From a virus, in IMG/VR virus record IMGVR_UViG_3300043772_000927, positions 1-29,741 of that record: a stretch of DNA of 29,741 nucleotides, one strand, 5' to 3'. The notes under the pieces were generated by a model. That model worked only from the letters and a program-made list of their open reading frames with translations. It was not told where the DNA came from and searched no databases. A program made the translations under genes and the position numbers. Of the stretch, positions 1 through 29,741 are shown piece after piece. Position 1 is the first letter of the stretch. Each line of letters starts with the position of its first letter.

Positions 1-739
1 CTCGCATCAATGCTGTGGGATGGTTATACCCAAAATCCAATCCGTATACATAGTTGACAAACCTAGCAGGCCTATGTGGTATGAATGACCAATTAGAGTA
101 GATGTTACTCTTGCTGATTGCTTTCTCTCCCAGTGCATAGATTTGGTAGAGTGCCTCATCCGTTCTCTTCAAGTCCTCTATCTGCGCTCTGATACTTTGA
201 GGTAAGAATGGGTTATCCTTATACGTTGACTTGATGAGTATGCTCTCATCCTGTGGTAGCTCATACAGCCATGAGGTAGATTCACTAGGATTATAATCGA
301 AGATTAGCTTGTCCTCAGTACGCATATTTATTTGGGTGTAGTCATCGAAATAAAGTTCGTTGGCCTCATTCATCCAAGCTATATGCCTTTTACGGCCCCT
401 TATCTTTTGCTCATCATCCACACTAAAGAACTCCACTATGCTACCATTAGGGAAGGTGTAGATGTGCTCACTCTTGTTATGGTCCTCCAATGAGTAGATG
501 CCTAGGTCCTTGAGTATCTCAATGAAGTCACGCATCACCGTGGCTCTCAGCGCAGGGAATGTCTTTCTGATGATAGATACTACCTTGTTGTTATTCTGAA
601 GGCAGTAGATGATAACTAACTGACATAGGCTGTAGGTCTTGGATGACCTTGACCCTCCCTCATTGATAACGAATCTAATAGCATCATCATTGAGTGCTGC
701 ATAGTTCTTCTCAAATATGACTGTGCTCTTTATCTCCAT
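1..739 (-). CDS. terL: Terminase large subunit, N-terminal ATPase part (left copy, cut by window edge)
   Basis: This is the second copy of the TerL gene seen complete at 28204-29355. It holds about the first 246 residues: the ATPase domain with the Walker A region and the start of the linker to the nuclease. The 3' end runs off the left edge, so this is a cut by the contig boundary and not a gene decay. The reading frame stays open throughout despite about 10% nucleotide difference from the right copy. Its start (base 739) matches the start at 29355. It lies downstream of TerS and overlaps the 55-aa protein by 29 bases. Confidence 0.93.
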   Translation of the reverse strand, partial: MEIKSTVIFEKNYAALNDDAIRFVINEGGSRSSKTYSLCQLVIIYCLQNNNKVVSIIRKTFPALRATVMRDFIEILKDLGIYSLEDHNKSEHIYTFPNGSIVEFFSVDDEQKIRGRKRHIAWMNEANELYFDDYTQINMRTEDKLIFDYNPSESTSWLYELPQDESILIKSTYKDNPFLPQSIRAQIEDLKRTDEALYQIYALGEKAISKSNIYSNWSFIPHRPARFVNYVYGLDFGYNHPTALMR

Positions 740-878
740 TAGCTATTTGGTATGCATTCATTAACATAGCCATCTGCCTGCCATCGGTAGCTACTGCATT
801 TCTATCTATCCTTACCTGAACTCCTTTCATTCGGTAGATGTAGTCCTCCACCACAGCACACATAAAATCAATCTGCAT
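711..878 (-). CDS. 55-aa protein overlapping both TerS and TerL
   Basis: This small gene begins MQIDFMCAVVEDYIYRMKG and ends KEHSHI. It overlaps the TerS end by 11 bases and the TerL start by 29 bases in another frame. The second copy at 29327-29494 differs by 13 bases, yet only three residues change (D/E, N/R, T/S) and there is no stop or frameshift, which is the pattern of a protein under selection. No domain is recognised. The place between the terminase subunits suggests a packaging accessory protein or a translational coupling device; both are inference. Confidence 0.75.
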   Translation of the reverse strand: MQIDFMCAVVEDYIYRMKGVQVRIDRNAVATDGRQMAMLMNAYQIANGDKEHSHI

Positions 879-1290
879 CAGGACGAACTATGGTTACCTG
901 TATGCTCTCTATCTTCTCACCCTTGGAGGTAGTGTCAACTCTCTCGGTTAGGTTGTTAAGTCGTTGGGTGATGGATGCATTGTACTGACCGGTCATGCCT
1001 CCTTCGATTTGGTCCATTCGAATCTCCTCCTCTATGCGTGAGCAGATTGTGGCATACTCAGAATATCGACCATCCTTGTTGCAAAAATAATCATTCACGG
1101 TTTGCCCTTTGCTGGCGGCAAAAGACCTGAATCCCACCTGAGTAAGTGGTCTCTCCAATGGAATTGCTGTAGCCTCTCCTGTCTTATTTGATAGTGAATA
1201 TGAATATCTAGGATTTTCTTTACACCATCTCTTATAGGCTTCAAATAAATCCCACATATCCTCAGGTGTTGGTATGTGCTTTGGTCTCAT
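868..1290 (-). CDS. Putative terminase small subunit
   Basis: A 140-aa protein immediately upstream of TerL, the usual place of the DNA-recognition subunit of the packaging motor. It begins MRPKHIPTPEDMWDLFEAYK, and the PKHI-TPE-(D/L)W-LF start resembles small-terminase or DNA-packaging proteins of Bacteroidota phages. The middle (about residues 45-85) looks helical and could be the DNA-binding part; the end is rich in charged and beta-prone residues. Its ATG overlaps the stop of the upstream gene by four bases (ATGA). The name rests mainly on position and the N-terminal resemblance; I see no diagnostic catalytic motif. Confidence 0.65.
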   Translation of the reverse strand: MRPKHIPTPEDMWDLFEAYKRWCKENPRYSYSLSNKTGEATAIPLERPLTQVGFRSFAASKGQTVNDYFCNKDGRYSEYATICSRIEEEIRMDQIEGGMTGQYNASITQRLNNLTERVDTTSKGEKIESIQVTIVRPDAD

Positions 1291-1739
1291 ATCTCTTTAA
1301 GTTTACGTTGCGCCCATTCAATGCCCTCATCACCACCCCATGCAAGCCACATCAATCTACCACATCCATCTCCTAGCTCTTTCTGTGAGTTCTGCCTGTG
1401 ACGTTCAAAGCCTGCCATGCGAGCAATCACATCTCTCGAAAGAGGTCTACCATCTGCAAGGGCATTGGCACGAGCCTTACCCACTGCAGTACCACAATCA
1501 CCCCATCCATTCTCTTCTGCCCATCTGATTGCTATTTTAGCATTCTCAGTAGCTTGTTTTGGATAGTCATTGTATGAATCAGCGAATGCTTTACGATAAG
1601 CACCTACAGGTCCATCAAAGATAGACTTGCATACAGCATAGCGTTGGTCATTCTCAGGATACTTACCTAGGGTCTCTTCATCACCCATACATCTTGAGAT
1701 GAACTCCTCTTCAGTCTCTCTAGGCTTCGGTGTTGGCAT
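1287..1739 (-). CDS. Conserved phage protein with SRCMGD/YAVC motif
   Basis: A 150-aa protein with two parts. The N-terminal part (about residues 8-42) carries EEFISRCMGD and RYAVCKSIF, a Cys-containing signature I associate with phage structural or packaging-region proteins of Bacteroidota. The second part (about 65-150) is rich in Trp and Gly (NGWGDCGT, MWLAWGG) and ends in a basic helix. The function is not known to me. It sits directly before TerS with an ATGA overlap, so it is probably co-translated with the packaging genes. A DNA- or capsid-related accessory role is only a guess. Confidence 0.75.
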   Translation of the reverse strand: MPTPKPRETEEEFISRCMGDEETLGKYPENDQRYAVCKSIFDGPVGAYRKAFADSYNDYPKQATENAKIAIRWAEENGWGDCGTAVGKARANALADGRPLSRDVIARMAGFERHRQNSQKELGDGCGRLMWLAWGGDEGIEWAQRKLKEI

Positions 1740-1923
1740 CAGGCTCTACCCCTTTGAATTTCTTAGATACCTTTACTTCCTCTTCGAATAGGTAACCTAA
1801 TCCTACTGAGGTATAGTACTCATGGTCTTGAGCAGTCTCTTCACTCACGTTGAAAGACACATCAAAACCTTTGCTGTTGTAATAGGTCACATATGTACCT
1901 ATGAATTCACTCTTTGTTTTCAT
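1720..1923 (-). CDS. Hypothetical 67-aa protein
   Basis: A small, acidic protein that begins MKTKSEFIGTYVTYYNSKGF. The many Tyr, Val and Phe residues alternate with polar ones, suggesting a small beta-rich fold. No known family is recognised. It overlaps the next gene by 20 bases and the preceding membrane protein by 17 bases, so it belongs to the same compact unit between the sigma-like gene and the terminase genes. The frame is supported by this tight packing and by the absence of a better alternative on either strand. Confidence 0.6.
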   Translation of the reverse strand: MKTKSEFIGTYVTYYNSKGFDVSFNVSEETAQDHEYYTSVGLGYLFEEEVKVSKKFKGVEPDANTEA

Positions 1924-2071
1924 ATTGTTCTAAAAATATCCATGCATAATATAGTACTATCCAAATACCGAACGCTCTGCATCCGTAGAAGTAATTCTCA
2001 CGAATCAAAAAGAACGCGCCGGTCAACGCAGTGAACGTAGCCAGTATGCTAATTATTTGAGATAGTCTCAT
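1907..2071 (-). CDS. 54-aa membrane protein
   Basis: The chosen start gives MRLSQIISILATFTALTGAF, followed by a second hydrophobic stretch (GIWIVLYYAWIFLEQY). That makes two probable membrane-spanning helices with a short loop. A longer frame to base 2224 exists but would run 176 bases into the sigma-like gene. Base 2071 is preferred because an AATATAGGT motif touches the ATG there, as it does at four late genes. A two-helix protein of this size could be a small holin-like or other membrane factor; the sequence does not decide this. Confidence 0.6.
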   Translation of the reverse strand: MRLSQIISILATFTALTGAFFLIRENYFYGCRAFGIWIVLYYAWIFLEQYENKE

Positions 2072-2594
2072 ACCTATATTGTAATTTACGAAGATTTTGT
2101 TTAATTTCAGTGATAAGGTAATGAGCCGAAGTAACAGGTATCCCAAAGTACTTAGCCATCCCTCTTGCTGTAGTGTATCCCTTGTCGATGTACGCTTCAA
2201 ATACAATTCGATGAACGTTATCATCTATCTGAGACCTATATATTTCTACCAGCCCTTTGTGAGTGCTGTATATCTTATCCTCAAGTATCTTGGCTTGTAA
2301 GTCCTGCTCGTTATCCTCCTGCTCAGATGCATCGTATTCCATAGATGTTACCCTATCATCCTTGTGGCTAAGTGAGGTGTTCCACAGGATTTGGTATTTG
2401 ATGGTATTCAACAGGTAGCTCTTCACCTGTTCCTCGCTTTCGGCATCCTCATTGATGGTTAGCACATGAAGATAGCTGTTGTTTATAACGGTATCCGCCT
2501 CTATCCTGCTCCCTAATTTAGTAAGAAAGTATAGCGTATAAGCCCTAACCTCATGGTAATGATTATTGATGTACCTGTCTAAGAGCTTTTTCAT
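2049..2594 (-). CDS. Putative sigma-70-like RNA polymerase factor
   Basis: A 181-aa protein with the layout of a two-domain (ECF-like) sigma factor. Residues about 1-75 resemble region 2: a helix, then ADTVINNSYLHVLTI and VKSYLLNTIKYQILWNTS, where family members have the core-binding and -10 recognition helices. Residues about 125-175 contain a helix-turn-helix (TTARGMAKYFGIPVTSAHYL) like region 4. It is the last regulatory gene before the packaging and virion genes, a fitting place for a late-gene activator. The similarity is weak in the -10 helix, so another HTH regulator is possible. Confidence 0.55.
   Translation of the reverse strand: MKKLLDRYINNHYHEVRAYTLYFLTKLGSRIEADTVINNSYLHVLTINEDAESEEQVKSYLLNTIKYQILWNTSLSHKDDRVTSMEYDASEQEDNEQDLQAKILEDKIYSTHKGLVEIYRSQIDDNVHRIVFEAYIDKGYTTARGMAKYFGIPVTSAHYLITEIKQNLRKLQYRYETISNN
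2072..2080 (-). promoter_or_regulatory. Shorter start-abutting motif AATATAGGT
   Basis: Nine of the eleven motif bases end exactly at the ATG at 2071. Unlike the other four it lies within an upstream coding sequence (the sigma-like gene) and has ACAATATAGGT in place of ATAATATAGGT, so it is the weakest copy. Confidence 0.5.
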
Positions 2595-2781
2595 ACCAAG
2601 TCATGAAGTCTTTATACCATACTTTCCGCCTAACTGAAGCGCAAAAGCATTCACGAGGCTGTGGACCATCGTATTTTACCCTGATAGCATATAGCTGAAC
2701 GCATGAATGCTTGGAATACTTTACAGCATCATCCAAGGCATCTATCCTATCTATTGTATCTATGTCAACTTGTTCAAACAT
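2563..2781 (-). CDS. Hypothetical 72-aa protein with Cys pair
   Basis: I take the internal ATG at 2781, giving MFEQVDIDTIDRIDALDDAV. The longer frame to 2868 would overlap the upstream membrane protein by over 100 bases. The second half has ECFCASVRRKVWYKDFMTWY, a Cys-x-Cys followed by a basic/aromatic helix, a pattern common in small uncharacterised phage proteins of Bacteroidota. Function unknown. It overlaps its neighbours by 22 bases upstream and 32 bases downstream, within the early small-gene chain. Confidence 0.65.
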   Translation of the reverse strand: MFEQVDIDTIDRIDALDDAVKYSKHSCVQLYAIRVKYDGPQPRECFCASVRRKVWYKDFMTWYEKALRQVHQ

Positions 2782-3008
2782 AATTCTAAAATGTATGCAC
2801 CCAGTGCTGCTTGACATGCTAGAATGAAATCCTGATGCCATGTTAATGTAAGCCAAAAGGCTACACACTTACTGCAACTCAATGCATCTAGTAAGGGTAT
2901 AGCCCATGTGCCTGGTCTAAAGGACATATAAATCCTTGTCAAAGTTGCTTGCAGTGGCTCAAAATTGCACCACCACCAAGCAATAGAAATAAGTGTTACG
3001 AGTTCCAT
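2760..3008 (-). CDS. Small membrane protein with CxxC motif
   Basis: An 82-aa protein with a hydrophobic N-terminus (LVTLISIAWWW) and a hydrophobic second half (CVAFWLTLTW, then ACQAALGAYILELCL), so two or three membrane segments are likely. Cys45 and Cys48 form a CxxC pair at the edge of the second segment. Position and topology would fit an accessory holin or an inner-membrane host-interaction protein, but no family is recognised. The canonical lysis cassette is elsewhere (11583-13124). It overlaps the HTH protein by 13 bases. Confidence 0.6.
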   Translation of the reverse strand: MELVTLISIAWWWCNFEPLQATLTRIYMSFRPGTWAIPLLDALSCSKCVAFWLTLTWHQDFILACQAALGAYILELCLNKLT

Positions 3009-3217
3009 CGCTTCAAATATACTCTAAAAAAGCTATCATAAAGCTCTGAGGTCACATTCCTACCCTGAATAAACCGGTATAGCTTAGCATAGTTTACCCC
3101 CATATCCTCGGCTAGGTGGGATATCTTGTATCTTTTGCACAACATTGTTCTTATCTCTTTTCTCATCCAATCTGACAACTCTTGGTCATTAGAAAGGTAA
3201 ATCGTCACTGCTCTCAA
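2996..3217 (-). CDS. Small helix-turn-helix protein
   Basis: A 73-aa protein. Residues about 20-55 read as a helix-turn-helix of the XRE/Cro type: RKEIRTMLCKRYKISHLAED, then GVNYAKLYRFIQGR. It would bind DNA, probably as a dimer, and could act as the early-to-late switch or a repressor of the early promoters. There is no second domain. The start overlaps the DUF3127 gene by 29 bases; a shorter start at the Met before RKEIR would give about 56 residues. No target operator can be assigned from sequence alone. Confidence 0.65.
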   Translation of the reverse strand: MRAVTIYLSNDQELSDWMRKEIRTMLCKRYKISHLAEDMGVNYAKLYRFIQGRNVTSELYDSFFRVYLKRWNS

Positions 3218-3539
3218 GGTCCATAGTTTTAGTTAGTTTATCAATAGGTGATTGTTCAGTCTTTGAACTGAGGCTCATTGTCCATGCTTCAATCGAATTG
3301 AAGTATTTGATTGTGCCATCTTGTGCCTCCCATCTGCGGCCACGAAGATTATAACTAACTTCTACTACCTCACCTGTTTTCAGATTGTTTGCTAAATCGC
3401 ATTTGTCCTGGGTTAATTGGAACGTAACATACTGAGGATACTCATCCTGTGACTTCAGGGTTACTTCTCTCTTCTTGAATCGGTCATTAACCGATGTTGT
3501 TGGGGTAACGAATACCACCTCTCCTTTGAACTTACTCAT
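3189..3539 (-). CDS. ssDNA-binding-like protein, DUF3127 family
   Basis: A 116-aa protein. Residues about 20-90 match the DUF3127 pattern: FKKREVTLKS, EYPQYVTFQL, then LRGRRWEAQDGTIKYFNSIE. This is an OB-fold family found in Bacteroidota and their phages and placed with ssDNA-binding proteins. The tail ends in SSDDLPF, the acidic-hydrophobic tip used by bacterial SSB proteins to recruit partners. It follows ERF and YqaJ in the same transcription unit, so it likely coats single strands during replication and annealing. The start overlaps the 30-aa protein upstream by eight bases. Confidence 0.85.
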   Translation of the reverse strand: MSKFKGEVVFVTPTTSVNDRFKKREVTLKSQDEYPQYVTFQLTQDKCDLANNLKTGEVVEVSYNLRGRRWEAQDGTIKYFNSIEAWTMSLSSKTEQSPIDKLTKTMDLESSDDLPF

Positions 3540-3624
3540 GGTTTATGTATTTGATATAGTTTATTGTTGAAATCCATCCCCACACTATTGCAGGGGCTAA
3601 TAAAATTGAAAGTGCTATTATCAT
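3532..3624 (-). CDS. 30-aa hydrophobic peptide
   Basis: This very short gene encodes MIIALSILLAPAIVWGWIST and about ten more residues ending in KYINHE. It is essentially one membrane helix with a short polar tail. Its ATG overlaps the stop of the 71-aa gene as ATGA, and its stop lies inside the start of the DUF3127 gene (8-base overlap), so it fills what would otherwise be an 81-base gap. Function unknown. The tight overlap on both sides is the main evidence that it is real. Confidence 0.6.
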   Translation of the reverse strand: MIIALSILLAPAIVWGWISTINYIKYINHE

Positions 3625-3836
3625 ATCTCTATGTTATATTCGTTTAAAATTGAATTGAATCTATCTCTGATATCTCCGACTATCTCCCATTGATTTACAG
3701 GTAGCTCTCCGTACTTATGCATTGACCTTAGCTCCATTCCTATCTCAATGAGTGCCTGCTTCATATCCACAGCTTGGCACGCTATCTTGAAATCCTCCTG
3801 CTCTTCAGGTAAGTTAAATGTTAGTTTTGCTTTCAT
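3621..3836 (-). CDS. Conserved hypothetical 71-aa protein
   Basis: Begins MKAKLTFNLPEEQEDFKIAC and continues as a mostly helical protein with Met, Leu and charged residues (KQALIEIGMELRSMHKYGEL). The start LTFNLPEEQE is a form I recall in small conserved phage proteins of Bacteroidota, of unknown function. It lies in the early chain: one base after the stop of the 34-aa membrane peptide and ATGA-overlapping the 30-aa peptide. Confidence 0.75.
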   Translation of the reverse strand: MKAKLTFNLPEEQEDFKIACQAVDMKQALIEIGMELRSMHKYGELPVNQWEIVGDIRDRFNSILNEYNIEI

Positions 3837-3837
3837 A

Positions 3838-3942
3838 TTACCAATACTTAATAATAAAGTGAATAACTGTATACCAAAAAATGATATATAAAATGATACC
3901 TAAAATTATAGGAATGCATCCTAAATAGTTAAATTTTTTCAT
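3838..3942 (-). CDS. 34-aa membrane peptide
   Basis: Encodes MKKFNYLGCIPIILGIILYI followed by more aromatic and hydrophobic residues and a KYW end: a single membrane helix with a positive N-terminus. Its ATG overlaps the upstream stop by four bases (ATGA) and its stop is one base before the next ATG. This explains a gap of about 100 bases. No family can be assigned to a peptide of this size. Confidence 0.6.
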   Translation of the reverse strand: MKKFNYLGCIPIILGIILYIIFWYTVIHFIIKYW

Positions 3943-4151
3943 ATCTCTTTCTTTAGTTTTTCAATGTAAAGAGTTGCATCCATCAGCTCCTCTTGCAGAT
4001 GGTTAAGCCATCCATGTAAATCGATGTCTTTCCTGTCTAGGGTTGTGCCATACTTCTGCTGACCTCTTTTGCTTCTATCATAGTACTTAGCCATCACAGC
4101 CAATAGAATGCTATCCTCATGATTTATTTCGTTTTCATGTGTTATGTTCAT
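3939..4151 (-). CDS. MazG-like/EExxD small protein
   Basis: A 70-aa protein with two striking segments: RSKRGQQKYGTTLDRKDIDL, then WLNHLQEELMDATLYIEKLK. The latter resembles the EExxD helix of all-alpha nucleotide pyrophosphohydrolases (MazG/dUTPase superfamily). Similar short proteins with KYGTTL and HLQEELMDA are widespread in phages and usually left unnamed. A role in nucleotide pools is an inference, because the second metal-binding helix of full enzymes is not obvious here. ATGA overlaps join it to both neighbours. Confidence 0.7.
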   Translation of the reverse strand: MNITHENEINHEDSILLAVMAKYYDRSKRGQQKYGTTLDRKDIDLHGWLNHLQEELMDATLYIEKLKKEI

Positions 4152-4360
4152 GACTGCTTACCAAATATGCGTTCACTAGGAAAATCAATAGGAGGTCCAT
4201 ATACTTGGTCCGTTAACTCTGATGCATATTCTCTAGCAGATGTAGCAACATACTCGCATGGGTTTTTAATTAATTCACCCCGGTAGTGTCCTGATGCAGC
4301 TAGTAGGCCTTGCATGGCAGCTATTACTGCTTGTTCAAAAAATTCTTCTCTTGTTTTCAT
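4148..4360 (-). CDS. Hypothetical 70-aa helical protein
   Basis: I start it at base 4360 (MKTREEFFEQAVIAAMQGLL) because that ATG overlaps the upstream stop as ATGA; a longer frame to 4381 would overlap more and breaks the pattern seen across this operon. The protein reads as helical with a Pro-rich end (YGPPIDFPSERIF). Small phage proteins starting TREEFFEQA are common in Bacteroidota phages and have no known role. Confidence 0.7.
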   Translation of the reverse strand: MKTREEFFEQAVIAAMQGLLAASGHYRGELIKNPCEYVATSAREYASELTDQVYGPPIDFPSERIFGKQS

Positions 4361-4665
4361 TTTATAGATATTAATCCCCAAAATAAAGATATCTCTCTTC
4401 GTTTAGGTTTTGTTTTTATTACTTGTTTTTTAGGTAATGTCGATGGTACTGATGATACTATCTGATGTCCTACATAAATCCACATTCTACCGTACTCATT
4501 TTTCCATTCTGGGTGTATAGTTAATGCATCCTTTAATGCTCCTGTTTGTACTACCGTACTACTAGTGGTACCTATAATACTACTAATTTCTCTAGATGAG
4601 TAAGATTTATTTTTCTTAAATTTTTTAGAATTCAACTTTTCAATAACAAAATCTACATTTTTCAT
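4357..4665 (-). CDS. Hypothetical basic 102-aa protein, HTH-like
   Basis: A basic protein with many Lys. Residues about 20-50 (YSSREISSIIGTTSSTVVQT) look like a helix-turn-helix or winged-helix DNA-binding core, followed by a short beta-like part (RMWIYVGHQIV) and a Lys/Arg-rich tail. The local sequence is more AT-rich than its neighbours, which may mean a more recent acquisition. It begins one base after the YqaJ-family gene ends. DNA binding is my inference. Confidence 0.6.
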   Translation of the reverse strand: MKNVDFVIEKLNSKKFKKNKSYSSREISSIIGTTSSTVVQTGALKDALTIHPEWKNEYGRMWIYVGHQIVSSVPSTLPKKQVIKTKPKRREISLFWGLISIK

Positions 4666-4666
4666 T

Positions 4667-5290
4667 TTATTTATTTTTTAATTGGGTTAATACTTCGTTG
4701 TAAAATTCAGTAGCTAGGATTAATCTCTCAGCCATCTGAATCTCAAGCTCCTTATCTCTTTCAAATCGAATCGATGTAATACGCTTAGATGGCTCGATAT
4801 GCTCTACATAATGAATCGATGCGTTCTCATACTCACCTAATAGTTCAGGTGCTGTAGATACCATCACATAGCATAGCTCAAAATAAGGTCTATCGTAAAG
4901 CCACATATATGCACGACCCTGCCATTCGTACTCAGAAAGGTCTTTTAGCTCATAGCTAGTCGCAGGAAAGGTATCTAATGACCATGAACTCTTGATATCT
5001 ATGATTAGCGTATCAGTGATGATATCGCAGCACCCGGTTAGCCATTGATTTTCTACTCTCTCCTCATTCTTAGTGTAGCTTTCAACCCTAACTAGATTGA
5101 GAAGGTCAATTGAATCCTGCTCTTGTGCTAATCCTTTAGTCAGATACTTGCTATTTATCTCACTCTTATACTCAAAGAAGTCCTCTTTGACTTTCTGAAT
5201 GATATAGCTCTTAGCTGTCTGACTCAAGACCTCACCTTTGCTTCTAGATGAGGTCATTAATTTACCTAATGATGATGCTCTGAACTTCAT
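4667..5290 (-). CDS. YqaJ/lambda-exonuclease family recombination nuclease
   Basis: A 207-aa PD-(D/E)xK nuclease, shorter than many YqaJ relatives. The N-terminus MKFRASSLGKLMTSSR is typical of YqaJ proteins. The active site is visible at about residues 86-101: WLTGCCDIITDTLIIDIKSS, where the Asp of CCD and the DIK triad supply metal ligands and Lys. Known members degrade one strand of double-stranded ends and feed a single-strand annealing partner. That partner, ERF, is the adjacent upstream gene, with an ATGA overlap, so the two probably work as a recombinase pair. Confidence 0.88.
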   Translation of the reverse strand: MKFRASSLGKLMTSSRSKGEVLSQTAKSYIIQKVKEDFFEYKSEINSKYLTKGLAQEQDSIDLLNLVRVESYTKNEERVENQWLTGCCDIITDTLIIDIKSSWSLDTFPATSYELKDLSEYEWQGRAYMWLYDRPYFELCYVMVSTAPELLGEYENASIHYVEHIEPSKRITSIRFERDKELEIQMAERLILATEFYNEVLTQLKNK

Positions 5291-5811
5291 AATTGTGCCT
5301 CCTGCTCTTTGGTTAGGTTGTACATCTCTTTAATTTGCTCAGGAGTGAACTTACCATTCTTAACTGCTGACAGTGCTTTGTCCCATCTCTCCCCATCTAA
5401 TGTAGGCTTTGCCTTGGGTGCTCTAGATGCAGTTTCCCCATCATCATCAATGGCTTGAAGTGATAGTAAACTAACTAGTGTACCTCTACGGTAGTAAGTA
5501 ATGCAGCTAAGTAGCTTCTGAGGGTCTATAATAGCAGGTAATTCAAGTGAACTATCTATACTCTCTCCTGATTCAATGTCAATTATTTTACTGATTACCT
5601 TGCCATCAATTACAGGCTGAATTAGAATCAATCCACATTCCATTAGAATAGGCTCTACTGCCTCAAGAATTGCATTGATATCAGCGTATGAACGCTTGAA
5701 ATGGGGATTTGTTGCATTCTTAATGACCTTACCCATTGATTGTTTCGCACAATGCAATTTTTGGTAGATGTTTAGAGGCTCTACCTGTACCTCTTTCTTC
5801 GCTGTTGACAT
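5287..5811 (-). CDS. erf: ERF-family single-strand annealing protein
   Basis: A 174-aa protein with clear ERF signatures: NPHFKRSYADINAILEAV near residue 33, PILMECGLILIQ, SGESIDSSLELP, and DPQKLLSCITYYRR followed by AIDDDGETA. Family members anneal complementary single strands during phage recombination and genome circularisation or concatemer formation. The C-terminal part (after about residue 130) is a short helical region, possibly a partner-binding tail. It lies next to the YqaJ nuclease. A TATATTTG promoter element lies 22 bases upstream, so it may begin a separate transcript. Confidence 0.9.
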   Translation of the reverse strand: MSTAKKEVQVEPLNIYQKLHCAKQSMGKVIKNATNPHFKRSYADINAILEAVEPILMECGLILIQPVIDGKVISKIIDIESGESIDSSLELPAIIDPQKLLSCITYYRRGTLVSLLSLQAIDDDGETASRAPKAKPTLDGERWDKALSAVKNGKFTPEQIKEMYNLTKEQEAQL

Positions 5812-5832
5812 AATTTTAAGTTTTAATTTTTA

Positions 5833-5866
5833 CAAATATAGAAATTTAATTACACTTATTTACAAA
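5833..5866 (-). promoter_or_regulatory. Candidate promoter before erf
   Basis: On the minus strand TATATTTG (5833-5840) matches the Bacteroidota -7 element TAnnTTTG, with TTTG (5863-5866) 22 bases upstream as a -33 element. The spacing is slightly long. The leader would be short and A/T-rich before the ATG at 5811. The -33 part lies in the end of the upstream nuclease gene. Confidence 0.5.
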
Positions 5867-6304
5867 ATCATTGAAAAATTCAACGAAATCATCAAAATTT
5901 TTGGCTATGTAATAGGTGCCTCCTGCTCTCTCGATATTCTCTTGATATCTTTTCTGAGCTTCAGATTGCCTATCCTTGCCAATCTTGACTTCAATCTTAA
6001 CTGAACGACCCTTGATTGTGGCAGATATATCGGCACTACCAGCTGTGCTTGTGCCTTTTGTCCAAGTAACACCGATGACCTTTCCTGCTGTGGTCTTTTT
6101 TTCTCTAGCAGTACCCATCGTATTGATGCGTTCGGCTTGGTATCCTTGGTAGTTTATGAAATCGCAGATTGCTCTTGTCAATCCGTTAGCTGTGCTGTCT
6201 TTGTACATGGTCTTTGGAATATAATCAGGTGGGTAATTAGGGTGAGTAATGGCATAGCGTTGTAGCTTCAGCTCATGCATCATTGTCTTATATTCTTTTT
6301 TCAT
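5846..6304 (-). CDS. VRR-NUC-type nuclease
   Basis: A 152-aa protein. Residues about 70-135 form a small PD-(D/E)xK nuclease of the VRR-NUC type: Gly-Ser-Ala-Asp (GSADISATIKG), then SVKIEVKIGKDRQSEAQKRY with the E-x-K and Gln motif, and ending in a helix with GGTYYIAKNFDDF. Such proteins act on branched or flap DNA and in phages may act as resolvases or debranching enzymes before packaging. The N-terminal 60 residues hold a helical extension. ATGA overlap with the primase-helicase upstream places it in the replication unit. Confidence 0.8.
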   Translation of the reverse strand: MKKEYKTMMHELKLQRYAITHPNYPPDYIPKTMYKDSTANGLTRAICDFINYQGYQAERINTMGTAREKKTTAGKVIGVTWTKGTSTAGSADISATIKGRSVKIEVKIGKDRQSEAQKRYQENIERAGGTYYIAKNFDDFVEFFNDFVNKCN

Positions 6305-8616
6305 TGTTCATCGGTTAATTCAAAGTATCTACCGTGTTGGTCGCGATTCTTTGTGAATTTATAATTCTTGTATGAGGCATATGACTGCACCCATTTGATA
6401 TATTTGCGACTATCTAGGTCTTTGAAGCCATTCGTGTCTGCTTGGAACGCTTCCATTGATGTCTTGTTGTACAATCTCACATTCAATGGTACATTCCCAT
6501 CCATCACAAAGTCATAGAATTCCTTACAGGTATTCTGAATGAATCTCTTCGCATCTGCATTAATTGATTTGCTCTTGATTAAACCTACCTGAAGATATTT
6601 TTGAAGATTGGATAGCATATAATTGTCAAAGTTTGACCATTCGTCAGTAGTCCATTCATCAAACAATAGCTTACCATATTCATCTTGAGGATTACGTTGT
6701 GAGTTGAAGTATTGAAAGAATTCAATCTCGTGCCTTCTTCGGTCATGAGAGGTACCTGCACCAGCAATGACATAGTTGGTAGTGATAACTATCTTAGGAC
6801 TTCGTTCAAAAGGAATGTATATCTCATCCTTATTCTTTCGGTTGACCGGTATTCCCTCGGTTATTAGTGAAAATAGCTGTTCAAAATCGAAGTGCTTCTT
6901 TACATCATCGAAGGCAAGTACCTGAGTATCCATGTTGACCCTTTGATACACGAAATCATTCTTGCTAGGATTGTATGCTTTACCATCTATCTTGATAATC
7001 TTTCGGATATTACCGATGGCTGTCAACATCAATGACTTACCACTGCCCCCATTAGGATTGTCATTGATTTCTTGGTCATTAAATATGATAGCCTTTTGGT
7101 CAGTCTTGTCTTTGAAGGTATGAATCAGATATCCTAGCGTTGATTCCATAGCATTAATTCTATCCGAATCTTGTGCAGACACCTTATGTACAAAATCCTG
7201 AAAGTTATTATCGTGAATCGCGATTTGGTTATAATTTCTTCGTATGATTTGCTCCTTCCAAATATAGCCATCGATATCAATGTAGCTAAGTAGCTTCACC
7301 TTATCTTTAGTTACCTTGACTACACCATTCAGAAATGGGATATAAGATGAGTACCTATCATCCTGCAATATTTTCATATCGATTGACTCTAGCATATTCA
7401 GGTGACTTTCAGTAAATAGATTAGCTGATTTGGCACAATGGTTATATACATTCAATTCATCCTTTTTAAGCAGATACTTCAAAACAAAATCCTTAATGAG
7501 TTCCACTGAGCTTTCAGATACCTTATTCTCCTCGATGTATACATATGTAGGTTTGTTACTTCGCTCAGGATAGTACTTCGCAAATCCATGCTTCTGAAGG
7601 AATTTAGCATAGTCATGAGGCATGATGGTTACCTTCTTGCCATCCTCCTGCCAAAAGACATCATCAGTATCCTGCACCTCATTTTTTACTGATTCAATTA
7701 TCTTGCTGTTGACTCCTAGCTGATTCTGAATATCCTCTTCATTGTTCCCTTCTTTCAATTTAATTTTTACCTTATTCAACGTGTAGCTATCCTCAAAATA
7801 TCTCGTGTTAAAATTGCTTGATTTGTATGCATTGCTCACGGTGTTATTGATTTCGTTAGCTGTGAAATCATCCTGCTCATATTGAAGGAGATATTGCTTC
7901 GCAGCATATTGGTCGACACCATACTCACACATACAACAGGCAACTTTGAACGTCCAATTATTTCTGCCCTGTTCAAACACCCCATGATTGAACTTCATCA
8001 CAAGCTCTATGATTCTATCCTCATTGGCAATCGGAAGCACTGCTATCTTTTCTGCCTTATGATATCCCTTATCTTGAGCTATACCAGGGAAAACATCGCA
8101 GAATTCATTGAGGTATGCATTAGGGTCGTATGATTCAAAGCATACACGACTCACATTGCCATTGGCTGAGTCAAAGTAATTACTTTGTATGTACTCCTTG
8201 AATGCTTCAAATCTTCTTTTGTGTTCAAACTTGTCTGATTCAGGTATACGAATCACCGCTTTAAGTCCATTTCCACTAGGTGAAGTGAACATCATATATA
8301 CATATGGACATTCCATGAGCTTTTTTCGTTCTGATTCCATAGTTTGCACATCAGGATACTTATCGAAATCAATAACGCATAGACCACTATGCTCAATAAG
8401 TCCATCATCCTTTCTTTCACTAAATGTACCATTGAACATGATAGCCATCAGTTGCATCTTGCTTTCACTATCTCCTTCTCTGATTTTCTTTATCTTGTTA
8501 ATTAATTCAGGACTTCCGCTCTTTATCCTGTTATATACTTCTATTGCTGTGAGCGTAAATGGGGTCTCTTTTGAGTTGAAGAGAGACCTAAAAACTGATA
8601 TTTTTGGGTTATACAT
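6301..8616 (-). CDS. Primase-helicase, BT4734/VirE-type N-terminus plus SF3-like ATPase
   Basis: A 771-aa replication protein. I start it at 8616 (MYNPKISVFRSLF); the upstream extension to 8682 only translates the local repeat array. Residues about 10-190 match the BT4734/VirE N-terminal primase-like domain, with GLCVIDFDKYPD near 80, SPSGNGLKAVI near 112 and RVCFESYDPNAY near 157. A middle helical linker follows. Residues about 490-680 are a D5/SF3-like helicase: Walker A NPNGGSGKS near 520, Walker B VLAFDDV, sensor SPKIVITTNY and DRRRHEIEF. It probably primes and unwinds at the phage origin. The repeat-rich region directly upstream may be that origin or its operator. Confidence 0.88.
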   Translation of the reverse strand: MYNPKISVFRSLFNSKETPFTLTAIEVYNRIKSGSPELINKIKKIREGDSESKMQLMAIMFNGTFSERKDDGLIEHSGLCVIDFDKYPDVQTMESERKKLMECPYVYMMFTSPSGNGLKAVIRIPESDKFEHKRRFEAFKEYIQSNYFDSANGNVSRVCFESYDPNAYLNEFCDVFPGIAQDKGYHKAEKIAVLPIANEDRIIELVMKFNHGVFEQGRNNWTFKVACCMCEYGVDQYAAKQYLLQYEQDDFTANEINNTVSNAYKSSNFNTRYFEDSYTLNKVKIKLKEGNNEEDIQNQLGVNSKIIESVKNEVQDTDDVFWQEDGKKVTIMPHDYAKFLQKHGFAKYYPERSNKPTYVYIEENKVSESSVELIKDFVLKYLLKKDELNVYNHCAKSANLFTESHLNMLESIDMKILQDDRYSSYIPFLNGVVKVTKDKVKLLSYIDIDGYIWKEQIIRRNYNQIAIHDNNFQDFVHKVSAQDSDRINAMESTLGYLIHTFKDKTDQKAIIFNDQEINDNPNGGSGKSLMLTAIGNIRKIIKIDGKAYNPSKNDFVYQRVNMDTQVLAFDDVKKHFDFEQLFSLITEGIPVNRKNKDEIYIPFERSPKIVITTNYVIAGAGTSHDRRRHEIEFFQYFNSQRNPQDEYGKLLFDEWTTDEWSNFDNYMLSNLQKYLQVGLIKSKSINADAKRFIQNTCKEFYDFVMDGNVPLNVRLYNKTSMEAFQADTNGFKDLDSRKYIKWVQSYASYKNYKFTKNRDQHGRYFELTDEQ

Positions 8617-8622
8617 AGGTTG

Positions 8623-8652
8623 TAAATATAATAAATGACGATAAAAAGACAA
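8623..8652 (-). promoter_or_regulatory. Candidate promoter of the primase-helicase
   Basis: On the minus strand TATATTTA (8623-8630) is one base off the TAnnTTTG -7 element, and TTG (8650-8652) lies 19 bases upstream, the normal spacing. One ATGACGAT repeat (8635-8642) lies in the spacer and another (8656-8663) just upstream, so a protein bound to the repeats would block or guide polymerase. The leader to the ATG at 8616 would be very short. Confidence 0.45.
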
Positions 8653-8811
8653 TAAATGACGATAAATAAAAATCATCGTCATGGATATAAACCAATGCTG
8701 GCTTATGTTTCAGCGATTTCATGACGATATGACGATAAATTTTCCAAAGTACCAATATTTTTTCAGTGTAAAATATGTAAATGGTATATAAGAGAATCGT
8801 CACATCGTCAT
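8635..8811. repeat. Seven-copy ATGACGAT repeat cluster (iterons or operators)
   Basis: In 177 bases the 8-mer ATGACGAT occurs in direct orientation at 8635, 8656, 8721 and 8729. It occurs inverted (ATCGTCAT) at 8675 and 8804, and inverted with one mismatch (ATCGTCAC) at 8796. The first two copies sit in a longer shared 15-mer (ATAAATGACGATAAA) exactly 21 bases apart, two helix turns. The pairs at 8721/8729 and 8796/8804 are tandem and face each other. The cluster lies between the DnaA-like gene and the primase-helicase gene, which fits an iteron origin or an autoregulatory operator. Confidence 0.85.
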
Positions 8812-8821
8812 ATTGACACAC

Positions 8822-8845
8822 AAAAGAGGGAGCCTAGACTCCCTC
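8822..8845 (-). terminator. Intrinsic terminator after the DnaA-like gene
   Basis: On the minus strand GAGGGAG and CTCCCTC form a 7-bp stem around a 6-base loop (8826-8845), followed by TTTT (8822-8825). The stop codon of the DnaA-like gene (8834-8836) lies inside the hairpin. It would end the early small-gene transcript and separate it from the primase-helicase unit. Confidence 0.8.
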
Positions 8846-9334
8846 CTCAGTATTAACCCTTAAAAAATTATGTTCCTCAAAGATAGATACTATCTCGGAT
8901 GATGTCATCTTATCTTGGAACTTTGTTAATAACTTTCGGGCAAAATTACCGGTGATTGTGAGCTTGATTTCCTCGTCACACATCGGCATAACATTGACAT
9001 CAAAGATGCTAATGTTCTCACGCTTCGCTTTGATAAGCTCAGGCATTGGATGAATGAATTTCATGTATCTTGAATCCTTTCTATTGTACCAATACTGGTG
9101 CTCACGCATTCCATGAATAACTGTTGCATGGTGCCGGTTAAAAAACTTGCCTATCATCATATATGTCATGTGTCGATGTGTGTACATGAAGTTGTAAAGG
9201 TAATATCTTTTGTACGTTATGTCTTCTCTCCTGCTTGATGTGTTTAATTTGAATCGCTCAATTAATTCTACGATATCCTCATTAGCTACTTTCATTAGCT
9301 CAAATACTTCTTGGTCTATTTCTCCTCTTTTCAT
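8834..9334 (-). CDS. Stand-alone DnaA domain-IV-like DNA-binding protein
   Basis: A 166-aa protein. Residues about 33-80 match the C-terminal DNA-binding domain of DnaA: SRREDITYKRYYLYNFMYTH, then MTYMMIGKFFNRHHATVIHG, the last part being the DnaA signature helix that reads the DnaA box. The AAA+ ATPase of full DnaA is absent. The remaining 85 residues are a helical, acidic-basic part of unknown role. It is encoded between two repeat-rich control regions and just before the primase-helicase gene, so it probably recognises the phage origin or represses the host-type origin boxes. A transcriptional regulator with this fold is the main alternative. Confidence 0.75.
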   Translation of the reverse strand: MKRGEIDQEVFELMKVANEDIVELIERFKLNTSSRREDITYKRYYLYNFMYTHRHMTYMMIGKFFNRHHATVIHGMREHQYWYNRKDSRYMKFIHPMPELIKAKRENISIFDVNVMPMCDEEIKLTITGNFARKLLTKFQDKMTSSEIVSIFEEHNFLRVNTEEGV

Positions 9335-9344
9335 ACCTTCTCAA

Positions 9345-9608
9345 TTACAAAGTGTCCGTAAATGTGCGTTCCTGCCTTTCTGAATTCGTTGAGTTTCCAA
9401 TGACAAAGTGCTTTTGTTGGGAAAGTGTAAGCTTCTGCAAGCCTTCTTTCGTAGAAGTACAATAATCTAAACATGATTTTCTAGCTTTTAAATATTCAAT
9501 ATAATGTGGGATGTTGAAGGAGCCTCCCTTATCTCCTGCCATGGACTGACGTATCCACCATTCAGCCATGGAATATAGGTCTCTACCGATTAACATGTGT
9601 ACCTCCAT
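9345..9608 (-). CDS. Hypothetical 87-aa protein
   Basis: Begins MEVHMLIGRDLYSMAEWWIR; a second start at Met5 (base 9596) is equally possible and would shorten the 19-base overlap with the upstream gene to seven bases. The protein is helical with two aromatic clusters (MAEWWIR, HYIEYLKARKSCLDYC) and a basic, polar end. No family is recognised. It ends ten bases before the DnaA-like gene starts, so the two are likely co-transcribed. Confidence 0.6.
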   Translation of the reverse strand: MEVHMLIGRDLYSMAEWWIRQSMAGDKGGSFNIPHYIEYLKARKSCLDYCTSTKEGLQKLTLSQQKHFVIGNSTNSERQERTFTDTL

Positions 9609-9880
9609 TCGTCTTCATCATAGTAGTTAGCAGGGTCAGTTAGTTCTTCTATGATATTGTTTTGAATAATGTGGTCTTCAATTAGGTATTTTACCTCTGC
9701 TTTCTCCTCATCCGTAAGCTCATAATCAATCTCGATATCAGCAGGATGTTCTAAGGCATTGAAATCACTTAGCTCAATGTACCAATCTCCATGTAAATCT
9801 CGGATGACGTAGCTACAGCTACCATGCATGAATGCTCTTTCAAAGTAAGCCATGTCATCAGTTATATCTTCTAGTTGCAT
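9590..9880 (-). CDS. Hypothetical acidic 96-aa protein
   Basis: A strongly acidic protein that begins MQLEDITDDMAYFERAFMHG. It contains WYIELSDFNAL in the middle and a Glu/Asp-rich second half (DYELTDEEKAEVKYLIEDHI, then YYDEDEWRY). Such charge is typical of early phage proteins that mimic DNA or bind host enzymes, but no specific family is recognised and that role is speculative. It overlaps the 32-aa membrane peptide by ten bases. Confidence 0.65.
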   Translation of the reverse strand: MQLEDITDDMAYFERAFMHGSCSYVIRDLHGDWYIELSDFNALEHPADIEIDYELTDEEKAEVKYLIEDHIIQNNIIEELTDPANYYDEDEWRYTC

Positions 9881-9969
9881 ATCATTATAAATAAAAGGTT
9901 ATACATTGCTACCATAGTACCCACGACTATAGCCATACCTGCTACTGCTTTGAATAGTTCTTTTTTCAT
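9871..9969 (-). CDS. 32-aa membrane peptide
   Basis: Encodes MKKELFKAVAGMAIVVGTMV and then AMYNLLFIMICN: a positively charged start and one long hydrophobic helix. It overlaps the upstream 59-aa gene by the ATGA pattern and the downstream gene by ten bases, filling an 86-base gap. The function is unknown. Confidence 0.55.
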   Translation of the reverse strand: MKKELFKAVAGMAIVVGTMVAMYNLLFIMICN

Positions 9970-10145
9970 TTATTAGCGTTTAGAATTGTTAAAAAATCTT
10001 CGGTGTTATCTAATGCTACTTTGGTCATTTCCTCATTAGCTTCAATAAGAAGCTGCTCTAAGAATATAGTAAGCACTTCTGCGTTGTTTTCATGTACCTT
10101 GATAAATTCAAGGGCTCTGTTAAATTGTTGGTTAAAACGTTTCAT
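9966..10145 (-). CDS. 59-aa helical acidic protein
   Basis: Encodes MKRFNQQFNRALEFIKVHEN, then a Leu/Glu-rich helical part (LTIFLEQLLIEANEEMTKVA) and ends TILNANK. It is joined by ATGA overlaps to the gene before it and to the 32-aa peptide after it, so the whole stretch 9871-10354 is coding. No family is recognised; it looks like a small all-helical protein. Confidence 0.65.
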   Translation of the reverse strand: MKRFNQQFNRALEFIKVHENNAEVLTIFLEQLLIEANEEMTKVALDNTEDFLTILNANK

Positions 10146-10354
10146 AATTGGATAATTTTAAAGGTTTCAATTAATTTATATTCGCAATGTGCTTCAGCCT
10201 CCTCTTGTTTATCAGGATACTCCTCATCATTTAAGTAGTCGAATGCTTCACTATCCGTTGTGATGCAAGATACTTCCATTCCATTGACCACACCAGTGAT
10301 GCGATAGTGACCGTAAGATTTTGTTCTTTTGATTTCGATTTCTGTTACTTTCAT
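10142..10354 (-). CDS. Hypothetical 70-aa beta-rich protein
   Basis: Begins MKVTEIEIKRTKSYGHYRIT and continues GVVNGMEVSCITTDSEAFDY, an alternating pattern suggesting a small beta-sheet fold, then an acidic helix (EEYPDKQEEAEAHCEYKLIE). Similar unnamed small proteins occur in phage early regions. It is 16 bases downstream of the 88-aa gene and overlaps the next gene by four bases. Confidence 0.7.
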   Translation of the reverse strand: MKVTEIEIKRTKSYGHYRITGVVNGMEVSCITTDSEAFDYLNDEEYPDKQEEAEAHCEYKLIETFKIIQL

Positions 10355-10370
10355 TTTGTTTTATTTATTA

Positions 10371-10637
10371 TTAATTATTTTGTAATTGTACCATAAAAGA
10401 CGCTCGTGTTACAACATCATTTGCATTTGCGAAATTTGTCATAACGTTTGCAAGTAAAACAAACATTTCTAATTCGCCGTTTTTGTTTTCCTGTTGTGAA
10501 ATACAATTTTGTGGTAATGTATTAGCAACCTCATCGTTCCAAAAATTTGGTTGATTCAACATTTGTTTTGCTAATCCATTTGCTAATACTTCAATTTGTT
10601 TTTCAGTTAATTTTGCGTTTAATTTTAAAGTGTTCAT
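10371..10637 (-). CDS. Hypothetical 88-aa Asn-rich protein, first early gene
   Basis: Begins MNTLKLNAKLTEKQIEVLAN and is rich in Asn, Gln and Leu, mostly helical. No family recognised. It is the first gene after the 172-base control region. The ATG follows a run of ten A residues on the coding strand, the A-rich leader style used for strong translation in Bacteroidota. High Asn/Gln content sets it apart from its neighbours and may mark a separate origin. Confidence 0.65.
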   Translation of the reverse strand: MNTLKLNAKLTEKQIEVLANGLAKQMLNQPNFWNDEVANTLPQNCISQQENKNGELEMFVLLANVMTNFANANDVVTRASFMVQLQNN

Positions 10638-10675
10638 AACGTTTTTTTTTTAATTGTTGTGCCTTATTGACCTTA

Positions 10676-10705
10676 CAAAGATATATAACTTTTTATATAC
10701 GCAAA
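10676..10705 (-). promoter_or_regulatory. Promoter of the early gene chain
   Basis: On the minus strand TATCTTTG (10676-10683) matches the Bacteroidota -7 element TAnnTTTG. TTTG (10702-10705) is 18 bases upstream, as the -33 element. It reads toward the gene starting at 10637. The -33 element lies inside the imperfect palindrome GCAAAA-CA-TTTTGC (10701-10714), a likely operator. Confidence 0.6.
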
Positions 10706-10708
10706 ACA

Positions 10709-10737
10709 TTTTGCACATTTTTTTTTAATTATGCACA
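10709..10737. promoter_or_regulatory. Two DnaA-box-like 9-mers
   Basis: TTTTGCACA (10709-10717) and TTATGCACA (10729-10737) both fit the DnaA-box consensus TTWTNCACA. They point the same way and are 20 bases apart, with a T-rich stretch between them. They lie just upstream of the early promoter. Host DnaA or the phage DnaA-like protein (8834-9334) could bind here. Confidence 0.55.
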
Positions 10738-10738
10738 A

Positions 10739-10757
10739 ATTTAGAATGATTCTAAAT
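10739..10757. promoter_or_regulatory. Perfect palindrome, 9-base arms
   Basis: ATTTAGAAT-G-ATTCTAAAT is a perfect inverted repeat around one central base, two bases from the second DnaA-like box. It may be an operator for a dimeric regulator such as the small HTH protein. Read on the minus strand it could also form an AT-rich hairpin followed by TTT, so a weak terminator for the exonuclease unit is the alternative. Confidence 0.6.
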
Positions 10758-10775
10758 AAGGAATCAGCCTAAAAA

Positions 10776-10820
10776 CTTACGAAATATGTAGTAAAATCAG
10801 GGTAAAGGCTTACGAAATAT
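10776..10820. repeat. Direct repeat CTTACGAAATAT, two copies
   Basis: The 12-mer CTTACGAAATAT occurs at 10776-10787 and again at 10809-10820, 33 bases apart. The second copy overlaps the last codons of the exonuclease gene. Role unknown; it belongs to the same control region as the DnaA-like boxes. Confidence 0.6.
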
Positions 10821-11586
10821 TCTTTTTATGCCGATAGATATACTCAGCATATTTAGTAAATACAAGATGACTTATCTTGTGGTGCTTGTGGCAATCTCTA
10901 CATTGAAGCCAATGATGCACGGTGCCTGCTGTGGTCACTACTTTCTTATTATAACGGAAATTATTACCTCCACATTCAGGGCATTCGTACTTTTCACCAC
11001 CATGTTGCACTGCATAATTGTGCTGGGCTTGTGTATATGGGTTTAGCTTGTTGAATACCTGCTCTAATAGGATAACATCCTGCTTGCAGTAGGCTACCAT
11101 CTTATCCAATGCCTTTTGGTCTTTGCGAAATACGATATCTTTCCACAAATCAAGACCACCGGTATCCATCTTGGCACCTAACTTTAGATATTGAGCTATA
11201 TAATTTAGTTTATTGCTGTTGAAATTGAACTGCTTTTTAGCCCATTTAAGAGTATCTATTGTTTTAGGTGATGGCATAACTTCAATTCCATGCATTAAAG
11301 CTCTTGTGCGTATCCACTTGAGGTCAAACCTATCCCCATTATGGGCCACGATTTCATCAGCCTGCTCCATGAGTTTAACGAATGCCTTAATCATCTCCTT
11401 ATCACTTTGTCTTTTTGACCATGTTAGGCTGTGAACTTCGTCTTCATCCTCCCATTTATAGCATATGCAAATGATTGCTCTCTCGTGGATGATATCCTGA
11501 GGCTGAATGGATAGGTTATAACCTGCTCTCCAAAAGACACCTACATTAAATGATGTTTCGATGTCATAAAATAAACGTTTTCTCAT
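10810..11586 (-). CDS. DEDDy 3'-5' exonuclease (RNase H-like) with C-terminal zinc ribbon
   Basis: A 258-aa protein with an RNase H-like exonuclease domain at about residues 1-180. The metal-binding residues are visible: Asp8 and Glu10 in FYDIET, Asp88 in HNGDRFDLKW, and Tyr166/Asp170 in YCKQD, the DEDDy arrangement. Residues 200-235 add a zinc ribbon (Cys202, Cys205, Cys229, Cys232), probably for nucleic-acid binding. No polymerase is encoded, so it may proofread or process ends for the host enzyme. It overlaps the spanin-like gene as ATGA, so an early-type enzyme is the last gene of the lysis unit. Confidence 0.82.
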   Translation of the reverse strand: MRKRLFYDIETSFNVGVFWRAGYNLSIQPQDIIHERAIICICYKWEDEDEVHSLTWSKRQSDKEMIKAFVKLMEQADEIVAHNGDRFDLKWIRTRALMHGIEVMPSPKTIDTLKWAKKQFNFNSNKLNYIAQYLKLGAKMDTGGLDLWKDIVFRKDQKALDKMVAYCKQDVILLEQVFNKLNPYTQAQHNYAVQHGGEKYECPECGGNNFRYNKKVVTTAGTVHHWLQCRDCHKHHKISHLVFTKYAEYIYRHKKNIS

Positions 11587-12032
11587 ATTTTAAATAGCAG
11601 GGCTATCCTATCTATCAGCCCTTTTTGAATTAAAAAACGCAGAAAGATACCTAAAAAGAATGAAATAACAATAGGCCACCATGCCCATTTATATTTTACT
11701 ACCTGTTTTGCTTGAGCTGTTTTGTAGATAGTCTTACCTCGTATCCTTTCAACCCTAGTCTTATACCTGTATTCAATACGAGTCTGCCATCTAGTCTTTG
11801 GTACGTACACATTATTGAATTGTATCACAGTATCCTTGGTCGTGATGTACTTCTGCCATACGATAGTATCATTTATGATAACAGGTATGCTATCAATGTT
11901 AGTTATTCGAATAGTATCACTATCCTGTACTACCTTAAGTCCGTTCTTTAATGCTTTCTTGTAGTGCCATTGCGCTCTCTTAGGAGCTGAGCAGGATACA
12001 ATTAGTATCAATATTGGTAGTAAGTATCTCAT
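11583..12032 (-). CDS. Candidate unimolecular spanin (lipoprotein plus C-terminal membrane anchor)
   Basis: A 149-aa protein. The N-terminus MRYLLPILILIVSCSAP is a lipoprotein signal with lipobox IVSC (Cys14). Residues about 25-110 form a periplasmic part with repeated Ile/Asp/Thr beta-like segments and a basic Arg/Lys/Tyr stretch (RIEYRYKTRVERIRGK). Residues about 118-137 (WWPIVISFFLGIFLRFLI) form one membrane helix. An outer-membrane lipid anchor at one end and an inner-membrane helix at the other is the defining layout of u-spanins, which fuse the two membranes in the last lysis step. It follows the amidase with an ATGA overlap. Confidence 0.65.
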   Translation of the reverse strand: MRYLLPILILIVSCSAPKRAQWHYKKALKNGLKVVQDSDTIRITNIDSIPVIINDTIVWQKYITTKDTVIQFNNVYVPKTRWQTRIEYRYKTRVERIRGKTIYKTAQAKQVVKYKWAWWPIVISFFLGIFLRFLIQKGLIDRIALLFKI

Positions 12033-12676
12033 AGGTTTTGTAGCATCTTAATTATTCTAGGGCATGGGTAAATATCTGCCTTGTCTTTACGGACTGAATT
12101 GTGGGTATAGATTCCTGGTGTGCCTTTAAATGCCTCGATATCTATACCAAATATCTCATATCTAAATGTCTTAGGAATATCATATGTGTCACATAGGTAT
12201 TCAACTAATTGACGAGTTGACTCTATCTGCTCATCAGTATACTTATACCAATATTTATTTCCCTTGTATGGTGCATCTAATGTAGTGACCATTGATGGGT
12301 CAACAATTCCCTTAACATAATTATAGTACTTACCATCCTTTAGCTTCAAAGGCCCCCAATTGCATATCTCGATTCCGACTGATAGCTTGTTGAGATTCTG
12401 ATACCTGAGTCCATGCACTGAGAAATCTTGAGAATCTATACCAAGATGGTAAGCCCAATGACGTGAGCTGAAGCATTGCACTATGCTACCCTTCTCACCG
12501 ATTACGAATGCAGTTGCTATCCTATCTGAGTTGCTATTCCACCACCGTGATACAGCTATAGGGTTACCATTGCCTGCTGTGTGGTGTAGATAGATTTGTT
12601 TTTTCTCAGATTCCTCATGGAAATACTGAGCATTAGATAGGCGTTCCTGATATATTTTCGTCGTGTCTAATTTCAT
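12029..12676 (-). CDS. Endolysin, N-acetylmuramoyl-L-alanine amidase (Amidase_2)
   Basis: A 215-aa amidase that would cut the bond between muramic acid and the stem peptide. Amidase_2 signs: YLHHTAG (His31/His32, zinc ligand), ATAFVIGEKGSIVQCF, HWAYHLG, VGIEICNWG, and near the end HNSVRKDKADIYPCP with His192 and Cys205 or Asp201 as remaining zinc and catalytic candidates. There is no signal peptide, so release depends on the holin encoded upstream. The start overlaps the holin end by 44 bases, unusually long for this genome; no later Met precedes the active site. Confidence 0.9.
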   Translation of the reverse strand: MKLDTTKIYQERLSNAQYFHEESEKKQIYLHHTAGNGNPIAVSRWWNSNSDRIATAFVIGEKGSIVQCFSSRHWAYHLGIDSQDFSVHGLRYQNLNKLSVGIEICNWGPLKLKDGKYYNYVKGIVDPSMVTTLDAPYKGNKYWYKYTDEQIESTRQLVEYLCDTYDIPKTFRYEIFGIDIEAFKGTPGIYTHNSVRKDKADIYPCPRIIKMLQNL

Positions 12677-13124
12677 CTATATCCTTTTTTATCTCCTTAG
12701 CTCTAGCGAAAAGATTCTTCATGGCCTGCCACAAATCTAATCCTTTCACTGCTTTGTAGTTTTCATTGATACTCATGACCTCGATTGATACCAGGATGAG
12801 TGCAAGTACCTTAGTAAGCAATAACTCTACTGAGAAAAACTGCAGGATGATATGGTTAAGAATGAATTTATCAATCATGTAAAACATAATCACGGTTACT
12901 TCATAGAGTAACATTTTGCTAATGATTGCAGATAGGCCCCTGCTTGTGATTGGCACCTTGCGTTTAATGCTCTTCCATACCCCTGTGATAGTATCTAATG
13001 CAATCACAAATCCTACCAAAAATAATAAGCCTGAAATTGGCATTAGAAATGCACTAATAGTAGCCAATAATTTTATCCAATTGGCTTTCATTGTGGCTAA
13101 TAGTATGGATAGCTGTGACTTCAT
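12633..13124 (-). CDS. Phage holin (Holin_4/toxin-secretion family type)
   Basis: A 163-aa membrane protein. Hydrophobic segments at about residues 17-45, 70-90 and 95-118 give two to four membrane helices. DTITGVWKSIKRKVPITSRG and KALILVSIEV-like SINENYKAVKG stretches match the pattern of phage holins of the phi29/TcdE-like family. The tail is charged and cytoplasmic (KEIKKDIDEIRHDE). It would permeabilise the inner membrane and let the amidase out. It shares one base with the start of the connector gene upstream and overlaps the amidase by 44 bases. Confidence 0.82.
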   Translation of the reverse strand: MKSQLSILLATMKANWIKLLATISAFLMPISGLLFLVGFVIALDTITGVWKSIKRKVPITSRGLSAIISKMLLYEVTVIMFYMIDKFILNHIILQFFSVELLLTKVLALILVSIEVMSINENYKAVKGLDLWQAMKNLFARAKEIKKDIDEIRHDENISGTPI

Positions 13125-13690
13125 TACAATATTAAAATGCTGTTATTGTACCCATTCTCAAGGAAGTTACCACACATACCTGTGCAAGTAGTTTGAAATT
13201 GATTGATGCATGAGCAGTGATTGAACATAGGTCGCAAGTCAGTATCCATATTAGTGGTACTGATGAATATAGGGAATAGGTTTCGATTAGCTAATAGCCA
13301 TCTGATTAGACGTTGTTCAAAGAATGATGCCTTTTGTGCGTAATGCTCCATCCCAAATGCTACTTCTGAACGAGAAACGCTGGCAGAGTAATCACCATTT
13401 TGAGTTTGAAGACCCTTATTTTTTAATTGATATGTCAAACCAAATACAGCATCCTCTGCACTTCTCCATGCGATAACCGGTTGAATGAATTCAACTAGGT
13501 CAATCTCATCAGGTGTAAGTGTCTGAGCATTGTAAGCACTCAATAAATGGTTGTAGAATGTAGTGCCTAAGATAGGTTGAATTCTCAATGCACTTTGAGT
13601 AGCTATGTATGGGGTTACATCAGTCACATCCACATTGGCTGTGATGGGTGTGTTAGTCTTTAGGTAGGTTTCGGTAATAAAATATAACAT
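13124..13690 (-). CDS. Head-tail connector-like protein, DUF6712 type
   Basis: A 188-aa protein. ETYLKTNTPITANVDVTDVT, YIATQSALRIQPILGTTFYN and IQPVIAWRSAEDAVFGL are the signature segments of DUF6712, a Bacteroidota-phage family of all-helical proteins that lies next to the portal and is thought to complete the head-tail joint. The last 40 residues carry a cysteine cluster (HCSCINQFQTTCTGMCGNF) that might bind a metal. It follows the portal gene with a one-base overlap. Assignment is by pattern and context. Confidence 0.7.
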   Translation of the reverse strand: MLYFITETYLKTNTPITANVDVTDVTPYIATQSALRIQPILGTTFYNHLLSAYNAQTLTPDEIDLVEFIQPVIAWRSAEDAVFGLTYQLKNKGLQTQNGDYSASVSRSEVAFGMEHYAQKASFFEQRLIRWLLANRNLFPIFISTTNMDTDLRPMFNHCSCINQFQTTCTGMCGNFLENGYNNSILIL

Positions 13691-15018
13691 TATACTACAG
13701 GTGTTTGTGCTGCTGCATTGGCAGCTGATTGTGTAACATCTCCACCATCTACAGGTGGTAACGAAGCCAATGCTCTAATCTCATTTATAGTCATAGTCTC
13801 AAGCACCTTAGTAGCTACCAATGGACTCAAGCTATTCAATGCATCATTGGTCTTTGAACTTTCACCTTCAAGCTCTACAATGGTTTCGTTTATGATTTGG
13901 AAGTTATTGATTGTGAACTCAGCAGGAATCTTAGCAATTGTAAGTATCTCTTGAAAGATAGTGACTATTTGTTGACGTAATTCCATCACTACATTCTTTT
14001 CAAATATCACATAGGCTTGCTTGATATCTGACCCATTACCCAAGCTACCTGTGGTACGGATACCCATAAGTATAGGGTCGATAGTATGAGCAAAGCAAAT
14101 CTGCTCAGTATTTAACGCAGATGCTTCATTAAATAGTTTATCATTGCCATTGGTTGGTAGTGATTCAATCTTAGGCAATTGGTCAGCAGAGTTAGCAAAG
14201 AATGCTACTGCCTTACCTGCATTTGCTGCACCTTTTAACCTATCGATAGTTTCTTTAATCATGTGCTTCTCCTCCTCAGACTGAGGTCTTTTCGGGAACA
14301 TCATAGCGAATGAAGGGAACACACTATTTTGGATGTTGCTTTTAGCAAAATATGATAACTCGCCAGAGAGAAATGCAAAATTTAAACAGGAACTATATGT
14401 TGGTATGGGATAATAGTCCTGCCCAACTGACTTGACCTCATATGAATATAGCTGACATTCATCACTACAAGTAATATGGTAAGGCTTAAGCACCTGAGTA
14501 TCGATTCGAGTACTCCAATCATCCGACAAATAGTAGTACTTTCTGCATGGTGATACTCTTACTTTTTCAGGTGAGACGTTTTCAATCTTGATTAGCTTTC
14601 TTTTTTCACCGAAATATAGCTTGAAGTACACACGATTGTGTAGAATTAATTGCTTTGTGACAGCCTTCACGGTGTGCTTTAGGTTTGCTTTCTTTTCGAA
14701 TGCAAACATATCTAACTTTTCTTGTGGTGTTAGCTTATCCGTAGTAAGATTAAATCCACCACCGATTACAGCATTGGTCTTATAGTCAACTATAGCACCA
14801 TGAAGGGGTGAGCTATAGTACATTTGATTAAGCATCTCAGGGTATAGGTTACCCTCACCAAATCTAACCCATGACTCCTGCACATACCTACCATTGACAT
14901 AGGGCAAAGTTAAGTTGCCTCTACCAACAGGTAGAAATGGAGTGCTAAAAGATTGATATCCCTCTACTACTTCAGGGCCTTTCTTATTGTTGTTAATAAA
15001 TCTATCGTACCATGCCAT
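13690..15018 (-). CDS. Portal protein
   Basis: A 442-aa protein with portal features: an N-terminal Gly/Pro-rich start, then RFGEGNLYPEMLNQMYYSSP and LHGAIVDYKTNAVIGGGF, a clip/stem-like middle with KLYFGEKRKLIKIENVSPEK, and a helical part with SEEEKHMIKETIDRLKGAAN. After it come FAHTIDPILMGIRTTGSLG and a long helical end. It would form the dodecameric ring through which TerL pumps DNA. It lies downstream of the capsid gene rather than directly after TerL as in most tailed phages. The C-terminus is Ala/Gln-rich and probably disordered. Confidence 0.88.
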   Translation of the reverse strand: MAWYDRFINNNKKGPEVVEGYQSFSTPFLPVGRGNLTLPYVNGRYVQESWVRFGEGNLYPEMLNQMYYSSPLHGAIVDYKTNAVIGGGFNLTTDKLTPQEKLDMFAFEKKANLKHTVKAVTKQLILHNRVYFKLYFGEKRKLIKIENVSPEKVRVSPCRKYYYLSDDWSTRIDTQVLKPYHITCSDECQLYSYEVKSVGQDYYPIPTYSSCLNFAFLSGELSYFAKSNIQNSVFPSFAMMFPKRPQSEEEKHMIKETIDRLKGAANAGKAVAFFANSADQLPKIESLPTNGNDKLFNEASALNTEQICFAHTIDPILMGIRTTGSLGNGSDIKQAYVIFEKNVVMELRQQIVTIFQEILTIAKIPAEFTINNFQIINETIVELEGESSKTNDALNSLSPLVATKVLETMTINEIRALASLPPVDGGDVTQSAANAAAQTPVV

Positions 15019-15020
15019 AA

Positions 15021-15371
15021 TTAATCATATATTGATGTGCCTGAAGGACCACTAACTACCATCCTACCCTCTTCAATTACTACACCTGTAGTCTGTGCTA
15101 TGCTCAATGGCAAAACAAAAGGTGTAGAGCTTTCATATACCTCGTAAGTGTACTGCCCTTTAAGCAAGGATATATCCGTTGGCTCATCAAGAGTGAATAA
15201 ATTGTATCTCTCAGGGTAAGCACTCGTATCAGCAGAGGTGAATAGCTGTGGTGTGCTGGTAGTGTTCATTTCGTTTGTGAACACAAATAAATAATGTGGT
15301 GTAGTAACATTGGTTACCTCTGATAAGGTAAGCACAAACTGATTAATAACACCTTGATTCAAGTAAATCAC
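15021..15371 (-). CDS. Small structural-region protein (GTG start)
   Basis: A 116-aa beta-rich protein whose start is GTG (reading as Met, then IYLNQGVINQFVLTLSE). HYLFVFTNEM, AYPERYNLFTLDEP and GQYTYEVYES suggest an Ig-like or beta-sandwich fold, typical of small decoration or connector proteins encoded next to the portal in Bacteroidota phages. The function is not known. An ATAATATAGGT motif touches the GTG, and a terminator lies just upstream, so the portal-to-lysis unit seems to start here. Confidence 0.7.
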   Translation of the reverse strand: MIYLNQGVINQFVLTLSEVTNVTTPHYLFVFTNEMNTTSTPQLFTSADTSAYPERYNLFTLDEPTDISLLKGQYTYEVYESSTPFVLPLSIAQTTGVVIEEGRMVVSGPSGTSIYD

Positions 15372-15382
15372 ACCTATATTAT
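15372..15382 (-). promoter_or_regulatory. Start-abutting motif ATAATATAGGT
   Basis: The 11-base motif ends exactly at the GTG start codon at 15371. AACATTTG occurs 13 bases further upstream. One of four identical copies in the window, each touching or within two bases of a structural-gene start. Confidence 0.7.
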
Positions 15383-15404
15383 TTTGATGTTTTCAAATGT
15401 TCAT

Positions 15405-15433
15405 AAAAAAAGCCCTACCATTACAGCAGGGCT
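15405..15433 (-). terminator. Intrinsic terminator after the tail-tube-like gene
   Basis: On the minus strand AGCCCT (15433-15428) and AGGGCT (15416-15411) form a six-base stem with an 11-base loop, followed by seven T residues (15411-15405). It would end the capsid and tail-tube transcript. The next gene has its own start motif 22 bases further on. Confidence 0.85.
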
Positions 15434-15456
15434 AAAATATAGAGAGGTAGAATTGC

Positions 15457-15999
15457 TTATTGTACTCCGATTGCAGCAAGTGCAGCAGGTGCCATATTTA
15501 CCTCATATGCTAGGTACTCATTTTCAGCTACCAAAGTAACTGAATACTTAGAGCCATCAGCTCTAGCTGTTCCTGACCCTTCACCTGTAGCAGATATTTG
15601 AAGGTATGGAAAGTACCAATAGATACCATTAGCATCAAGAATGATAGCTGTTAAGTATTGCTGACCTGCACCAAGGATTTTGATGGCACGAGACTTGGCA
15701 GCCTCACGTCTATGAAATACTAAGTTAATAGTTTGAGTCACGAATGAGCTACCATTAACTAAATCAATAGTGCTATCCTCCGTAAAGTTAGATGTGTTGC
15801 GACGAATGTAGAAGTTTTCGAATAGTACAGGAGGTGTACCTGCAAGAGTGATACCTGTGATTGACCATCCTGCTCCTGCTGATGGGTCAGTCGGAGTAAT
15901 AGAGGCTATCTCATCTTGTTGGTTTATCCAAATACCATAAATACCTCCACTATTATTGTCGCATGATTTTAAAATTGCTTCTAATGCTTGACAAGCCAT
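15457..15999 (-). CDS. Probable major tail (tube) protein
   Basis: A 180-aa protein. The start MACQALEAILKSCDNNSGGI, followed by YGIWINQQDEIASITP, is a type seen in tail-tube proteins of Bacteroidota siphophages. The body is a beta-rich pattern with FTEDSTIDLVNGSSFVTQTI, then RREAAKSRAIKILG, as expected for the tube fold with its long central strand pair and helix. It lies between the capsid gene and portal, fenced by one hairpin on each side, suggesting its level is tuned apart. A head decoration protein is the alternative. Confidence 0.6.
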   Translation of the reverse strand: MACQALEAILKSCDNNSGGIYGIWINQQDEIASITPTDPSAGAGWSITGITLAGTPPVLFENFYIRRNTSNFTEDSTIDLVNGSSFVTQTINLVFHRREAAKSRAIKILGAGQQYLTAIILDANGIYWYFPYLQISATGEGSGTARADGSKYSVTLVAENEYLAYEVNMAPAALAAIGVQ

Positions 16000-16013
16000 G
16001 ATATTAAAGTATT

Positions 16014-16038
16014 AAAGACCCCCCTTGGTAGAGGGGTC
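16014..16038 (-). terminator. Hairpin between capsid and tail-tube genes
   Basis: On the minus strand GACCCC (16038-16033) and GGGGTC (16022-16017) form a stem around a ten-base loop, followed by TTT. The T-run is short, so it may be a leaky terminator or an mRNA-stabilising hairpin that lets capsid mRNA accumulate over the downstream gene. Confidence 0.6.
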
Positions 16039-16048
16039 ATAGTTATTA

Positions 16049-16981
16049 TTATGAGTAGAAAACGATTTCAGAACCATTAACGTATTCGAAACCAATTTTC
16101 ATGTTAGCGCGTGTACGGATGTACGGCTCAGCCACGGTGTCAGCTAAGTTAACAGCACGCAAATCAGATGAATCACCTTCAGCATCGAATGCATAGATAA
16201 GGTTATCTTTCAATGTCCACACGAATGTGTTGTTTGACATACCTGGACATACTACAATTTTAACACCTAAGAAAGTTAAGTTCAAATCTTGAGTGATGTA
16301 AGCTTGAGTGTTACCTGAAGCTACGCCTAATCGGTAGATATTCACCAATTGTGTTGGCATATACAAACGTAGGTCAGCTGTACGAGTTGCAATAGATGCA
16401 GGAAGTAAAGCAAATGCAGCAGATAATTTAGTCTCTAATGTAGAGAAGTTAGCAATTGTACCTGTACCACCATTGATTACCGTGTCGTTAGGGTCAGTTA
16501 AACCTGCTGTCAATTTACGCTCATAACCATCACATAACGCTAATGTAGGGTTTAATGAAGATGTATCACCTTGCCATCTGATTAATTCGATATCACCATT
16601 GATTTTGTTAGCCATCTCACCCCAATAGAATGACATGAAAGAAGCTACTGAGAAATCTCCGTTGCTACCTTTTGTCATTTGCAAAGAAAGGAAAGATTGC
16701 TCTAAATCAAACTGACAAATTTGCGCCATGCTGCTTAAAGCCGTCACGTCAATTTCTTTAGCATTCAAATCATCATTAGGAGCAGTGAAGCTACAAGTAG
16801 ATGGTTGTAAGATGTTACCGAATGTCACGGTAGCTAATTTAGTCTTGTACTTTACACCCGGTAAAGAACGATAGTTGTCAGCAGTATCCTCAGATAAATA
16901 TGCTTGAGAATAAAATGCTTCAGGATTTGCTGCCAATAAAGCAGTCGGGTCGATTTGCAAATCGAATTTTAATTTACGCAT
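16049..16981 (-). CDS. Major capsid protein (HK97-fold type)
   Basis: A 310-aa protein, a normal length for a mature HK97-type capsid subunit without a long delta domain. The order fits: an N-terminal arm (LQIDPTALLAANPEAFY), an E-loop-like region with FGNILQPSTCSFTAPND, a spine helix near FLSLQMTKGSNGDFSVASF, and the A-domain with ADLRLYMPTQLVNIYRLG and VWTLKDNLIYAFDAEGD. It follows the protease/scaffold gene after three bases. The call rests on context plus this layout. Confidence 0.82.
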   Translation of the reverse strand: MRKLKFDLQIDPTALLAANPEAFYSQAYLSEDTADNYRSLPGVKYKTKLATVTFGNILQPSTCSFTAPNDDLNAKEIDVTALSSMAQICQFDLEQSFLSLQMTKGSNGDFSVASFMSFYWGEMANKINGDIELIRWQGDTSSLNPTLALCDGYERKLTAGLTDPNDTVINGGTGTIANFSTLETKLSAAFALLPASIATRTADLRLYMPTQLVNIYRLGVASGNTQAYITQDLNLTFLGVKIVVCPGMSNNTFVWTLKDNLIYAFDAEGDSSDLRAVNLADTVAEPYIRTRANMKIGFEYVNGSEIVFYS

Positions 16982-16983
16982 GA

Positions 16984-17940
16984 TTATTTATTTATAAATT
17001 TGTTTACATTAGAAAATCTTTGTTGTGCGCTCAAAGCCACAGCCTCACTCATCTCCACTTCGTCTTCAATTTCAGTTGTCATTACTTCCTCTAACTGATT
17101 TTTAATCTCAGCTATCATAGCAAGTAATGCATTTAATTGCTCATCCATTACAGGTCTAACTATAGCAAGAATAGCCTCTGCATCAGCTGTAGGGTCAATT
17201 GCCATTGTTTGCTCCTCGGCAGGTACTTCTTCTTCAACGATTGTTTCTTCTAGTGCCACCTCTTCAGAGGCTTCCACTACTTCGGCATCACGAATCTCAG
17301 TAATTTCTCCGTCAACTACAACGTAGATTTTACCCTCGATTAGATGCTCTCCATCAGGTAATTTATTCATGTTTATTTTATTTGGTTGCTCTTTTAATTT
17401 CATTCCAAGGTAGCCTTCAATGCTGAATCCGATTTGCTCTTGTGCTACTAGCTCAGCATAGTACTCTTTGTCAGTTACCTGAGCTGTTACCATTAGTGTA
17501 CCCTCAGGTACTTCAATACCAAATGATGAATAGGCTTTGTCCTCCAATGGAGTATCTACTATCCAAGCCTCAAGGACATAGGCAGGCACGGTTTTCGATT
17601 GGTCGTGTTCTAAATTAAATAGGTCACGATTAACCATCTGCTTCATGAACTTGCCATGAATTTTCTCTATTTCCTCCTTGGTAAATTTTACATTATACTC
17701 CTCTTTAGTATCTTCATCAAATCGATAAATTTCCATTGGAATTAAAGCAGGTGCAGTGATACGATACTTTAGCTCATCCGAAAAGAATAAAGGCTTAGCC
17801 TGAGAATTAAATGAAAATCCTTTAATTTTTATGGCAGGAGTAGCTGTGAATGCTATTTGCTCAATTCCTAAATCTTGCCCATTTTCAGCGTACTCAGGGT
17901 CAATAGTAATTTTGTAGGTTGGAATATTTTTTTTAGCCAT
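16984..17940 (-). CDS. XkdF-like prohead protease fused to scaffold region
   Basis: A 318-aa protein. Residues about 85-180 match the XkdF-type serine protease: NRDLFNLEHDQSKTVPAYVL with the candidate catalytic His, EAWIVDTPLEDKAYSSFGIE, and EQIGFSIEGYLGMKLK with the candidate Ser. Residues about 218-318 form an acidic, Glu-rich stretch (EEVALEETIVEEEVPAEEQT) and a helical part (MDEQLNALLAMIAEIKNQLE) typical of a scaffold that is cut away. It would shape and mature the prohead, and it sits directly before the capsid gene. Confidence 0.85.
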   Translation of the reverse strand: MAKKNIPTYKITIDPEYAENGQDLGIEQIAFTATPAIKIKGFSFNSQAKPLFFSDELKYRITAPALIPMEIYRFDEDTKEEYNVKFTKEEIEKIHGKFMKQMVNRDLFNLEHDQSKTVPAYVLEAWIVDTPLEDKAYSSFGIEVPEGTLMVTAQVTDKEYYAELVAQEQIGFSIEGYLGMKLKEQPNKINMNKLPDGEHLIEGKIYVVVDGEITEIRDAEVVEASEEVALEETIVEEEVPAEEQTMAIDPTADAEAILAIVRPVMDEQLNALLAMIAEIKNQLEEVMTTEIEDEVEMSEAVALSAQQRFSNVNKFINK

Positions 17941-17942
17941 CT

Positions 17943-17953
17943 ACCTATATTAT
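17943..17953 (-). promoter_or_regulatory. Start-proximal motif ATAATATAGGT before the protease gene
   Basis: Same 11 bases as at 15372, 21186 and 28173, here separated from the ATG at 17940 by two bases. It lies in the 44-base space shared with the divergent plus-strand gene. Confidence 0.65.
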
Positions 17954-17961
17954 ATTTTTCA

Positions 17962-17969
17962 TATATTTG
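17962..17969 (+). promoter_or_regulatory. Candidate -7 element for the plus-strand genes
   Basis: TATATTTG matches TAnnTTTG 15 bases before the ATG at 17985. No -33 element is seen at normal spacing, so this is a weak call. It faces away from the ATAATATAGGT motif in the same 44 bases, making the spot a possible divergent promoter. Confidence 0.4.
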
Positions 17970-17984
17970 TTCAAATTTTAAAAC

Positions 17985-18533
17985 ATGATAACTATTTTAA
18001 ACAAGGAGATTCCTAACCAACTTGAAGAGCTAACCATTGAGCAATTTGAAGCTATTACTGATATTAATAATAATCATGAACTCGACCCAATTGATAAACA
18101 CCTTCAGGTGTTTGCTTACCTTGGGATACCTGAGAGTGAGTTTTGGGACTATGATGTTGCTGAGTTTGTAGGGATGGTAAAACAATTTAACTCAGCAGAA
18201 CGAAAAGACTACCCGGTAGTTGAAGAGCTTGAGATTGAGGGCTACACATACAAGGCACAAATGAAACTCACAGTGCGTGATACTAAATTGATTGAAAAGA
18301 TAACATTAAAAAAAGAGAAAGGATATATCTCTGAGATGTTGGCTGTGATGTTTAAACGTACTGACCTTACACCAGCAGAACATTACACTGATGCACATAT
18401 TAATCATAAAGCAAAACTTATACGTAAATTGAATGCAGCTATATCCATTCCATACGTTATGTTTATCGCACAAAAAATAGGACAACAAGCCAATGACCAA
18501 GCTTCCGAAGCAGTGGAGTCAAGTAACTCTTGA
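17985..18533 (+). CDS. Tail-assembly-chaperone-like protein, first paralogue
   Basis: A 182-aa protein, the first of two rightward genes. The start LEELTIEQFEAITDINNNHE is followed by VFAYLGIPESEFWDYDVAEF and later KLTVRDTKLIEKITLKKEKG and ISEMLAVMFKRTDLTPAEHY. This order matches tail-chaperone-like proteins that in Bacteroidota phages lie near the tape measure. It aligns by eye with the next gene in its first 60 residues (LT-EQF-...-P-E...D), so the two look like paralogues. It lies opposite to all neighbouring virion genes. Confidence 0.6.
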   Translation: MITILNKEIPNQLEELTIEQFEAITDINNNHELDPIDKHLQVFAYLGIPESEFWDYDVAEFVGMVKQFNSAERKDYPVVEELEIEGYTYKAQMKLTVRDTKLIEKITLKKEKGYISEMLAVMFKRTDLTPAEHYTDAHINHKAKLIRKLNAAISIPYVMFIAQKIGQQANDQASEAVESSNS

Positions 18534-19233
18534 GCAATTTATTGATTTTAGTAGAATAGATAAAGAGCAGGGAGCTTACCACTATAATAGTGAGGCTATC
18601 TCTATTTTATCCGATGAGCCTATTGAAATCGTTGAAGAGCTTGATGTAGATGAGTTAGCAGAACTTGTTAGTGAAGCTAAATGGTGTACGGCTGAGCCAT
18701 CAAAAAAATACAAGCATGAGTTGTTAGGGATGAAATTAAAACCATTCAGCAAGTTAACGCTGTACGAATATATTGACCTTGACTATTACGTCAGCAATGG
18801 ATACATTGTGAATCTTGATAAGATATGCGCTATCTCTTATCGGCAAAGTAGAGATAATGAATGGGGTGAGGAGATACTTGAGCCTTATGATTATGACTGC
18901 ACCATTAGAGCAGAAAAATTTTACGACCTACCTATCACTGATGTTTATGGTATTATTCATGAGTTCCTGAAGTTCAGAGATAACTTCCTTAAGAATTATG
19001 AGAATCTATTTAGTGGTGAACTTGATGAGGAGCTAACCGATGAGGAACGTCAAGATATGGACCCCGATGAGATAAAAGAAATTGAGAAGGAGCAAAAACA
19101 AGCGAAGTGGTCTTGGGAACAAACCATCTACTCATTGACCAATGGTGATATCACAAAGAGTGATAAGGTAGGTAACTTACCACTCATCTATGTGTTTAAT
19201 ATTATTTCAATGAAGAAAGAACTAGACATCTAG
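18493..19233 (+). CDS. Tail-assembly-chaperone-like protein, second paralogue
   Basis: A 246-aa protein overlapping the first paralogue by 41 bases in the +1 frame. WSQVTLEQFIDFSRIDKEQG, then LKPFSKLTLYEYIDLDYYVS, ILEPYDYDCTIRAEKFYDLP and VYGIIHEFLKFRDNFLKNYE are the typical segments of these proteins; the end is acidic (EELTDEERQDMDPDEIKEIE). A TAG lies five codons before its ATG in frame, so it is made by re-initiation and not by a frameshift. Chaperones of this type coat the tape measure during tail assembly. It meets the next minus-strand gene tail to tail with a 12-base overlap. Confidence 0.65.
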   Translation: MTKLPKQWSQVTLEQFIDFSRIDKEQGAYHYNSEAISILSDEPIEIVEELDVDELAELVSEAKWCTAEPSKKYKHELLGMKLKPFSKLTLYEYIDLDYYVSNGYIVNLDKICAISYRQSRDNEWGEEILEPYDYDCTIRAEKFYDLPITDVYGIIHEFLKFRDNFLKNYENLFSGELDEELTDEERQDMDPDEIKEIEKEQKQAKWSWEQTIYSLTNGDITKSDKVGNLPLIYVFNIISMKKELDI

Positions 19234-19692
19234 GGGAAACCCAGGAGTAAATCCTGCAGGAGGGTCTAGTGCCTCAAATGTGTATACTAATTTATATTGT
19301 TTTTCAAGCACTTCAACAGCCTGTACTAATGGGTAGTTTTTTGTTATCCATTCAGTATACTGCTGATAAATCTCAGCAACAAGCCCTGCCTCCATTAACG
19401 CATCAGTAAATTGTGCAACGAAATCTCTAGGAGCTATAGAGCCACCATTAGGTCCATAGGCATTAGCTGTTTGTGGAACGCCATTGTTCAGGAATATAAA
19501 GTAATACATGGCTACTATTTGTATCTCCAACTTTTGGAAGCCTGTGACCTTGGCATTGATACGCACACTTTCTACCAATGTACCTTCACCATCTGCTACT
19601 TCATTTCTAATAATTCTCTTGAGAATTGTAGCCATCTTTCTCCTAGTCGGATAAAGCACATTGAACTCACCTGTATTTGCGTATCTAGCCAT
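19222..19692 (-). CDS. Tail-completion-like protein (HK97 gp10-like)
   Basis: A 156-aa protein. MATILKRIIRNEVADGEGTL, VESVRINAKVTGFQKLEIQI and FIFLNNGVPQTAN, then APRDFVAQFTDALME resemble neck or tail-completion proteins, which have a helix, a long beta-hairpin and the final PRDF turn. They close the head-tail or tail end in siphophages. The weak similarity makes this tentative; position among tail genes supports it. The end overlaps the convergent chaperone gene by 12 bases. Confidence 0.5.
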   Translation of the reverse strand: MARYANTGEFNVLYPTRRKMATILKRIIRNEVADGEGTLVESVRINAKVTGFQKLEIQIVAMYYFIFLNNGVPQTANAYGPNGGSIAPRDFVAQFTDALMEAGLVAEIYQQYTEWITKNYPLVQAVEVLEKQYKLVYTFEALDPPAGFTPGFPLDV

Positions 19693-19828
19693 TGATTAAT
19701 TCTTTATATATTTCCATTGTATCATCTACAAGAATGATACCCTTATCAGTTGGTACATGAATCTGCGTATCACTTACCATCTCAATGGGGCCAATGATTG
19801 TGTACTCTATTCCGTTGTGATTAAACAT
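19685..19828 (-). CDS. 47-aa protein between fibre-like and completion genes
   Basis: Encodes MFNHNGIEYTIIGPIEMVSD and continues with a beta-like pattern and an acidic helix ending KELING. It overlaps the gene before and after by eight bases each and fills a 128-base gap. The size and fold suggest a small structural or assembly protein; no family is known to me. Confidence 0.65.
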   Translation of the reverse strand: MFNHNGIEYTIIGPIEMVSDTQIHVPTDKGIILVDDTMEIYKELING

Positions 19829-21185
19829 ATGCAAATACTTTAAATAAATTAATGTTAGCTACATCGGTTGCTTGTTGACATTGCATTGTAAATAGAATGT
19901 AATTATTTACAGTATAGTTGAATGCTACGTTAAGAGCAGGGCCTGTAGTATAATCTGAGAATGCAGCATTAGCATAGCTAGTTAAGTTGGTACCATTGTA
20001 GCTAAAATTACGTTCAACTAATCCTAAGAACTGAGTACCTCCTCCATTCATTGTAAAAGTAGTATTGAATAAAGTAGCACCTGTTAAGCTGTTGGTAGTA
20101 TTAAAATAAATACGACCATATAGCTGCCCTAGGTTACCACTTTGTCGGAACATTCTAAATTGTATTTGGAGTATATTGTTAAGGCTTAAAGTATTTGCAG
20201 GTATCAATAGTGAGTGACATACAGTAAGAGTGGTTCCTGTTGTTGTGGTACCTAGGTAACCACTCCATCCTAATAACTTAGGACCTATGTTCACATTCCC
20301 ACTACCTAGCAATGAGTTGCCATTAACGGTCTTTATGTTGGTACCTGATACCAATGCTGCTTGCTTACCATTGAACGCACTCCAATCGGTAGTACTCAAT
20401 GCACCCCTAGTTGTAGCCGATGCTGTTGGTATATTGAACTCATGATTACTACCACTTGACACAACGTTGAAGTCAGTACCTGTGGTGCCTGTGCTAATGG
20501 TCTGAACATCCGCACTCAATCCATTCAATGCAGTGATTCCTGTGCCTGCTATGATACCTGCTTGCTGTGTTACGGTGAATATAGCAGATGCTGCAGATGG
20601 AGGAGGTAAGCTACCGGGATAGTAGTGCAAGGTAACCTGTGTGCTAGTTGCACTCCAATACAGCTCGTAATAATCACCACCTACTGCATCAAGTAAATAG
20701 TTCCATGATGGGAGGCAATGACCAGGTGTACCACCATGAGATGCAATAACAGCTACAAAGCCTGCACTGCCTAATACATCCGAGCCATTTTTTCTAAGCC
20801 ATATTGTTACATCATGCTCTTGGCTATCTACATTTTGAAATTGAAATGAGAATTGTAGGTTATATATTCCTGTGTTAGCTATGGTTATCTCAGTATCACT
20901 GTTAACTGTTACCCCATTGCTGAAGTCCATTGTCCTGAACTTAACAGGCTGACCTACATTCACTACAGCTAATGGCTGACTAATGTTATCCTGGTACATT
21001 GCATAGTAACCTACACCACCACCACCACCACCTGCACCATCGATTATTTGTTGACCGGTGATAACAGTGTTAGTAGGTACTCCACCTGACATCATTGTAC
21101 ATTCAATCAAGTCAGTAGGCTGTAAATTTCCTGTGTGAGGTGTGAGGGTTGGCCTCCAATCTCCCCACCATAAAGGTGAACTCAT
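19821..21185 (-). CDS. Tail-fibre-like, receptor-binding candidate
   Basis: A 454-aa protein in modules. After a conserved-looking start (WWGDWRPTLTPHTGNLQPTD) comes a Gly-rich hinge (GAGGGGGGVGYY near residue 50). A C1q/TNF-like beta part follows (about 60-215: QPVKFRTMDFSNGVTV, GIYNLQFSFQFQNV), then fibre repeats (RGALSTTDWSAFNGKQAALV and NGNSLLGSGNVNIG near 270-300) and a second beta part to the end. Fibre repeats of this kind are typical of phage tail fibres. It lies downstream of the tape measure and likely contacts the host surface. Confidence 0.7.
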   Translation of the reverse strand: MSSPLWWGDWRPTLTPHTGNLQPTDLIECTMMSGGVPTNTVITGQQIIDGAGGGGGGVGYYAMYQDNISQPLAVVNVGQPVKFRTMDFSNGVTVNSDTEITIANTGIYNLQFSFQFQNVDSQEHDVTIWLRKNGSDVLGSAGFVAVIASHGGTPGHCLPSWNYLLDAVGGDYYELYWSATSTQVTLHYYPGSLPPPSAASAIFTVTQQAGIIAGTGITALNGLSADVQTISTGTTGTDFNVVSSGSNHEFNIPTASATTRGALSTTDWSAFNGKQAALVSGTNIKTVNGNSLLGSGNVNIGPKLLGWSGYLGTTTTGTTLTVCHSLLIPANTLSLNNILQIQFRMFRQSGNLGQLYGRIYFNTTNSLTGATLFNTTFTMNGGGTQFLGLVERNFSYNGTNLTSYANAAFSDYTTGPALNVAFNYTVNNYILFTMQCQQATDVANINLFKVFAYV

Positions 21186-21196
21186 ACCTATATTAT
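21186..21196 (-). promoter_or_regulatory. Start-abutting motif ATAATATAGGT before the fibre gene
   Basis: Identical 11 bases end exactly at the ATG at 21185, inside a 29-base gap. AACATTTC occurs 13 bases upstream, matching the copy before 15371 in seven of eight bases. Confidence 0.7.
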
Positions 21197-21214
21197 CCTA
21201 GACCTCCGAAATGT

Positions 21215-21649
21215 TTAAAGAGGTACAGCACAATCAGTCCAATCATTCACGGTGAGCGTGATGTTCATAACATAACCTGCTGCATAATCAAGCAAGTCAT
21301 TGTTGATAGCTTGGAATGATGGCACGCCAATAACATCAAATGCATAGTCAGTACCATCCATATAGTACACATACAAGTCATTCAATATCTGATGTGTATC
21401 ACTTAGGATTGTAATGATATTTGCTCTATCTTTTTGAATGATATCAAAGCAGTACACATCAAAGTTAAATTCTGAGGTGTTCTCGGTAGGTATTACGCTG
21501 ACAGGAACAACAAAAACAATGGGATACTTTTCATCCTTGGTTGCAAAATTGTAGAGCTGTTCTTTAAATTCACTTCCCACCTTTTTTACCTGTAGATGAT
21601 TAGTATAGAATAGCTCAATGTGGTCGATGATTGCTTGTAATGAATTCAT
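21215..21649 (-). CDS. Tail-terminator-like protein
   Basis: A 144-aa protein. MNSLQAIIDHIELFYTNHLQ, then KYPIVFVVPVSVIPTENTSE and FNFDVYCFDIIQKDRANIIT, give a helix followed by a beta-sheet with another helix, the shape of tail terminators (gpU-like) that cap the tube. The end GYVMNITLTVNDWTDC is typical of such proteins in Bacteroidota phages. It shares one base with the tape measure gene. No diagnostic motif exists for the family, so this is a structural guess. Confidence 0.5.
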   Translation of the reverse strand: MNSLQAIIDHIELFYTNHLQVKKVGSEFKEQLYNFATKDEKYPIVFVVPVSVIPTENTSEFNFDVYCFDIIQKDRANIITILSDTHQILNDLYVYYMDGTDYAFDVIGVPSFQAINNDLLDYAAGYVMNITLTVNDWTDCAVPL

Positions 21650-23871
21650 TATAGTTCAGCGTTTTTATTTATCTTGGTTATCTTGTTTTGTACGTTAGTT
21701 ATTTGAGTCTCTGATACTATGGCAGTCACGCTCATTGACCCTCCTGATGTTGTACCACCAGCACTCATTGTACCTCCTGCATTAGCTGAGCCAAACAACT
21801 GAGCTGCTTGAGGTACTTGCTGTGCCACGTTAGTACTCTCACCACCACCACCTGTATCACCACCACCACCACCTGCTGATGGAGTACCACCTGATGTTAA
21901 AATCTGCTTAGCCTTCGCCACGTTGGTAGCAATCTGAATGATACCTGAAGCGAACTGAGCAATACCTGCAGCACCTGCTGTTACTCCATTCAATGGATTA
22001 GATTGTGATGCAGCAACCAATGAAGAGATTGCCTTGGCTGTATCAATACCTATCTGTATCAATGCATTTGCCTTGTTGAACTTCTCAAGTTTCTTTTGGT
22101 CCTTAATGAACGATTGACCTACGGTATTAATACCATTAGCAATATCGGATGCTAGTTGTAACCTTGCATCTCTTTCTTTTTGTGCATTCTCAATAGATGT
22201 TTTCCTAGCATCATCCTCCAATTTTTGCTTATCATCTTTCAGCTTTTCATCAAGAGCTAACTGCAATGCAGCATTACCTTCTGCTAATTTATACTCCTCC
22301 TCATATTTAGTCATGAGTGCTTGCAATTTCTTTTCATCTTCACTAAGCTCTGCATCTGCTAATGTCTTAGCTAACGCTTGCTGTTGCTTCAGCTTGGCAT
22401 CTGCTCTCTTCTGATTTTCTGCATCCTCCTGTTGATTGTATAATTCGGTTAGGGTTTTCTTTTGCTCCTCAGTTAGTGTAGCATCTGCTAGTACTTGATT
22501 GCGTAGCTTGTCATACTTGGCTTTGGTCATGGCTAACTCTTTGGCTGTTCCCTCCTCCATTAGTTGAAGTTGTAAATCAGCAATGATGTCATTGCCTTTC
22601 TTTAAGTTATCCTGCTCAATCTTAGCCTTATCTGTTGCTAGCTTATCGAGTTCCTGTTGCTGTTGAACTCTATACATTTCGTTAAACTTAGCCTTCTCTT
22701 CTGCTGTTTTGTTAGCATCATTTTTCAGGTCATTCATTAACCTAGCATACTTCTCATTTACTATTGCTATCTCTCTTTCACTAGCATCTTTGATTTGTGA
22801 TAGTTCAAAGTCTCTTAATGCTCTAGCATTATCCAATCTATTCTTAGCTGCTTGCTTAGCTCTTTCTCTAGCTCTCTCTGCGGCTGCTGCTGCTTTCTCT
22901 GCTTCGCTTTTAGCATCATCTCCTGCTTTCTTATCAGCTTCTCTTTGGTCTGCTAGCTCTTGAGCCTTGATACGTTTACGTTCATTAACTCCTGCTCGGA
23001 TGAGTTTGCTCTCCTCATCAATTTGCTTTCTTAACTCTTGTCTTTTTTTCGTAGCCTCTTCACCCTCTTGGTGTCTCATTGCCTCAAGGGCTTTCTTAGC
23101 TGCTTGCTTTCTCTTGATAGACTCTTTCTCTAGTGCTCTTGATTTGTCTAACTCAAGCTGAGTAGTATCCTTACCAGCAATCTTAGCCATGGCAATCTCT
23201 TGGTCATAGTTTTCAGAGAGTATATCAGCACGCTTCTTGGAACTTTCTGCTACTTTCTCATTGGCCTTAGCCATATTCTCAGCATTTTCATCTGCTGCAT
23301 AGCTTGTTAATCCTAGCCAATCAGTCAATGCTTTGAAGCCATCTATCAGTGCGTTAATAGGTATCATCAAAAAATCAAGGATTTTCTGAAGCACCCCTAT
23401 CTTGGCAAGGAATATAACAATGGCTGCCACAATAGCTACAATAACAGCTACTAATAAAAAGATAGGGTTAGCTAAGATGGTAGCACCTAATGATACAAAT
23501 GCACTACCAACGGTCATGATAACGGATGTTAGTGATTTAAATGCACCACCAATTGCTTTAGGGTCAAGGTTAGTTAACGTGCTTTTAAATATATTAGCCT
23601 TTTGAGCTGCTTCATCAAAGTCAAGACTAAGCAAGCTATCTTTAATCCCTCCTAAGCTATTGGATACTTGTTCAAACTTTGACCCGGTAGCAAAGGTATT
23701 CACTGCCTCATTGGCATCGGATAGTTGGTCCTTGAGCTCCCCTGCTCGCTGTGATAACCTGGCAATATCTTCAGGGTCAGTGGCATCTGCAATAGCACCT
23801 TTTAATTCTCTTAACTCTGCCTTGATGGCGCCAATGCCGCCAAGTTTAATAGGTATTTCTACTTCATTCAT
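21649..23871 (-). CDS. Tape measure protein
   Basis: A 740-aa protein from the ATG at 23871, one base after the upstream stop; an upstream TTG at 23898 would add nine residues and is less likely. It has a helical N-terminus, a hydrophobic stretch at about 115-158 (FLLVAVIVAIVAAIVIFLA) that probably helps DNA entry, and a long Ala/Lys/Glu coiled coil at about 195-560. A Gly-rich part follows near 660-700 (SAGGGGGDTGGGGE), then a short beta end. At about 0.15 nm per residue it implies a tail near 110 nm, as an inference. Confidence 0.9.
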   Translation of the reverse strand: MNEVEIPIKLGGIGAIKAELRELKGAIADATDPEDIARLSQRAGELKDQLSDANEAVNTFATGSKFEQVSNSLGGIKDSLLSLDFDEAAQKANIFKSTLTNLDPKAIGGAFKSLTSVIMTVGSAFVSLGATILANPIFLLVAVIVAIVAAIVIFLAKIGVLQKILDFLMIPINALIDGFKALTDWLGLTSYAADENAENMAKANEKVAESSKKRADILSENYDQEIAMAKIAGKDTTQLELDKSRALEKESIKRKQAAKKALEAMRHQEGEEATKKRQELRKQIDEESKLIRAGVNERKRIKAQELADQREADKKAGDDAKSEAEKAAAAAERARERAKQAAKNRLDNARALRDFELSQIKDASEREIAIVNEKYARLMNDLKNDANKTAEEKAKFNEMYRVQQQQELDKLATDKAKIEQDNLKKGNDIIADLQLQLMEEGTAKELAMTKAKYDKLRNQVLADATLTEEQKKTLTELYNQQEDAENQKRADAKLKQQQALAKTLADAELSEDEKKLQALMTKYEEEYKLAEGNAALQLALDEKLKDDKQKLEDDARKTSIENAQKERDARLQLASDIANGINTVGQSFIKDQKKLEKFNKANALIQIGIDTAKAISSLVAASQSNPLNGVTAGAAGIAQFASGIIQIATNVAKAKQILTSGGTPSAGGGGGDTGGGGESTNVAQQVPQAAQLFGSANAGGTMSAGGTTSGGSMSVTAIVSETQITNVQNKITKINKNAEL

Positions 23872-23872
23872 C

Positions 23873-26713
23873 TTATGGCTTGTAATATCTAATTTCAAGT
23901 GGAGTGTATACTAGGTAGTCATCTACAAAGCCTACACCTACTTGAGTAGTGTTAATAAATATACTATTGTTTGATGGGATATACTGAGCACTGATAATAC
24001 AGTCATATAGTACATTGCTTATGATTACCACTATCTCACTTGCTAGGATTGTTCCTATCTCCCAATTTTGGATGAAACCCTCATACTGACCTATGCCATT
24101 TCTAACCCATAGGATATCTCCAAAGCTACCTTCCTTCACATCTGCTGTTGGGTCATTGGTTCCTGTCTGAGATAGCAATGCAGTGTACTTGTAGTAAGAT
24201 GGGTCAACAGGTATACCATTCATGCTACCTCTTACCACTAGGTTATCAGTGACTATACCATCATTCTCAACTGAGTATCCCTCAGTGGCAACTATTACTC
24301 TTAGTCCACCAGGGACAATGTTACCCCTGTTCACTACCTCACCAATTACACCACCTCCTGTGAGCACGTTGCTGTTCATGCTCTTGGTCTTAACTATAGT
24401 GCTGTTAGCTACCTGCTGTATCCCTGAGATGTTAGGTAGCCCAACACCTGGTGTTCCGAATGGAGTAACGAATGGCATGAAGTTTATCTCGTTATCTACG
24501 GATATAAGTTCCACCTGAGTCAGCTCATTTCCATTGGCATTGTAGTCAATCACTCGATTTATATTCCACCACGAGTTGTCAATGCGAATCTTGTCATTCA
24601 ATTCAAGGAGTTGGATGTCTGACTCTTTCAGATTGAACATCGCAGTCAACATCTTACCATTGTTTATCTGACCCATTGTTCTGCGCCAATATCTATTGTA
24701 AAGATTATTGTCAGTGAGAGTCAATGGTTGGTAGTAGTAGAATGCACAGGTAGCAAAATTCAAATCCCATGTGGGAATCAATGGATTGTCGAAGTGACCT
24801 ACATACGGATACGATGTCACACCTGTCATACCTGTAGTTCCATAGTCATAGATATGGAATGGGCTACAAGTACTCAAGCCTATATCTGCTGTGCTATCAT
24901 ATAATATTCGTATGTTAGTCTTAGGAGCTTGACCTGCTATCATCGGAACGTATGCACCGAATGGTGTCTTGATAATTGGAGTAGGGCCAAATAGTACAGC
25001 CTGAGTTGTGATGTCTTTCACATACTCGTTGTCAAAGACTACCTCTGCCTGCCCATAGATTTGATTGGTTGCATCCGTATACGTTTGGTTAGGGCTATCC
25101 TTATCAGGGCTGTATGTGAGTATCACCTTCTTGCTAGTTAGCTCAGGCAGGAATGACAACGACTGCTCTCTATCCTTGGCTAATTTGTATGTCCAATCTA
25201 CCTCCTTACCTGAATCGTAGTAGTCATCTCGATGGATTAGGTTTAGCTGGTTAGGCTGTGACTTATCTACCTCAGCATATATATTGTACATATTGAAGAT
25301 AGCCTTGATGAAATCGCTCTGCTTAATCTTGCTAGGTATGTAGTCATTCACATCAATAGTGCCACCGATAGCCACAATGTTATTGCTTGGTGTGATAGTG
25401 ATGTCAATGTTAGTTATGACTGCTTGCACCTTTATCTGACCCGATGCACATGGATTTCCTGATGCTGACCCTGTTCTCCATAATGGAGCAGATGCATTGG
25501 TGATAGGTGTTAATATCTTTGGTACTTTAATAGCTAGCCTACCTTGAGATAGCTGTGGTAAGTTCTGAGCAGTCAATGCCATAGTGGTCACAGCAGTCTG
25601 ACTCAAAATAGTAGTCGTACCATTAGGTATTGATGTCGGAGTCTGAACAGCATAGGTAACTAATGGGCTACCATTTAATGGTGTAGGATTAGTGTATAGG
25701 TTAGTTGTATAACATACAACACCATTCTGAGTAAGTGCTAACTGAGGCTGATAGAATTGAGGTGATGAGATACCATTCATCCCTGAGTACAATGTAACAC
25801 CTGATGAGTTGACTAGTCTTATCTCGTATTGAATCTGAACGCTGTAGTCATACTGCTGTGCGTTGTTTGAGCTGATATTGAATGGTGTGCTATAGACACC
25901 TGTCACAGGATTGTATATGTTCTGAGGGTCTTCAGTTTCAGTCCATCCTGCTATTGTCTGAAGGTTTTGAAATTCAGCTGACCCTGCAAAGAATGTACCT
26001 GTGTATGTGTTAGGTCCTGCGTTCGCTTTCACCGTGTAGTCAGCATAGTCGAAGTTATCGGTATCCTCATTGTAAGGGATGACCAATCGGTCAAACTTAT
26101 CATCAACTAGGTCAGCCCAATTGTATGTAAATCCTGAGTCTTGGAATATCCTATCAAAGTAAGTCTTGGCAAACACAGCAGGCTTGAATTCCTGCGTGCT
26201 ATAGAATGCATCCCCACTGCCCGGTAAAAAGTATTTGAATCCATCAACCACGGTGTTATTAAATCGGTTGACTACATTGAATGCATCGTATGTATGGTTG
26301 AGGTCGCTTAGGTCGATGTCAGTAAGCTCTAGGTTATTGATAGCTGTAAAGAAGTCAGCCTTGCTATCCTTAACCAATACCTCATATTCAACGTGTTCTT
26401 CGTAGCCATCCGTTAGCTGTGTCTTCTTGATGGCAGTGAGTTGCAGTGTTGCATCCTCCATCACAGGGATACCATCTTGAATCACTGAGCAGGTAGTAAT
26501 TGCGTTGATGTCAAAGGTACCGGCTATAATGTTAACATCATAGTAGTGGTTCAGTAGGTCATTGTTGTTCTTGCTACCTACCAATACAATGGTCTTAGAG
26601 AAGTTACCTTTCCTTTGACTTATATCTCTGATATCTCCTACCTGAAAGTTCAGAGGGAATGAAGTACCCTCCTTAACATCAAGGTATCCTGTTGCTAGTT
26701 GTATCTTAACCAT
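23873..26713 (-). CDS. Large tail (distal/baseplate-like) protein
   Basis: A 946-aa beta-rich protein. The start MVKIQLATGYLDVKEGTSFP and SQRKGNFSKTIVLVGSKNNN resemble the N-terminus of large tail proteins of Bacteroidota siphophages. The middle carries FPSK-like interactive domains (FKPAVFAKTYFDRIFQDSGF, KQSDFIKAIFNMYNIYAEVD) and a late Gly-rich part (GVIGEVVNRGNIVPGGLRV). It precedes the tape measure and probably forms the tail tip or hub. No enzymatic motif is seen. It overlaps the upstream tail gene by eight bases. Confidence 0.7.
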   Translation of the reverse strand: MVKIQLATGYLDVKEGTSFPLNFQVGDIRDISQRKGNFSKTIVLVGSKNNNDLLNHYYDVNIIAGTFDINAITTCSVIQDGIPVMEDATLQLTAIKKTQLTDGYEEHVEYEVLVKDSKADFFTAINNLELTDIDLSDLNHTYDAFNVVNRFNNTVVDGFKYFLPGSGDAFYSTQEFKPAVFAKTYFDRIFQDSGFTYNWADLVDDKFDRLVIPYNEDTDNFDYADYTVKANAGPNTYTGTFFAGSAEFQNLQTIAGWTETEDPQNIYNPVTGVYSTPFNISSNNAQQYDYSVQIQYEIRLVNSSGVTLYSGMNGISSPQFYQPQLALTQNGVVCYTTNLYTNPTPLNGSPLVTYAVQTPTSIPNGTTTILSQTAVTTMALTAQNLPQLSQGRLAIKVPKILTPITNASAPLWRTGSASGNPCASGQIKVQAVITNIDITITPSNNIVAIGGTIDVNDYIPSKIKQSDFIKAIFNMYNIYAEVDKSQPNQLNLIHRDDYYDSGKEVDWTYKLAKDREQSLSFLPELTSKKVILTYSPDKDSPNQTYTDATNQIYGQAEVVFDNEYVKDITTQAVLFGPTPIIKTPFGAYVPMIAGQAPKTNIRILYDSTADIGLSTCSPFHIYDYGTTGMTGVTSYPYVGHFDNPLIPTWDLNFATCAFYYYQPLTLTDNNLYNRYWRRTMGQINNGKMLTAMFNLKESDIQLLELNDKIRIDNSWWNINRVIDYNANGNELTQVELISVDNEINFMPFVTPFGTPGVGLPNISGIQQVANSTIVKTKSMNSNVLTGGGVIGEVVNRGNIVPGGLRVIVATEGYSVENDGIVTDNLVVRGSMNGIPVDPSYYKYTALLSQTGTNDPTADVKEGSFGDILWVRNGIGQYEGFIQNWEIGTILASEIVVIISNVLYDCIISAQYIPSNNSIFINTTQVGVGFVDDYLVYTPLEIRYYKP

Positions 26714-28172
26714 TTACGATATCGTTATTAGCTAACTTAATAGTTATGCTTTGTCGTATTAGATTCTTGTTGCGTTGCTTGTAGTACTCATAGCTGGTGT
26801 CCACTATATTACAGCTAACATACTCAGAGCTTTCAGGGATATCACAGCTCTCATCGTAGTTGCTTACCTTGAAGTATGTGTATGGTGAACTCACAAGTTC
26901 AGTGAAGTAGGTAGCCATCTCCTCAGTCATCCAATCGGTATTGAGTTGAATGGTATTCTCTACACTAACATAGCTATTGATGTAGCCTCTTTCAGTTAGG
27001 TCATAGGTCCATTCACTGCTAGCTATCTTACCTTCTACGTCCATGTTGTACTGCTCACGAGTCACGTTACCTCTTTCGTATGCTCGGCCTGTGAATGCAA
27101 AACTTCCCCATGAGCCGAATCGGTCTAAGAAGATGATGCTGTACTCTTTGTCTTGCCATCTCCTATCTATGTTCACTCTGTAGGCTTGAGTAACTTGTGA
27201 GCCATTGTACTCATAGTAGTAGGTATAGAATTGAGTAGTTGGCTTAATCAATGGCAGCACACCTGATACAGGAGTCAGTGAGCCTAAGTTATTTGGACCT
27301 ACTGCATTGCCTGTGATATAGTCACTAGCACTCAATGCCTTTTCAAATATCTCACCAGCATCATTCTCAAATACTATCTTATGAGTACCTACAGGTACTG
27401 ACCCATAGACTGCATTCATCCATAAGTCTTGAGATAGCGTAGAGTAGAAGTTGGTGCTAGGAATTGAGGTGAGGAACTTGTCAGTGTTACTGCTCAAATC
27501 ATAGTTGGTCTCATCATATGCTGGCCATTGAGTCCAAGGCAAAGCACCATTGAACACATAGTTGTTAAGGTCAGTAATGATATCTCTTGTTATAGTCCTC
27601 CTCCCATCTGCATAGGTAATATCAACATCCTTGTTTGCATTGATGATTCCTGACCATAAGAAGTTGATGACAATGTATGTAGGTGTAGCCACAAGCACGG
27701 TGTACAATCCATCGAAGTTAGGATTCACGGTACCTACACCTGATTGTGTCAAGACAATTTGGTCCCCAACAACAAAGGTGTTAGTGCCATTCAACTGAAC
27801 TCTGCCTGCGTATGGTGCAGTGACATACTGACTCATGGTCGTGGTGAACGTGGTCGTGGTTAGATACTCCTCACCTACTTTGACATCATACTTGTAGTAG
27901 CTATTAGGTGCAACGTATGAAGTGGTATTTGTTGGGTTGAGGTCAAAGCTAACCTTGGCTTGAAGTAGCTTAGTTAAGTCTATCTCACCATAGCCTGTAG
28001 AGTAAATAGGTAGCACTCTATACTCGGCTATCTTGGTAGCTGTTCCACTAGCATAGATATCAAAGATATACTTGAATCCTCCAAGGTTTTTGTTGGTCGA
28101 GTCGTAGATATACTTGATAGGGTTATACGCAGGAGTGAGTCGCTGAGGTGCAGCCTTTAATGTCATTGCCAT
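26706..28172 (-). CDS. Tail-tip structural protein
   Basis: A 488-aa beta-rich protein with FIF-type turns. MTLKAAPQRLTPAYNPIKYI opens it; a distal part has GGFKYIFDIYASGTATKIAE, then a hydrophobic-charged pattern with Ser/Thr-rich loops and YYYEYNGSQVTQAYRVNIDR. I know it as a recurring tail protein next to the tape measure region in Bacteroidota phages, likely near the tip, but cannot name its subunit. It begins the tail unit right after TerL, behind the fourth start motif. Confidence 0.62.
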   Translation of the reverse strand: MAMTLKAAPQRLTPAYNPIKYIYDSTNKNLGGFKYIFDIYASGTATKIAEYRVLPIYSTGYGEIDLTKLLQAKVSFDLNPTNTTSYVAPNSYYKYDVKVGEEYLTTTTFTTTMSQYVTAPYAGRVQLNGTNTFVVGDQIVLTQSGVGTVNPNFDGLYTVLVATPTYIVINFLWSGIINANKDVDITYADGRRTITRDIITDLNNYVFNGALPWTQWPAYDETNYDLSSNTDKFLTSIPSTNFYSTLSQDLWMNAVYGSVPVGTHKIVFENDAGEIFEKALSASDYITGNAVGPNNLGSLTPVSGVLPLIKPTTQFYTYYYEYNGSQVTQAYRVNIDRRWQDKEYSIIFLDRFGSWGSFAFTGRAYERGNVTREQYNMDVEGKIASSEWTYDLTERGYINSYVSVENTIQLNTDWMTEEMATYFTELVSSPYTYFKVSNYDESCDIPESSEYVSCNIVDTSYEYYKQRNKNLIRQSITIKLANNDIVNG

Positions 28173-28183
28173 ACCTATATTAT
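28173..28183 (-). promoter_or_regulatory. Start-abutting motif ATAATATAGGT before the tail unit
   Basis: The same 11 bases end exactly at the ATG at 28172 in the 31-base gap after TerL. AACACTTTG lies about 12 bases upstream, close to the AACATTT element of two other copies. Confidence 0.7.
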
Positions 28184-28203
28184 TTTATGCAGGCAAAGTG
28201 TTT

Positions 28204-29355
28204 CTAAAATGCGTAATATGAATCGTCCGTATAGTACTCCTGTCGGATGTGAGTCGTGGCATACCTGATTGCATCCATGGCATCATCAAACATCTTGACC
28301 GGCTCATCATCAATCATGTCCCCTACTTTTTTCCACTTGTAATTTTCATACTCTTTCCTTAGTGCCTTATTATCCTGGCAGAACACACCAAAGGTCTTGA
28401 TATTGTCAATGCCTTTCTTGACTACCTTGTTAGCATTCTGCACGTCATACCCTGCATTGTTTAGCTCGGCTATGATTTCAGGTCTAGCATAATCTGCTAC
28501 TATGGTGACATTCTTTTCAATGTTGAAGCTTTGCATCTTGTCTATGAGCATTGTAGTAGTCAAGTAGCTTTCATATATCACAGTCTCGATGTAGATGTCA
28601 TTGTCGCACCAATAGACTCGCATCAATGCTGTGGGATGGTTATACCCAAAATCCAATCCGTATACATAGTTGACAAACCTAGCAGGCCTATGTGGTATGA
28701 ATGACCAATTAGAGTAGATGTTACTCTTGCTGATTGCTTTCTCACCTAGGGCATAGATTTGATATAGTGCCTCATCCGTTCTCTTGAGGTCCTCAATCTG
28801 AGCTCTGATACTCTGAGGTAGGAATGGGTTGTCTTTGTACGTTGACTTGATGAGGATGCTTTCCTCAGTTGGTAGCTCATATAGCCATGAGGTTGACTCA
28901 CTTGGGTTGTAGTCAAAGATTAGCTTAGACTCCGTTCTCATGTTCAGCTGAGTGAAGTCATCAAAGTATAACTCATTGGCTTCGTTACACCAGGCAATGT
29001 CACGCTTCCGACCTCGTATCTTCTGCTCATCATCCACTGAGAAGAATTCCACGATTGACCCATTACTAAAGGTGTAGATGTGTTCAGACTTGTTATGGTC
29101 CTCCAATGAGTAGATGCCTAGGTCCTTGAGTATCTCAATGAAGTCACGCATCACCGTAGCCCTCAAAGCAGGAAATGTCTTACGGATGATAGATACTACC
29201 TTGTTGTTATTCTGAAGGCAGTAGATGATAACTAACTGACAAAGGCTGTAGGTCTTGGATGAACGGGACCCTCCCTCATTGATTACGAATCTAATCGCAT
29301 CATCATTGAGTGCTGCATAGTTCTTCTCAAATATGACTGTGCTCTTTATCTCCAT
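28204..29355 (-). CDS. terL: Terminase large subunit, Terminase_3 (PBSX-type) family
   Basis: A 383-aa packaging motor. Walker A is NEGGSRSSKT (residues 26-35), Walker B is DIAWCNEANE with Glu125 (about 119-128), and the nuclease domain starts near 230: YGLDFGYNHPTAL (Asp235), VADYARPEII (Asp288) and MFDDAMDAIRYA (Asp357/358/361). It translocates DNA into the prohead and cuts it. The family often uses headful packaging, which would give permuted ends. Its start overlaps the 55-aa gene by 29 bases. The second copy (1-739) shows the same start and frame. Confidence 0.95.
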   Translation of the reverse strand: MEIKSTVIFEKNYAALNDDAIRFVINEGGSRSSKTYSLCQLVIIYCLQNNNKVVSIIRKTFPALRATVMRDFIEILKDLGIYSLEDHNKSEHIYTFSNGSIVEFFSVDDEQKIRGRKRDIAWCNEANELYFDDFTQLNMRTESKLIFDYNPSESTSWLYELPTEESILIKSTYKDNPFLPQSIRAQIEDLKRTDEALYQIYALGEKAISKSNIYSNWSFIPHRPARFVNYVYGLDFGYNHPTALMRVYWCDNDIYIETVIYESYLTTTMLIDKMQSFNIEKNVTIVADYARPEIIAELNNAGYDVQNANKVVKKGIDNIKTFGVFCQDNKALRKEYENYKWKKVGDMIDDEPVKMFDDAMDAIRYATTHIRQEYYTDDSYYAF

Positions 29356-29494
29356 TAGCTATTTGGTATGCATTCATTAGCATGGCCATCTGCCTGCCAT
29401 CGCTAGCTACTGCCCTCCTATCTATCCTAACCTGTACCCCTTTCATCCTGTAGATGTAGTCCTCCACCACAGCACACATGAACTCAATCTGCAT
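29327..29494 (-). CDS. 55-aa protein overlapping TerS and TerL (right copy)
   Basis: The second copy begins MQIEFMCAVVEDYIYRMKG and ends KEHSHI. Of the 13 bases that differ from the left copy at least nine leave the protein unchanged; three residues change. The overlap with TerL (last 29 bases) is identical in both. Conservation of the frame in two strains is the main support that this hidden gene is real. Confidence 0.75.
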   Translation of the reverse strand: MQIEFMCAVVEDYIYRMKGVQVRIDRRAVASDGRQMAMLMNAYQIANGDKEHSHI

Positions 29495-29741
29495 CAGGAC
29501 GAACTATGGTCACCTGTATGCTATCTATCTTCTCACCCTTTGTTGTGGTGTCAACTCTCTCGGTTAGGTTGTTGAGTCGCTGAGTGATGGATGCATTGTA
29601 CTGCCCGGTCATGCCTCCTTCGATTTGGTCCATGCGAATCTCCTCCTCTATGCGTGAGCAGATTGTGGCATACTCAGAATATCGACCATCCTTGTTGCAA
29701 AAATAATCATTCACGGTTTGCCCTTTGCTGGCGGCAAAAGA
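29484..29741 (-). CDS. Terminase small subunit, C-terminal part (right copy, cut by window edge)
   Basis: About 86 residues of the TerS protein seen complete at 868-1290; the first ~55 residues lie beyond the window end. In the shared part two residues differ (Ser/Thr and Glu/Asp). The Met at the start of NDYFCNKDGRYSEY is a GTG-read valine in the full protein and should not be taken as the true start. Confidence 0.8.
   Translation of the reverse strand, partial: SFAASKGQTVNDYFCNKDGRYSEYATICSRIEEEIRMDQIEGGMTGQYNASITQRLNNLTERVDTTTKGEKIDSIQVTIVRPDAD

Follow-up and report, generated by a model that had tools for sequence, protein, structure and literature searches.

What does an array of short repeats, set between the gene for a primase-helicase and the gene for a DnaA-like protein, do in an uncultured phage, and which protein reads it? 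The array lies in a 29,741-base stretch of viral DNA, analysed here as a whole and referred to as the window, and it was originally predicted to be the phage origin, an autoregulatory operator or both, with the DnaA-like protein as a candidate binder. We consider it reasonably probable, from the sequence and its relatives, that the 217-bp gap between the two genes is a replication origin whose iterons are bound by the phage's own primase-helicase, which would also limit its own transcription. The origin and/or operator part of the prediction thus agrees with the conserved array, its geometry and position, and the box within the helicase promoter, while the role of binder given to the DnaA-like protein is not supported. 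The features on which the argument draws are as follows.

6301-8616, minus strand: primase-helicase, 771 aa, with an AEP-type N part, an SF3-like motor and a winged-helix-like C-terminal end
8614-8652, minus strand: Bacteroidetes-type promoter TTG-N19-TATATTTA, with TTG at 8650-8652 and TATATTTA at 8623-8630
8635-8642, plus strand: box ATGACGAT, within the spacer of the primase-helicase promoter
8656-8663, plus strand: box ATGACGAT
8675-8682, minus strand: box ATGACGAT, inverted, paired over the 38-bp spacer with the tandem boxes
8683-8720: spacer of 38 bp, conserved in sequence, without consistent pairing
8721-8728, plus strand: box ATGACGAT, inner tandem pair
8729-8736, plus strand: box ATGACGAT, inner tandem pair
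8737-8795: AT-rich stretch of 59 bp, a candidate melting region separating the two box sets
8783-8797, minus strand: element ATTCTCTTATATA, at the end of the AT-rich stretch and adjoining the left boxes
8796-8803, minus strand: box GTGACGAT, one mismatch, left set
8804-8811, minus strand: box ATGACGAT, left set
8823-8850, minus strand: probable intrinsic terminator of the DnaA-like gene, GAGGGAGTCTAGGCTCCCTC followed by a T run
8834-9334, minus strand: stand-alone DnaA domain IV-like protein, 166 aa, the conserved neighbour of the array

The array and the genes beside it

The make-up of the array is as first described, with seven copies in 177 bases (8635-8811), six of them exact ATGACGAT and one the single-mismatch GTGACGAT, in tandem and in facing pairs, and with a shared 15-mer, AATAAATGACGATAA, found twice (8630-8644 and 8651-8665) at an offset of 21 bp. 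It lies, as had been stated, between the DnaA-like gene and the primase-helicase, and occupies the gap between them. Chance does not explain it. The prediction was right in placing the array beyond chance, but its figure of one such 8-mer per 65 kb was not, because both strands and the AT-rich composition bring the expectation to 0.77 per window; against this, the window holds six exact copies, none of them outside the array. Six or more copies appeared in none of 100 dinucleotide shuffles of the whole window, and when the 217-bp intergenic stretch was itself shuffled, some 8-mer occurred six times in 1 of 1000 trials.

The primase-helicase gene begins at 8616, with an ATG, and not at the 8682 of the ORF caller, as indicated by the MYNPKISVF/MFNPKISVF beginning conserved in relatives, and the array is therefore wholly intergenic. 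A promoter matched to the Bacteroidetes consensus (PMC7366714) directly precedes this ATG (8614-8616), and in many relatives a -7 element of the TATATTTG type stands at the start of the helicase gene or close to it. The overlap with a candidate promoter noticed at the outset agrees with this, the box at 8635 falling between the -33 and -7 elements. Relatives likewise keep the terminator of the DnaA-like gene.

The primase-helicase matches the Pfam families BT4734-like_N and PriCT_1 as well as PHROG 28855, and its residues 68-170 match the AEP PrimPol_Db family (NF040562, E=1.6e-13); the Pfam and PrimPol_Db matches identify the N part as an AEP-type primase. The protein also carries a P-loop, GGSGKS, which we read from its context as SF3/D5-like. 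Its full-length AlphaFold model is poor (mean pLDDT 54.6), and the leading fold matches of that model, namely RepB' primase, the SaPI5 primase-helicase, NrS-1 PrimPol and ASFV PrimPol, are weak and none is significant alone. The last 60 residues form helix-helix-strand-strand in this low-confidence model, and residues 717-769 match winged-helix chains with Z about 5, a value that belongs to a poor overall model. A PDB profile search by sequence with the primase-helicase returned nothing, which places any similarity to the solved SaPI Rep proteins below detection.

The DnaA-like protein gives a Pfam Bac_DnaA_C match (E=1.9e-6) that falls under the curated cut-off, and it also matches DnaA residues 362-415. 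Its best fold matches are to DnaA domain IV, with E above 0.1, and the match to domain IV is the only one in its 166 residues, which lack an AAA+ domain.

The host of this uncultured phage is probably a member of the Bacteroidetes. No prophage naming a host was found in sequenced bacterial genomes, so the assignment comes from the promoter type and from the distant primases of Flavobacterium, Polaribacter and Cellulophaga phages. The ends of the window (1-1125 and 28617-29741, terminase genes) are 89.8% identical and thus inexact repeats of each other. This points either to a genome of about 28.6 kb, circular or with terminal redundancy, that was closed with a strain variant, or to a tandem arrangement of two related units. 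Elsewhere in the window, a 26-nt direct repeat, AATCAGNNTAAANNCTTACGAAATAT, is present twice, 33 bp apart (10762-10820); it lies between genes and overlaps the end of the exonuclease-like gene.

Conservation and concerted change of the boxes

Searches with both proteins recovered the locus in about 100 distinct viral contigs, whose primases are mostly 58-89% identical to that of the window. All examined relatives that keep the gene order have the array and follow a common plan. The terminator is followed by the left boxes (at an 8-bp pitch), ATTCTCTTATATA and an AT-rich stretch of about 60 bp; then come a tandem pair of boxes, a 38-bp spacer, a box in inverted orientation, additional boxes and the promoter where the helicase gene begins. 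Close relatives with the same two genes and without the repeats, which would have counted against the original prediction, were looked for and not found. The spacer, located by an automatic search that allowed 34-42 bp and failed in L294 and L319, measures 38 bp in nearly all loci, including the deeper loci L305, L347 and L293, with 39 bp in the L163 clade and 37 bp in L238.

Conservation of the 8-mer in related phages, named at the outset as a check, was found for the array and its geometry but not for the exact word, which drifts in concert between clades. The core of the box in the window's own clade is GACGAT, and across the loci the three core boxes shift together, reading ATCGTCAT, ATCGTCAC, ATCGTCCA, AGCGTCAC, TGCGTCGC, GTTGTCAC or TTTGTCGC/TTTGTAAC, so that the arrangement of pair, 38 bp and inverted box stays constant while the word changes. 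The element ATTCTCTTATATA is kept even where the boxes of relatives differ completely.

No such array was seen directly upstream in phages with primases of 36-38% identity, and none is evident in the distant cultured phages elemoE, Panino and phi46:1; in MW202828 (38%), ATGTCGA/TGACAT repeats are suggestive only.

The protein that the boxes follow

Boxes that change in concert can be compared with the proteins that might read them. We used rank correlation and partial Mantel tests with permutation on 37 loci whose primases are more than 3% apart, and on an extended set of 42 loci to which five deeper ones had been added, with unreliable box calls in L294 and L319. Box distance correlated with primase distance (rho 0.80 for 37 loci and 0.70 for 42) and with the distance of the DnaA-like protein (rho 0.55, 37 loci). 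The partial correlation of box and primase, given the DnaA-like protein, was 0.70 in the 37 loci (reached in 0 of 500 permutations) and 0.62 in the 42 (0 of 1000), whereas that of box and DnaA-like protein, given the primase, was 0.02 (189 of 500) and -0.07 (740 of 1000), values that all come from related sequences whose phylogeny the permutation removes incompletely. The primase-helicase, rather than the DnaA-like protein, probably reads the boxes, judging from these comparisons. No domain of the primase clearly stands out in tracking them, the C-terminal and middle parts behaving similarly, and L305 has window-type boxes though its primase is nearer the TTTGTCGC clade.

Among the other explanations, the one that survives best, though we regard it as unlikely, is that the DnaA domain IV-like protein recognises the boxes as modified DnaA boxes, serving as an initiator or a repressor. 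Its gene adjoins the array and is nearly always present, the Bac_DnaA_C and domain IV fold matches (E above 0.1) fit such a binder, and TTATCGTCA and the DnaA box TTATCCACA have 7 of 9 positions in common. Binding by this protein is nevertheless not supported, because the boxes do not follow it once the primase is given. Its recognition helix varies while ATCGTCA-type boxes stay constant (HHAT in the window, KNHAS in L065, MTHGS in L062): the HHAT of the window stands against DHST in most neighbours with identical boxes, and L062 combines a DnaA-like protein of the L082/L083 type with window-type boxes. Conversely, the same DHSS helix occurs both with window-type ATCGTCAT and with TTTGTCGC/TTTGTAAC boxes. 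Exact DnaA boxes (TTATNCACA) are absent from the array and occur once in the window (10729), without enrichment. The gene is also found away from the array, in phage contigs of 113-115 kb (L222-L228) with neither a primase relative nearby nor an array. The reverse situation is seen in L315, with a primase of 51% identity, where ATCGTC boxes, ATTCTCTATATTA and the TATATTTG promoter element are present and a DnaA_C match is absent from the 35-kb record, which may be incomplete; another small HTH gene (L315:2344-2648) occupies the place of the DnaA-like gene before that array. The product of the DnaA-like gene, a stable neighbour of the array, may be an accessory factor, may regulate other genes or may act at the DnaA boxes of the host.

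Slightly less probable still is that the array is a transcriptional operator of the primase-helicase and nothing more, bound by its own protein or another regulator, with replication starting elsewhere. One box does lie inside the TTG-N19-TATATTTA promoter, and the whole array is bounded by a terminator and a start codon; but a promoter operator needs less than is seen here, where seven or eight positions are conserved across 180 bp together with AT-rich DNA between two box sets and a fixed element of 38 bp, and the boxes track the primase-helicase and no dedicated repressor. GC skew and third-position skew gave no origin signal in the window, whose genes are almost all on one strand.

We find it improbable that another phage or host protein binds the boxes and that the correlation with the primase stems from a phylogeny common to the replication module. 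A correlation with the boxes is also seen for the nuclease-like gene immediately downstream (partial correlation 0.34 given the primase), and in the closest clade no single residue of either protein consistently tracks the variation of TGACGAT/GGACGAT or ATGAC/GTGAC. Against this, the DnaA-like gene, which is equally adjacent, and other genes of the module show no such correlation; ERF, the exonucleases and upstream ORFs added nothing once the primase was accounted for. A structured DNA or RNA element, such as the stem-loop origin proposed for pRN1, is the least probable reading and was rejected for want of covariation and of any Rfam match: such an origin has been proposed for AEP-SF3-winged-helix proteins (PMC4234260) and the inner boxes are inverted, but in a comparison of 50 distinct elements the 38-bp spacer was not consistently paired (about 46% of symmetric positions, mostly in the boxes).

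A candidate origin and its place among known systems

If the primase-helicase reads the boxes, it would bind these 8-bp sites probably via its winged-helix-like C-terminal end plus other parts, and the tandem pair together with the inverted box 38 bp off, once bound, would position helicase rings. The 59-bp AT-rich stretch between the box sets would then melt, and the fused AEP primase would begin synthesis on the melted DNA. Because the box at 8635 lies inside the helicase promoter, between -33 and -7, the same protein bound there would also repress its own gene. This scheme, in which binding, melting, origin activity and autoregulation are inferred, is modelled on SaPI Rep, Cch2 and P4 alpha; SaPI Rep and Cch2 bind iterons beside their own gene (PMC7581432), as does P4 alpha according to its citation in PMC4234260.

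The closest parallel is offered by the SaPI/PICI origins, at which an initiator helicase, with a fused or adjacent primase, is encoded beside two iteron sets separated by AT-rich DNA (PMC6092414, PMC7581432). The phage locus resembles them in that the primase-helicase start (8616) adjoins the array (8635-8811), a likeness of adjacency alone, and in that box sets at 8635-8736 and 8796-8811 flank a stretch (8737-8795) of 78% A+T, the 98th percentile of the window. It differs in the position of the array, which overlaps the promoter on the 5' side of the gene, whereas the SaPI/PICI origin lies immediately 3'; in the AEP/BT4734-like primase; and in not being a satellite, since terminase-, portal-, tape-measure- and tail-like proteins were recognised by inspection in the window. 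P4 alpha differs in turn by its TOPRIM primase, as against the AEP type found here (BT4734-like_N, PriCT_1, PrimPol_Db). The array would thus work like a PICI or P4 origin yet belongs with neither, being 5', non-satellite and non-TOPRIM.

The domain order of AEP, SF3 helicase and C-terminal DNA-binding end is shared with pRN1 ORF904 and the BIP-1-type replicases, for which a stem-loop origin 3' of the gene has been proposed (PMC4234260); in the phage locus the iterons instead precede the gene, and no stem-loop is conserved across the 50 elements compared. With bacterial oriC it has in common a DnaA domain IV-like protein encoded beside the array, and it departs from oriC/DnaA in the missing AAA+ domain, an array free of exact DnaA boxes and the independence of the boxes from that protein.

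Two iteron sets around an AT-rich stretch had been described as unique to PICIs; if our reading is true, such a plan extends to an ordinary phage that uses an AEP primase-helicase and has the iterons on the 5' side of the gene. We suggest tentatively that widespread uncultured phages may replicate with an AEP-SF3 primase-helicase acting on 5' iterons that combine a rigid core with a concerted word, accompanied by an accessory DnaA domain IV protein that might, for example, couple replication to host initiation or interfere with it. Since the geometry held while the box changed several times, swapping arrays and C-terminal domains among the natural variants would be a direct test of initiator-origin recognition, and these variants supply a sequence signature with which origins can be found in uncultured phages.
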